DNA of 46,206 bases, taken from a virus. Numbering within the stretch: position 1 is the first letter of the stretch; the number at the start of each line of letters is the position of its first letter. This document shows positions 1 through 46,206 of the stretch, one piece after another. A model generated the notes under the pieces. That model was not told the DNA's origin, did no database searches, and worked only from the letters and a program-made list of their open reading frames with translations. The position numbers were made by a program, and so were the translations under genes. The stretch lies in IMG/VR virus record IMGVR_UViG_3300019360_000068, positions 1 to 46,206 of that record; one strand, given 5' to 3'.

Positions 1-143
1 CTGACGCGCGTGGCGGGCATTCTAGGACCATTCCCTACCTAGGCTCATCCAGGCACGTCCCCAATCGAATGATATTAGTAACGACCCTAACATTATTCAT
101 TGTATACATAGTCTCATATAGACTCAATAACACTTCCGAAACC

Positions 144-203
144 GTTTCCAGGTCGTTTCCATGCCGTTTCGGGCCAAGTTCCGCCCAGTTTCCGCCTCGA
201 TTC
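144..203 (-). repeat. Phased array A: GTTTC every 11 bp
   Basis: GTTTC occurs at 144, 155, 166 and 188, with degenerate copies at 177 (AGTTC) and 199 (GATTC). All six are spaced by exactly 11 bases. On the minus strand the unit reads as GGAAAC plus five variable bases. The one-turn spacing would place every copy on the same DNA face, as in iterons or operator arrays. The mirror array lies at 523-571. Confidence 0.7.
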
Positions 204-300
204 AACCCACGAAATCGAGCCTAAAGTGATGCAATGAAAGGACTTAGCTCAAGGGGTCCAGGACTACAGGAAGTCGATAGGGCCTATTCATCAGTCCCGA

Positions 301-425
301 GTGACCTATTCAGAGGACACTTGTGGTATGAGGTAGGGAGTGTTATTATTTTATATATTTTTTTTTTAGAACTTAACTAATACTTCCGGAAACTGGTATG
401 CGGAAGTGTCCTCTAGATAGGTCAC
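301..425. repeat. 22-bp inverted repeat with T10 at its centre
   Basis: The arm at 301-322 (begins GTGACCTAT, ends AGAGGACACTT) matches the reverse complement of 404-425 at 20 of 22 positions. The 81-base interior is AT-rich, and a run of ten T lies at 358-367 around the dyad centre (363). A nested 7-bp hairpin, ACTTCCG/CGGAAGT, occupies 392-408. The interior is too long for a simple terminator; a DNA-level role at an origin, or extruded structure, is more likely. Confidence 0.7.
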
Positions 426-522
426 TACGACTGGACGATATGCCGGTATCGAATTCCGGGAGAGAGGGAGGGGTCGCCCTAACTCGCTGTAAACAAAGGA
501 CTTAGGTCACTTCCGGTGGGTT

Positions 523-571
523 GAAAGAGGGCAGAAACAGCCCAGAAAGTAGTCAGAAACCACCCGGAAAC
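523..571 (+). repeat. Phased array B: GAAAC/G every 11 bp
   Basis: GAAA followed by C or G occurs at 523, 534, 545, 556 and 567, an exact 11-base period. The consensus is CAGAAAC plus four variable bases. It is the same core as array A but on the opposite strand. Its inner edge is 160 bp from the dyad centre at 363, and so is the inner edge of array A. Confidence 0.75.
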
Positions 572-770
572 TCCCCGATGAGAATAATATTGCAACTATT
601 AATCAAATAATCACTATAAGTCCTTATTCATTAATTGAGAATTAAGTAAGATAATATAAACAAGGGCGAAAAACTTTTGTTATATTCGCTTTTGTTTCGT
701 GTTCTGGACCAGAGCGGAATATTGTCACCAAAGTGACGGAATTTGGCAATTTTGCACACTAGATGTTGTG

Positions 771-790
771 GTGTCCGAAATAGTGGACAC
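771..790. promoter_or_regulatory. Operator-like palindrome O1
   Basis: GTGTCC-N8-GGACAC. The same half-sites and spacing recur at 848-867. It lies just upstream of the candidate promoter at 805-834, so it could be bound by a dimeric regulator. Confidence 0.55.
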
Positions 791-804
791 AAGATATTGT
801 GGTT

Positions 805-834
805 TTGGACTGGTATGGTTATTGCAACTATTAT
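805..834 (+). promoter_or_regulatory. Candidate sigma70-type promoter
   Basis: TTGGAC at 805-810 and TATTAT at 829-834, separated by 18 bp. It points at the first early gene (ATG 904) and sits between two identical palindromes, which would let a repressor cover both sides of it. The assignment rests on consensus resemblance only. Confidence 0.5.
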
Positions 835-847
835 TATCACCGAGCAG

Positions 848-867
848 GTGTCCGATTTCGAGGACAC
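848..867. promoter_or_regulatory. Operator-like palindrome O2
   Basis: GTGTCC-N8-GGACAC, the same as O1 in half-site and spacing, with centres 77 bp apart (seven helical turns). It would overlap or follow the transcription start of the candidate promoter. Confidence 0.55.
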
Positions 868-903
868 TTCCATTATAATTCTCAGAGTCATAGTAAAGAC
901 ACA

Positions 904-1689
904 ATGAATCACGAATTCAGGCCATCATTATTAGATGAGAATCTCTGCGGTATTTGTCGTTATCCGCAAGTGATTCACACTGATAAGGCAGAATGCAGAA
1001 TCTGCCATGAATTAACTACCGTGAACCTCGCACACGGTCAATTAATGTGTCAGAAGTGTGAGGACAAAATCATGACCACAAGGGAAACAATACCCGGATA
1101 TGCGGAAATGCAAGATAAAGTCAAGGCTCACGCTGCGACTATCGAAATAAATCAGGTTCTTCGCAGCGCGAGGGATATTGATTCCACAATTCAAGTACGC
1201 ACAGACCTATTCAATGCTGCCACAAAAAGTATAGTCGAGATTAAGGCTGCAATCGATGGTGATGAGAACATTACCAATAAGCCTTATGAACTTGCCAAAA
1301 TCCTGCGTGAGCGTTTCGACCACTATAAGCAAGTAGTGTTCGATGCTCACGCTGTAATTCAGGAAGCAGGAAATAATCAGAAGGCTATTCAAGTCTATCT
1401 GAATCAGATGGCAAATACGCTTCGAGCGGAAGAACGTGAGAAGCTAAAGATTGCTGATATCAATTATCAGCCCACTACTCCTAAGGTTGTAAAGCCCCAC
1501 GCTGTCAAGACAACAGGCACTTCCAAGAAAATCGATAAGACTACACTCCGCAAGTATGCGAGTGAACTTGGAATTTCCGAGTTTGTTCTGCAACAAGTCG
1601 TCGTCTCGAAAGGCGTAACTGTTGAAAAGGCTGCTGATATTCTCAGGGCCAGTATTATAGCAGGCAAAGCTGCTCAGACTCAAGCGTAA
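904..1689 (+). CDS. Zinc-finger-like early protein, unknown function
   Basis: A 261-residue protein with no family I recognise. Three cysteine pairs near the N-terminus (C15/C18, C31/C34, C49/C52) suggest one or two zinc-binding sites. The middle (about 60-200) is predicted helical, and a basic linker leads to a small helical C-terminal segment (about 208-255). I chose ATG 904 because AAAGACAC lies just before it, matching the leader of the next genes; the in-frame upstream start at 799 would run through the promoter and operator O2. As the first gene after the control region it is a candidate early regulator, which is inference from position only. Confidence 0.7.
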   Translation: MNHEFRPSLLDENLCGICRYPQVIHTDKAECRICHELTTVNLAHGQLMCQKCEDKIMTTRETIPGYAEMQDKVKAHAATIEINQVLRSARDIDSTIQVRTDLFNAATKSIVEIKAAIDGDENITNKPYELAKILRERFDHYKQVVFDAHAVIQEAGNNQKAIQVYLNQMANTLRAEEREKLKIADINYQPTTPKVVKPHAVKTTGTSKKIDKTTLRKYASELGISEFVLQQVVVSKGVTVEKAADILRASIIAGKAAQTQA

Positions 1690-1707
1690 CACAACTAAGG
1701 GGACACA

Positions 1708-2028
1708 ATGAAAAAGTCACCGAATGAAATTTTCAATAAGCTTATGATTGAGGAGCCTTATCGTACTCTTCTCAAGAATTCGACAGAACTCTCTGTTGCA
1801 GAAACTATGACTTCCATGTTATCCGATAAGGGATACATTAAGTTCATGTCACAGGTTGCTATGTATACTGCAATTATAGAGATTTTCCGTCAAATTCAGA
1901 CTTCACCAAAGTTCGACAGTGCAATGTCCAAGAAAGAAGTTATAGCCAATGTGAAATCCTCAGTCACATTGGGTCTCGAAATCGCTCATGAATTTACCAA
2001 GAGCGTTAACGAGGATAACAAAAAGTAA
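1708..2028 (+). CDS. Hypothetical early protein
   Basis: 106 residues, mostly helical in appearance, with no cysteine pattern, membrane segment or known motif. GGGGACACA precedes ATG 1708, a good ribosome-binding site of the same type as at 904, 45496 and 45905. The stop codon shares its last base with the start of the next small gene, which suggests translational coupling. I do not recognise the family. Confidence 0.7.
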   Translation: MKKSPNEIFNKLMIEEPYRTLLKNSTELSVAETMTSMLSDKGYIKFMSQVAMYTAIIEIFRQIQTSPKFDSAMSKKEVIANVKSSVTLGLEIAHEFTKSVNEDNKK

Positions 2029-2114
2029 TGAAGAGCATAACTAAGCACTTCATTATCGACGTGGTTCTACTTCTAATCTGGACTATCGTAGTTGTCGCTT
2101 GGTGTCATCGATGA
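2028..2114 (+). CDS. 28-residue single-pass membrane microprotein
   Basis: Starts on the last base of the previous stop (TAATG) and ends in an ATGA overlap with the next gene, so it is locked between two neighbours by start-stop overlaps. The peptide has a short basic N-terminus (MKSITKH) followed by about 18 hydrophobic residues (IIDVVLLLIWTIVVVAWC) and a final HR. That is a typical lone transmembrane helix. The function is unknown; a small inner-membrane effector is possible, and a holin is less likely given its early position. The coupling is the main evidence that it is a gene. Confidence 0.55.
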   Translation: MKSITKHFIIDVVLLLIWTIVVVAWCHR

Positions 2115-2338
2115 ATCAACAAGAGATATTCAAGGATATGCACCAGCACTCGAATGCCTACGCACAGATAGTCAATATCATTGCGCTGGCAAATCATCAT
2201 CGTGAGACTTGTAATTCATCAGATTGTCAAGTATCACTCTACTTACTAGAGAATGTAGCTCGTCGTCTCATTCCCTATGTATGGGATACTGAGAAGCAGG
2301 ACATCATTCTAAAGGTCACTAGTACTAACTGGTTCTGA
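2111..2338 (+). CDS. Hypothetical early protein
   Basis: 75 residues beginning MNQQEIFKDMHQ. The start ATG 2111 overlaps the stop of the upstream microprotein (ATGA); an in-frame earlier start at 2099 would be less well supported. The protein is helical with two nearby cysteines (NSSDC and the preceding TC), too few for a clear zinc site. Two bases separate its stop from the SprT-SNF2 gene. I do not recognise the family. Confidence 0.6.
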   Translation: MNQQEIFKDMHQHSNAYAQIVNIIALANHHRETCNSSDCQVSLYLLENVARRLIPYVWDTEKQDIILKVTSTNWF

Positions 2339-2340
2339 TT

Positions 2341-4524
2341 ATGGACAGACTACGCGCAAGCGAATTGTGCAAGGCCGAGCTTAAGAAGCATGGTCTAACG
2401 GAATGGGGCGTTCGTCTCACGACGGATGCTAACCAGCCGTTCCTCGGTATGTGTGTGCATCGGGATAAGGTAATCATCCTGAACGCACACCATATCGATA
2501 TCCATCCTGATTTGGAAGTGGTGGATACGATTAAGCATGAAGTGGCCCACGCGCTTACGCCGGGACACGCTCACGATGAAGTATGGGCCGCAAAGGCTCG
2601 TGAGATTGGCTGCACTAACACGCTGCCATGCTCACATCTGAGCTTTCCTGACCATGTTATCGATGCTATCCGTAGCGGTGCTACCATCGAGATGACAGTC
2701 GAGGAAGAAGTTCACGTTATCCGTAGGCCGAAGTATACCGTTACTCGGCTACAGGATAAGTGTCCTCACTGTGGTAAGGTGGCAGTCGAACGCTCATCAA
2801 CGGAATTCATCGATTCCCAGACGGGTAACACTGTCAAGTGGATTACGCTGGAATGCTTCCACGTTATCCAGAAGATTATTCCGAGAGGCACGCCTTTCGA
2901 GACGATGGTTTCCAATTTCTGGAAGCCTGAAATCGCTGCGTGTAAGCACGAATGGGAGAAGCATCAGTGTACTAAGTGCGGTGAATTCCGCCTGATGCCA
3001 TTCCAAATCGTTGGTGCTAAGGCCGCTGAGGCTGGATTGTCCACTCAAAAGGGTTTTGGCATCTTCGATGAAATGGGTCTAGGTAAGACTGTTCAGGGTC
3101 TTGCCATTCCCAAATTCCACAAGCAGTATCTTCCCTTTCTCGTAGTCACCAAGTCTGCAATTACTTTCCAGTGGTTTAAGCAGATTATTAGGTGGCTTGG
3201 TCCTGACCATCTTCCGCAAATCATCCGCACTTCTAGGGATGTGATTCTGCCTGGCCTCAAGGCATATATCATTCCTTACGACCTATTGCGTCGCTTCCCA
3301 CGCGAAAAGCTGGCTAAGGCTGGCTTCAAACTTATTCTGTTGGATGAATGCCAGCAGATTAAGAATCCTGATAGCTCTCGCACACAGGAAGTTCGTAGGC
3401 TTGTAGGGATTGACCCTACTTGCAAAGTACTTCCACTTAGTGCTACTCCCTGGAAGAATCGTGGTGGTGAATTCTTCCCCGTTCTCAACATAATGGACCC
3501 TATCAAGTTCCATTCCTATCAGGGATATCTTGATACATGGGTTGATTTCTATTACGAAGGTCCTAAGAAGAAGATGGGTGGTATTAGTAATCCTAAGAAG
3601 TTCCAAGCATACGTTGAATCACTCCTGATTCGGCGTGAATACAATGAGGTAATCGAGGATTTCCCCAGCGTAAATCGTATGAAGTTGCCTGTTCAGTTGG
3701 ACGAACTGAGTCAGGGAACCTACGATGATACTGAGAGTGCATTCGTCGCATGGTATAACGAAGCAGTTATCGGCGGCGAAGAAGATAAGATTAGCAGTAT
3801 TGAAATCTTGGCTCAGATGGCGCGTATGCGTCACGTTACAGGCCTCGCTAAGATTCCTGCTACTCTTGGTTTCATTGAAGAGTTTATCAATGATACCGAA
3901 AAGAAAATTGTTATCTTCGTTCATCATAAGGATGTTGGTGTCCTCATGACTGGCGCGCTCACTAATACCGATAAGAAAACTAATCCTGATTGGTATGAGC
4001 TTGCACAGACAATCAAGGCTGAAGGTATTAAGATTCTGAACTATACCTCAGCACACACTGGTAAGCCTGAAGGCTCTATCATTCAGGATACCTTCAATGC
4101 TACGCCACGCTGTATCATGGTGGCTTCTACTCTGGCATGTGGTGAGGGATTGGACCTCCAGACTTGTGCTGATGCTATCATGCATGAGCGTCAGTGGAAT
4201 CCTCAGAATGAGGACCAAGCTGCACCAGGTAGATTTAGGAGAATTGGTCAGCTCTCAAATGTTATTGGTATTACATTCCCAGAGGCTGAGGGAACTATTG
4301 ACGAACATCTCGATGGATTAGTGGAATCCAAGCGTCGTCAATTTCACGATGTAATGAATAAGTCTGAACTCAATACTTGGAGTCAGGACTCATTCGCTCG
4401 TGAACTTGCAGAACTAATCGTTGCCAAGCACAAGAAGAAGAATGTTGGTAAGGCAAAGACTAACATTACTTCTGCTGCATCATTCAAGCCACGCACTCAA
4501 TTTGCACTCATTCTTGATTACTAA
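2341..4524 (+). CDS. SprT-like metalloprotease domain fused to SNF2 helicase
   Basis: A 727-residue two-module protein. Residues about 1-120 look like a SprT/Spartan-type zincin: HEVAH at 66-70, with further histidines in GHAHDEVW (75-82) and IGC after it, the usual SprT layout. Cysteine pairs at 141/144 and 210/213 suggest zinc ribbons. The SNF2 ATPase follows: Walker A in DEMGLGKT (243-250), Walker B as DECQ (335-338), SAT (367-369), motif V GEGLDLQ (601-607) and motif VI with RFRRIGQ (631-637). SNF2 proteins translocate on duplex DNA; SprT proteins cut DNA-bound proteins. A combined role in stripping or degrading proteins on DNA is inference. Gene start is set by the open frame; the ribosome site is weak. 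Confidence 0.85.
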   Translation: MDRLRASELCKAELKKHGLTEWGVRLTTDANQPFLGMCVHRDKVIILNAHHIDIHPDLEVVDTIKHEVAHALTPGHAHDEVWAAKAREIGCTNTLPCSHLSFPDHVIDAIRSGATIEMTVEEEVHVIRRPKYTVTRLQDKCPHCGKVAVERSSTEFIDSQTGNTVKWITLECFHVIQKIIPRGTPFETMVSNFWKPEIAACKHEWEKHQCTKCGEFRLMPFQIVGAKAAEAGLSTQKGFGIFDEMGLGKTVQGLAIPKFHKQYLPFLVVTKSAITFQWFKQIIRWLGPDHLPQIIRTSRDVILPGLKAYIIPYDLLRRFPREKLAKAGFKLILLDECQQIKNPDSSRTQEVRRLVGIDPTCKVLPLSATPWKNRGGEFFPVLNIMDPIKFHSYQGYLDTWVDFYYEGPKKKMGGISNPKKFQAYVESLLIRREYNEVIEDFPSVNRMKLPVQLDELSQGTYDDTESAFVAWYNEAVIGGEEDKISSIEILAQMARMRHVTGLAKIPATLGFIEEFINDTEKKIVIFVHHKDVGVLMTGALTNTDKKTNPDWYELAQTIKAEGIKILNYTSAHTGKPEGSIIQDTFNATPRCIMVASTLACGEGLDLQTCADAIMHERQWNPQNEDQAAPGRFRRIGQLSNVIGITFPEAEGTIDEHLDGLVESKRRQFHDVMNKSELNTWSQDSFARELAELIVAKHKKKNVGKAKTNITSAASFKPRTQFALILDY

Positions 4525-4533
4525 GGAGAACTA

Positions 4534-4752
4534 ATGATTCCAAACAAATTCGTAATACTTTGGGACGAAATACCTGTTGGATTTAGAGGTTTTTATCCAA
4601 CTGTGCCATTTCCATTTAAAACTAGCAATCCTGAATCTATTTACTATTTCTTCAGTGCCTTTGAGGCTAAGGAGGCATTAGAGAAATATTTCCATAACTA
4701 TGAATCAACTAGAATCATAGAAATTCAATTCCGAATCGTGGATTCAAAATAA
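4534..4752 (+). CDS. Hypothetical early protein
   Basis: 72 residues, rich in aromatic residues, probably a small mixed alpha/beta fold. AAGGAG seven bases before ATG 4534 is one of the strongest ribosome-binding sites in the early operon. It follows the helicase gene by nine bases. No motif or family recognised. Confidence 0.65.
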   Translation: MIPNKFVILWDEIPVGFRGFYPTVPFPFKTSNPESIYYFFSAFEAKEALEKYFHNYESTRIIEIQFRIVDSK

Positions 4753-4754
4753 TT

Positions 4755-4991
4755 ATGGCAAAACTCCAATCATCACCAGACGTAGCCCTCGCACTCGAAC
4801 ATTGGGAATTAGTGAATTCTATCAAGGGACAGTGGGCTGCACTAAACATTCAATTTGAACCTACCCGTCGTATTGAGATGGAGATAGGTTACTACAATGC
4901 TTTCGAGTATAGAGAGCGTGCCATTGCAACTCGTATCTATTATGAGGAGAATGGTAGGGCAACGTTTCGTGTGCAGGGACATCCTGCTTAA
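4755..4991 (+). CDS. Hypothetical early protein
   Basis: 78 residues with a helical N-terminal half (LALEHWELVNSIKGQW) and a beta-like C-terminal half. It starts two bases after the previous stop without a clear ribosome site, so coupled translation is likely. Its stop directly precedes the structured element at 4993-5073. Family unknown. Confidence 0.6.
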   Translation: MAKLQSSPDVALALEHWELVNSIKGQWAALNIQFEPTRRIEMEIGYYNAFEYRERAIATRIYYEENGRATFRVQGHPA

Positions 4992-4992
4992 C

Positions 4993-5073
4993 TTAATTGG
5001 ATACTGGTGAGTGTTGGTGGACACCTTTCCGAGGGAGAGAGTAACTCTTTTAACATAGTCAGTATCCAACTAA
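4993..5073 (+). ncRNA. Structured RNA element in the early operon leader
   Basis: The 14-base arm TTAATTGGATACTG (4993-5006) pairs with 5060-5073 at 13 of 14 positions. Inside are two local hairpins, GTGT/ACAC around GGACAC and AGAG/CTCT around TAA, plus a possible CTTTCC/GGAGAG stem. The outer stem ends ten bases before ATG 5083, so folding could affect access to the AAGG ribosome site. It is not a tRNA by arm lengths. It could be a cis-regulatory RNA, processing site or small RNA. Confidence 0.45.
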
Positions 5074-5082
5074 GGTAAAATA

Positions 5083-5355
5083 ATGACACTCACAAGACGC
5101 AATCGAAATGGCAAGATGTATTCTCTCACTAACATCTGTGCCAGTGGAAGGACAAAGATTAGCCTCGTCGATAAAGGAACGTCGATTGAGGTTGATGTTG
5201 ATATTCAGCGTCTTGTAGAATGCTGGCACGATTGGGTCATCAATCGGACACACATTCATAATGCCTTTCCAGGACTTAGTGAGCCTCAGAGAGAATTTCT
5301 CTTAACTGGACTAACCGAAGAAGATTGGCAGCATACCTTTTCCACCGGAGACTGA
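5083..5355 (+). CDS. Hypothetical phage protein
   Basis: 90 residues. The C-terminal part (CWHDWVINRTHIHNAF followed by LSEPQREFLLTGL and EEDWQ) resembles a small protein type often seen near phage replication genes, in which an FP.LS..EREFL..G pattern is common; this is recall, not a search. AAGG ten bases upstream supports ATG 5083. The structured element directly upstream may control it. Function unknown. Confidence 0.65.
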   Translation: MTLTRRNRNGKMYSLTNICASGRTKISLVDKGTSIEVDVDIQRLVECWHDWVINRTHIHNAFPGLSEPQREFLLTGLTEEDWQHTFSTGD

Positions 5356-5358
5356 ACA

Positions 5359-5658
5359 ATGATGACTATCGAGCAGGCTATCAAGTCAACTATCAACTCA
5401 ACACCAGGCATCAAGAGTGTGGACCTCGTTCTCCATGTAATCGGCTTGTTGGGTGGTAAGTTGAATACTGCTCACTATTTCCACGAAATAGAAAGACTGG
5501 TTTTTAAAAAGGAAATTGTAGTGGTAAATTACGTCTTACCTGAGATGAATTACCGCATGAAGACAATGTATTTTCCTGGAGGAACCAGTGTCGAAATCGA
5601 GGAAGTTGAAACTCCTACAGGGAGTGCTAGTGCTTCAGACTGTTTACAAGGGCGATGA
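5359..5658 (+). CDS. Hypothetical phage protein
   Basis: 99 residues, starting at ATG 5359 or 5362, with GGAG about eight bases before. The N-terminal half looks like a compact helix bundle, possibly winged-helix (SVDLVLHVIGLLGG, then HEIERLVFKKEIVVV), which would suit DNA binding, but this is weak. The end overlaps the next gene in another frame. Confidence 0.6.
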   Translation: MMTIEQAIKSTINSTPGIKSVDLVLHVIGLLGGKLNTAHYFHEIERLVFKKEIVVVNYVLPEMNYRMKTMYFPGGTSVEIEEVETPTGSASASDCLQGR

Positions 5659-5821
5659 TGCTGACGTTCCGTATGCAACGGGATACGTTATTATTCACGG
5701 AGACCATCTCCACGGCCCTTATTACGTAAAATCTAATGGTATGCCAATCGAACTAAATGATTGGTATGCCGTTAAGTCTCACACCAATTTAGCTTTGACT
5801 TGGATGGAGACAGTCAATTGA
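5630..5821 (+). CDS. Small hypothetical protein, GTG start
   Basis: 63 residues if GTG 5630 is used. GGGAG (5620-5624) lies at suitable spacing; GTG 5624 is an alternative, and the earliest in-frame GTG at 5588 would give an implausible basic extension. A histidine-rich patch (IIHGDHLHGPYYV) is visible. It overlaps the previous gene by 29 bases and its stop overlaps the TTG start of the nuclease gene. Family unknown. Confidence 0.5.
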   Translation: MLQTVYKGDDADVPYATGYVIIHGDHLHGPYYVKSNGMPIELNDWYAVKSHTNLALTWMETVN

Positions 5822-6861
5822 ATACAGAAGAAACAGTTGAAGTTGTTCAAGGTGGCAAGGTAAACATCATCCTTGACGCCACTACTCTAACGGGGATAAT
5901 GGAGTGTCCGCGTAAAGTGGATTTCCGTCACAATCTCCATCTCCAGCCTATTGGTGGAAAGTCAAACTCGTTAGAGACTGGTTCCATCGTCCACAAATTC
6001 ATGGAAGTATTCTACGGTTCCTTAATCAAGGGAATACGTAGACCTGATGCTGTGGGGCTAGGTATGACTGCGGCTGAACTTTATATCCGTGGTTGTATCT
6101 TCTGCACTGATTTCAAGCCACACAATTGTGCTGAGTGTGGTGGTTCTGGTAAGGTCATGGATGGCGATAAGTGTGCCGTCTGTGATGGAACCGGAATAAT
6201 CAAGAAGCCTCTCTGCGGACACAAGGCAGATGATTATCCTGGCGTTAAGAATACGCCACGCGATTCTGAAGGCTTCAAGACTGGTTGGCAATGGGCGCTA
6301 GATACATGCGACCAATACCAGCGTCACTACATCAATGACCATTGGGTGCCCTTGGAAGTTGAAATAGTCAAGGGCAAGATTCTATACGAGGATGATGAAA
6401 TTCGCATCCTCTGGAAAGCCAAACTGGATTGGGTTGCTGATACTAATCAGGGAATCTATCCAGTAGACCACAAAACGATGAAACAGCGACGTCCCACCTT
6501 GTCGCTGAATAACCAATTCATTGGTCAGGCTTTATTGATGGGTACTCGCAGTGTCATTATTAACAAGGTAGGTTTCCAAACCACTCTCAAGCCAGAAGAG
6601 AAGTTTGAACGCTCTGTAATTCCGTATTCTGCTGCTCGTTTGATTGAGTGGCAGTCGGAAACACTGCCGTTCTATGCGAAGCAATTGATGATGTATGCGG
6701 AAATTGAGCATTATCCGCCTAACTTCTCCAATTGTGATAGCAAGTATGGTAACTGTCCATTCAAAGGTGTCTGTGAGTCAGACCCTGGAATGAGGGAAAC
6801 GGAACTTAAACTTAACTTCTATGTCGGACCAGAATGGAATCCAACTAACGAGGATGAATAA
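5818..6861 (+). CDS. PD-(D/E)XK exonuclease, RecB/Cas4-like, with zinc insertion
   Basis: 347 residues from TTG 5818, which overlaps the previous stop and has GGAGA eight bases upstream; TTG 5800 is an alternative. The order fits RecB/Cas4-type nucleases: MECPRK with C30, H59 in GSIVHKF, D204 in KLDWVAD, DHK 217-219 as the (D/E)XK element, Q233/Q237, and a C-terminal cluster (NC, NCPF, GVC) that with C30 could hold a 4Fe-4S cluster. Between H59 and D204 is an unusual insert at about 93-133 with CAECGGSG and CAVCDGTG, like DnaJ zinc-binding repeats. It probably resects DNA for the recombinase and SSB genes downstream. Confidence 0.85.
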   Translation: MNTEETVEVVQGGKVNIILDATTLTGIMECPRKVDFRHNLHLQPIGGKSNSLETGSIVHKFMEVFYGSLIKGIRRPDAVGLGMTAAELYIRGCIFCTDFKPHNCAECGGSGKVMDGDKCAVCDGTGIIKKPLCGHKADDYPGVKNTPRDSEGFKTGWQWALDTCDQYQRHYINDHWVPLEVEIVKGKILYEDDEIRILWKAKLDWVADTNQGIYPVDHKTMKQRRPTLSLNNQFIGQALLMGTRSVIINKVGFQTTLKPEEKFERSVIPYSAARLIEWQSETLPFYAKQLMMYAEIEHYPPNFSNCDSKYGNCPFKGVCESDPGMRETELKLNFYVGPEWNPTNEDE

Positions 6862-6862
6862 C

Positions 6863-6982
6863 ATGGCTGAAACTACCAAAGAACAGCGTGACGCAGTCAA
6901 GGCAGAAATCAAGGCTCTTTGCGAAAAGTGGAAAGCGATATCCAATGCGTATCGTCAGAGTAGAACGGCGTATTGTGTTTGA
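6863..6982 (+). CDS. 39-residue hypothetical protein
   Basis: Begins MAETTKEQRDAVKAEIKALC two bases after the nuclease stop, and its stop overlaps the next possible start (TGATG). The sequence is a single charged helix with a lone cysteine at each end, perhaps a coiled-coil peptide. The tight packing between neighbours and normal codon use support it as a gene. Function unknown. Confidence 0.5.
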   Translation: MAETTKEQRDAVKAEIKALCEKWKAISNAYRQSRTAYCV

Positions 6983-7275
6983 TGGGAGTGAATCGTGTAA
7001 TGTTACCCAAACTAAGAAAAGTAAAACTAGTTAGGCATGGCTTTGAAGATAAGCCTGAGTGGACTATAGTCAATGAAGATATTCCACTGGGAACTATATA
7101 CGAGGTAGCCTTCACTCTACCTAAAAATGCTATGACTATTCTCAATCAGGACACTAAAGAAGAACGTCAAGTTAGTGTCCATATGATGACTCGTGACAAC
7201 GGTAAGTCCTGGGGATATATCCCTGTAGACTGTTTTGAGCCGGTGGAGGACCAAGATGGTAATGCTGGGGGATAA
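6982..7275 (+). CDS. Hypothetical early protein
   Basis: 97 residues from ATG 6982; ATG 7000, with GGGAG upstream, is a close alternative and would remove six residues. The composition suggests a small beta-barrel (IVNEDIPLGTIYEVAFTLP, GKSWGYIPVDCFEPV), of the SH3-like sort seen in many small phage proteins. The 3' end overlaps the next gene by 20 bases. Not recognised. Confidence 0.6.
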   Translation: MGVNRVMLPKLRKVKLVRHGFEDKPEWTIVNEDIPLGTIYEVAFTLPKNAMTILNQDTKEERQVSVHMMTRDNGKSWGYIPVDCFEPVEDQDGNAGG

Positions 7276-7474
7276 AGAACAGGAAGTTCGTATCGAGTTT
7301 CTTAAAAAATACAGAAATCGTACCTGTCCTGCACACGGTGGAAAGATTGTAAATGGTCTTTTCATTGGAACATTCTGGTGTCCCGAATGTGAGAATGTAT
7401 GGAAGGTCCATACTCTCGCCAGCGGAAAACAGCAATGGTGGTATGAAGATACACTGGGGCAGTTAAATGGCTAG
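7256..7474 (+). CDS. Small protein with a split zinc site
   Basis: 72 residues from ATG 7256; GGAGG at 7245-7249 lies at ideal distance. Cysteine and histidine positions (CPAH then CPECENVW) suggest one zinc-binding site holding a small beta structure. It overlaps both neighbours (20 bases before, 8 after). It could be an adaptor or anti-host protein; no family is recognised. Confidence 0.6.
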   Translation: MVMLGDKEQEVRIEFLKKYRNRTCPAHGGKIVNGLFIGTFWCPECENVWKVHTLASGKQQWWYEDTLGQLNG

Positions 7475-7766
7475 AAAGAAAAGTGGTGCAGCGAATCATA
7501 TCCATCGGTATAGGCGACTCAATCTGAGTGGCAGACCGAAGGAAAAGTATTACGTACTTCGTTGCACTAAACCGACTTGTACTCACTATATTCGAGTAGA
7601 CATGGCAGAAGGTCAACTTGCCGAATGTAATCGTTGCGGTAATCCTTTTGTGCTGAATAGGGAGACTGTGCGCCTTGCCAAACCACATTGCACAGATTGT
7701 ATCAAGCGTAAGAAATCTGAAGAAGTTGATACAATCGCAGGGTTCCTGGCGAATCGTGAGTCTTAA
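7467..7766 (+). CDS. Zinc-ribbon protein
   Basis: 99 residues with a basic N-terminus (MARKKSGAANHIHRYRR) and six cysteines: CTKPTC, CNRCGNPF and CTDCIKRK. The spacing suits one or two zinc ribbons, as in nucleic-acid-binding phage proteins. The stop lies inside the first stem of the structured element at 7755-7817. No specific family is recognised. Confidence 0.65.
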   Translation: MARKKSGAANHIHRYRRLNLSGRPKEKYYVLRCTKPTCTHYIRVDMAEGQLAECNRCGNPFVLNRETVRLAKPHCTDCIKRKKSEEVDTIAGFLANRES

Positions 7767-7817
7767 ACTGGTTTATCGATTTTCGATAACTCTAGCAATA
7801 AGACTAGATAACTCACG
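7755..7817 (+). ncRNA. Three-way-junction-like RNA element before the ATPase gene
   Basis: Outer stem CGTGAGT (7755-7761) pairs perfectly with ACTCACG (7811-7817). Two hairpins nest inside: TATCGA-TTT-TCGATA (7774-7788) and TCTAG-N8-CTAGA (7791-7808). All three helices are perfect. It spans the stop of the zinc-ribbon gene and ends 48 bases before the ATPase start, the largest gap in this part of the operon. It has no T-run, so it is not a standard terminator; a riboregulator or processing site fits better. Confidence 0.5.
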
Positions 7818-7865
7818 TTCACAAACCATGAGCGAGAATTGGCTCAAAGAGAATCACAGGAACCA

Positions 7866-8729
7866 ATGCCTACACTAGATTCTGCTGACCCATCAGTCTT
7901 ATTTGCGATGCTCAAGGGTGAACCTGGGACTCGCAAATCAACGTGTGCTCTGTCATTCCCAACGCCACAGTATTGGGTATCGACAGACCAGAAAATGGAA
8001 TCCCTTATCCTTCCAATGAAGAGATGGGGTATTCCTCCTCGTGATGTTCATTTTGATGACTACAAGGATTGGGAAAGACCCCGAGCCAAACTAGAACAAC
8101 TACAAGTAAACTGCCCCTTCAAAACTATCATCGTCGATTCCGTCACATCGATTGGTGATGCTATGACTTCGCAAGTTAAGAAGCTCAAGCGGTCAAGCGG
8201 TGACGGCAAAATGATTGGTGGAATTCCAGTCTCTGGTTTCGAGGAATTCAACGCGGAATCAGCAGCTTTTCAGGATATGATAGCTATCCTGAAAGACATC
8301 AAAGGTTTTCACGGCGTCAATATCGTTCTCATTGCTCATGTAATTGGGCAGCGGAAGGATAATGACGCTAACAAGCTGACTCACCACTCGCGGATTATCG
8401 TTACCGGAGGGGATAAAATTTCCGGTAAGATTGCGAGCTACATGACGGAGGTTTATCACTTCAACATTGAGGGTGACTTCAATGCTGATAGTGGTGATGG
8501 TAAGTATGGCCTCTTCACTACTCATACGGGCAACGACTACGCCCGGACTTCTCTCCCACTTCCTCCGAAAATCGTCTTCAATAATGAGCCACTGTATGAC
8601 AAGTGGATTAAACCCGCAATTGATAAGCTGAAGGCTGAAAAGCCTATTCAGAGGATTGGAGTAGCACCACAAACACCAACAACCACAACCACAACACCAA
8701 CCACCAACTCGTTCGTTAAGCAGGAGTAG
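7866..8729 (+). CDS. RecA-like ATPase, Sak4/AAA_24-type recombinase
   Basis: 287 residues from ATG 7866 (AGGA upstream; the frame is open to 7839). P-loop GEPGTRKST at 18-26 and Walker B IIVDS at 88-92 in a RecA-like order; another conserved-looking stretch is IVLIAHVIGQ near 160. The size and sequence style match phage Sak4-type single-strand annealing or RecA-core ATPases, which act with a partner SSB. That partner is probably the next gene, five bases downstream. The C-terminal tail is Thr/Pro-rich and disordered, and could bind SSB. The nuclease upstream would supply single strands. Confidence 0.8.
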   Translation: MPTLDSADPSVLFAMLKGEPGTRKSTCALSFPTPQYWVSTDQKMESLILPMKRWGIPPRDVHFDDYKDWERPRAKLEQLQVNCPFKTIIVDSVTSIGDAMTSQVKKLKRSSGDGKMIGGIPVSGFEEFNAESAAFQDMIAILKDIKGFHGVNIVLIAHVIGQRKDNDANKLTHHSRIIVTGGDKISGKIASYMTEVYHFNIEGDFNADSGDGKYGLFTTHTGNDYARTSLPLPPKIVFNNEPLYDKWIKPAIDKLKAEKPIQRIGVAPQTPTTTTTTPTTNSFVKQE

Positions 8730-8734
8730 AGACA

Positions 8735-9148
8735 ATGCCTATCGTTTCATTCAGTGACCGTGACCTCCTCCGTGGAACTGTCGTCACCCCCGGATGGTAT
8801 CGTGTGGTCATCAATACTGTGGGAGAGGCTCCCGCAAAGGCTTCTGAGAAGGGGCCTTCGACCAACTTCCCTGTGGAGGCTACCATCAAGTTCCACGGTG
8901 ATGACGGCACTACTCAGTTCACAGGCGTTCCGTTGGACTGGAACTTCAACAGCAAGGCTATCGGTTTTGCTGTGGGCTATCTCCAGGCTTTCGGTGTGGA
9001 GGTCAAGGCGGGGACTCGTTTCGATTTGAAGTCCTCGGAAGGACGTGAGCTGGACGTATTCGTGGAGAACGATACGTATCAGAACCGTCTCGTGAACCGC
9101 GTCAACCACAAGTATCGCGCTCCGAAGCTTGACGTTCAGGCGGCGTAA
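8735..9148 (+). CDS. Probable single-stranded DNA-binding protein
   Basis: 137 residues after a strong AGGAG site. The predicted fold is nearly all beta (GTVVTPGWYRVVINTV, then VEATIKFHGDDGTTQFTGV and a C-terminal REL.VFVENDTYQNR element), as in phage OB-fold or DUF669-like proteins that accompany Sak4 ATPases. Placement straight after the recombinase supports an SSB role. Third codon positions are strongly C/G here compared with neighbours, matching the capsid gene, which suggests high expression. No acidic tail is present, but the next gene encodes one. Confidence 0.6.
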   Translation: MPIVSFSDRDLLRGTVVTPGWYRVVINTVGEAPAKASEKGPSTNFPVEATIKFHGDDGTTQFTGVPLDWNFNSKAIGFAVGYLQAFGVEVKAGTRFDLKSSEGRELDVFVENDTYQNRLVNRVNHKYRAPKLDVQAA

Positions 9149-9149
9149 C

Positions 9150-9461
9150 ATGAAATGGAGTGAGGTTACACGTTCTGAGACTCCCATAAATTGGCGGGAG
9201 TTATTGGAGCGTGTAACTCTCACGCCAGAAAAACTCAACGCTCACTTACAACAGCTAATAGTCCAACGGAGAATGGAAATGACCGACGAACAGAAGAAGA
9301 CCGAGGATGGAGAGATTCCTGTCGATATGCCCGAATCGACGGAAGAAGTTCTGAATCCGGCTGATGAGATGCCGGAGGATGATGACGACATCGACGATGA
9401 TGGTGACGACGACGATGACGATGACATCGACGATGATGGTAACGATGGTTTCGATTCCTAA
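9150..9461 (+). CDS. Protein with long Asp/Glu tail
   Basis: 103 residues: a short folded part (about 1-45) followed by an extremely acidic tail in which Asp dominates, coded by GATGAC repeats. It starts one base after the SSB-like gene. The tail resembles the acidic protein-binding tails of phage SSBs or DNA-mimic proteins, so it may act in trans with its neighbour. That link is inference. A gap and a terminator follow. Confidence 0.55.
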   Translation: MKWSEVTRSETPINWRELLERVTLTPEKLNAHLQQLIVQRRMEMTDEQKKTEDGEIPVDMPESTEEVLNPADEMPEDDDDIDDDGDDDDDDDIDDDGNDGFDS

Positions 9462-9768
9462 TCGTCAGCAGTAGTTACCAGATATCTGGAAAAATTCTGA
9501 CTATTCAGATACTCGCTTGCACTCCGAAGTATCATCTATCTTGCTGGGAGCCAGTGTTTCCTCGACGCTGGGTAAAGAGAGATAGAGAATAGAAAATGCC
9601 ATGTCGGGGCCACAAAGGTATTTGGTAATAGGGGAGGGGCACGACCGTCTGAACGACAACTGTGCCTCTCCCCGCTATTTTTAACTAGTCTTAGCCCTAA
9701 ACTCTGGACATTTGGCTGATGTCCCAATAACCCTAACTCGTCGTAAGAAACTAACGGTAGAGGTAGTC
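9462..9768 (+). other. Gap with palindrome, hairpins and terminator
   Basis: This 307-base gap has no supported gene. It begins with a 12-bp palindrome CCAGATATCTGG (9478-9489), then GATACT/AGTATC (9508-9533), the terminator at 9631-9682 and a 6-bp hairpin GGACAT/ATGTCC with a 7-base loop (9706-9724) in the leader of the next gene. The stretch between the gene end and the terminator could be a 3' UTR or a small RNA of 150-200 bases. Confidence 0.5.
9631..9682 (+). terminator. Rho-independent terminator
   Basis: GGGGAGGGGCAC (9631-9642) pairs with 9662-9673 over 12 bp with one G-U pair, loop of 19 bases, followed by GCTATTTTT. It ends the first early transcript after the recombination genes. 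Confidence 0.75.
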
Positions 9769-10071
9769 ATGTCAATTTTCGACCACTTGCTTGGTGGTAG
9801 TAAGAACGAAGATATCCCCGCGACTGAAAACGCGGAAACACCTCGTGAAGAACGACGCTGTGTCGGAAAAATCATCAAGGTATCTCCGAAGGGATGGGGA
9901 TTCATTTCATCCAAGGACATCAGTTTCACCCGGATTTTCTTCCATTGGACTTCACTGAATCAAGACACGCTGAAGTTCCTTGAGTTGAAGAACGGGATGA
10001 GAGTGGAGTTCACTCCCATTACACTGGAAGGTAAGGGATGGAGAGCCATCAAAATCAAAATCCTAACATAG
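9769..10071 (+). CDS. Cold-shock-domain protein
   Basis: 100 residues from ATG 9769, with AGAGGTAG upstream; an in-frame start at 9712 is less likely because the leader hairpin lies there. After a 35-residue linker comes a cold-shock domain with RNP1-like KGWGFIS (about residues 42-48) and RNP2-like IFFHW (57-61). These domains bind single-stranded RNA or DNA and can act as RNA chaperones. A second, diverged CSD gene is at 15835-16071. The end overlaps the next gene by 34 bases. Confidence 0.75.
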   Translation: MSIFDHLLGGSKNEDIPATENAETPREERRCVGKIIKVSPKGWGFISSKDISFTRIFFHWTSLNQDTLKFLELKNGMRVEFTPITLEGKGWRAIKIKILT

Positions 10072-10307
10072 TAAGTCGTCGGGAATTTCTTCAGTTACTT
10101 GCAGCCGGAGTAATTGGTCATACGCTAGATGTAGACAAATTACTTTGGGTGCCTGGACAGAAGACTATATTCCTGCCATCAGTAGATATTATCCATCCCA
10201 GTATTAGCGAAATAGTTGCACTGGAGTTGGAAAGAATGTTACCGAAAATCAAAAACTTATTCGAGCGTGACGATGCCTTCTATAAAAGAATTAGTCACGA
10301 CATATAA
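10038..10307 (+). CDS. Tat-like leader fused to a capsid N-terminus-like segment
   Basis: 89 residues. Residues about 13-30 (SRREFLQLLAAGVIGHTL) look like a twin-arginine signal: S-R-R-x-F-L plus a moderately hydrophobic stretch. The C-terminal 33 residues resemble the start of this phage's major capsid protein (gene 34339-35589): both carry ALELER, then KI, then LFERDD, then FY, with the same spacing; about 17 of 29 aligned residues are identical. It is an early-strand gene, far from and opposite to the capsid gene. Whether it is exported, or only uses a helical leader, is unknown. ATG 10038 overlaps the CSD gene by 34 bases. Confidence 0.6.
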   Translation: MESHQNQNPNIVSRREFLQLLAAGVIGHTLDVDKLLWVPGQKTIFLPSVDIIHPSISEIVALELERMLPKIKNLFERDDAFYKRISHDI

Positions 10308-10542
10308 GGAAGAAACCACATGGCACGGTAAGGTGATAGTCATGGAGATTTATCATCTTGCTATGCTAACCAAGGATAAAGCCTGGACAATTGCAGATAC
10401 AGCCTCTGGTTTAGAGGTTAGTATTGGCCTAGTCAGTGAGAATCTTCGCCTCGCTCAAGCAATACATGACGATGCGAAATTCTTAAAATGTGAGTCACGC
10501 CAAGCTGCATTAAAGAGATGGTATGCTCATCGAACTAGATAA
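10273..10542 (+). CDS. Helix-turn-helix-like DNA-binding protein
   Basis: 89 residues from ATG 10273 or 66 from ATG 10342 (AAGGTGA upstream). I prefer the longer form because PSIKELVTTYKEETTWHGKV reads as protein, although it overlaps the previous gene by 35 bases. The central WTIADTASGLEVSIGLVSE followed by NLRLAQAI matches the shape of a ParB/KorB-type or HTH module (a turn after AsgLevS, then a recognition-like helix). It probably binds DNA; it could be a regulator of the replication genes that follow. Confidence 0.55.
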   Translation: MPSIKELVTTYKEETTWHGKVIVMEIYHLAMLTKDKAWTIADTASGLEVSIGLVSENLRLAQAIHDDAKFLKCESRQAALKRWYAHRTR

Positions 10543-10690
10543 AGAGAAAATTCTTAGAATGTGGCGTTCGGCTAAGAATCTTGAAAGAGAAGTTGAACGA
10601 ATAGCCAACTATCATGTTCGAAAATTAGCCATGCGTCAAGTTGAATCTCTCAAGGAAGGAATTTTTAGCATCCTTGAGAAGATGGAATAG
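10523..10690 (+). CDS. 55-residue coiled-coil peptide
   Basis: Begins MLIELDKEKILRMWRSAK and stays helical and charged to the end, with heptad-like spacing of hydrophobic residues. AGAGATGG precedes ATG 10523. It overlaps the HTH gene by 20 bases and ends two bases before the polymerase gene. It may be a small partner of one of these. No family recognised. Confidence 0.55.
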   Translation: MLIELDKEKILRMWRSAKNLEREVERIANYHVRKLAMRQVESLKEGIFSILEKME

Positions 10691-10692
10691 AC

Positions 10693-13248
10693 ATGAGTGA
10701 AATCAAGCATAAATACGTCCCAGGTATGGGGCCTTTGGGTTCCAAGTTAATGATACTTGGAGAAGCACCCTCGTATGCTGAGACTTCTGCTGGTAGACCC
10801 TTTGTTGGGCCTTCCGGTAAAGAACTTGACCGCATGTTGTATGATGCGGGAATGAATCGAAATAACTATTGGGTGACTAACGTATGTAAATACGAAGTGC
10901 CACCTAATGTTGGCAAGAAGAAGATACCCTTTCATATCCGTGCCAAGAATCATGGTATTGATATAGACCAACAGTTAACAGAACTTAGGGAGGAAATCAA
11001 TGGGATTCAACCAAATTGTATTCTTGCTTTGGGCTCTACTGCTTTATGGGCTCTATCCGGTAAGACAAAGATTGGGTCATTCCGAGGCAGTATTCTTCAT
11101 GGTATGGGTCGTAAGTTTGTTGCTACTTACCATCCTGCTCATCTACTACATGCGGCTTCTGGTGGAGAATTTAAGGGCTACTGGAATCGACAGGTAATGA
11201 TTGTTGATTTTAAAAGAGCACTTGAAGAATCGTTAACATCAGAGATTAATCTTCCTACTCGCACTCTCGAAATCTGTCGGTCATCCTACCAATTAGCAGA
11301 ATTTCGTAAGAGATACGCCGCATTCAATAGAATGAGTGTGGACATCGAATCTAACGGAACATGCATTCCTGTTTGCGTGGGTCTTGCCTTAAACAAGCAT
11401 CACGGGCTCACTGTCCCTCTCTGGAATACAGACAACATCTCTACCATACCAGATTCTGATTTGATTCAGATATGGATTATGCTTGCAGAGATGTTATGGG
11501 AAAAGGATATCATCGGTCAGAATTTCAACTATGACCGTGATAAGTTAATGAGACTTGGCTTCGTGATTCGTAATCTTAGCAGTGATACGATGATGAAGGC
11601 TCAAGCCATTAATCCTGAGCTTCCTAAAAGTCTAGGCTTCAACACTTCTATTTATACTCGCGAACCCTTCTACAAAGATGAAGGGATGTATCAAGGAACT
11701 ATCCATGACCTACTCTTAGGCTGCGCACGTGATGCGTGTGTAACCTTTGAGATTGATGATAACATGGACCCTGACATTGACGAACTAGGTCAACGCGATT
11801 ATTATCAAAATTTCCTGATGAAGTTGCCCGAGATGTATTGGGCCATCGAACGTCAGGGATTCCGAGTTGACTCCACGGAGCGAGATAAGCTCATTCGTAA
11901 ATACATCGAATGGGATGAGCGACTTCGCTATGAATTGTTCCAGTTAGTTGGAACAGAAATCAATGTAAATAGTCCAAAACAGGTATCTATTCTCCTGTTT
12001 GAGAATTTCAAACTTCCATTGCGGAGTGGAACAGGTGAAGAAGAAATTACTGCGCTACTTAATTCGCAATCAGCGGTTAAGAAACCGGAACATAGAAAAG
12101 TTTTGGAGCTTATACTGGAAGATAGGCGAGTCAGGAAGTCCATTAGTACATATCTCATGGCTCTTCCTGATTATGATGGCAGGATGCGTACTACTTACTT
12201 CCCCTGTCTTGATACTGGAAGGTCTTCTACTGGACAACAGGACCCGCCAATTAGACCATCCATACAAGTTGTGGGTGAGGATGGAAAGAAAAAAGAAAAA
12301 TCACTAGGCATCGCATTCCAAACGATGACTAAACACGGTGATGTAGGTGCTGATATTCGTGGCATGTATGTCCCGGATAATGACATTGATGAAGAGGTAT
12401 TCGTTCAAGCTGACTCTTCCCAAGCAGAAGCTAGAGTAGTCTGGCTACTAGCGGAGGATTATGAAGCACTACGACTTGTCGATGAAATTGATTACCATGC
12501 CCTCACTGCCTCTTGGTTTTTCGGTGGAACAGAAGCAGACTATTCTAAAAAAGTTCTCGGATATGAACATCCAATACGATTTGCGGGAAAAACTCTTCGA
12601 CATGCTGGACACTTGGGTGCAGGAAAACGACGAGCCGCTACTAGTGTCAATACAGATGCCAGAAAATACAAAGTGCCGATTAGTATTACTGAAGCGATTG
12701 CCGAAAGAGCTTTAATCATCTTTCACGGTAAGCAACCGAAGATTCAACAGGTCTTTCAAAATGGCGTTATCGAATGCCTCAAGCGTAATCGACAGCTTGT
12801 TGCAGGAATCCCCTACGGAATTAATTCAAAGATTGGTGGTCAGAGAACTTTTTTTGAAAGGTTTGGAGAAGAACTTTTCAGACAAGGATTCTCTTATATT
12901 CCCCAGCGTTCTATATCGGACAACACCAAAGCAGCCGGACTCAGACTCCGTGAGAGAATTCCAGGAATCAAAATTGTCATGGAATCTCACGATGCATTAC
13001 TTTTTTCCATTTCCAAATCCAAGCTACCACTCTGGATTCCCATCATTAAAGAAGAATTTGAGAGACCTATTGATTTCTCGAATTGTTCTCTACCTAGACG
13101 TGAGCTTATTATACCCTGCGAAATCGAAACTGGGTATAACTACCGAGACCTTAAGAAGTTCAAAGACTTAGCAATCGTGCATAAGCCAATAGAACCTAAG
13201 ATGGTTCCTCGAAATATAACTGAGTCATTCCTCGCGCCACTGGAGTAA
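10693..13248 (+). CDS. DNA polymerase I with N-terminal uracil-DNA-glycosylase domain
   Basis: An 851-residue fusion. Residues 1-180 match family 4/5-type UDGs: GEAPS (23-27), GRPFVGPSGKELD (34-46), and HPAHLL (147-152) as the second active-site motif. The cysteines for a typical iron-sulphur cluster are absent. A 3'-5' exonuclease follows (DIES 217-220, GQNFNYDRD 275-282, DACVTFEID 347-355), then the family A polymerase: TGRSSTGQQDPP (508-519), motif A DSSQAEAR (574-581), motif B K633-x7-GA-type helix (RFAGKTLRHAGHLGAGK), motif C SHDA (765-768). It is the replicative polymerase candidate. SPO1-type phage polymerases have a similar UDG-like N-terminus. Confidence 0.9.
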   Translation: MSEIKHKYVPGMGPLGSKLMILGEAPSYAETSAGRPFVGPSGKELDRMLYDAGMNRNNYWVTNVCKYEVPPNVGKKKIPFHIRAKNHGIDIDQQLTELREEINGIQPNCILALGSTALWALSGKTKIGSFRGSILHGMGRKFVATYHPAHLLHAASGGEFKGYWNRQVMIVDFKRALEESLTSEINLPTRTLEICRSSYQLAEFRKRYAAFNRMSVDIESNGTCIPVCVGLALNKHHGLTVPLWNTDNISTIPDSDLIQIWIMLAEMLWEKDIIGQNFNYDRDKLMRLGFVIRNLSSDTMMKAQAINPELPKSLGFNTSIYTREPFYKDEGMYQGTIHDLLLGCARDACVTFEIDDNMDPDIDELGQRDYYQNFLMKLPEMYWAIERQGFRVDSTERDKLIRKYIEWDERLRYELFQLVGTEINVNSPKQVSILLFENFKLPLRSGTGEEEITALLNSQSAVKKPEHRKVLELILEDRRVRKSISTYLMALPDYDGRMRTTYFPCLDTGRSSTGQQDPPIRPSIQVVGEDGKKKEKSLGIAFQTMTKHGDVGADIRGMYVPDNDIDEEVFVQADSSQAEARVVWLLAEDYEALRLVDEIDYHALTASWFFGGTEADYSKKVLGYEHPIRFAGKTLRHAGHLGAGKRRAATSVNTDARKYKVPISITEAIAERALIIFHGKQPKIQQVFQNGVIECLKRNRQLVAGIPYGINSKIGGQRTFFERFGEELFRQGFSYIPQRSISDNTKAAGLRLRERIPGIKIVMESHDALLFSISKSKLPLWIPIIKEEFERPIDFSNCSLPRRELIIPCEIETGYNYRDLKKFKDLAIVHKPIEPKMVPRNITESFLAPLE

Positions 13249-13250
13249 TC

Positions 13251-13451
13251 ATGGAATACGAACTTACCTTAATTGTGCGTAATCCAGAGGACCAATTTGT
13301 TGCTATTTATCACGAGAGGATAAAGGCAGAAGATTGGACTCAACTAGCCATGCAGACAATCCTTCTATTCACAAAAGCACAGAGAGAAGAATATGAGCTC
13401 CAACGAGAAAACGAAAGACAACACACAACAAACGACGACATCCCCTTCTAA
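13251..13451 (+). CDS. Small hypothetical protein
   Basis: 66 residues: a beta-alpha start (MEYELTLIVRNPEDQFVAIY) followed by an amphipathic helix and a polar tail ending in DDIPF. GGAG overlapping the polymerase stop serves ATG 13251. It overlaps the next gene by 59 bases. The acidic-hydrophobic C-terminal tip resembles tails that bind SSB or DNA polymerase clamps, but that is only suggestive. Confidence 0.6.
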   Translation: MEYELTLIVRNPEDQFVAIYHERIKAEDWTQLAMQTILLFTKAQREEYELQRENERQHTTNDDIPF

Positions 13452-13623
13452 ACAATCTCTCATCAACACAGACAAAGCCCGACCTGTTAGGTGTGACTCC
13501 TGTCAAGCTTTATGGCCTGATTGGCCTTATGGTAAGGGTGAATGGTGCCCCTACTGTGGCAATTACTTGATAACCGTCGTTGAGACACATGAACTGGATT
13601 CAAAGGCTGGTTCACCAACATAG
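13393..13623 (+). CDS. Zinc-ribbon protein
   Basis: 76 residues. A polar, probably disordered N-terminus precedes a zinc ribbon CDSCQALWPDWPYGKGEWCPYCG (CxxC-x16-CxxC; about residues 34-56). The ribbon could bind nucleic acid or a protein partner. GAGAGAAG before ATG 13393 supports this start within the previous gene. It overlaps the DUF3987-like gene, so the three genes are probably translated together. Confidence 0.6.
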   Translation: MSSNEKTKDNTQQTTTSPSKQSLINTDKARPVRCDSCQALWPDWPYGKGEWCPYCGNYLITVVETHELDSKAGSPT

Positions 13624-14866
13624 AGAACTAGAAAGTCCCCAATCATTCTGGTACTGGAGTGCGATAGCGGCGATGTCTGCCGTAGTTAAAGATAACATTT
13701 GGCTCGATAGGAGTGGTATTTTCAATACCTATCCTAATATCTACGTTATGTTACATGCCGACAGTGGACTTAAGAAAGGTCCACCTATTAGCATGGCAAA
13801 ACAGCTTGTCCAAAAAACAGGTTTGACTAGAATTATCTCTGGTCGTAGTTCCATTCAGGGAATTTTGAAAGACTTAGGAACAGCTCAAACACAACCTGGT
13901 GGTAAAGTTGTTAGTAAGTCTGTTGCCTTTATTTGTTCATCAGAACTTGCGTCTTCAATCGTAGATGACCCTGTTTCAACCAAGATTCTAACCGACTTAT
14001 ATGACCGCTCGTATAATGTTGGTGAATGGCGTTCCTTGTTGAAGATGGAGACATTTCAACTTAAGGACCCAACAATAACAATGCTTACCGCCACTAATGA
14101 AGCAATGGCGGAAGATTTCTTTACGAAGTCAGCTATTCAAGGTGGTTACTTTGCTCGTACATTCATTGTGTATGAGAAGGAAGGAATTGTATCGAATAGT
14201 CTCATTTTCCCACTAGACGAAACTCCAGACTATAAGCTAGCTAGTGATTACTTGAAGCAACTAGGTGGTCTTACAGGCCCATTCCAACCTCTCTCAGCTA
14301 GGGGTGAGAGTGAAGAATTTAAGCATCACAAAACTAAGTTCGGACGTGAGATTTGGTTTAGTGATGCGGGAGTAATATACGATGACTGGTATGAGGACTT
14401 CAAGGAGAACATCAAGAATCCAGAGTTGAAAGATGACACTGGAACTATGAATAGATTTGGAGATTCAGTTCTGAAAGTTGCAATGTTACTTTCTCTGGCT
14501 GAACATCCTCAATTAATCATTACTGCAACTTCAATGACAGAGGCTATTGCTCAATGCGAGAAGCTTCTAGGAAACGTTCGTAAGGCTACACTCGGTAAGC
14601 AGGGAACTAGTCAAACTGCTCACTTGAAGTCAATGATTATTATGGAGATTCTGAACCGTGATAATCATATGGTTTCAAGAGCAGTCTTGATGAAGAAGTT
14701 CTGGACTCATTACTCTAGTCCGGAAGAATTTGATACCATGATGAATGCGTTTCACATGGCCGGAATGATTCTAACAGACACTATAGGTAATCAGGTAGTC
14801 TATCAGATGCCTGAGAAACAAGTTCTGGAATTAAAAGCCTATATGGCTGGGAAGGGAAAGAAATGA
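13589..14866 (+). CDS. DUF3987-like ATPase, possible primase/helicase component
   Basis: 425 residues from ATG 13589 (TTG 13580 also in frame). The opening WYWSAIAAMSAVVKDNIWLD, then YVMLHADSGLKKGPPISMA, matches the layout of DUF3987-type phage proteins, in which a P-loop sits at this point. Here the loop is degenerate (DSGLKKGPP rather than GxGKS), so ATP binding is uncertain. A later segment has SVAFICSSELAS (Walker-B-like position) and TMLTATNEAM (sensor-like). Placement after the polymerase makes a replication role likely; it is the only candidate for a helicase or primase function besides the SNF2 protein. Confidence 0.55.
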   Translation: MNWIQRLVHQHRELESPQSFWYWSAIAAMSAVVKDNIWLDRSGIFNTYPNIYVMLHADSGLKKGPPISMAKQLVQKTGLTRIISGRSSIQGILKDLGTAQTQPGGKVVSKSVAFICSSELASSIVDDPVSTKILTDLYDRSYNVGEWRSLLKMETFQLKDPTITMLTATNEAMAEDFFTKSAIQGGYFARTFIVYEKEGIVSNSLIFPLDETPDYKLASDYLKQLGGLTGPFQPLSARGESEEFKHHKTKFGREIWFSDAGVIYDDWYEDFKENIKNPELKDDTGTMNRFGDSVLKVAMLLSLAEHPQLIITATSMTEAIAQCEKLLGNVRKATLGKQGTSQTAHLKSMIIMEILNRDNHMVSRAVLMKKFWTHYSSPEEFDTMMNAFHMAGMILTDTIGNQVVYQMPEKQVLELKAYMAGKGKK

Positions 14867-14976
14867 ATTGTGAACAAGAACCATCCTGTCCAAATCCAGG
14901 TAAATATAAGCTGTATTGGCCTGGTTCTCCAGCCATTATTGTTTGCGAAGTTCACACAAAAGTATTGCTGATGTGA
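14863..14976 (+). CDS. 37-residue zinc-finger microprotein
   Basis: Starts in an ATGA overlap with the previous stop. The peptide has C3 and C9, then a Trp-Pro-Gly turn, then C30 and H33 (VCEVH), a compact C-x5-C...C-x2-H arrangement that could hold one zinc ion. Small finger peptides of this form occur in many phage replication operons, by recollection. Function unknown. Confidence 0.55.
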   Translation: MNCEQEPSCPNPGKYKLYWPGSPAIIVCEVHTKVLLM

Positions 14977-15017
14977 TATTTCTTGCTTGGGTTCTATGTA
15001 GAGGTGGAGGAAATAAA

Positions 15018-15872
15018 ATGAATACATCCCCCAATGGAGTAGTCTGTTTCTATCATGGAAACTGTTTCGATGGAATTTGTGCTGCTTGGGTTGTGTCTCT
15101 AAAATACCCTGATGCAGAGTTTATTCCAGTTAACTATGGTGATATGGGGCTTATGCAAAGCATTCAACAAGATTGCTTTGAGAATGCCAATATCAATACT
15201 CATTACGTTGTTGTGGATTTCTCATTCCCACGCGATTTAATGATTCAGATGGCTAACAAGGCAAAATCGATGATTGTACTAGACCATCATCAGACTAACC
15301 AGAAAGATTGCGAGGGACTAGATTTCTGCAAATTTGATATGGCAGAATCTGGTGCATCACTCGCGTGGAAACATTTCTTTCCTACAGAACCAATGCCCAA
15401 GATTGTTCAGTATGTAGCTGACCAAGATTTGTGGAAATTTGAGCTTCCTTATTCCAGAGAAATCAATGCCTATATTCAGTTATTTGATATGATTTTAGAA
15501 AACTATAATTATCTCTGGAAAATTCTAGATAGTCCTATGGGATTAGAAATTGCTGTCATTGGTGGTCAAGCTATTAAACAGTACAAAGACACACTCGTTA
15601 AACGTATTGTCAAGTCCCATCGCATTCTTGACATTCTAGGTCATAGGGTTGCTGTAGTGAATTCTCCAGTACTAATGAGTGAAGTTGGAGAGGCGCTTGC
15701 TAGGCTTCCGGGAGTCATCTTCGGAGCTTATTACTTTCAACGTAGCGATGGAATGGTGCAGTGGGGCGCTAGGTCTATCGGAGATTTTGATGTTTCGATA
15801 GTGGCTAAGAAATTCGGTGGGGGAGGACACAAGAATGCAGCAGGATGGCAGGTTGAGGGGAAAAATCCGTAA
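15018..15872 (+). CDS. DHH-family phosphoesterase
   Basis: 284 residues from ATG 15018, preceded by GGTGGAGG. DHH motifs are in order: HGNCFDG (13-19, with Asn where Asp is usual), VVDFSF with D67, DHH at 89-91, DQD at 135-137, and the DHHA1 glycine motif GGGGHKNAAGW near the end. The family includes RecJ, oligoribonuclease NrnA and cyclic-dinucleotide phosphodiesterases. The short length and HxNxxDG start fit NrnA-like or c-di-AMP-type enzymes more than RecJ. In a phage it may recycle nanoRNA or cleave a host signalling nucleotide; both are inference. Confidence 0.8.
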   Translation: MNTSPNGVVCFYHGNCFDGICAAWVVSLKYPDAEFIPVNYGDMGLMQSIQQDCFENANINTHYVVVDFSFPRDLMIQMANKAKSMIVLDHHQTNQKDCEGLDFCKFDMAESGASLAWKHFFPTEPMPKIVQYVADQDLWKFELPYSREINAYIQLFDMILENYNYLWKILDSPMGLEIAVIGGQAIKQYKDTLVKRIVKSHRILDILGHRVAVVNSPVLMSEVGEALARLPGVIFGAYYFQRSDGMVQWGARSIGDFDVSIVAKKFGGGGHKNAAGWQVEGKNP

Positions 15873-16071
15873 GATTCTTCCGCAGAAGAACTATGGATTT
15901 ATTCGTCACAAGGGGATTGATTACTTCTTCCATCGCTCTGCGTATCAAGGTGATTGGCAGCAGCTAATTGAAGATGCCTCATTCTCTCAAGAAGAACCAG
16001 ACATTCAGGTTACTTTCGAGATAGAACAATCAGATAAGGGGCCTCGTGCTACAAACGTGGAGAGACTATGA
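15835..16071 (+). CDS. Second cold-shock-domain protein
   Basis: 78 residues from ATG 15835, which lies inside the DHH gene (overlap 38 bases) behind GGGAGG. The domain starts almost at once: GKIRKILPQKNYGFIRH with RNP1-like NYGFI, then DYFFHRS as RNP2. It differs from the CSD protein at 9769-10071 by lacking the N-terminal linker. It would bind single-stranded nucleic acid. Its stop overlaps the start of the MazG-like gene. Confidence 0.7.
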   Translation: MQQDGRLRGKIRKILPQKNYGFIRHKGIDYFFHRSAYQGDWQQLIEDASFSQEEPDIQVTFEIEQSDKGPRATNVERL

Positions 16072-16454
16072 TTACTATCGATGAACTCGCCAAGCGAATT
16101 CGATTTAACAATGGTTTTCAGGGTTTTGTAGTTGATAATAAAACCATATACCAAAAATTACTCCTTGCAGTCTCAGAAATTTGTGAGGCTGAGGAAGAAC
16201 TAAGAGATGGTCATGCCATCGAAAAAATCTACTTCAATACTCCTGAGGGGGAAAGAATAAATTATTCAGCCAAATATAGTTTAGCTAATACTCCTATTGG
16301 CGTAAAGCCAGAAGGATTTCCTGTCGAGATTGCAGATGCAATTATTCGTTTGTTAGATATTTGTGTTGTATTCGATATTAATATTGAGGAAGTAATACTT
16401 CTCAAACTTGAGTATAATCAGACTCGTCCTCCGAAGCATGGGAAACAATTCTGA
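16068..16454 (+). CDS. MazG-like NTP pyrophosphohydrolase
   Basis: 128 residues. Conserved-looking elements are VSEICEAEEELRDG (residues 36-49; E-x2-E-x2-E metal ligands), then GFPVEIADAIIRLLDIC (EIAD with ligands E and D), then a C-terminal YNQTRPPKHGKQF, all in the order of phage MazG-like all-alpha pyrophosphatases. Such enzymes hydrolyse (d)NTPs, or alarmones in some phages. ATG 16068 overlaps the previous stop, and GGAGAG lies before it. The tRNA follows after six bases. Confidence 0.8.
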   Translation: MITIDELAKRIRFNNGFQGFVVDNKTIYQKLLLAVSEICEAEEELRDGHAIEKIYFNTPEGERINYSAKYSLANTPIGVKPEGFPVEIADAIIRLLDICVVFDINIEEVILLKLEYNQTRPPKHGKQF

Positions 16455-16460
16455 TAAATG

Positions 16461-16544
16461 GCCGGATTGGCGGAATGGCAGACGCGCGGGACTTAAAATC
16501 CTGTTCTTAACAGAGTGTGGGTTCGACTCCCTCATCCGGCACCA
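16461..16544 (+). tRNA. tRNA-Leu (anticodon TAA), CCA encoded
   Basis: Acceptor arms GCCGGAT and ATCCGGC pair perfectly; the anticodon arm is CGGGA-CTTAAAA-TCCTG with TAA at 16494-16496; a long class II variable arm (TTCTTAACAGAG) and TTCGACT T-loop follow. The T-stem has one T-T mismatch. ACCA is encoded at the 3' end. It reads UUA (and UUG by wobble), codons that may be rarer in the host than in this fairly AT-rich phage. Confidence 0.93.
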
Positions 16545-16588
16545 TTCATATGACTGACGTGACAAATTAAAAGAATGATGGAGGACTA

Positions 16589-17053
16589 ATGTCACACGAA
16601 GAAAACCAGAAGAGAGTTCGGCATGGTAATCCCATATTCTACGCATTATTAGCTGATGCGGCTGAAATTCATGACAGAAAATCACATGACTACGCTAGCA
16701 ATGATAATCCATGTGGGAACTATCATTTTGCTGGCGAGCTTGCGTCACTCTTTGCGCATAGCCCGAAAGATATGGGATTTGTGGGGAGAATCGGAGAGAA
16801 GCTTTACAGGCTAGCTAACTTAGAGAAGGATGGTAAGATACCGAAGAATGAATCGGTAGAGGATACCGAAATCGATATCATTACCATCGCAACTCTATGG
16901 ATAGCTGACAGGCGTCAGCGTCGAATAATGGATGGTACTGCTAATACTAATGCTAAGGATACAGAAGCTGGCATGATACGCCAATCCCAAGGACTTTCCC
17001 AGTCTTGCAGCCAGAAGGAATCCTTACCCCTGAACCTACGTTATCCAGTCTAG
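16589..17053 (+). CDS. DUF1599-like (Nmad1-type) protein
   Basis: 154 residues after GGAGGACTA. The core (DYASNDNPCGNY, then GRIGEKLYRLANL and ESVEDTEIDIITIATLW) fits the DUF1599 / nucleotide-modification-associated family, which is usually placed near nucleotide metabolism. A role with MazG in nucleotide pools is possible. The last 34 residues lie over the 3' end of the opposite-strand gene, look polar and uninformative, and may be an acquired read-through extension. It is the last + strand gene before the convergence. Confidence 0.65.
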   Translation: MSHEENQKRVRHGNPIFYALLADAAEIHDRKSHDYASNDNPCGNYHFAGELASLFAHSPKDMGFVGRIGEKLYRLANLEKDGKIPKNESVEDTEIDIITIATLWIADRRQRRIMDGTANTNAKDTEAGMIRQSQGLSQSCSQKESLPLNLRYPV

Positions 17054-17645
17054 TATTTAAATTTCCAACTTCTAAATGAGCATAATCGGATAGCTCGAAA
17101 TGCTGTCTACTAAGCTCTATGTCTCGCGCTTCTAGCGCCGTAACGCGGCTTAACAAAGCAACTACCTGAGCTTCTAACTGCTCAATTCTTTTAGTAATGG
17201 GGCCTAAATCAACGGGGACAGGCTGAGGGGTAGGAGTAGTTCCCCCACCTGTATCCCCAATGTGATTGAAAGCCTGAACAGGAATAAATTCCTGCCCTGC
17301 CAGATTCAACGTATCGGGACGTGAGATAAGACTCTGATTAGGTAATCCCTGACTCAGAATCGTATCATATCCCCATAATCCACCACAACAATTTCTTGCA
17401 ATAACATCTGTGGACGGAGGTCTGCCTCCACCCGCAGCTTTATGTCCCCATCCCTCACTAGGGAATGTGAATGCAAATTGTTCTGCAAGATTATGAGTCC
17501 ATTCTCTCGCAACATCAGAATTGAGGGCTGGAAGACCAAACTTAGCAGCATAAGCTACTAATAGGTCTGTATGCTTCTGCTCGAATCGAGGCTGGGCAAA
17601 AGCAGGAGTAGCGAGTAGTAAGAACACTAACGCTCGAAGAATCAT
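16953..17645 (-). CDS. Secreted coiled-coil protein, possible virion or lysis factor
   Basis: 230 residues with a clear signal peptide (MILRALVFLLLATPAFA, then QP). The mature part has an alpha region with WTHNLAEQF and SEGWGHKAAGG (residues about 48-73), a Gly/Pro linker, and a coiled coil of heptads at about 150-185 (ITKRIEQLEAQVVALLSRV). GGAGGCACA precedes the ATG, which overlaps the upstream stop (ATGA). Export to the periplasm or surface is likely in a cell with Sec. It ends the late operon and converges with the DUF1599-like gene. Family unknown to me. Confidence 0.6.
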   Translation of the reverse strand: MILRALVFLLLATPAFAQPRFEQKHTDLLVAYAAKFGLPALNSDVAREWTHNLAEQFAFTFPSEGWGHKAAGGGRPPSTDVIARNCCGGLWGYDTILSQGLPNQSLISRPDTLNLAGQEFIPVQAFNHIGDTGGGTTPTPQPVPVDLGPITKRIEQLEAQVVALLSRVTALEARDIELSRQHFELSDYAHLEVGNLNTRLDNVGSGVRIPSGCKTGKVLGIGVSCQLLYP

Positions 17646-19744
17646 TGTGCCTCCGGATAGGATTGGACACCCATACCAAGTGCAGACAAGGGCACTGTAA
17701 TGGGTAAGAGTTTGGGGTCTGTTTTAGATACTTCATACATATCTTGAAGCACCATTGGAATGAATCGCTGAGAGACAGCATTCTCAAATGGATTCATGCT
17801 AGTAAGGTTCATTTTCTCGCCAGTCATTTCACGACCCCCACTGGCAAGTGAGTAGGCAAAAGCTAATGTAGGATGAAGCTTGCCACGCGCAAATCTACCA
17901 GCAACATCAGCCCATGATGGGTCATATGGTCCCTTGCGATTCCACAGGTCGTATTCTCTATTTCCGCCCTGCGTGCTAGTAACCATCTGACCACGGGTAA
18001 AGGGGGTATTACCCTCAAACCCTGTAGCCGGACCCATTGGGTTGAGAAGCCTATTAGCGGCTACAATGTATTGCTGGAAACCACCATAGGTGTCCAAGCG
18101 AGTATCACCTACCTTTAGCTTACCGAAGTCAGCCGAAGATGGGTCCATTGATACTTCACCACCAGCCATCTTACCTAGCTGAGTGATAGTATTACCAACA
18201 GCAGCCATTGCAAGTAAGCTCTTTAGAGCCTCATTACGAACAGGTGCTGGAGCCATGATGTAATAAGCTGGATTTAGCATCTTCAATCGTGACGCAACTA
18301 AGCGTGGCGAGAAGAGCATAGTATTCAGTGCTACTGCACTACTTTCCAGCCTACCTAATGACCCACGTCCAGACGCTGTATTGACGAAATCAGCCATTGC
18401 ACGAGCCAATGGAAGATTGGTTTCTCCGTTAGCACCAATAATCTTAGAATCCCTCACAAGGGAGTCAAAGGTATCAGCACGGAGCTTATTGAGGAAGGCT
18501 GTGTAGGCACGATTTGACCTTCTGACTCCTGGGATTTTTTCAGCCCAAGTAGACATAATGGCTTCTTCGCGCTTACTCAAGTTAGTTAAATCAGTAAGCT
18601 TAAGTCCTGCATCCTCAGCGAAGGATGGGACGATTTTCTCTACACCATCAGCACCCTTTATGATGCGTTCACGAAAGAGTGGACGTTGACTAATCTCATC
18701 CTGTAGTGCTCTGAATGCATCCTCAGAAGCCCATGACTTCATCATAGGTACAATAGCGTTCCAAAACTCTTTCTTGTGGATAAGTCCAATTCCCTGACGT
18801 AAAGGTGCAGACACGTCGATAGAAGCAGAGAGAGCGCGTGGCAGATTAAGAGCTTCTACTACTGGATTACTATTCTGAACATCCGTAAGAGGACCAATCC
18901 TCTCAGCTCCAATAGCCTGATTAGTAGCAGCGGATTTAGTAGGTCTAGTTAAACTAACTTCTGATTCTAATATAGGCTGCGGTTCAATTTTGTTTGTTCT
19001 ACGTAGTTTGAAGCCCTGAGCTGTAGCTTCTTCTAATTCAAAACCCTGCTCCTTTAAGCTCTTAATGAGTTCGGGAGTTCCTTTCTTAATCCGAACAACA
19101 TTAATGTTCTCAGGAACAATATTTGGTCCCTTCTTGGCAGCAACGGGAGTAGCAGGGAGTGGAATATCAGCTGTAGCACCAGATGACTTAGTCTTGGCTC
19201 CTGGAACATGCATCATTTCAGCTATACCACCACCCACTTCAACTAATCCACTTCCAACATCTTGCCACGAAGCATTAGGGTCAAACAGAGCATTTCCCGC
19301 ACTAAAAACACCATGACCAGCAGTTCCTGCTGATGCAACTTTTCCGACTGCACTTAGTCCTCGTGATACACCTGCTAATCCTGCATTGGCAGCAGGAGCA
19401 GCACCCATACTTCCTATAGTCGTAGCGATATTAACGGGACTAGTTAGGCTACTGGCTAAATCAGCCATTCCTTGAGTGGCACCAGATAAAAAGCCTTTCC
19501 CTCTAGCCATTGCTCCTGAGAGATAACCATCATCTCTATTAACAGGAGCATCAATCCAATCAGCAACAGGCTTCCACGCGCGAGACGGGAGGTCTGTTAA
19601 TGGTTCGCTGATAGCGTTCCAGCCTCGTTGTAATAGCCCAGGTTCTTCTCCACCAACACTGGACAGAAAATCATCCAGTTCATTGTCTGGAACCTCAGCT
19701 TCACTGTATACAGCTTTACCGTTAGGTAGGATGTATCGAGGCAT
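17642..19744 (-). CDS. Large internal virion-type protein
   Basis: 700 residues. The N-terminus (MPRYILPNGKAVYSEAEVPD) is like virion proteins of this type. Several Ala/Gly-rich helical stretches follow (about 78-175), with later blocks including DFGKLKVGDTRLDTYGGFQQ near 545-565, a pattern I associate with large polyvalent or ejection proteins. No enzyme motif is visible. Being third of three adjacent large proteins (446, 470, 700 residues), it may correspond to the gp16-like member of a podovirus ejection set; that match is by layout, not sequence. Confidence 0.55.
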   Translation of the reverse strand: MPRYILPNGKAVYSEAEVPDNELDDFLSSVGGEEPGLLQRGWNAISEPLTDLPSRAWKPVADWIDAPVNRDDGYLSGAMARGKGFLSGATQGMADLASSLTSPVNIATTIGSMGAAPAANAGLAGVSRGLSAVGKVASAGTAGHGVFSAGNALFDPNASWQDVGSGLVEVGGGIAEMMHVPGAKTKSSGATADIPLPATPVAAKKGPNIVPENINVVRIKKGTPELIKSLKEQGFELEEATAQGFKLRRTNKIEPQPILESEVSLTRPTKSAATNQAIGAERIGPLTDVQNSNPVVEALNLPRALSASIDVSAPLRQGIGLIHKKEFWNAIVPMMKSWASEDAFRALQDEISQRPLFRERIIKGADGVEKIVPSFAEDAGLKLTDLTNLSKREEAIMSTWAEKIPGVRRSNRAYTAFLNKLRADTFDSLVRDSKIIGANGETNLPLARAMADFVNTASGRGSLGRLESSAVALNTMLFSPRLVASRLKMLNPAYYIMAPAPVRNEALKSLLAMAAVGNTITQLGKMAGGEVSMDPSSADFGKLKVGDTRLDTYGGFQQYIVAANRLLNPMGPATGFEGNTPFTRGQMVTSTQGGNREYDLWNRKGPYDPSWADVAGRFARGKLHPTLAFAYSLASGGREMTGEKMNLTSMNPFENAVSQRFIPMVLQDMYEVSKTDPKLLPITVPLSALGMGVQSYPEAQ

Positions 19745-19746
19745 GA

Positions 19747-21159
19747 TTATGGCTCTACGTAGACACGACCAAACTTAGTCTGCTTCCACTTTCCACCTGG
19801 CTTAGCACCTTGTGGTGGAGTATCAGCAGTAGTAGACGCCCCTTGAGAGGGAGGCTTAACTACTGAACCTGAGGAAGTATCAGTCTTTACGGAACCATTA
19901 TCACCAGTTCTACCAGGCTGAGGAATGGCAGGCATATCACCATAAATCAGTTGGCGAATCTGGTCATATTGCTGTTGAGTGGGACCTGATTTCGCAAAGA
20001 GTCCCCCACCAGTAGTAGGAGGGGTAACAGTGAAATCATAGGGTCCATTGAACTTGACCCACTTACCAAGTTCAGGATTCGTGTTGACTATTTGACGAGC
20101 AGAAGTAGCTTGTTTAGTTCTAATAACAGCAGGAGACTCAGCAGTAGTACTACGACCTCCCCCATTAGTAGGACGAGTAATAGCACCCGTAGGAGTCGCC
20201 AAGTCACGTACTTCTCCTGTTATTTGGTTAATCTTAACGGCCTTAGTTCCGCCAGAACCATCAGGCACATTATAGACCTGCCATCCACGAGTTTCTGCTA
20301 TTGATTCTCTTCCTGCCTGTCTAACTCCTTCAGTCTGACGCTGCTGTGAACCAGTAGCCTGAATACGCTCCAGAGCATTTTCCTGCCCAAGAGTTATCTT
20401 ATCAGCTTCACTCAAGACACCAGATGGAATACCAGTATCAGTGGTTTTGCCATCAGCTGGATTAAGCAGCATTACATTTCCGCCCTTAGTAGCAATTACC
20501 TTAAGTCCAGGATTCTTGGACTTGAAATCATAGATATCTGCTCGCTGTTGGCGAATGTTAGCATTGACTTCATTATTCTTCGCGCGTTCAGCATCAGCCT
20601 GTGCTCGAAGTTCTTGAGATACAGTCTGATATGCCAACATTCGCATATTCGAGTTTTCTTGTCGTTCCAAATTAGCTGCCTGCTGAGCAGGACCAATCTG
20701 ATTCTTCCAATCCGTCATTCGACGGGTGTTATGGAAATCCATCACTCTCTGACCAGCCTCAGGACCACTCTTTAGGTCGGTGAGAATAGCAGCAATGGTT
20801 CTCCATGCGCCTGGTCTTTCATATTGTGGATAATTTTGCATAAGCGAGTCAAACCTATCACTCGCATCATTAGCTGGTTGATAGAGGTCAGACATACGTT
20901 GTCCAACATCCATCATTCCTGGCTGATTACCCATAGGACCAGACACAGGATTGCTAGAAGCAACAGGAGGAGTATTAGTTGCGGTAGCATCCGGGCCAAA
21001 GAAAATGTTATCGAAAGGGTTACGTGATGTAGGCATTCCACCACCTATGCCAATGGGTGGTAGATTGCCCATGATACCTCCCTGTGAGGGAAGGTCATTT
21101 CCAATTATTGGCTGATTGAAGATATTTTGGAGTCTGAGATTTTCAAGCCAATTAGGCAT
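19747..21159 (-). CDS. Internal virion-type protein with coiled coil
   Basis: 470 residues. The N-terminal quarter is Pro/Gly/Asn-rich and probably disordered; the middle (about 145-290) is a helical, Gln/Ala/Arg-rich coiled coil; the C-terminal part is again low complexity and ends in KQTKFGRVYVEP. Start overlaps the stop of the S74 protein by 8 bases. By layout it is the middle member of the presumed ejection trio. No catalytic motif recognised. Confidence 0.5.
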   Translation of the reverse strand: MPNWLENLRLQNIFNQPIIGNDLPSQGGIMGNLPPIGIGGGMPTSRNPFDNIFFGPDATATNTPPVASSNPVSGPMGNQPGMMDVGQRMSDLYQPANDASDRFDSLMQNYPQYERPGAWRTIAAILTDLKSGPEAGQRVMDFHNTRRMTDWKNQIGPAQQAANLERQENSNMRMLAYQTVSQELRAQADAERAKNNEVNANIRQQRADIYDFKSKNPGLKVIATKGGNVMLLNPADGKTTDTGIPSGVLSEADKITLGQENALERIQATGSQQRQTEGVRQAGRESIAETRGWQVYNVPDGSGGTKAVKINQITGEVRDLATPTGAITRPTNGGGRSTTAESPAVIRTKQATSARQIVNTNPELGKWVKFNGPYDFTVTPPTTGGGLFAKSGPTQQQYDQIRQLIYGDMPAIPQPGRTGDNGSVKTDTSSGSVVKPPSQGASTTADTPPQGAKPGGKWKQTKFGRVYVEP

Positions 21160-22492
21160 CGGCTAAAGCCTCCTTCTGAGAGGCGAGAACTACTCCCATT
21201 ACGTCAGCAAGGTGTATGGTCTTACCATCACCCACTCCAAACTTCTTCTGGAATTGTTCAGCGATAGGACCAAAATGACGAGTCTTATCACCCTTATATT
21301 TCCAAGTATAGAGAGGAAGTTCTTTAAGAGCTTGGGAAATTGAACCCAAATTCTCAACAGGTTCAATTTCCTCTTTAAAAGTTTCGCTGGAGAAAATGAA
21401 TGGCAATGCAGAAAGACCTGCACCAAGAGCAGTCTTCCACTTAGAAGGTCCACTACTTTGTACAGGACCCTGCCAATTCGGGTCTCCACCGCTAGGATTA
21501 CCACCACCGCGTCCACCCATTGACTGAGCAAGATATGGTGCAGCAGTTCCTGCAAATCCTAAAGCCTTCTGCCACCACGGCTGAGATTGTGGAATACGGC
21601 TAGCAGCATTAAGTTGAGTATTAAGAAGGTCAAGACCATAACCGCGTCTGGAATTCTCAGCTCCTAGTCCTGATTGGTAAGCATTAAGAGCTTGATTACC
21701 AAACATATTAGACATGCCAGGAGTAGTTCCAAACAGATTAGCCTGTCCACCAAGTGAAGCAAGCTGCATCTGTCGCATATTCTGTAGTGACTGCTCGCTC
21801 ATTCCCTGAGTTTGAATATCAGCACCTTGATTAGCTAGAGCAGCCTGTAACATGCGGCCAGCCTCGCTATCAGCAAGACCACCCATCGTGCTACCTGTCT
21901 GAGTAATACCAGATAGACCAAACATTTTACCCTGACGGATAGAGTTTGCAAGTTCTGCATTTACTCCCGTCATGGCTTCTGCCATCTGTTCGGGGAGTTC
22001 ACGTTGTGCGCGGCTTACAGCAGCAATATAGTTAGGAGCACCACCATTACCACCTAGTGCCCTAGCCCTATCAAGCTGCATCATGGTATTCCCATACGAT
22101 GCTCGTATTGGAGAGATACCACGCGCTCTTAGTTCTTGGACATCCTTATCAGAATATCCGCCAGTGTTGGCAAAATCCCGATATCCAGGCATTGCCTCGC
22201 GTAAGTAGCCATACGCCTCACCAAGTTCGCGTGGGCGTTCAGCATTTACACGTTCAAAGCTAAATTTCGTAGGTTTACCAAGACCAGCAGAAAAGTCTTG
22301 ATAACCTTTCATAATGTTGCCATAGTCCTGAGTCTGTCGGGCTGAGGCATCATTATAATTACCATACATTTGATTTCCCAGCTGAGTCATATTCTGCTCA
22401 GCCTGGGAAGGACCACGACTTATTTCCTCATTATACCGCTGTTGAGCAGTATTGAGGACTTGTTGTGCTGGTGATGTTTTTTTCTTACCCAT
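21152..22492 (-). CDS. Virion protein with C-terminal S74 chaperone domain
   Basis: 446 residues. The first 300 are helical, Gln/Ala/Met-rich and lack a fibre-like beta helix. A Trp-Gly-rich linker and a short hydrophobic stretch (LGAGLSALPFIF, 356-367) lead into an S74 (intramolecular chaperone) domain: SSETFKEEIEPV (368-379), YTWKY, HFGPIAEQF and LADVMGVVLASQKEAL. The Ser (368) and Lys (373) of the self-cleaving dyad are present, so release of the last 79 residues is possible. S74 domains usually trimerise tail spikes; here the carrier looks like an internal virion protein. Confidence 0.65.
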   Translation of the reverse strand: MGKKKTSPAQQVLNTAQQRYNEEISRGPSQAEQNMTQLGNQMYGNYNDASARQTQDYGNIMKGYQDFSAGLGKPTKFSFERVNAERPRELGEAYGYLREAMPGYRDFANTGGYSDKDVQELRARGISPIRASYGNTMMQLDRARALGGNGGAPNYIAAVSRAQRELPEQMAEAMTGVNAELANSIRQGKMFGLSGITQTGSTMGGLADSEAGRMLQAALANQGADIQTQGMSEQSLQNMRQMQLASLGGQANLFGTTPGMSNMFGNQALNAYQSGLGAENSRRGYGLDLLNTQLNAASRIPQSQPWWQKALGFAGTAAPYLAQSMGGRGGGNPSGGDPNWQGPVQSSGPSKWKTALGAGLSALPFIFSSETFKEEIEPVENLGSISQALKELPLYTWKYKGDKTRHFGPIAEQFQKKFGVGDGKTIHLADVMGVVLASQKEALADA

Positions 22493-22865
22493 TAGGCACC
22501 TTTAGGCTTAGAGCCCCTTCTCGAGGATGAAACCCATGCTGTATTAGATGGCTAGCATATTCTGAGTTTTCAGTAAATGCTAACAATTCATCGATTTTGT
22601 ATCTAGTAGCCGTAAAAGATGCGATACGTTGGGCCTCAACAAGTGCCTTACCTATTTTGAGTCTACTTTGGTCAAGATTAGATACTAGATGAATTTCAGC
22701 AACTGGTCGTAAACCACCAGCCATAATTAATCTCTCATCGTCATCCAGAATCATGAAAGCCAAATACATTTTCATAAAATCTGGAAATTCAATATCAGGA
22801 AAATGTTTTTCATGAAATTTTTCAATTTCAGAAATATCCTGAGTTCTCATTTCACGAATAATCAT
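22485..22865 (-). CDS. GNAT-like acetyltransferase
   Basis: 126 residues with the general layout of small phage GNAT-like proteins: REMRTQDISEIEKFHEKHFP (beta1-alpha1), RLIMAGGLRPVAE (beta strands), a region where the acetyl-CoA loop would be (SRLKIGKALVEAQ), and a C-terminal helix-strand ending in YASHLIQHGFHPREG. The canonical R/Q-x-x-G-x-G/A loop is not clear, so activity is uncertain. It overlaps both neighbours by a few bases and is part of the late operon. Confidence 0.6.
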   Translation of the reverse strand: MIIREMRTQDISEIEKFHEKHFPDIEFPDFMKMYLAFMILDDDERLIMAGGLRPVAEIHLVSNLDQSRLKIGKALVEAQRIASFTATRYKIDELLAFTENSEYASHLIQHGFHPREGALSLKVPNG

Positions 22866-23200
22866 GGGTAAGTTCCACCACGTTTAACTTGAACATGAAA
22901 ATGTTCATTAGACTGACCAATTGATTCTAAGATTACTGTGAATTTGGGACCAAGGAAGCTTCCAAAATCACGAGCAAAATCTAGTTTTGAATCAGTATCA
23001 AGAAAATTATGGCTACGAATATCCATAGCCTCATTAGTATAGTGTTTACTACCAGTCATATGAGTTCCATTAGCCATAGCAGTAATAACAAGGTCAGGCC
23101 CAACATTCCGGCGATGGAATTGCTCTAATTTGTAGAGCATATATGCCATCGCCGGAGTGAGTTGTGAGAAATAAACTTCCTCACTTTTGGTAATAATCAT
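22862..23200 (-). CDS. M15-type peptidase, candidate endolysin
   Basis: 112 residues from ATG 23200, two bases from the upstream stop; an earlier TTG at 23236 would overlap that gene. The zinc pattern of M15/VanY peptidases is present: H53 and D60 in SKHYTNEAMDI, then NEHFHVQ with E99, H100 and H102. These enzymes cut peptide crosslinks of peptidoglycan (D-Ala-D-Ala or endopeptidase), so it is the best endolysin candidate in the window. There is no signal peptide. The short length is normal for a one-domain phage M15 enzyme. Confidence 0.75.
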   Translation of the reverse strand: MIITKSEEVYFSQLTPAMAYMLYKLEQFHRRNVGPDLVITAMANGTHMTGSKHYTNEAMDIRSHNFLDTDSKLDFARDFGSFLGPKFTVILESIGQSNEHFHVQVKRGGTYP

Positions 23201-23201
23201 A

Positions 23202-23528
23202 TTACCCGAGGACGATTTCGTCACCGTCGATGACAAGGGTCAGAATGTTGTTAGTTCCTGCAAACGCCTGAAAGATTTCGGTAGTGCTCAGGACGTAGTA
23301 GCAGAAATGGTCAAACACAGTTCCAGCAGCAATGCTATAGGCATCGAAAATACGAGTACCAGCAGCATCAGCACCAATTGAAGCAGTAAACGTCACAGCC
23401 GCACCAGAAGGATTCTGGATATGGATATGACGAATAACTGTCTTGGTTAATGCAGGGACCGTATATTTCGTTGCGGCAGCATTACTTACCTGCGCTGGCC
23501 CCGCTAATCTAATAGGAATGCGTGCCAT
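23202..23528 (-). CDS. Small beta-rich virion-type protein
   Basis: 108 residues, nearly all beta strands with Ala/Thr/Gly (IRLAGPAQVSNAAATKYTVP, then VTFTASIGADAAGTRIFDAY). Such proteins in phage tail or fibre modules often form capping or decoration sandwiches. It lies 14 bases from the larger beta protein upstream, and TCTCC (minus GGAGA) serves its ATG. Specific family not recognised. Confidence 0.5.
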   Translation of the reverse strand: MARIPIRLAGPAQVSNAAATKYTVPALTKTVIRHIHIQNPSGAAVTFTASIGADAAGTRIFDAYSIAAGTVFDHFCYYVLSTTEIFQAFAGTNNILTLVIDGDEIVLG

Positions 23529-23542
23529 TATCTCTTCTCCTG

Positions 23543-25003
23543 TTATTCAAAGTAACCGTCGTATGTAACGGTCCACATGATGGAACCAGTAGCAGGGGCA
23601 GTCGTAATCTTGTTGTGGGTTACAGCAAGAAATTCGCCAGGATAAACAACTATTGGCGAAGTGAATCGGAAATTGGTTGGAGCAACAATCACTGGTGTTC
23701 CAGCGGCAGCTGTAGCAGAAGCAACTGATGTAGTACAAAGAGCAATTCTGCGTGGAGCTTTCTGTCCACCAGATGTGAAGGAGCCTGTTTCTGCGTTAGC
23801 CATAGAGACAGCCGTATGTCCAAAAGCTAATGACATAGTGCCTGCAAGCGGATTAGTAGTTAAAGCAACTGTAACTACACCGCCAATTGAGACACCAGTA
23901 ATAACTAGATTTCTACCACTAATTGCTGTAGTTGAAATTGGATTCTGGAAGTTTTGAATAATACCATCAGTTCCAGCGGCAAGAGTTAAAGTTTCCTGAA
24001 ATTTACCACCCAATCCAGAACCTAATGCAGCTGTAGTGTTAGTTGGAACCTGAGTTGCTGGATTAGTATTATTGGCATATTGAGCCAGAGTTCCCATCGC
24101 GGAACCATTCTGGGCCTGATATGCACAAAGTCCATAAAGTGACTTAAGAAAATTAACTGGTCTTGCGTTATCAATACCATTACTGATAACGTCAATAGAA
24201 CCAAATTGGAACTTAGTTGCCGAAGCTGGAGAGCTAGTTGGAATGTATTGACGAATAGTGTAAGGAAATGTAGCTTGTAATGTGAATTGAGTGAATCCAG
24301 GAGTATCACTAACTTGAGTGATACCTGCTCTAAATTCACCATCAATCCAGAATTCAATTATACCCTGACCAACAACAATCATCCACTCATGCTGGACGTT
24401 AGTGCTAGGCTGAGTAATAGCAACAGTTTGAGTTTCTGTTCCGCCATAGCTAACAACGCCACGAAGTTCATTAGCTGCATTAAAACGGAAAAAAATACCA
24501 TCAGCTGGAGCCGATGTTCCCGGTAATGTAGCAGTTAAAAAACCGAACTCAAGATTATTGTTGGTTACATGAGGAAATGCAGTGAGAATACTTCCCTTAA
24601 GAATGCCCCGCACTTCACCATTTCCATAGAGAGGAAAGTATCTATTAGTTTGGAGAGCACAATTAGAACCAATCGTAGTTGAGCCACCTCCATTAAATGT
24701 TATAAGTCCTGTAGCTGCGGCCGCAGTTTGAGTACTAGAAAAGAACTTGTATAGAGCAGTATTTAATGCGTTGGCATTGAATGTATCTTCCCATAAGGAA
24801 GCAACAATGCCAGCCATTAAACGATTTTGAAGAGAACCTAACATAGCACGAGCACGAACAGTACCAGCACTACCAGCTTCTTGGCGACTAACCAATCCTA
24901 CATAGCCAGTATTAGCTGGAGTAGTTGCAGGAAGAATCTGAAGCTGTTTGTTAGTGTCAACATCGGCAACTACGCCAGAAGTTCCACCTTGAATTGTAGC
25001 CAT
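23543..25003 (-). CDS. Putative tail-fibre or head-fibre protein
   Basis: 486 residues, rich in Thr, Ala, Gly and Asn. The central part (about 110-260) looks like a lectin-type jelly roll: NNLEFGFLTATLPG, DGIFFRFNAANELRGVV, HEWMIVVGQGIIEFWIDGEF. The N-terminal 60 residues (VVADVDTNKQLQILPATTP) are the kind often found anchoring fibres to virions. It may bind host glycans; this is inference from fold style and neighbours. Confidence 0.5.
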   Translation of the reverse strand: MATIQGGTSGVVADVDTNKQLQILPATTPANTGYVGLVSRQEAGSAGTVRARAMLGSLQNRLMAGIVASLWEDTFNANALNTALYKFFSSTQTAAAATGLITFNGGGSTTIGSNCALQTNRYFPLYGNGEVRGILKGSILTAFPHVTNNNLEFGFLTATLPGTSAPADGIFFRFNAANELRGVVSYGGTETQTVAITQPSTNVQHEWMIVVGQGIIEFWIDGEFRAGITQVSDTPGFTQFTLQATFPYTIRQYIPTSSPASATKFQFGSIDVISNGIDNARPVNFLKSLYGLCAYQAQNGSAMGTLAQYANNTNPATQVPTNTTAALGSGLGGKFQETLTLAAGTDGIIQNFQNPISTTAISGRNLVITGVSIGGVVTVALTTNPLAGTMSLAFGHTAVSMANAETGSFTSGGQKAPRRIALCTTSVASATAAAGTPVIVAPTNFRFTSPIVVYPGEFLAVTHNKITTAPATGSIMWTVTYDGYFE

Positions 25004-25004
25004 T

Positions 25005-25982
25005 TTATGCGCTCACTACGTAATTAAACTTGACGTTACCAATAATTGGGAATACTGATGCCCAATACACTCGGATGTTGACGGCGCTTGTTACCAAACC
25101 TGTAGCATCGATGATTTCCATCTCTGCTTCATTAGCTTCTGTCCCCTTACCTGTATAAGGACCAACAGCTTTTTGAACTAAGACGTTTTTATTAATTGTA
25201 AGCCCAGCTCCTACGATATCAAAGAATCCACTCGTATTACCTGGGGCTGCACCTAAGTTAACTTCCGTTTGGAGATAAGTGAAATTTCCACCACCTCCAC
25301 TACTACCTGCTGGACCTTGTGGACCAGGAATAATATATGGAATTTCAGATTCTTCAGCATCTATTCCAGGAGGTCCAATTGAACCTGTAGCACCACGCGC
25401 TCCAACTGGACCAACAATGCTAAAACCATCTATTCCATCAATACCATCTTCACCTGGAATACCAGGCATTCCGATATCGCCCTTACCACCTGTTGGACCA
25501 GTTGCACCAGTTGGACCAGGAAATAATCCCATTGGTCCATCTTCACCTTCTGGACCAGTAAATCCAGGAGACCCCATATTACCCTGTGCTCCAGTAGGAC
25601 CAGCAGGACCAATAGCGCCAGGAGTTCCCGAACCCCCACCAATAATTGGAATTTCACCTTCTTCCCAATTATCAGGAGTAAACGGAAGAGCAGTTAAAAT
25701 AACTCTACGACTATTTACATCATTAAACTGAATACCAGAACCAGCTAATACTTGTAATGAATTAGGAAGAGTGGCAGTTTCATTATTCTTAGTTAGAATA
25801 CTACCATCTAAAACTCCACCCCCTCCTGGAGGCGATAAAGTTGCATCAACTTCATTGACAAATTGTCCAAAGAGGATAAGTAGTTGGTCAATGACTTGAT
25901 AGAGTGGCTGATTTTTCTCCTGAATACCTGATGTCAGGAGTTGAGCCTTAAGTCTACCAATTCCTTGAACGAAAGTAGGCAT
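25005..25982 (-). CDS. Collagen-like fibre protein
   Basis: 325 residues. Residues about 117-233 contain many Gly-X-Y triplets (GAIGPAGPTGAQGNMG and more), with short interruptions, which would form a collagen triple helix. An N-terminal 110-residue part could attach or trimerise, and a C-terminal 90-residue beta domain (FFDIVGAGLTINKNVLVQ) could be the tip. It sits in a run of fibre-type genes. Phage collagen-like stalks usually join tail fibre domains. No enzymatic domain seen. Confidence 0.75.
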   Translation of the reverse strand: MPTFVQGIGRLKAQLLTSGIQEKNQPLYQVIDQLLILFGQFVNEVDATLSPPGGGGVLDGSILTKNNETATLPNSLQVLAGSGIQFNDVNSRRVILTALPFTPDNWEEGEIPIIGGGSGTPGAIGPAGPTGAQGNMGSPGFTGPEGEDGPMGLFPGPTGATGPTGGKGDIGMPGIPGEDGIDGIDGFSIVGPVGARGATGSIGPPGIDAEESEIPYIIPGPQGPAGSSGGGGNFTYLQTEVNLGAAPGNTSGFFDIVGAGLTINKNVLVQKAVGPYTGKGTEANEAEMEIIDATGLVTSAVNIRVYWASVFPIIGNVKFNYVVSA

Positions 25983-25983
25983 G

Positions 25984-26274
25984 TTATTGCGGGTATTCTA
26001 CTGCAACCTGCTTAGCGTATAAAACAATTCGACTAACATGAAACCATTCATCAATTACTTGAGTTCCACCGATTAATCGGATTCTCTGGGATTGAATATT
26101 AGAAAGTCGAGTAGGCTCAAATCTTGTCGTAGCTAGCATCGATAAGGGAGCCATATCGAATGTCTGCACATCGTCATAGTCTGACAATGAGAGTAATAGA
26201 TTGCCTGCTCCAATTACTCGGAGCCTCGCAGCTACTACATGATGTTCGTATTCTCCGCCTTGTCCTTTAGCCAC
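25984..26274 (-). CDS. Small virion-type protein
   Basis: 96 residues with a beta-rich pattern (VVAARLRVIGAGNLLLSL, then RIRLIGGTQVIDEWFHVSRIVLYAK). It overlaps the stop of the large fibre gene and is one base from the collagen gene start. It may be a connector or chaperone for these fibres. No family recognised. Confidence 0.5.
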   Translation of the reverse strand: MAKGQGGEYEHHVVAARLRVIGAGNLLLSLSDYDDVQTFDMAPLSMLATTRFEPTRLSNIQSQRIRLIGGTQVIDEWFHVSRIVLYAKQVAVEYPQ

Positions 26275-29116
26275 CGATAAATCCTGTCTTCCAGAAGGGG
26301 TCTGGAATCTTTTCGTTTATAGTAGCCTGTCCTGGAAGTCTATCTTGATACGTATCATGACGCTGATTTGGTATCAAAGTATAGATTCCAGAAGCATCCA
26401 GTAACAAGGTTAGTGAAGAAATTCCACCGAGAATTAATCCTCCATCTCCAAGAACAATCGGTTCTGAAGGAGGCGGCTTAGGAATAGGACCAGTTAGCCC
26501 TTCACAATTGGGATTGTAAAAGACTCCATTGTTAAACCCAGCAGAATCGCCAGGAATAATGAACACATTGTGAGTTACTCCGGCGGCATTACACGTAACT
26601 CCAACAGTAATTGTGTCGACCCCTACGCTGATGATAGCAGTGGCAATAGTAGCACCCAAAGACACAGCGTTAGAAGCAGCATTCCCAACATGCGACGGGT
26701 CTTTAAAATATGCATTGCCACCATTAATAGGCATCACTAAAACGAATAGTGGGAATCTACCACCCGCAGGCGTTACCGAGATAGTGCGCGAGGCAGTACC
26801 ATCTCCAACGAATGAGAACATTTGACACATAATACCCGCGCAATTAGGTTCATTAGTCCTAAATGCAGCGTAATTAACTTGTGTCTGACTATTTATATGA
26901 AGACTAACCCGGCTCAGAATTACTCCACTAAGTATTTGTCCCCAATTAGCTAAGTTATTTCCATCAAGTAGTGTTCCAATGTTTCCGGTATGTCCTGGAC
27001 CTTTAAAGGACAAACCAACAATATTTGAAAGACTACCAGTTGAAATTACTTCATTTTGAGCAAATACACCTTGAGCGGTGAAAGTTGGGTCTACTAATCC
27101 ATTAGTATACTGAGTTTTCGTGACTGAATGTTGAAATGCTCCACAAATGAGGAATCGCATTCCGGGGTCACAGAATACAATGTATTGATAAGTTAAGGCA
27201 GCCTGATTGATTTCGATGCTACTACCATCTACAGTAAAAAATGCATTTCCATCAATGTCCGTGAAAGGACGTAAATTGGGAATTACTCTATCAGTAGCTC
27301 CAAAATGAGCATCAACTGACGCTGCGAACCATTTAACTCCACCTGTCGGCGCACCGGAAGTAGCTCGTATCCATATGAAATGTGCAGGAGCTGGTAGAGA
27401 AATTGTTTGAATCGTGCCATTCCCAACATAAGTGCCACCAACAGCATACGTAGGAGCATCTGTAGTGGGTAACAGATAACCCCAAGGCGTATTTGCATAT
27501 CGACAGTTATGTAGGAAGTCGAATCTATCAGTTTCTGGATAAGCTGGGTCATCTTCTGGACCCCAAGTTCCAACGTATTCAACAGCATTATTAATTGCAT
27601 TAGTTACATCAGTAGCACCATCAACGGACTTAGTCTTAACAGTGCTAAATGGTGCAATCTGAACAGCATTAAAACCTGGAGATGGCAAATAAGCCATCGA
27701 AGTATAGGATTGTACACCAACTTGATTAACAGTTGATAAAACAGCAGCACCGCCAGCAATTTTATAGCCGAGAGTACCATCTGTAAGGGCGGAATTTGAT
27801 GAAAATTGAGAAATAATGGCCGAAACAGCACCAAAAATTAGTGCAATTGAGTCTTGGTCATTAGAATTAATAGCATTTGTTTGAGCCTCAGCTGTTGCTC
27901 CAGATGTTGTACTAGTAATAGAAGTACTAAGAGAAGCAAATGGAGCACTATAGTGGTCAAAAACACCACGATTACCTGCCCATCCTGCTAATGATGCACT
28001 TCCCGAATTTCTATGAGTTCTAACATGAGAACCCATGTTCCAATCAATGCTATCAAGACTTTCGACAACACCATCATTTGGAACATCTGCATTAATCCAG
28101 TCAGTTAAGTCAATTTCAACATCATCATCAGCAGCCGCTGTAGTTTTACCCAACTGACTCTGAATATGACTAGTATTTGAATTCATTCCAAAGCCCGTAT
28201 TATCAACAAAGTTGATAACCAGACTATGATTCAAGTAAATTCTAATAGTTCCAGTAGTGCTAACTCCTGAATCAAATTTGACGAGAATATCAATAAGGTT
28301 CCATTCATTAACTAAGCTTAAGGTAGCTGAGCCCGCAGCTTGTTCAACATTGATTGCATTGACATTATACAGTTTCAATCCACCACTAATGCCAATCTTA
28401 AGAATAGCACCAGCATTTAGAGATGGTAAACCTTGACAACGCCAAATACCGACTTCATTAGTTGTAGGAAATGTTCTACAACGAACGTAGAATCTCTCCC
28501 ATGAAGTTTTAGTAATTAATCCCGTTCGATATTCATCTACGGCACGAGTCCAAGGAGTTGCATTGTTATTTCCACGAATAATATAACCAGTACTATCAAT
28601 AGTTCTACCCGCAAGTCTGCTGAGAGCACCTTCATTGATACCACTCCCTCCATCACCTGTAGGACCACTAGCTGGACCACCTAACCATCTACGTCGAGGA
28701 ATACCAGCGGCAGGAGTAGGATTAGCCCCGTTTTCACCACCAGCGCGAAGGATAGCACCAGACCACTTTAACAGTAAGTCTGGACCAGCGGGCCAAATTG
28801 ATGCAGGATTACCAGCTTGTCCTGGAACGACAACTGAATTTACATTATTAGTGAGAAATACACCAGATGGTAATGGATGTCCTACGTTTACTCCTGGTCC
28901 CGGGGGACCTGGAATACCATAAGGAGCAAATCCATATATACCCCGAATATCTACTCCCGGTTGCCCAGGAGGAAATAGAGTAATTCCAAACAGAGATGCA
29001 GCATTAGCTGGACTGGTTTCAAGAAAATTTCCACCAGCCGTAGCAACTGCTATTGTATATTCTGCTGGGTCAGCAAACCAAATGACGTAGTTTGCGTATC
29101 CGATATATTGAGCCAT
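26267..29116 (-). CDS. Large multi-domain tail-fibre protein
   Basis: 949 residues, the largest protein of the window. It starts MAQYIGYANYVIWFADPAEY; a short Gly/Pro-rich collagen-like patch (YGIPGPPGPGVNVG, about 67-80) follows. Residues about 190-350 look like a laminin-G/concanavalin-type lectin (WERFYVRCRTFPTTNEVGIW, LVNEWNLIDILVKFDSG, GTIRIYLN). The rest is repetitive, beta-rich and Thr/Asn/Ala-rich. It is probably the main adhesin. No S74 or other cleavage domain is attached; the S74 domain is on another gene. Confidence 0.6.
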   Translation of the reverse strand: MAQYIGYANYVIWFADPAEYTIAVATAGGNFLETSPANAASLFGITLFPPGQPGVDIRGIYGFAPYGIPGPPGPGVNVGHPLPSGVFLTNNVNSVVVPGQAGNPASIWPAGPDLLLKWSGAILRAGGENGANPTPAAGIPRRRWLGGPASGPTGDGGSGINEGALSRLAGRTIDSTGYIIRGNNNATPWTRAVDEYRTGLITKTSWERFYVRCRTFPTTNEVGIWRCQGLPSLNAGAILKIGISGGLKLYNVNAINVEQAAGSATLSLVNEWNLIDILVKFDSGVSTTGTIRIYLNHSLVINFVDNTGFGMNSNTSHIQSQLGKTTAAADDDVEIDLTDWINADVPNDGVVESLDSIDWNMGSHVRTHRNSGSASLAGWAGNRGVFDHYSAPFASLSTSITSTTSGATAEAQTNAINSNDQDSIALIFGAVSAIISQFSSNSALTDGTLGYKIAGGAAVLSTVNQVGVQSYTSMAYLPSPGFNAVQIAPFSTVKTKSVDGATDVTNAINNAVEYVGTWGPEDDPAYPETDRFDFLHNCRYANTPWGYLLPTTDAPTYAVGGTYVGNGTIQTISLPAPAHFIWIRATSGAPTGGVKWFAASVDAHFGATDRVIPNLRPFTDIDGNAFFTVDGSSIEINQAALTYQYIVFCDPGMRFLICGAFQHSVTKTQYTNGLVDPTFTAQGVFAQNEVISTGSLSNIVGLSFKGPGHTGNIGTLLDGNNLANWGQILSGVILSRVSLHINSQTQVNYAAFRTNEPNCAGIMCQMFSFVGDGTASRTISVTPAGGRFPLFVLVMPINGGNAYFKDPSHVGNAASNAVSLGATIATAIISVGVDTITVGVTCNAAGVTHNVFIIPGDSAGFNNGVFYNPNCEGLTGPIPKPPPSEPIVLGDGGLILGGISSLTLLLDASGIYTLIPNQRHDTYQDRLPGQATINEKIPDPFWKTGFIGG

Positions 29117-29526
29117 TAGAATTGACTCGAAACGGTATATCTCGGAAGAACTTGAACCTTACTCCCCACAATGGGAGAGAATGGAACAACACCAGATGGA
29201 AATCTTTCGACCCAAACAATTTTCCCGTCAATATTTCTAGTTACATAGTAACCATAGATAGTTCCAGGAGCATTAATAGGACCAGTGAAATTCCACACCT
29301 GAATAGCATTGTAGACAGCTTGTGCAGGAGTTCCGGAACTAATTCCCCAATTCGCAAACAGTAAAGCCTTCGCGGCATAAGCACCGCCAGCAATCTCAGT
29401 TAATGAGCCAGCAACAGTAGAACCTGAAGGAGTTACATTGTTGCCGTAAAGACGAATTGTTAACGCCTGATTTAATTGGCCGTTAAGGACTTCATCTTCA
29501 ATTGCATTAGGAACTACTTGACCCAT
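29116..29526 (-). CDS. Virion-type protein, unknown
   Basis: 136 residues. Features: MGQVVPNAIEDEVLNGQLNQ, then a strand-rich middle and PRYTVSSQF end. The length and position (between the neck/beta-propeller protein and the fibres) suit a fibre-attachment or head-tail component. The stop shares bases with the fibre start. No family recognised. Confidence 0.5.
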   Translation of the reverse strand: MGQVVPNAIEDEVLNGQLNQALTIRLYGNNVTPSGSTVAGSLTEIAGGAYAAKALLFANWGISSGTPAQAVYNAIQVWNFTGPINAPGTIYGYYVTRNIDGKIVWVERFPSGVVPFSPIVGSKVQVLPRYTVSSQF

Positions 29527-29527
29527 T

Positions 29528-31030
29528 TTACACCTGGTCGCATCCGAAAAGTGGTTCGTTGATGTTGATTAGACAAAGAGTGTTAATAAACACATCAAAT
29601 GTCCAAGGACACCATCTAATAGCTTTAGGGTCAAACCCGTTAGCATAGTTAGCAAATAGAACTGTTCTATCTGCCATTACAATGTATAGTTTTTGACCCA
29701 AAGTATCGTTAACAATTTGAATTCGCCAGTTATTGTTCTTAAAGTCTTGAGTTATCCATCGATTCTGAACTTTCCAGGTTAGTTCAGGAAGAATGTATCG
29801 ACCATTGAAAAGACAGAGTCCCTTGTAAGCCGCTACAAGGAGATAATCGATGTTTGAAGAGCCAGAATCAAGCACTGTGCCGATTCCATGAACTCCACAG
29901 CCCATACCATTATCAATGATACTCAACGGCCACAAAGCCGGAATATCACCAGTATCAACAAACGAAACAGTCTTATTTCGCTTGAAAAAGTAGAGAACAT
30001 CTCTTAATTCTGCGGCATTTGTGATGGGATTGCCATCTGGAGGAACAAGTAGCACTCCATCAACTTTGGAAATTGCTTCTGGTTCTCCCTCAAAGCTAAT
30101 ATAGCCTACAGAAATATTATCGTAGGTTGTCATGTTAACTAATCTGTTGTGAAAAGTGACTAAATTTACTCCAGCCGGAATTTCGGTGAAATTATCAAAT
30201 AAGTGACTTGCGTCTGATACTAATTCCTGGTCGTAAAAGGAAATTCCATTCAAAATAGTTCCCACGTTATTGGGAATAATTGCATCTGGGATAAAATAGA
30301 GAGTATAACCCTCCACATTCCCGTTATAGTCTTGAATTACTTTCGATGCAACAATATGTCTCTTGACAACAGCAGGATTTGGACTAATAGCAACAGCACT
30401 AAAATCCACACCTTTAACGTCGCTTGTAGTAAAGGCAACAAGCCCTCCAGGCGGAGAAAGATAACCTGTATCAGTTTCAAACACGTAACCAAAAACATGA
30501 ACACCCTTATCGGTATGACCAGCCCCAACGGTAAGGGCAGCCACGATAGAGGTAGTAGGGCCAGCACCAGCAGCTTTACGTGAAGTAGTTCCATCACCCT
30601 TATAAACGTAGACAAAATCATTTTGCAAACCTCGTTCTCTATTCAATCCACTCACAAGCTCTGTAGTAAATGGAGTGATATAGGCTCTACCAGAGTAGGG
30701 AACGAAGCCAAAATCTGTCATTGCAGGAATACTGAGAATAGGTCCGAAAACAGTTGTTGTATCGACGACATGATAGATGTTACCACCCGACGTCAGAAGC
30801 AGAATTGTGTTCTTATCCGACGTCGGGTAGTTATACATGCGAAGGATATTGGAGATTGGAGCAACCATATCCTGATGTGGTCCAATACCATCGCGAGTTC
30901 CAAAACCATTAGAACCAATAAATTGCAGATTAACGCAATCTGAGAAATGGTCCATCGGGGTTTCTTCGATATCCCCGCGGTCCCACAGACCGTTAAATTT
31001 CTCCAGAAGTATTGGTGTATGGTCTCGCAT
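29528..31030 (-). CDS. Tail hub or nozzle-like protein
   Basis: 500 residues. It begins MRDHTPILLEKFNGLWDRGD followed by TPMDHFSDCVNLQF and GFGTRDGIG, a start I associate with the T7 gp12-like tubular/nozzle proteins of short-tailed phages, whose bodies form beta-propellers. Strand-rich repeats through the body agree. It lies directly after the gene order adaptor - 222-residue protein, as in podovirus neck modules. This is the best support for a short tail, but it is by recall and layout. Confidence 0.55.
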   Translation of the reverse strand: MRDHTPILLEKFNGLWDRGDIEETPMDHFSDCVNLQFIGSNGFGTRDGIGPHQDMVAPISNILRMYNYPTSDKNTILLLTSGGNIYHVVDTTTVFGPILSIPAMTDFGFVPYSGRAYITPFTTELVSGLNRERGLQNDFVYVYKGDGTTSRKAAGAGPTTSIVAALTVGAGHTDKGVHVFGYVFETDTGYLSPPGGLVAFTTSDVKGVDFSAVAISPNPAVVKRHIVASKVIQDYNGNVEGYTLYFIPDAIIPNNVGTILNGISFYDQELVSDASHLFDNFTEIPAGVNLVTFHNRLVNMTTYDNISVGYISFEGEPEAISKVDGVLLVPPDGNPITNAAELRDVLYFFKRNKTVSFVDTGDIPALWPLSIIDNGMGCGVHGIGTVLDSGSSNIDYLLVAAYKGLCLFNGRYILPELTWKVQNRWITQDFKNNNWRIQIVNDTLGQKLYIVMADRTVLFANYANGFDPKAIRWCPWTFDVFINTLCLININEPLFGCDQV

Positions 31031-31041
31031 GATTCTAGATA

Positions 31042-31710
31042 CTAAGGAACAGTGTTACCCTGAACGTAGGCGAGATTAACGTTGAAACGACCACCAGTTA
31101 AGGTAGCAGCAGCAATAGTGAAGGTTATAGCAGTTGCAGCAGTTGCCTTAACGTAAGTTGCAACAGTAAATACAGGAATAACTGCTTTCATTCCCGTAGT
31201 AGACCACGGAGCACCGTTAAATGCTACCGCAGCCTGTAATGATGCAACTTGAGCACCAGAGCCTAAACCAACACCAATAGTAGCAGCACCACCAGAAGCC
31301 GCAATCACTGCAACTTCAAGTACACCACCAAGAATGATAGCATTAGCAGGAATTGTGGGTGAATTACGAGGAGTAATAGTAGAGATTGCACCACCATCGG
31401 TCGCGAAGTCATAAACAGCCTTCGCATTACCAACAACGCCTAAACCACTACCAGTATTACCCGTCTGCCCGGCAGGAACAGGTCCACTTTCATTAGCCCA
31501 GAGTGGAGATGCTTTCGTACCAACATTGATGTAATGAGCACCAGTGTTAGAATCGTATAAACTTGCACCTATACCAGCCTTACCAGCATAAGTGCCATTA
31601 GAACCACTAGTAGGGGTGCCAGCAAGGACATACCACCCCATATCGAGATTAAAAAGAGACTTTAAGGACGCCCAAATATTACCACGTCCAAATTGGTCGT
31701 TACCAGGCAT
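31042..31710 (-). CDS. Virion-type protein, unknown
   Basis: 222 residues, beginning MPGNDQFGRGNIWASLKSLF. The body is Ala/Gly/Thr-rich and beta-like (AAVAFNGAPWSTTGMKAVIP, then FTIAAATLTGGRFNVNLAYV), similar to a fibre or decoration base. AGGGATG before the start is a weak ribosome site. It lies between the adaptor and the nozzle-like gene. No clear homologue recognised. Confidence 0.5.
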   Translation of the reverse strand: MPGNDQFGRGNIWASLKSLFNLDMGWYVLAGTPTSGSNGTYAGKAGIGASLYDSNTGAHYINVGTKASPLWANESGPVPAGQTGNTGSGLGVVGNAKAVYDFATDGGAISTITPRNSPTIPANAIILGGVLEVAVIAASGGAATIGVGLGSGAQVASLQAAVAFNGAPWSTTGMKAVIPVFTVATYVKATAATAITFTIAAATLTGGRFNVNLAYVQGNTVP

Positions 31711-31747
31711 GTTTCCATCCCTTCGGACAGGACTTTTGTCCCAGAAA

Positions 31748-32449
31748 CTAGCTTAGAAACCCTCCACGATTATAACTTGCTCGAAAAGGTCTCCTTCGAA
31801 TTACGATTGACTGCTTACCCTTAGCACTAATTCCGAGTGCTCTGTCATGTGCGAGCTGTGCCATCGCATTTTGAGCATTTGCACTCGTAATATTTCGTTC
31901 AATAAACTCCGCACAGAGTCCAGCAGTGCGAAATTGAAGGAACGTTACAGCATTGACTACGTTGATAAGTGAAGTTTCATTGACCACAGGGTCAAACAAC
32001 TGCTTAACGTAGTCAATTTTGATGTCATTATCCTGATTACATGGCAAAACACGAATTTCTTGCGATTGCCATACATAATACAGAAATTGACTATACAAAA
32101 TTCCTTCCAAATAGTGGGGAAGAAACTGTCTACGTGTCATGGAAACCCAAGGGTCAATATTCTCTTGACGTTCCCACACTTGTTTTGGTTCCACAAAGTC
32201 GTTCGGCAGTGTAGGAATGCCCACACCGTTATAAACGATTTTACTAGAACCCACCGGCATGTTGATTACCGACGAAACATCCTCAGTTACGGGAACACTA
32301 TTAAGTTCATAGGATTCTCGTAATTCTTGGAGCGCTAAGTTCAGATATGGAACCTGTGCTGAATAAGTATAGACCTGGCGAGCACTGTCATTAAGTAATG
32401 CAGCGACACCATTCATCACTGTTCCAGCCGTAAGGTCCACTGCTGACAT
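31748..32449 (-). CDS. Head-tail adaptor (neck) protein
   Basis: 233 residues. The N-terminal half is helical (VMNGVAALLNDSARQVYTY, YLNLALQELRESYEL), followed by strand-helix mixes (NDIKIDYVKQLFDP) and a helical part. This is the general shape of gp6/gp11-type adaptor rings that sit under the portal. It lies in the expected place downstream of capsid genes and before the tail genes. The assignment is moderate. Confidence 0.55.
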   Translation of the reverse strand: MSAVDLTAGTVMNGVAALLNDSARQVYTYSAQVPYLNLALQELRESYELNSVPVTEDVSSVINMPVGSSKIVYNGVGIPTLPNDFVEPKQVWERQENIDPWVSMTRRQFLPHYLEGILYSQFLYYVWQSQEIRVLPCNQDNDIKIDYVKQLFDPVVNETSLINVVNAVTFLQFRTAGLCAEFIERNITSANAQNAMAQLAHDRALGISAKGKQSIVIRRRPFRASYNRGGFLS

Positions 32450-32459
32450 TTTTTATTCC

Positions 32460-33146
32460 TTACTGTGCGAACTTAAGGTCTTTCGCACCTGGATGTGTCA
32501 AATCGATAGACTTACAAGTTGAGCAAATTGGGTAACTAGGATTCCGAAGAGACCCACACGAGTTGCAGCGAACCATCTCAACAGCTTGGAAGTTCTTCAT
32601 CCAGTCTTTTGCCTGCTGATTTAGTTCTCTAGCTGCTAAACGCATATCATCGCTAATTACGATGGAATTCCCGTTAGACCTAGCCCAAAGACCATCAGCC
32701 ATTTTCAGAAGAACAGCATACCAATTCTTCTGACGCTGAATCATTGCAGTATGGGTACTTTTATGGTCCTTCAGAAACTGTTCAGAGGTAACGATACCAG
32801 GCAAATAGACCAAACCTGGCATTGCATTACCCATGTCACAGCCAATAATACCATTGCAATAGTCCTTAACAATGGCTTCAGCCACAATAATGGCAGAAGT
32901 CGGAATTTCAAGTAATGGCTGTTCTAAATCAATATCACGAAACCATGACGATGGCTGGATTTCGACACAAGTAGGTTTAGTTTCAGTTCCAGGAGGAATA
33001 TACCATTCCCCAGGAAACAATGTGGGCTTTTTCTCGAAAATTTCCTTGGGAAGAATCGAAACTACCGTAGCTTTATCAAAAGGATTCAAAGGTGCTCGAA
33101 TAGGCTTACGATTATCTCGAACTAGCCAGGGTGCCATTGAAGACAT
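32460..33146 (-). CDS. Virion-module protein with C-terminal zinc ribbon
   Basis: 228 residues. A mixed alpha/beta body ends in a zinc ribbon, CNSCGSLRNPSYPICSTC, near residue 195-212. The ribbon could bind nucleic acid or a protein partner. It lies with the 187- and 78-residue genes between capsid and adaptor genes. Role unknown; a head-completion or DNA-gating factor is possible. Confidence 0.55.
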   Translation of the reverse strand: MSSMAPWLVRDNRKPIRAPLNPFDKATVVSILPKEIFEKKPTLFPGEWYIPPGTETKPTCVEIQPSSWFRDIDLEQPLLEIPTSAIIVAEAIVKDYCNGIIGCDMGNAMPGLVYLPGIVTSEQFLKDHKSTHTAMIQRQKNWYAVLLKMADGLWARSNGNSIVISDDMRLAARELNQQAKDWMKNFQAVEMVRCNSCGSLRNPSYPICSTCKSIDLTHPGAKDLKFAQ

Positions 33147-33149
33147 TAG

Positions 33150-33713
33150 TTACTCCTTGGTTTGTGTGGCTTTGTAAGATTGAGGCACCACAATAGCCTC
33201 GCCGGTTACAGTTCTGAGAAGTAAGGAAGACTCATCACCGAACAGCATTTCTTCGTATTGCTTAATACGCTTCTCCTTCTCTTCTTGAGGATTAGCAGCT
33301 TCTTCATCTATGTATTTACGCAAGCTTTTCTTGCCCATTGATGCGTAAACATTGTCAACTACGAATTTGGCAGCCCAGAAGGTAGGAGGTAAATAATTAC
33401 CATTCCTATCTTCGAACACCCAAATAGGTTCATAAGATGTTTTGATGCCTGCAAGTTCTTCTACCTGAGATTCCGGTACAGCAACGAGGCGTTCCAAAAC
33501 ATACTTACGATGAATCCACTGCTTATACTTCGGCCTGGTCATTACAACAGAGTGTAAAAGCTGAACACCACTAGGAGTAACATCAGACCTGTATTTTTCG
33601 TATTGGTCCTCAGAGAACACAACACGCCACATTGCTCGACTACTATCGGTTTCGATACCGAAATGGTCAATTAGTTGCTGATTTATTGATTCAATAGGCT
33701 CGGTGAGTATCAT
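33150..33713 (-). CDS. Hypothetical virion-module protein
   Basis: 187 residues, charged and helical, with a conserved-looking stretch (QLLHSVVMTRPKYKQWIHRK) and a Lys/Glu-rich helix near residue 140-160. It stops three bases before the start of the zinc-ribbon protein and starts two bases after the upstream gene. No motif recognised. Possible head-completion or assembly factor by position. Confidence 0.5.
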   Translation of the reverse strand: MILTEPIESINQQLIDHFGIETDSSRAMWRVVFSEDQYEKYRSDVTPSGVQLLHSVVMTRPKYKQWIHRKYVLERLVAVPESQVEELAGIKTSYEPIWVFEDRNGNYLPPTFWAAKFVVDNVYASMGKKSLRKYIDEEAANPQEEKEKRIKQYEEMLFGDESSLLLRTVTGEAIVVPQSYKATQTKE

Positions 33714-33714
33714 T

Positions 33715-33951
33715 TCACACCTTGAGACTATTCAGAAGATTTAACTTCTTTTTCAAATCGTGGTATTCATGGTCAGAATTAGCTGGAATATCACTAGGGC
33801 TACCACCGTAGGCCCTCTGGATATTTTCCATTTCCTGACTATAGAATTCCATTAGTTTTGACCTGTCACCATCATATGCGGCCAAGTCTCTCATTACATC
33901 AGAATAAGCACTCATCATTTCTCTCCAGTTGTATAAGGAACCGAGTGGCAT
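33715..33951 (-). CDS. Small helical virion-module protein
   Basis: 78 residues from ATG 33951, chosen because GGGGGC lies just upstream; the longer frame from GTG 33972 would remove that ribosome site. The peptide is helical (NWREMMSAYSDVMRDLAAY, then a C-terminal DLKKKLNLLNSL). The start codon and ribosome site sit in the loop of an 8-bp hairpin (33941-33976). Function unknown. Confidence 0.5.
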   Translation of the reverse strand: MPLGSLYNWREMMSAYSDVMRDLAAYDGDRSKLMEFYSQEMENIQRAYGGSPSDIPANSDHEYHDLKKKLNLLNSLKV

Positions 33952-33976
33952 TTCTGCCCCCAGATACACCACTCGG
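33941..33976 (-). promoter_or_regulatory. Hairpin presenting a start codon in its loop
   Basis: CCGAGTGG (minus strand, 33976-33969) pairs perfectly with CCACTCGG (33948-33941). The 20-base loop holds GGGGGC and ATG 33951. No T-run follows, so termination is unlikely. Folding could tune translation of the 78-residue gene relative to the capsid genes. Confidence 0.45.
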
Positions 33977-33995
33977 CTCTCACATATTCTAGAGA

Positions 33996-34307
33996 TTAGC
34001 CGACAGGAACATACTTGTTGGTAAGTGGATTGAATACCAACAGCATAATCTGGCCGGCCACTGATGCAGTAGCAGTCAGGATGTTACCCGCTGCCGTAAC
34101 ACCAGCAACACCAGCGAACTGAATCGCAATCACATGCAATCCAGTAAGAGGCGGAGTAATAGTCACAACTGCCGTGTTACCCGTAAGGACCGTTAAAAAT
34201 CCTACCGGAGCAATGGTAGCAGCCGAAGCAATGGTAATAGGCTGCTGCTGGTCCTTAGTCTGGACCGTTGAGAAGTTCTGGAAATTTAGATTTGGGTCTT
34301 GAGGCAT
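33996..34307 (-). CDS. Small decoration-type capsid protein
   Basis: 103 residues from ATG 34307, with AAAGGAG at ideal spacing; the longer frame to 34415 overlaps the capsid gene and is rejected. The sequence is beta-rich and Ala/Thr/Val-rich (VGFLTVLTGNTAVVTITPPL, then GNILTATASVAGQIMLLV), as in decoration or stabilisation proteins that follow the capsid gene. Strong ribosome site and C-rich codons suggest high expression. Confidence 0.6.
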   Translation of the reverse strand: MPQDPNLNFQNFSTVQTKDQQQPITIASAATIAPVGFLTVLTGNTAVVTITPPLTGLHVIAIQFAGVAGVTAAGNILTATASVAGQIMLLVFNPLTNKYVPVG

Positions 34308-34338
34308 GATAATTCTCCTTTGGTGTCTTAAAGTTGAA

Positions 34339-35589
34339 TTAGTAGCCGGTGGGAACTGACAGCGTATCGATGAACGCCGTAGCAGCAGGATTGCTAACGT
34401 AAAACTGGAAACCATTTACCATGTAAAAGATTTCCGCAGTGGCTACGCCACCCGAAGGTCCACGAATCTCGAAGATTTTCCGACCATCAGTGGTATAGAA
34501 ACCAATGGGCAGCATTTCTCCACGACCCCAGACTTCATCAACGATGAAATCAATACGGGTCTTGTCCCAATTGAAGGACTTACGCAGTTTGGCACCAGCC
34601 ATCTGCATATTGTCCCCAAAGTAGAGGTCCAGAGCCTCGTCCTTAGCTTCCTTGAAAATCGAGATAACAAGCTGCCCGATTTCCTCATAAGCCTGCTGCT
34701 GACAAGGGTGTAACCATGCGACAGGCTTGAAATCATTATCAAGCCCCACACGATTTCCAATTTTGTTCATTGAAAGCCGCGCAAACGGAAGAGCAAGCGC
34801 AGAGCTAGCAGCGTTCACACGATTGGAACGGATTTCAGGAGTAGCAGAGCGAGAGAAGCCCAGCCACGTCCCAGCCGATGCATTGCTGTGGTGATAAGGC
34901 ACACCATACAATGCAGGCATAGAGGCAGGATTGGTAAGACCAGCCGTCACAAGCTTATCCGTGGCGACTGCACCAGTAATAGCGGGAGTAACATCGATAC
35001 TCTTATTCTCGACATCCCACTTAGTGATAACACCCTGACCACGCGGAGTGCCGAGTGTAGTATCGAAAACCTGCACAGTCTGACCGAAACGCATCAGACG
35101 AGCACCGAAACCATCAGTGCCCAAGGTGTAAGTATCAACACCAGACGCGGTGCTAACAGCAGAAATAACACCGATAACACCAGTGCCATCCTGCATAGCC
35201 TGCGCATCCAACTGACGACGCATTTCATCAAACGCGCTAGCAGTCAGACGACGCACACCGTTAGTAATTGCCTTACGCTCATCGTCCGTAGACCACTGCG
35301 TAAGCTTGGTATATTCAATGTTCTCCGAAAGGAAAACACTAGTGAGCACAGCCTTATCAAAGGTAGGCCCACCACCACGTCCTAAGTCGCCACCATCCGG
35401 ACTAAAATACTGGAAGGAGCCCCCAGGACGAAGTTCTAACGGAACACGCATCTGTCGATTAGAAATCTTCTCGACATTGCGCTTCTTGATGCTAGAATAG
35501 AACTTGTCGTCGCGCTCGAACAGAACTTCGATTTTCTGTCGAACACGTTCAAGCTCTAATGCAGCTACTTGCGTTTCGGAAACAGCCAT
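34339..35589 (-). CDS. Major capsid protein
   Basis: 416 residues with the style of HK97-fold coat proteins of short-tailed phages: a helical N-terminus (residues about 8-35: ALELERVRQKIEVLFERDDKF), then RMRVPLELRPGGSF-like beta-hairpin (NRQMRVPLELRPGGSFQYF), a spine-helix region with RLTASAFDEMRRQLDAQAMQ, and a C-terminal YFYTTDG-type beta part (GFYTTDGRKIFEIRGPSGG). Codons are GC-ending and favourable, unlike neighbours, matching high expression. The N-terminal helix has a near copy in the early gene at 10038-10307. Strict family not proved here. Confidence 0.8.
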   Translation of the reverse strand: MAVSETQVAALELERVRQKIEVLFERDDKFYSSIKKRNVEKISNRQMRVPLELRPGGSFQYFSPDGGDLGRGGGPTFDKAVLTSVFLSENIEYTKLTQWSTDDERKAITNGVRRLTASAFDEMRRQLDAQAMQDGTGVIGVISAVSTASGVDTYTLGTDGFGARLMRFGQTVQVFDTTLGTPRGQGVITKWDVENKSIDVTPAITGAVATDKLVTAGLTNPASMPALYGVPYHHSNASAGTWLGFSRSATPEIRSNRVNAASSALALPFARLSMNKIGNRVGLDNDFKPVAWLHPCQQQAYEEIGQLVISIFKEAKDEALDLYFGDNMQMAGAKLRKSFNWDKTRIDFIVDEVWGRGEMLPIGFYTTDGRKIFEIRGPSGGVATAEIFYMVNGFQFYVSNPAATAFIDTLSVPTGY

Positions 35590-35598
35590 TGTTTGTCA

Positions 35599-35961
35599 CT
35601 ACGTCCAGATTAATCGAACACCATCAATCTGTGCTCCTGCTGTTAGGACGAAATTAGCAGGAGGTGGGCTATCAAAAGTGATACTAGTTGGGTCCGTTTT
35701 GTGTAACGAAATACCCGTATCACCACCAACGCCCTTCAGAGTGATTGTGTTGACATTCCCAGCGGGAGGGACAATCGTACAACCTTTGCCGACAGCTAGG
35801 GCAGCAATATTCGGCACAGTAATGGTGTTATTACCAACTGCTAGTGTGACAACATCAATATCACCAGGTGCGGTAGCATTACTACCGGCCGAGAACGTCT
35901 GGTTATACTGAATATCACCAGTAAAAGTAATAACAATGTTACGTGTCGATGCTGCTGCCAT
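35599..35961 (-). CDS. Small beta-rich capsid-associated protein
   Basis: 120 residues, nearly all beta (IVITFTGDIQYNQTFSAG, DIDVVTLAVGNNTITVP, CTIVPPAGNVNTITLKG). It lies between the scaffold and capsid genes, and resembles head-fibre or decoration proteins in composition. It is unrelated in sequence to the 103-residue decoration-type protein downstream of the capsid gene. Role inferred from position. Confidence 0.55.
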   Translation of the reverse strand: MAAASTRNIVITFTGDIQYNQTFSAGSNATAPGDIDVVTLAVGNNTITVPNIAALAVGKGCTIVPPAGNVNTITLKGVGGDTGISLHKTDPTSITFDSPPPANFVLTAGAQIDGVRLIWT

Positions 35962-35963
35962 AA

Positions 35964-37286
35964 TTAATCCGCGTTAAGGAAGTCGATTGTTTTCATTCCC
36001 TTGGGAATGTCGGATGCCTTAGTGACTTTGCCACTTGAACTGGAGCGTGGCTTACTCGGAGCAATAGGACCACGGCGGTCAGTGTTATCTTCACCGCTAA
36101 CCCGCTTACCCATACCCTTCAAAGCTTCCTGACGGGCCTTTTTTAAGACTGTAGGCAACAGTGTTTTAGCTTTGGAGAGATAGGCAGTCTTAATTTTGTC
36201 AACATCGGCTTTCGCAAAATTACTCTGGAAAGCACGCTCCCAGAGCCTATCACTCAGAATTCTAAACCTTGAATCCTGAACAATAAGCCCCTCAAGTTGT
36301 TCCATTGCGTCACGAGATGCATTACGCTTCGTGTAATCATTCATTGTCCCCTTGGGGTCAATGTTTACATCAACCGTATTACGCAACGTATTGTTCACAC
36401 GAGTATTTAAATCATCTCGTGTAGAATTGAATGCTTGCTGGACGAATTGACGCTGACGCTGGTCAACTTCCTGATTCTGTCCATTATCCTTTGGCTTTTC
36501 ACCAGCCAGTTTAGTTGCAGGAGTAAATTCACTGCTAGCAAACAAAAACTGGTTGAGAATCTGTGCCGCACTTCTTAGAACATCGTTATTGCTACGGTTA
36601 GCTTCATTAACCATAGCCATAATAGTGCTCTTGCCGATAGTACTGAGTACATGGAAATAAGCCTTCTCGTCAACGCGAGCGAGAGTGCCCAAATAGTCAT
36701 CAGCAGCACGATAGAAAGCTTCTGGGCTCTCTGCCTTAACCGCCTTAAGAATAGTTTCAATGTTACCTCCCATTACCTGGGATTCAAATTGGTCGAGAAT
36801 ACGTGCTTTCTCAACCGCCATTTTTGCATCTTCAATAGTCGGCAGCAATTCAGTAAACTGCTGCTCACGATAGTATGCCTTTTCAAGATAAGGAAAATCC
36901 TTGAAAAGAGTTGGATACTTCTTGAGAATGTCACGACGCCTCGCAGGCGTCATTAACTCTAATTGTTCTTCGGAAGGTCCTTCAAGTTCTCTTTCGATGT
37001 CTGACAATTCGTCATCGTCGGAGTCGTCTGCGTTGTTTTTTCCATCTTCTTCGTTATCTTCTTCATCCCTGTCACTATCAGCTTCTTTATGGGAAGCTGC
37101 TTTAACAGGCTTTTTAGGCTCATCTTTCTTATCCTTCCCTTCATCAATAGGTATTGTATCGTCGTCGTCATCTTCTAAAAATTCGATGACATCTTCAACG
37201 TTCATAGGCGCAGCATCAGATGTCCCACCACCAGATGGAGCATCTTCCGCAGCGAACATTAGTGGAAACTTATTGAGTTGTGACAT
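35964..37286 (-). CDS. Scaffolding protein
   Basis: 440 residues, very acidic in the N-terminal third (EDDDDDTIPIDEGKDKKDE and similar), then long charged helices, and a basic C-terminal end (KALKGMGKRVSG-type region, KPRSSSSGKVTKASDI). This layout, between portal and capsid genes, is typical of internal scaffolds that bind coat protein with a basic C-terminal helix. No protease motif is seen, so removal by release rather than by cleavage is likely. It overlaps the portal stop by 17 bases. Confidence 0.75.
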   Translation of the reverse strand: MSQLNKFPLMFAAEDAPSGGGTSDAAPMNVEDVIEFLEDDDDDTIPIDEGKDKKDEPKKPVKAASHKEADSDRDEEDNEEDGKNNADDSDDDELSDIERELEGPSEEQLELMTPARRRDILKKYPTLFKDFPYLEKAYYREQQFTELLPTIEDAKMAVEKARILDQFESQVMGGNIETILKAVKAESPEAFYRAADDYLGTLARVDEKAYFHVLSTIGKSTIMAMVNEANRSNNDVLRSAAQILNQFLFASSEFTPATKLAGEKPKDNGQNQEVDQRQRQFVQQAFNSTRDDLNTRVNNTLRNTVDVNIDPKGTMNDYTKRNASRDAMEQLEGLIVQDSRFRILSDRLWERAFQSNFAKADVDKIKTAYLSKAKTLLPTVLKKARQEALKGMGKRVSGEDNTDRRGPIAPSKPRSSSSGKVTKASDIPKGMKTIDFLNAD

Positions 37287-39585
37287 CAGATTCTCCGGTT
37301 ATGGGTGCTTCTTTGTCTTTCGGGTTGGGCTTTTCGGATGGCGCCGCACCAGTAGTAGCCATCTGTGCCGCTTGTTGCATCATTAATTGATAGTGTTCAT
37401 AACCATGCAGAAGAACATTTTTATATCCTGCAGAGTTATCCATTTTAGCTTGTCGACCAACCTCACTAATAACCCATTTACGAACAATTTCAAATTCGAT
37501 TTCGTGGTTATCGTAAATTGGGTCAACTTCAACAGAAGAAGCCTCTGGCATCTCCGGATTACCAGTAGGCATTGGCTGCGAGTTAAGCAGCATTTTAATT
37601 TCATCATATTGCTTGGTTCTATCGTCCTCGCCAGGGACAAAGAAATCCGTAAGACCAATGGCCTCACGAATATAGGGCAAATTCTCGGCTGAACCAATTA
37701 CTTCGAGAATCTGAGGATTTGCAGCCTGTAATAGTTGCATGATTACGTCTTTTTGCTGTGACCAAGTTAAGGGCAAATTCTCATTGGCTTCTAATTCCAC
37801 TCGGCCAATCTTACCTTCAAGCTCTGCACGTCGAATAAAGACATTGATGAAATTTCCATCCTTATCTTTCTCAACGCTACGTTCATCATCCTTTACTTCC
37901 TTGATGAACATCGGAATTGCTTTACCAAAAATTTCCTTCCACCATATGATAAGCATCTTCCATGTATTCTGAAGTCTCTGAAGCGCCTGCGCGCGAGACA
38001 TCGAATACTGAGAGGCAGTCTCACTTCCTTCAATCGTGCCACCAAATAGCGATGGTAATGCCCCCGAAACAAGTTGCGCGAGGTTTTGAATGTTAGCTCC
38101 AAACTGCATAACCTCCGGGGAAAGATTAGCAGTTCTGACTTCATGGAAAGCAGCACCTAGCTGTTGTCCAGATTTTGGACGAGCCTCATATACACCACCA
38201 GGAATAGATTCCGTCTGCCGATAAGCATCAAAATCTAATACACCAGGGTCAGCAAAGGTCTGACCAATTCCATGTTCAATTGTCTGGAGAGTAAGAGAAT
38301 TGAGAGTGTTAGTAATTTCCTGGATAGATACAAGTAACAGACCAAGTGGGTCATGATGCAAGTAATCTGACATCGGATTATGTGTCAGAGTCCAGCAATC
38401 ATCTAAATTCTCTGGGCAGGCATCTCCAAATTGGTCGTTAATCATAACGACCTTAACACCTTGAGGAAAGAGCTTTTTTAATTCATCGATTTCTTCAATG
38501 TCTTTAAGAACATTAAAGGCAGCGGGTCGAAGCCATACATTCCGACAAGTTACAACGGTAGTGGGATATTCACCTTGATACTGCGGTGAAAGTCTACCCC
38601 ATTCATCGTATGGATTACGTGGTCCTAACGCAGCAGAAATCTTGTTAATGTCTTCCTGCTTCAGTTTACCATGTAGATGCTCATAACGTTCGAGAGCATT
38701 GGCATAGTGAGTTTCATAACTGAAAATCAGATAAAGACAATCAGATTGCTTCCGAGCATAAATAGGAATTTTAACATTGAGACCACCGTAGGTCTCCATG
38801 CAAACTCTACTCTTAGCTTTTTTAGTAACGCCTACAAGTCTCGTGACGGTAAACGTCTCCTGAAACATGGTAGGTTGAACCATTTGTTGACAAGATGGGC
38901 AAACGTCCGGCCCCATGTCAAGGTCCATTGTTTCACTAAATTCAGGCATAAACTCATCAGACTTATCCTCCATTACGGGAGAAATAGGTTGAGACATTTC
39001 ACTCATAGGAGTATCTTCCATAGTATACCCACATTCCGGGCATTTAGTTAGTTGATGTTCTTCAGAAGTTTCTTCATACTCCTTTTCATCATATGTTCCA
39101 TAGGCTTCATCTTCCTTTGGATACGTATAGTTAGCAATCATTCCCTCCGTGCAGAAAATAAATAATGCATGGAGCCAGAGTAGTTGAACGTTATTATGTC
39201 GATACAATAGTTGTGCGATTTTATCTCCTGCCTTAGCAGTTGACAAATCGAGAGTATCATCAGCATCATCGGGATAGCAGGTAACTGGAGGAACAGTAAC
39301 CGACAATGCCGCAATGATTGATTCTAAGTAAGCCCGAAAAACGTTAATAGGCTTGTCATAGTAAGCTTGGTCAGTATCAGAATCACCCTGAATTTGGGAA
39401 TCGTCCCAAATTCTCCAGTCATGCGCGACTTCACTATACCAAGTTCTCTGGAATCCCTCCCAAAATAACTTGAGACGGCGCCAAGTTCTAATTTGTCGTT
39501 CACGAACAGCTCTATCTTCCTTATCGAAGTGTTCTACCACTTCCATAAGAAGTTTTTGCTGTTGCTCGTCTAGTTTAATAGCCAT
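37270..39585 (-). CDS. Portal protein with zinc-ribbon insert
   Basis: 771 residues, with the style of portals of short-tailed phages: a helical start, RRLKLFWEGFQRTWYSEVAH, then DKPINVFRAYLESIIAALSV, and a long helix region with VSGALPSLFGGTIEGSETAS near residue 505-525. Inserted at about 182-232 are CPECG and CPSC pairs, separated by an acidic loop, which could form a zinc ribbon. The C-terminus is Gln/Met/Ala-rich. The portal is the DNA gate and the terminase dock. The insert is unusual. Confidence 0.8.
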   Translation of the reverse strand: MAIKLDEQQQKLLMEVVEHFDKEDRAVRERQIRTWRRLKLFWEGFQRTWYSEVAHDWRIWDDSQIQGDSDTDQAYYDKPINVFRAYLESIIAALSVTVPPVTCYPDDADDTLDLSTAKAGDKIAQLLYRHNNVQLLWLHALFIFCTEGMIANYTYPKEDEAYGTYDEKEYEETSEEHQLTKCPECGYTMEDTPMSEMSQPISPVMEDKSDEFMPEFSETMDLDMGPDVCPSCQQMVQPTMFQETFTVTRLVGVTKKAKSRVCMETYGGLNVKIPIYARKQSDCLYLIFSYETHYANALERYEHLHGKLKQEDINKISAALGPRNPYDEWGRLSPQYQGEYPTTVVTCRNVWLRPAAFNVLKDIEEIDELKKLFPQGVKVVMINDQFGDACPENLDDCWTLTHNPMSDYLHHDPLGLLLVSIQEITNTLNSLTLQTIEHGIGQTFADPGVLDFDAYRQTESIPGGVYEARPKSGQQLGAAFHEVRTANLSPEVMQFGANIQNLAQLVSGALPSLFGGTIEGSETASQYSMSRAQALQRLQNTWKMLIIWWKEIFGKAIPMFIKEVKDDERSVEKDKDGNFINVFIRRAELEGKIGRVELEANENLPLTWSQQKDVIMQLLQAANPQILEVIGSAENLPYIREAIGLTDFFVPGEDDRTKQYDEIKMLLNSQPMPTGNPEMPEASSVEVDPIYDNHEIEFEIVRKWVISEVGRQAKMDNSAGYKNVLLHGYEHYQLMMQQAAQMATTGAAPSEKPNPKDKEAPITGESDVTTQ

Positions 39586-39588
39586 TGA

Positions 39589-40203
39589 CTAGTAAATCAA
39601 AGAACGTCGATTAGGACCAGAGGAATCCCTGCCAGACATATTGGAGAATGTATTCCACAATCCTCCACCACCCCCACCAGTGTCCATACCCATTGGAGGA
39701 CCAACAGGCATAGTAGTGTTCATTCCACCACCCATTCCGTCAGGCATCCCTGCCATTTGTTCGACAGAACTGTTACGCAGCCACGGAGGAATAACTCCAC
39801 TACTTGGGGGGAGAATAATTCCACCACCACTACGACCAGGCATTGGCATAGTTCTATTAATTTCCCCACCACCAGGCATTGGTGGCATGGGCATAGTTCT
39901 ATCCATCGTTTCAGGAACCTGAATAGGTGGAAGCTCAGGACCATACGCAGGAATAGGAGGTAATTCTATTCCGAGACCCTTAAGACCAGGAGTTCTTCCG
40001 AGAGACATAATAGGACCAGTATTCTTACCACCAGGAATTCCTCGCGGAGTGTAGTTGGGACGTCCTAATGGACCCCTCTGAATGGCAGCACCAAATGTCC
40101 GGCGCTTCTTCGGATTGGGTGTAGTAGAATCTGCTTCTTTCTTGATAGGTCCAGTATTAACAGTATTCGGAGCAGCAAACGATGGTGCCGTATTGATAGC
40201 CAT
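39589..40203 (-). CDS. Pro/Gly/Met-rich disordered virion-module protein
   Basis: 204 residues from ATG 40203 (AGGAAAA upstream; the frame to 40233 rejected). Low complexity: PNPKKRRTFGAAIQRGPLG, then PIPAYGPELPPIQVPE, then repeated MPMPPMPGGGE / NRTMPMPG. It sits between the zincin and the portal. It may be an internal, DNA-associated or connector-binding protein. Composition bias, not family, is what I can see. Confidence 0.5.
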   Translation of the reverse strand: MAINTAPSFAAPNTVNTGPIKKEADSTTPNPKKRRTFGAAIQRGPLGRPNYTPRGIPGGKNTGPIMSLGRTPGLKGLGIELPPIPAYGPELPPIQVPETMDRTMPMPPMPGGGEINRTMPMPGRSGGGIILPPSSGVIPPWLRNSSVEQMAGMPDGMGGGMNTTMPVGPPMGMDTGGGGGGLWNTFSNMSGRDSSGPNRRSLIY

Positions 40204-40204
40204 G

Positions 40205-40741
40205 TTATTTTCCTGCCAGCTTACGCTTGGCAAAACTTGGTGCAGTATCTACCCCTTCTGGTTTCAGGTAGATATCACGCGGAGGTCTGTAGGCTTGTTC
40301 AGCATTTAAGGCTTCCGATTCTTCTGGCCTATGCTGATATTCCATTCCGCTGAGAGAGTTCCGAATAGTATTCTGTAAGTGAGAAAGTAGGGTAGGACGC
40401 TGACCCACATGAGTGAGTTCATGCGTCAACAGTTGAGGAAGATTTACGTTGTCCTGACTAATGGAATCTCTATTGAGAGCAATAGAACCCCATGGCCAAG
40501 TGATAGCGTGTGCACCACCACTCGCAAACTTCTCATACATATTCATTGGCCGCACACTTCCAGCCAATCCAGTTTCGTTAGGCATCTCTGCTGAGCGCGT
40601 GGCCCATGCTTGTGCTAATTGAGGCCACTCTTGCGAAATTTGTTCCGATGGACCCCCACCAAATAATCTACGTAATAGACCAGGTGTAGGTTGTGTATTA
40701 ACTACTTGATTGGGCTTCGCGTTCGGCTTCGGCAATGCCAA
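40205..40741 (-). CDS. HExxH metallopeptidase-like protein in head module
   Basis: 178 residues. LLTHELTHVGQ near residue 118-128 is a clear HExxH zinc motif with the HVGQ ending that I associate with DUF4157-type zincins; RPEESEALNAE, about 30 residues later, gives candidate third ligands (Glu). The N-terminus is Pro/Gln-rich; a Trp-rich stretch precedes the motif (HAITWPWGSIALN). It overlaps the upstream gene by 44 bases. It could be a virion-associated protease, e.g. for prohead or host; role is inference. Confidence 0.6.
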   Translation of the reverse strand: MALPKPNAKPNQVVNTQPTPGLLRRLFGGGPSEQISQEWPQLAQAWATRSAEMPNETGLAGSVRPMNMYEKFASGGAHAITWPWGSIALNRDSISQDNVNLPQLLTHELTHVGQRPTLLSHLQNTIRNSLSGMEYQHRPEESEALNAEQAYRPPRDIYLKPEGVDTAPSFAKRKLAGK

Positions 40742-41105
40742 TCTCCCGTTCTAATTCGGAGACATCAATTTCGCCATTCTTTACCAGTTGTGAATCTGGC
40801 TTAGGAGCTTCTCTCATTGCACGGGCACGTTCTCTATCTTCCCGTTCTAATATCTGTTGTCTTACATGGAATGGCAAATGTCTCGGTCTAGTTACTGGAA
40901 CAGGAGGCTGAACAACTTCCTTTTCAGGAATAGCCGTCACTCTATCCAGTAAACGCATATTCTGAGCATTTGCAATATCTAATTGCTGCTTAAGTATCTC
41001 ACAAGAAGAACAAACTAATTCTCTCTCATGAATTTCTTCACAGTGAGGACAGTGTGGGTTGAATAGTTGGTGAAACCATCGACCAATTCTAGCGCCTAGA
41101 TGCAC
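40698..41105 (-). CDS. Zinc-finger/coiled-coil protein beside terminase
   Basis: 135 residues. Cysteines in PHCPHCEEIH and VCSSCEIL (about 18-36) form a likely zinc finger, followed by a helix (KQQLDIANAQNMRLLDRV), a proline linker, and a charged helix. It overlaps the terminase end by 17 bases. The combination is often seen as a small partner near the terminase in uncultured phages, by recollection. It may link terminase and portal. Confidence 0.55.
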   Translation of the reverse strand: MHLGARIGRWFHQLFNPHCPHCEEIHERELVCSSCEILKQQLDIANAQNMRLLDRVTAIPEKEVVQPPVPVTRPRHLPFHVRQQILEREDRERARAMREAPKPDSQLVKNGEIDVSELEREIGIAEAEREAQSSS

Positions 41106-42759
41106 GATGAAATCTCCTAGCTACTTGCATTTTCTTAATACCCTCAACATTACGCATATTACGATAGTATGCGGTCCAGTCTTGAGTGTTCTTAAGAGTT
41201 TCAAGAAGTTGTTCTTGTGCTTGAACTTTCTTCATTTCTTTTTCGGCGTCTATGAAGAAAGTTTCTGCACTATCACAAGCATATCGAATGTCATCATATG
41301 GGTCATCCCCATCAAATTCAGCGACATCCTCAGCAGGTTTATTATCCTTTGGCTTAGCGTAATTACAAGCCTTAATGGCTTCAATCATTACTGGACAACA
41401 GTTAGAATGTCCATCGTGATTAGTTGCCTCACACTTAAAAATCTGTAGCTTCGGGATGTTCGTTTCAGGTTCTGATGGGTCAAACAAAGCGAGATACGCT
41501 TTATAGTCCATCATTCCTTTATTACGAAGAACCCACATTGCATATTCTTCGCTATAAGTTGGCATTTCATTAGTTGGAATAACAGGCTTTTCTTTCCAGC
41601 GTAAATATTCGTGTAGTAACATTTTCCCCGCAATTCGAGAACCCGGAGAGTTAGAAGTTAGTTCAATACCTACTCCTAGTGCAGCTTCAATCTGTTGCTG
41701 AACAGTATGCTCAAGTCCTCTATCCTGCTTAGCAGATTGACAGAATTTGACGACTTTAGGCTGCTCAGATTCAATAAAGTGCTTAATTACTGGAGCCCAC
41801 TCTTCAATTTTAGTTTTCTGCCAGTAAAGTTCTCGGTATAGATACATTCGCTTCGATGGCGATATAGCGTAGAAGCCAATGTATGTCATCGCGGCAAATC
41901 CCCAATCACCGATAAACATCTTCGGCCACCAACTGGGAATTTGAAATGGTTGAATTACATGTAAAGCATTCTTTGGTTCATCAGGATATTGCTTCTCACG
42001 GAATTCATCGAATACTTGACCCTGATAAGCATCCCAATCACCGAATTTACGAGCTTTACGTTCAGCCTCGCTCGGGATACCATCAAGACGCTGTGAATAT
42101 GTAGGGTCCGCATGAGGATTATCTACTACTGTAGAATGAATGTAAATCCTCTTAACGTTTCCCTTACCTAAGATTATCTTTCCGCCAGTAGGATAAGGAG
42201 ATACAAATCGCTTCTTAACGAATGTATGTCCTGGTCCACCAGGCATTCCTGCCGCTCTAATAATAGACGGCAGATTTTCATCATTAGTTCGGACTCGAGT
42301 AAATCCAATACGTAAGTAGATATATTCAGAGAAAGTAGTTAACTCATCAGGAGTATAGAGATTAATTTCCATCGAGTCATATTTTAATGCATCCTCATCC
42401 TCTTCACAATGTGCTAAGAGAATGATAGCTCCAGTCCTCGCGCCAGTTCCACCAAGTTCATCGGGACGCGGAAACGTCCACATCATATCTGTCTTATTGA
42501 AGATTGCTCCAAATTTAGGGTAAATCTCCCGAGTGCGAGGAACAATCTCATTCTTCATTTCCGGATAAGTTCGACGCATGAAAACCTGTTTGAACTTAGG
42601 ATTTTCATGCCATCGATGAGCAATTCCATACATGAGTAACACGTCAGTCTTACCAGACGCATTACCTCCGCCATAGAATCCCTCAAAGATATTAAGCGGA
42701 AGCGATAAGAATGCTTCCTGCTTTTTATTGGGCTTCCAGAAGCCCTTATCAAATGCCAT
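41089..42759 (-). CDS. Terminase large subunit
   Basis: 556 residues. Walker A GGGNASGKTD (30-39), Walker B region MEINLYTPDEL (130-140, D138-E139), coupling-type region after it, and the nuclease start FIGDWGF (283-289; D285). The C-terminal DDPYDDIRYACDS adds acidic residues that could complete the RNase-H-like site. It packages DNA through the portal. ATG 42759 has no clear Shine-Dalgarno, and an AT-rich gap (AATTTAAAA) lies just before. The small terminase is at 43417-44001. Confidence 0.92.
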   Translation of the reverse strand: MAFDKGFWKPNKKQEAFLSLPLNIFEGFYGGGNASGKTDVLLMYGIAHRWHENPKFKQVFMRRTYPEMKNEIVPRTREIYPKFGAIFNKTDMMWTFPRPDELGGTGARTGAIILLAHCEEDEDALKYDSMEINLYTPDELTTFSEYIYLRIGFTRVRTNDENLPSIIRAAGMPGGPGHTFVKKRFVSPYPTGGKIILGKGNVKRIYIHSTVVDNPHADPTYSQRLDGIPSEAERKARKFGDWDAYQGQVFDEFREKQYPDEPKNALHVIQPFQIPSWWPKMFIGDWGFAAMTYIGFYAISPSKRMYLYRELYWQKTKIEEWAPVIKHFIESEQPKVVKFCQSAKQDRGLEHTVQQQIEAALGVGIELTSNSPGSRIAGKMLLHEYLRWKEKPVIPTNEMPTYSEEYAMWVLRNKGMMDYKAYLALFDPSEPETNIPKLQIFKCEATNHDGHSNCCPVMIEAIKACNYAKPKDNKPAEDVAEFDGDDPYDDIRYACDSAETFFIDAEKEMKKVQAQEQLLETLKNTQDWTAYYRNMRNVEGIKKMQVARRFHRASRR

Positions 42760-42786
42760 TTTTAAATTATGATAATATAATGATTA

Positions 42787-43125
42787 TTAAACTAAGTTTA
42801 AAAGTGTATTAGCAGTAACTGCGTTAGCCTTACTTATTTGATTTAATCGAATAAATTTTGCGCTATCTCTTTTTACAAAGAGTGGAACAGTCGTAGCTGC
42901 TAAATTAGTCCCAAGAATGGCGAAATTACTTCCATCATTAGAACCTTGAAGTTCAAAAACATATGCTCCAGGGTCAGCGCTAAATGTTATCTGAACTTCA
43001 ATAAATCGTTCAGTAAATTTACCTAATGGAACAGCATACACTGTACCACTAACAGCACCAGTTCCAGTATAACCGCCAGATAATCCAACTACTGGTGTAT
43101 TGTTTACCAAGGCTTCAACTGGCAT
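42787..43125 (-). CDS. Small beta-sandwich protein
   Basis: 112 residues: GTVYAVPLGKFTERFIEVQI, then DPGAYVFELQGSNDGSNFAI and a C-terminal helix-strand. The FELQGSNDGSNF pattern occurs in many small phage proteins with a discoidin or jelly-roll-like sandwich. It lies between the two terminase genes with holin, so it may be a capsid or lysis-associated part. Role unknown. Confidence 0.5.
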   Translation of the reverse strand: MPVEALVNNTPVVGLSGGYTGTGAVSGTVYAVPLGKFTERFIEVQITFSADPGAYVFELQGSNDGSNFAILGTNLAATTVPLFVKRDSAKFIRLNQISKANAVTANTLLNLV

Positions 43126-43126
43126 G

Positions 43127-43420
43127 TTATCCTCGCGATTGTCGTTCGGAAAGTCTATCTTCTATACGCTGTCTGACTAAGGTATCGAAATCAGACTTGC
43201 GTAGGCTTTCTCGACTTTGTGTTTCAATCAGAACAATAAGTCTCACATTAGACTCAGTATTGTCCTTAACAATTTGAGCAAACTGGTCACTAGAACTTTT
43301 CCAGAGCTCCGTATATTGTCTAACATCCCTTCGATAGAAAACAAACATGAAACCAGCGAGTATTCCGCCAATTCCAAGTGTGGTTAACCACTTAATGAAT
43401 TCAGAATCGATAGGGCTCAT
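43127..43420 (-). CDS. Membrane protein, holin or spanin candidate
   Basis: 97 residues. One transmembrane segment (WLTTLGIGGILAGFMFVFY, about residues 11-29) is followed by a long charged coiled coil (residues 32-97). This topology suits holins of the one-span type or an inner-membrane spanin. The position within the terminase block and opposite in place to the M15 endolysin fits a lysis gene split from its partner. It overlaps the small terminase stop by four bases. Assignment is moderate. Confidence 0.6.
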   Translation of the reverse strand: MSPIDSEFIKWLTTLGIGGILAGFMFVFYRRDVRQYTELWKSSSDQFAQIVKDNTESNVRLIVLIETQSRESLRKSDFDTLVRQRIEDRLSERQSRG

Positions 43421-44001
43421 TCGTTCACCCTAATAGTCTCATAATGATTCTCCTGATGAATCTGCGGAGCGTACACCACGAAACGAGGAGTTTTATCTAA
43501 GTCAACCAGACCAGTTGGAATATCTTCCATATTCTTAACAATGGTAGACATATCCTTAGCTACGCTAGCCACCTCAGTAACTTTAGCGTGCTGAAGTTTA
43601 TCTTCAGTAATGTGCTTAAGGGCCATCATTAATTTACCCCTCGCACGCTTACTGATTCTCTGTTTGGTGTCTTTGATGATGTCCAGATTAGGACGACTGG
43701 ACATTGATGCCGTGGAAATAGCACCATTAGTGTAGGCTGAAACTGAGGAAGGAGAAATACCGAAGGAGGCAGCTAAGTGTAGGGCTTCCTGTCTACCATC
43801 AGTGATAGCTGTTTCACCAATGGTCCGCCGTAAAGCATTTGGGACTTCAACGTTACCTTGTCCACGTCCCCTTTCAATTTGTTTAATTTCCGCTAGTTCA
43901 CTATCTATTGACGGATAAGTAGTACTCAATGGCTTCGCAGGAATTTTGAGATTCACGCGTTCAGCCTCGAACTCTTTATCCGATACAATGCCAATGGGCA
44001 T
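43417..44001 (-). CDS. Terminase small subunit (HTH)
   Basis: 194 residues. A helix-turn-helix-like part (ALHLAASFGISPSSVSAYTNG, about residues 72-92) follows a helical N-terminal part; the C-terminal half is helical, with KRARGKLMMALKHITEDKLQ. This layout fits DNA-recognising small terminases, and the large terminase lies downstream. It is the third gene of the leftward operon. Confidence is limited because the family is sequence-diverse. Confidence 0.65.
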   Translation of the reverse strand: MPIGIVSDKEFEAERVNLKIPAKPLSTTYPSIDSELAEIKQIERGRGQGNVEVPNALRRTIGETAITDGRQEALHLAASFGISPSSVSAYTNGAISTASMSSRPNLDIIKDTKQRISKRARGKLMMALKHITEDKLQHAKVTEVASVAKDMSTIVKNMEDIPTGLVDLDKTPRFVVYAPQIHQENHYETIRVNE

Positions 44002-44027
44002 CTTATTCCTCTCGACTGTCTCTGATA

Positions 44028-44261
44028 TTACGAGACAGTCATCGAAAGAGTCTGACCAGTTCCCGAAATAATAGCGGTGAGAATCGTTACACCAGTGAGG
44101 TCGAATTCCTTATCCGGAGGACTGTTAGTATCTCCACCAGTAAACGCCTGGAGAATACGACGGTCCGGAAGAATCAGAATTCCAGTGAGATTAGGAAAGA
44201 CAGCGGCAGTAAGTTGCTGGTTAGGACCAGACTTCGCCGTAATCGTGAGTGTAGCGGGCAT
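44028..44261 (-). CDS. Small beta-rich protein
   Basis: 77 residues. AAGGAGACATGAA before ATG 44261 is a clear ribosome site. Strand-rich (ATLTITAKSGPNQQLTAAVF, then VTILTAIISGTGQTLSMTV) and Pro-poor, similar to small virion proteins with a capping sandwich. It is the second gene of the leftward transcript. Unknown function. Confidence 0.55.
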   Translation of the reverse strand: MPATLTITAKSGPNQQLTAAVFPNLTGILILPDRRILQAFTGGDTNSPPDKEFDLTGVTILTAIISGTGQTLSMTVS

Positions 44262-44278
44262 TTCATGTCTCCTTATCT

Positions 44279-44539
44279 TTACTCATAGTCCAAGATGACT
44301 CTGATTCTCCGCATCGCGAAAGTAATACATGCTCTATCAGAATTGAGAGTATCAAGAACTCACTCAATTCTTTCCAGTTGTTCTTCCAAAAGCTTAGAGT
44401 CAATACCTGATGGAACATTAATATTTGTGACGACCCCAGGTATGGAAGGCTTATTGGAAGAATCCATAGCAGAATGAACCAAGCGAGAATAAGAATTAAT
44501 CTCATCTAGTTCTTCTGATAATTTACCATTGGTGAGCAT
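44279..44539 (-). pseudogene. 86-codon gene interrupted by in-frame TGA
   Basis: From ATG 44539 the frame encodes 59 residues (MLTNGKLSEELDEINSYSR to LLEEQLERIE) and stops at TGA (44360-44362). The same frame continues for 26 codons as protein-like sequence (VLDTLNSDRACITFAMRRIR then VILDYE) to TAA 44279-44281, just before the ribosome site of the next gene. Both parts form one continuous charged helix pattern. The stop could be a mutation or sequencing error, or leaky readthrough (TGA followed by G). The short 59-residue product alone is the conservative call. The hydrophobic frame at 44263-44505 is rejected. Confidence 0.5.
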
Positions 44540-45126
44540 ATAGTTACTTTTATTAATGAGAAGTTCAGAGCCTAGTGTGCCAGCTTCAGACTACCACAAG
44601 TCAAACTGAAATTCAAGTTTATTTTTTACCTATTCCATTATTTTATATGAGATTAATTAAAATTCCATTGGCCTTAAATTTTTATTTTTCTTCACCCCAC
44701 AATCCTTTTTTCATATTTTTTTTACAAAATTAATCCATAAATTATTAGGGATGTTAGTTTAAAAATTGACTCAGTCAGTTGATAGGGACGTCGCGAAATT
44801 GTGTGCAGATATGGGACCAAGTGTGCAGGGGTGTATAGGGGTGTGATATATAATTTTGTGCAATAATATGCAGATGCTGCACATCATTGCATAGTTTGAC
44901 AATCATCAGTAAGAACTGCACACAGCTCAGTTTTGTCATGACATTATTGTAAGTGCGCGTATAGTTATATGTAGAGATGTATAATTCGCGCGCCAGAGAC
45001 TTGACGATATTACATGAATGTTATGATGTTTACAGTTGTGGTATATTGGGGCTGTGCATTAATGAGCAATTGCGCACATCCTTGTGTAAAAAATTAGTGG
45101 CATCGCGCATGCATTGTAGCCACATC
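44540..45126. promoter_or_regulatory. AT-rich divergent control region
   Basis: A 587-base gap between leftward late genes and rightward small genes. The left half (44640-44765) is very AT-rich. GTGTGCAG occurs at 44801-44808 and 44821-44828 (20 bp apart) and inverted at 44916-44923; a 13-base palindrome TGCAGATGCTGCA is at 44869-44881. A TATAAT-like box is at 44980-44985 with no good -35 partner, and TTGACA is at 44896-44901. It probably holds the late leftward and a rightward promoter; I cannot place them with confidence. Confidence 0.5.
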
Positions 45127-45327
45127 ATGAACACATCGCCCGCCCAACAACGGGTCATTCGCGCCCTTACTCTGAAGCTTGCCGTTGAAGGCAGGAAGCC
45201 ACGCATACTCCGCGACCACGCATACGAGGCCGATATCGTTGTCGCGCGTATGCTAGTGCAAGACCCCTACGCAGCCGGGTCGGTCGCGCGTATGCTAGTG
45301 CAAGACTACACCGAGACTGACAATTGA
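45127..45327 (+). CDS. Small protein with internal 14-residue repeat
   Basis: 66 residues from ATG 45127; the frame is open to 44977 but the upstream part lies in the control region. The helical N-terminus (AQQRVIRALTLKLAVEG) is followed by two copies of VARMLVQD, 14 residues apart. The DNA copies (24 bases, at 45241-45264 and 45283-45306) are identical, so the duplication is recent. GC-rich compared with most of the genome. Function unknown. Confidence 0.5.
   Translation: MNTSPAQQRVIRALTLKLAVEGRKPRILRDHAYEADIVVARMLVQDPYAAGSVARMLVQDYTETDN
45241..45306 (+). repeat. Identical 24-base direct repeat inside a gene
   Basis: Two exact 24-base copies (start GTCGCGCGTATG, end GTGCAAGAC) at 45241-45264 and 45283-45306, 42 bases apart. 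The period is a multiple of three, so the frame is kept and the peptide VARMLVQD is doubled. Confidence 0.85.
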
Positions 45328-45495
45328 CACCCAGACTGCCGATTAGTGGCACTCGGAATCTGCACGGAATGGCGAAACCTGCACATGGCTGCACGGTATT
45401 ACCTTCCGGAAGTGATGGCACGTCGTATGCTTTACATAGGGTATAGGGAAACGGCAGCAATCAAGCGGCCGACTGACCTAGACTGAGGACACACA

Positions 45496-45846
45496 ATGAA
45501 GAATCTGGTTGGCAAGTTCACCTTCACTATTCCGGACGGCCATGCTCAGGCTGGCGACAAGCTCGAAAAGGGTTTTGAGTATCGCCAGTGTGAGAACGCG
45601 GATGAGGCACAGGTGGTGCTGGCTGAGAAGAAGTGGGATGTTACAATTATGGTAAATGACACACTCAAGGCCAACGCGCGTAGCAACGCCTATCAGGCGG
45701 CGCTTTTGCCTTATCGCCCTTCGGAAGTGTCAGCCGAGGAAATCCAGGAACGCATGGTCCGTGATTTCATCCGGCTTGGTATTCCAGAAGAGGCAGCCCG
45801 CGCTCAGGTCTCCAGCATCCTCGCCACCAAGACCGAGACCGAGTAA
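45496..45846 (+). CDS. Hypothetical early protein, GC-rich codons
   Basis: 116 residues: a beta-rich start (VGKFTFTIPDGHAQAGDKLE) then helices (ADEAQVVLAEKKWDVTIMVN) and a C-terminal segment EEIQERMVRDFIRLGIPEEA that looks like a UBA or helical-hairpin part. GAGGACACACA precedes ATG 45496, the leader type shared with three other early genes. Codons end in C/G more than in most genes, like the capsid and SSB-like genes, which suggests high expression. Family not identified. Confidence 0.6.
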   Translation: MKNLVGKFTFTIPDGHAQAGDKLEKGFEYRQCENADEAQVVLAEKKWDVTIMVNDTLKANARSNAYQAALLPYRPSEVSAEEIQERMVRDFIRLGIPEEAARAQVSSILATKTETE

Positions 45847-45855
45847 CACTCTCAC

Positions 45856-45880
45856 GGGCGGAGGACTGCAAACTCCGCCC
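45856..45880 (+). other. Strong hairpin between two small genes
   Basis: GGGCGGAG (45856-45863) pairs perfectly with CTCCGCCC (45873-45880), loop of nine. No T-run follows, so it is an attenuator, mRNA-stability or processing hairpin rather than a clear terminator. It lies nine bases after the stop of the 116-residue gene. Confidence 0.5.
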
Positions 45881-45904
45881 ACACTCTCAAGAGGACACTA
45901 CATC

Positions 45905-46048
45905 ATGAATACTCAAGACTTGAAATTGATTGTCGCGTGGTCTGTGATTCTCCACCAACGTCACCCAGGAATTTCACTAGAAGAACTGACAGAATGGGTT
46001 ATTACTGAAATGAAGTGGTTTGGTAATGATATTGAGAAGATAAAGTAG
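45905..46048 (+). CDS. 47-residue hypothetical protein
   Basis: Begins MNTQDLKLIVAWSVILHQRH and ends FGNDIEKIK; two helices, with a first hydrophobic one. GAGGACACTACATC precedes ATG 45905, the same leader type as for 45496 and the left-end genes. It is too short to identify, but ribosome site and position support it. Confidence 0.55.
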   Translation: MNTQDLKLIVAWSVILHQRHPGISLEELTEWVITEMKWFGNDIEKIK

Positions 46049-46206
46049 GACGGAGAGTATGAACTTCCGTTAGGCATTCCAAAATTGCTTATCGTCGTAA
46101 TACCATTTTCATTAATTTCGCTCCAAAAGCGAAACCCACCAGAATCCCCTAGGACGCATTTTCTTCCTCGCGTCCGAGTCAAAACCCTCGCAAGTCCAGA
46201 GTTCTC
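46049..46206. other. Right-edge non-coding stretch with hairpins
   Basis: No gene is supported. TTTCGCT-N5-AGCGAAA is a 7-bp hairpin at 46116-46134, and GGACGC-N12-GCGTCC lies at 46152-46175. If the window ends join, this forms one ~1060-base control region with positions 1-903. I see no repeat shared with the first bases of the window. Confidence 0.45.

Follow-up and report, generated by a model that had tools for sequence, protein, structure and literature searches.

Results

Gene Layout and Anatomy of the Element

The window analysed here is the whole 46,206-base stretch of IMG/VR virus record IMGVR_UViG_3300019360_000068. Rightward genes span about 0.9–17 kb and encode a SprT-SNF2 helicase fusion, a PD-(D/E)XK exonuclease, a Sak4-like protein, a uracil-DNA-glycosylase/polymerase A fusion, and a DUF3987 primase-like protein; the structural genes are read leftward over about 17–44.5 kb, with the terminase at 41089–42759. 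The mirrored element that is the subject of this work lies at the divergence point of these two gene arms, that is, at the record ends. The first rightward gene beyond it is common to array-bearing and array-less relatives. In the helicase gene (2341–4524), the SprT-like domain is N-terminal to the SNF2-type helicase within one fused protein, and the uracil-DNA glycosylase domain and family A DNA polymerase likewise form a single 851-aa protein (10693–13248). A lone tRNA-Leu gene (anticodon TAA, 16461–16544) is located near the convergent end of the rightward genes. Among the matches listed, the polymerase is at most 26.5% identical to proteins of phage records, and the element had no DNA match among the phage DNA records searched; the relatives of the window phage are metagenome contigs of uncultured soil phages.

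Table 1. Positions of the element's components and of the associated genes in the window.
Feature	Position	Strand	Description
Array A	144–209	−	Six 11-bp units; (R)GAAAC core, − strand
Inner dyad, arm A	222–247	.	CTAAGT-N14-ACTTTA (− strand reading); first unit 12 bp away
Palindrome, arm A side of the 22-bp inverted repeat	301–320	.	GTGACC-N8-GGACAC
Central T run	358–367	+	Contains the centre, 363; 334–383 is among the window's least stable DNA
Palindrome, arm B side of the 22-bp inverted repeat	406–425	.	GTGTCC-N8-GGTCAC
Purine/G-rich stretch inside arm B	457–475	+	
Inner dyad, arm B	479–505	.	CTAACT-N15-ACTTAG; 11 bp from the first unit
Array B	517–571	+	Five 11-bp units; (R)GAAAC/G core, + strand
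First rightward gene	904–1689	+	261 aa, N-terminal cysteine pairs
Zinc-ribbon protein	7467–7766	+	99 aa; HxH, CX4C, CXXC, HCXXC; candidate reader of the 11-mers
HTH-like protein	10282–10542	+	About 86 aa; in most element-bearing relatives

The original prediction placed GTTTC at 144, 155, 166, and 188, degenerate versions of it at 177 and 199, and GAAA(C/G) at 523, 534, 545, 556, and 567, and all of these occurrences were confirmed. The inner edges, 203 and 523, are both 160 bp from the centre at 363, as claimed. Such periodic order had been considered improbable by chance, and indeed none of 400 dinucleotide shuffles of the first 1 kb matched the real sequence when we scored any 5-mer occupying 4 of 6 steps at any period of 7–25. 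In the whole 46 kb window, the two strongest lag-11 places are those of array A (position 143, the best) and array B (position 523, the second).

The reported 22-bp inverted repeat stands in part: 301–322 and 404–425 are complementary at 20 of 22 positions about the centre at 363, but they are really two copies of the palindrome GTGTCC-N8-GGACAC. Four copies of this palindrome (301–320, 406–425, 771–790, and 848–867) are spread around the element and ahead of the first rightward gene, and related palindromes are present in array-less relatives; the four copies are probably operators. The second mirrored pair of dyads, 11–12 bp inside each array (Table 1), had been overlooked. To the right of array B, a GCGAA...TTCGC hairpin followed by T-rich sequence (664–697) recurs at the equivalent place in relatives.

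Conservation in Related Phages

The search for the arrays in related phages gave a positive result, the mirrored layout recurring in 23 related soil-phage contigs. These relatives, some of them near-identical, and the window were compared with the T tract that precedes the helicase gene as the anchor. The order is conserved: an array, the dyad CTAAGT-N14/15-ACTTAG, a G-rich stretch, the central T run, and then the mirror image. With no motif assumed, lag 11 was the best among lags 7–20 in every available arm of the 23 relatives and the window. Arms carry 5–7 units each (232 units in 42 arms of 23 phages), and the unit can be written as NGNNN(A/G)GAA(A/T)N, in which the GAA core is nearly fixed and the remaining positions differ between phages. 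The array-to-array distance varies from 256 to 358 bp. The spacing between dyad and array is 11–12 or 22–23 bp in 40 of 42 arms; the automatic pick scored the other two, L015_R and L019_R, wrongly, and the same layout is visible in their sequences. A dyad at 11–12 bp from the array, or at that distance plus another 11 bp, keeps the phase of the units. Further inside than the dyad, the G-rich stretch contains at least 4 consecutive G in 32 of 42 arms, and inside the G-rich stretches an AT-rich strip accompanies the T run. The T run itself is 10–25 bases long across the window and its relatives, with 15–25 T in relatives at the place of the window's run at 358–367. In 12 of 15 loci, no 50-bp stretch is less stable than the T tract; for the centre of the window itself, the rank in instability is third with 50-bp stretches and second with 30-bp ones.

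At the variable bases of the 11-mer, agreement was 0.578 between the arms of one genome versus 0.324 between genomes, a difference reached in 0 of 20,000 permutations; examples of such genome-specific 11-mers are CGTATGGAAAC (L012), TTCACGGAACA-like units (L015, L018), and GACTTGGGATT (L028). That the 11-mer differs between phages yet matches across the arms of one phage points to a trans-acting protein that would read both arms. The idea of a multimeric binding site on one face of the DNA is thus well supported by the 11-bp phase, the number of units per arm, the concerted change of the 11-mers, and the fixed dyad spacing in the close relatives examined.

Conserved flanks without periodic arrays, the case that the original prediction had named as refuting, were not seen in the close relatives, apart from two array-less exceptions inside the array clade, L036 and L054. 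A more distant genome, G030, was found via the dyad pattern alone and gives independent support for the link of the arrays with the zinc-ribbon protein. With a helicase of only 34% identity, it carries mirrored arrays, built of another 11-mer (GACCGACCTTA) and flanking an AT centre, as well as genes for both a zinc-ribbon protein (E 4e-23) and an HTH protein (E 2.5e-15). An open-ended scan of viral contigs for a phased GRAA pattern returned mostly unrelated tandem repeats, yet it yielded L273 (genome G035), in which the element, the zinc-ribbon protein, and the HTH protein are all present. One record, G002 (L019, L220), has 62,483 bases instead of the usual 46 kb and two differing copies of the HTH gene; two related phages have probably been assembled into one chimeric contig.

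Most array-less relatives retain the T tract, several of them with clusters of another repeat alongside, namely TACATGTA palindromes in 5–6 copies (L042, L051, L370) and CTGTGCGC (L068, L371). In three array-less loci (L370:2715–2741, L371:7637–7663, and L036:230–256), a promoter-like TTGAC follows a perfect or near-perfect dyad at a distance of about 10 bp, and this position suggests that the dyad may serve as an activator or operator site in these relatives.

The Zinc-Ribbon and HTH-like Proteins

A motif-free scan for inverted period-11 pairs covered 17 records (16 whole and G002 in part). Nine of them (the window, G001–G006, G019, and G020) scored 1.84–2.26, and eight (G009, G012–G016, G018, and G021) scored no more than 1.43. 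The near-type zinc-ribbon protein (A3 profile, more than 90 bits) was found in all nine array-pair records and in none of the eight array-less ones, in which the A3 profile gave 15–44 bits or no match. With tblastn, a diverged form of the zinc-ribbon protein was detected in array-less records upstream of the helicase, adjoining the T tract where one exists.

In the helicase tree, a single clade unites the array-bearing phages and also includes the two array-less members, L036 (G009) and L054. Both carry the diverged zinc-ribbon gene beside a T tract; L036 lacks the arrays and the near-type zinc-ribbon protein together, and the L054 record stops before the usual position of the near-type gene. 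At the edge of the clade, G020 (L074) has the arrays and the near-type zinc-ribbon protein and no HTH protein.

Within the clade, distances between zinc-ribbon proteins correlated with distances between 11-mers (partial rho = 0.43, p < 0.001), also after the removal of near-duplicates (partial rho = 0.41, p = 0.006), when neighbouring genes gave values of about 0. For the terminase the relation was weak and non-significant, with p = 0.06 on one variant. Because 14 genes were tested, the value p = 0.006 is only suggestive, and so is the co-evolution of the zinc-ribbon protein with the 11-mer. The co-occurrence and co-divergence make this protein the candidate reader of the 11-mers, an assignment we hold less firmly than the origin proposed below. 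A weak Pfam match to Ogr_Delta, the family of the Ogr/Delta transcription activators, was obtained for 5 of 21 zinc-ribbon members.

The HTH-like protein is a possible partner in the function of the element. It is dispensable for the arrays, being absent from G020 (46.8 kb). The data for G009 and G020 suggested that it might read the dyad; we dropped this idea because the dyads of L370 and L371 are perfect while G032 (46.9 kb) has no HTH match, so that in L370/G032 the dyad is present without the HTH protein.

Discussion

The Element as a Putative Replication Origin

The conservation and geometry of the element, the matching of its arms, its low-stability centre, and its co-occurrence with the zinc-ribbon protein are established by these comparisons. 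The original prediction had named an origin, a partition-like site, or a packaging recognition site as possible functions, and the first of these fits best. The element combines phased, replicon-specific sites beside easily melted DNA, as in iteron origins, with inverted sites around an AT-rich centre, as in archaeal origins, and this combination favours a bidirectional origin of replication; on this analysis of sequence, we put the chance that the element is the origin of the phage at barely better than even. Two features expected of an iteron origin are present, namely tandem direct repeats in helical phase and an adjoining A+T-rich, easily melted region; no initiator of a known family was found among the proteins scanned. 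GC skew, which had been put forward as a check, did not help: cumulative skew turns at the element but only tracks gene direction, as it does genome-wide, and fourfold sites show neither an arm effect nor a replication signal, and we therefore rejected it as evidence for an origin.

In the mechanism we propose, the 11-bp units within an arm would be occupied next to one another, all on a single helical face, by a phage protein, for which the small zinc-ribbon protein is the most likely candidate, and the phased dyad would anchor or regulate each arm. The two inverted protein complexes could then strain and melt the central T/A-rich tract, after which one replisome would be loaded per arm. More tentatively, and with considerable doubt, the element may represent a new class of phage origin, in which mirrored arrays of five to six 11-bp iterons with dyads surround a T-tract unwinding element and are read by an undescribed family of zinc-ribbon initiators of about 100 aa, their specificity co-evolving with the iterons.

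Alternative Explanations

The clustering of contig ends at the element, 0.8–3.3 kb upstream of the helicase, makes a packaging or concatemer junction the main rival, although an unlikely one. The inter-array segment of 256–358 bp would then be or contain a terminal repeat, and the arrays would be processing signals like SRR and SRL of T7. The divergence of the gene arms at the element suits a linear, N4-like map whose ends are here, as the N4 and T7 layouts would have it, and the weak, non-significant relation of terminase divergence to the 11-mer is in the same direction. Against this, the contig ends are scattered over the element, the overlaps of those in the T tract amount to about one k-mer, with differences in the T run, and G001, G003, and G005 close as circles elsewhere; the low-stability centre and the link to the zinc-ribbon protein would also be left unexplained. 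The ends examined in the T tract look like assembly breaks, and on the same grounds (k-mer-sized overlaps, other relatives circular elsewhere) we rejected the record ends as physical genome ends. Slightly less probable again is control of transcription, with the element as an operator or enhancer of the divergent early and late arms and the zinc-ribbon protein as an Ogr/Delta-like activator. Genes do diverge on both sides, the Ogr_Delta matches and the dyads upstream of TTGAC in L036 and L370 agree with such a role, and GTGTCC-N8-GGACAC palindromes recur closer to the first rightward gene. However, the window has only weak promoter-like matches, the best of them at 9 of 12, the nearest leftward gene lies beyond rightward ORFs at a distance of about 1.9 kb, and equal mirrored arms flanking a T tract are unusual for promoters.

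A centromere-like partition or DNA-organising site is quite improbable. Its model would be parC of plasmid R1, which also has two sets of about five phased direct repeats (PMC4949242), but the arrays of the element are inverted, stand about 300 bp apart, and surround an unstable centre. No match to ParM, ParR, ParA, or TubZ was found among the ORFs scanned, and we rejected a Par system on this basis; an integrase or another sign of plasmid life was likewise absent. A tyrosine-recombinase attP site was rejected because no integrase match occurred among the proteins scanned, and no provirus was found in genome contigs with the terminase as query. A chance or non-functional repeat, finally, has a negligible probability: it is refuted by the conservation across relatives and countered by the shuffles, the permutations, the preference for lag 11, the dyad spacing, and the inverted-pair scan.

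If the element is an origin, an uncultured and widespread group of soil phages gains a defined and testable replicon, whose layout would be otherwise familiar from archaea and whose minimal zinc-ribbon initiator would be unlike known initiator families. With 11-mers that are specific to each genome and agree across its arms, these phages offer a natural experiment in the joint change of a DNA-binding protein and its repeated site; the 11-mers could also aid in finding origins and in sorting such phages in metagenomes.

Comparison with Known Systems

The zinc-finger activators P2 Ogr and P4 Delta are small phage zinc proteins, as is the zinc-ribbon candidate, although its Pfam match to them is weak; we know of no binding of Ogr or Delta to phased 11-mers. 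In T7, the short-repeat arrays SRR and SRL stand beside the terminal repeat. The T7 terminal-repeat region and the element thus both have repeat arrays flanking a short central segment, which in T7 is at the junction of genome units, whereas the arrays described here flank a low-stability T tract and a terminal repeat is only putative.

The iterons of plasmids are about 19–22 bp long. Phased tandem sites beside A+T-rich DNA are common to the element and to iteron origins (phage lambda ori; plasmids P1, RK2, and R6K), but in the known origins the iterons lie beside the A+T-rich region, and here 11-bp repeats form two inverted arrays with dyads. In iteron origins, the phased tandem sites of the initiator adjoin the A+T-rich region that opens (PMC5043065). 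No known Rep/O protein was found for the element among the proteins scanned.

No gene for an Orc1/Cdc6 or WhiP initiator, as expected of archaeal ORB origins, was matched among the ORFs scanned, and the element has tandem 11-bp arrays, not ORBs. Archaeal origins have inverted ORB repeats flanking an AT-rich unwinding region, and the element likewise has inverted arrays around an AT-rich centre. In Haloarcula hispanica oriC1, a G-rich inverted repeat is located just inside each ORB (PMC4010727), and the G-rich stretch of the element is placed in the same way.

Follow-up and report, generated by a model that had tools for sequence, protein, structure and literature searches.

The window, by which we mean the whole 46,206-nucleotide stretch analysed here (positions 1 to 46,206 of IMG/VR virus record IMGVR_UViG_3300019360_000068), contains at 10038-10307 a small gene whose product joins a leader resembling a twin-arginine (Tat) signal to a tail that resembles part of the major capsid protein (MCP) of the same phage. 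The relevant genes and features are as follows.

9712..10071 (+): cold-shock-domain (CSD) gene, the conserved left neighbour, overlapping the start of the leader gene (Pfam CSD, E 8.8e-9; synteny)
10026..10031 (+): likely ribosome-binding site GGAAGG, six bases 5' of the ATG (read directly)
10038..10307 (+): leader/capsid-fragment protein, 89 aa (ATG start; relatives from scans)
10074..10118 (+): Tat-like part SRREFLQLLAAGVIG, residues 13-27 (TIGR01409 is the only NCBIfam match)
10128..10178 (+): linker DVDKLLWVPGQKTIFLP, residues 31-47, better conserved than any other part of the leader module (alignment A6)
10200..10292 (+): capsid-derived tail SISEIVALELERMLPKIKNLFERDDAFYKRI, residues 55-85 (alignment to the MCP; predicted two-helix hairpin)
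10276..10542 (+): small HTH-like ORF (HTH by label alone), the conserved right neighbour, overlapping the 3' end of the leader gene (tblastn synteny)
10693..13248 (+): uracil-DNA glycosylase (UDG)/family A DNA polymerase fusion of the early replication module (Pfam UDG, DNA_pol_A)
34339..35589 (-): MCP, 416 aa (PHROG and Foldseek)
35488..35580 (-): copied segment, MCP residues 4-34, in the N-arm (alignment to the tail of the 89-aa protein)

A preliminary description of this DNA had noticed an ungapped alignment between the tail of the protein and the N-terminus of the MCP, encoded on the opposite strand, and both observations hold. Residues 55-85 align without gaps to MCP residues 4-34 with 18 of 31 positions identical (58%) and a score of 86; 5,000 shuffles gave a mean of 27.7 (s.d. 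4.3) and a maximum of 51. When the record was searched by tblastn with the 89-residue protein, only the protein itself and the MCP N-terminus were matched (E 7.5e-7 for the latter), and the within-genome blastp comparison with the MCP gave an E value of 1.5e-7. Chance similarity is ruled out by the shuffles and by the statistics of tails against MCP profiles, and an assembly artefact by the presence of the same pairing on many independent contigs. No named family was found for the whole protein in PHROGs, Pfam, NCBIfam or PDB, no match among cultured phages, and no fold match for its AlphaFold model, which is confident in the tail hairpin only (pLDDT about 82-95, in blocks of ten residues).

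The product of 34339-35589 matches a PHROG annotated as major head protein (E 2.8e-5) and has about 250 close relatives among phage contigs. The best Foldseek matches to its model, which is of low confidence, are HK97-fold phage capsids. As the model is poor (mean pLDDT 54), copied segments cannot be mapped reliably onto the capsid. The capsid-derived tail is homologous to HK97-fold MCPs and lacks the complete capsid fold; with only 25-80 residues of about 416, it is a fragment rather than a capsid protein.

IMG/VR was scanned with the window protein (5 loci), alignment A1 (74 loci) and the leader-only alignment A4 (71 loci). Tails were compared with the proteins of their own record, using the essentially whole DNA of 55 other records, and with profiles built from MCP genes alone, covering three types of MCP: that of the window ('cap'), one resembling the P22 coat ('p22') and a third ('cap3'). 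Several records in the family are fragments. Among 92 distinct tails, 51 match an MCP profile at E<0.01 and 53 at E<0.1, where 100 shuffles per tail give expectations of 0.01 and 0.16. The tail is of the same type as the MCP of its own record in all 31 assignable cases (17 cap, 10 p22, 4 cap3), and within-genome matches of small ORFs point to the MCP far more than to any other protein. Scans queried with the window protein favour N-arm tails. The leader-only scan is less biased: of its 29 distinct new tails, 8 match an MCP, and no source was detectable for the others. MCP tails are thus frequent in the leader family without being universal.

Controls independent of the profiles gave the same picture. 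By tblastn against annotated phages, one P22-type tail matched the N-terminus of annotated P22 coat genes (E 2e-6) and another the middle of annotated P22 coat proteins (E 8e-4); these two queries matched coat genes and no leader protein in the annotated phages. For four P22-type tails the sole family match is phrog_283, major head protein (E 0.009 to 0.42). A member of the third capsid type had no match in cultured phages, one scan of bacterial genomes and prophages with a stringent pattern gave no match, and a PHROGs scan of tails lacking MCP similarity gave no useful result. Separately, the tail AEALRALNAMIDTWNSEAMT of the leader protein at G073:10058-10378 weakly resembles a 309-aa ORF of its own record (SDGLAVLNSMTDTWQAERLT, E 0.29), which is possibly a head-completion protein. 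Judged by sequence, these proteins almost certainly form a modular accessory phage family, in which a Tat-like leader and linker carry an exchangeable tail that is often a piece of 25-80 residues from the phage's own MCP.

The leader common to the family reads RRxFLxxL, a short hydrophobic stretch, and then LDx(E/D)(R/K)LLWVPGxKTIFLP. The RR pair is invariant in 26 aligned relatives, and the hydrophobic stretch has a median length of 14 residues and a mean Kyte-Doolittle value of 1.67 (88 members), so that a twin-arginine and a hydrophobic region lie near the N-terminus as in Tat signals. An AxA motif, of the kind expected at a Tat cleavage site, occurs inside the stretch in 48 of the 88 members, at no defined position, and is missing from the window member. 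The linker and Tat-like part alone retrieve other family members when used as query. TIGR01409 (TAT_signal_seq, cut-off 16.7) is the best NCBIfam match for all four members tested, two of which reach or exceed the cut-off (G086, 16.7 bits; G068, 18.5) and two fall below it (the window protein, 14.2; L003, 15.1). The twin-arginine resemblance noted in the preliminary description is genuine and, in the window member, weak: its sole family match lies below the cut-off. The leader resembles a Tat signal and may be one. No known family was found for the conserved LLWVPGxKTIFLP. A sub-group with an LLWVPGxKLISIP-like linker (L345, L351, L359, L362, L370, L376, L384, L385, L388) has tails mostly lacking detectable MCP similarity; L362 contains VLNVRKPPRYV, which resembles a P22-type N-arm below threshold.

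The tails sample several parts of three MCP types that look unrelated. Window-type tails most commonly copy the N-arm (profile 3-58); others copy the middle (223-268; G042, G053, G058, G061) or the C-terminus (385-413; G047, G058, L372). P22-type tails copy the N-arm (4-63), positions 247-311 (G062, G086, L352) or the C-terminal part (336-394; L147, L377, L382), and third-type tails copy the N-arm (46-101; G060, G076, G084). Some loci hold more than one piece. In the leader protein at L377:231-578, a P22-type N-arm piece is fused directly to a C-terminal coat piece; L382 has N-arm and C-terminal pieces within one protein and another C-terminal piece in a second gene; and G047, G053, L339 and L372 each carry leader genes in tandem whose capsid pieces differ (the first L339 piece was recognized by eye, below threshold). 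A common amphipathic helix, named in the preliminary description as a finding that would undo the capsid reading, is ruled out by the middle, C-terminal and P22-type coat pieces in other members. The capsid mimicry itself is strongly supported, since the pairing recurs in many phages and tail and capsid types always agree where the latter can be assigned.

Capsid pieces were also observed outside the leader family. Two leaderless ORFs, G058:15218-15541 (L237) and G041:11100-11426 (L206), start with MITF(D/N)PNGGDLGRA, resembling the start of the MCP E-loop, and end in a copy of MCP 362-392 (VSFYE-DG-LFE-RGASGG), as a miniature capsid chimera. At G063:9477-9707 (L248), a Cys-rich Zn-ribbon-like domain precedes the MCP N-arm piece QIVALEIERISSKLSSLFERDDIFFGALKK, with no Tat-like leader, and an 85-aa ORF close to the MCP gene of G017 (5250-5504) holds a copy of MCP 362-386 (WYQTDGRQLFEIRDSNG). 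P22-type coat pieces with no recognized leader are found in small or mid-size ORFs at G085:14384-14869, G062:25142-25810, G062:43595-44269, G079:16367-17176, G079:18325-19158 and G069:70-306. At G002:25013-25264, an 84-aa ORF closes with a copy of a segment from a helicase-like protein of 564 aa encoded in that record (54% over 24 aa, E 1e-4).

The placement of the window gene in the early region, also claimed previously, is supported by its position between the CSD and UDG/polymerase genes on the replication strand. After the HTH-like ORF come the UDG/DNA-polymerase-A fusion and then genes for DUF3987 and DHH proteins. In 12 records, one of them the window, the leader gene stands between the CSD gene and the HTH-like ORF. 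In G006 and G009, whose MCPs are 81-82% identical to that of the window, the leader gene is missing and gaps of 22 and 41 bp separate the CSD and HTH-like genes; it is likewise missing from all 12 other near-complete relatives with 73-82% identical MCPs. Elsewhere it lies between the polymerase and DUF3987 (G048, G056, G058), adjoins DUF3987 (G002, G044, G045, G054) or precedes an AAA gene (G061). Patchy presence and varying position mark it as an accessory gene of the replication module, with the accessory distribution and fast modular change to be expected of a decoy-type anti-defence protein. Within the window's MCP group, leader gene and MCP are on opposite strands in all 16 genomes where both can be placed. 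P22-type members are often on the same strand as the MCP, with the coat gene following a few kb downstream, so the term 'early' is not extended to them. Two further features of these genomes were observed: a SprT-like domain fused to a SNF2 helicase at 2341-4524 of the window, and, in G043 (62,483 bases), many early genes in two diverged copies about 45 kb apart. G043 may combine two related phages in one record.

Both modules are under purifying selection. Across pairs with both modules estimable, leaving out those with 13-14 aligned tail codons, dN/dS is about 0.13-0.42 for the leader and 0.15-0.29 for the tail, values that are rough given the few codons. In four pairs (G011/G012, G018/G022, G012/G043, G051/G052) the leader dS is 0.26-0.37 and the tail dS runs from 1.6 to saturation, which suggests tail replacement or a much faster change of the tail. 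Without correction for phage phylogeny, tail similarity is correlated with MCP similarity (Mantel r 0.40, p 0.004), leader similarity is not (r 0.08, p 0.24), and tails fit their own MCP better than MCPs permuted among genomes (p 0.003). Within a type, the own MCP has a mean rank of 5.5 of 14 for its tail, so the tail is an old copy that evolves separately. On the question of co-evolution raised in the preliminary description, the tail agrees with the capsid in type and in overall correlation, and close tracking of the own MCP holds at clade level only. A recent DNA duplication within the window phage is unsupported, as DNA similarity is low and tails are not nearest to their own MCP.

The best-supported mechanism, which we infer tentatively from these sequence patterns, is that the protein may serve as a capsid decoy or competitor against capsid-sensing defence. 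The protein would bind a host factor that recognizes newly made capsid protein, most likely an abortive-infection sensor that responds to capsids, and this factor would be occupied or sequestered before the real capsid protein builds up; the leader would bring the complex to the membrane or settle its fate in some other way. Each part of the MCP would answer to its own sensor or epitope, and this would account for the exchanged tails, tandem copies and patchy presence. A decoy or competitor would account for one leader with many pieces, the type agreement, the tandems, the accessory distribution, the purifying selection on tails and their faster change. Capsid sensing itself is established: the MCP directly triggers CapRel (PMC9712102) and staphylococcal Thoeris (PMC11312562), and Gol, a short MCP peptide, triggers Lit, as cited in these two papers. 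The CapRel escape sites lie near MCP residues 114-115 (PMC9712102), and Thoeris senses the assembled hexamer (PMC11312562). Against a decoy, the escape sites known for these sensors differ from the N-arm that the window protein copies, the MCP accounts for only 8 of the 29 tails in the leader-only sample, and a sensor-binding fragment might trigger the sensor instead of silencing it.

Other explanations draw on the same observations. Capsid-protein N-arms share in scaffold and lattice contacts, for example in P22 and SPP1, and N-arm tails are the commonest in the family. The protein could thus be an assembly factor, its capsid piece binding MCP, scaffold or portal while the leader holds it at the membrane, so that procapsid assembly is nucleated or regulated there. 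The Tat-like leader and the confidently modelled helical hairpin of the tail are consistent with this role. We nevertheless consider it unlikely: a gene missing from 12 of 12 near-complete relatives is not generally needed, and middle, C-terminal and mixed pieces behind the same leader would be unexplained by a single assembly role. The decoy is favoured over a nucleator because the latter would need one defined part of the capsid, while a decoy could use any epitope. Less probable again is interference, in which the fragment would poison the assembly of co-infecting related phages or exclude them. Fragments of oligomeric proteins can be dominant negative, the distribution of the gene is accessory and variable, and tail similarity tracks MCP relatedness. 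However, the phage's own capsid would also be harmed unless the fragment were sequestered, and the lack of a bacterial-genome match, in a single stringent scan, gives no sign of use by prophages.

Some segments of HK97-fold capsids make inter-subunit contacts, and the copied segments include such parts. A tail might therefore enter the capsid lattice through a swapped strand or arm and serve there as a minor component or as an internal tag for cargo, and the N-arm piece in G063 does stand behind its Zn-ribbon-like domain as if it were a tag. The position of the window-group gene in the replication module, on the strand opposite to the MCP, and its absence from many relatives make this improbable. 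We give least credence to the idea that the leader alone is functional, for instance as a membrane-active peptide, with tails as passengers captured by gene fusion. It would fit the many tails lacking detectable MCP similarity and the better conservation of the leader, but it is at odds with the purifying selection on tails and with the MCP being far over-represented as their source.

Extending the decoy reading to the whole family, we tentatively propose that phages of several capsid types may have arrived at capsid decoys repeatedly and independently of one another, each using a Tat-like leader to present interchangeable epitopes from its own capsid. If true, this would add molecular mimicry to the arms race between phages and bacteria, disarming bacterial sensors that recognize capsids. 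Bacterial immunity is repeatedly triggered by capsid proteins, and the escapes described are capsid point mutations (PMC9712102, PMC11312562). Leader-borne pieces of a phage's own capsid would represent either a new counter to capsid sensing or a new way of steering capsid assembly. In either case, the copied segments indicate which capsid surfaces are important, and each of them can be tested separately in laboratory strains.

The preliminary description knew of no system of this kind, and we likewise found no earlier description of a family combining leader and capsid fragment in the open-access literature searched. The family resembles Tat signal peptides (TIGR01409, PF10518) in its N-terminal RRxFL followed by a hydrophobic stretch of 10-20 residues. 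Unlike Tat signals, it has the conserved LDxERLLWVPGxKTIFLP after the hydrophobic part, and the window member scores under the curated cut-off. From general knowledge, it can also be compared with satellite capsid redirectors: P4 Sid and SaPI CpmA/CpmB are likewise small proteins that act on phage capsids. These are encoded by satellites, are not built from MCP fragments, have no Tat-like leader, and showed no family match to the window protein. In Gol of T4 gp23 with Lit, the MCP with CapRel-SJ46, and Mhp with Thoeris ThsB1-ThsB2, an MCP segment or surface is recognized (PMC9712102, PMC11312562). In those systems the trigger is the MCP itself, whereas the window family is a separate accessory gene with an MCP piece behind a leader. 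Polymorphic toxins and phage polyvalent proteins, modular proteins of phage-host conflict, share with the family a conserved leader, exchanged tails and a patchy accessory distribution, and differ from it in that the tails of the window family are pieces of the phage's own capsid instead of toxin or enzyme domains.
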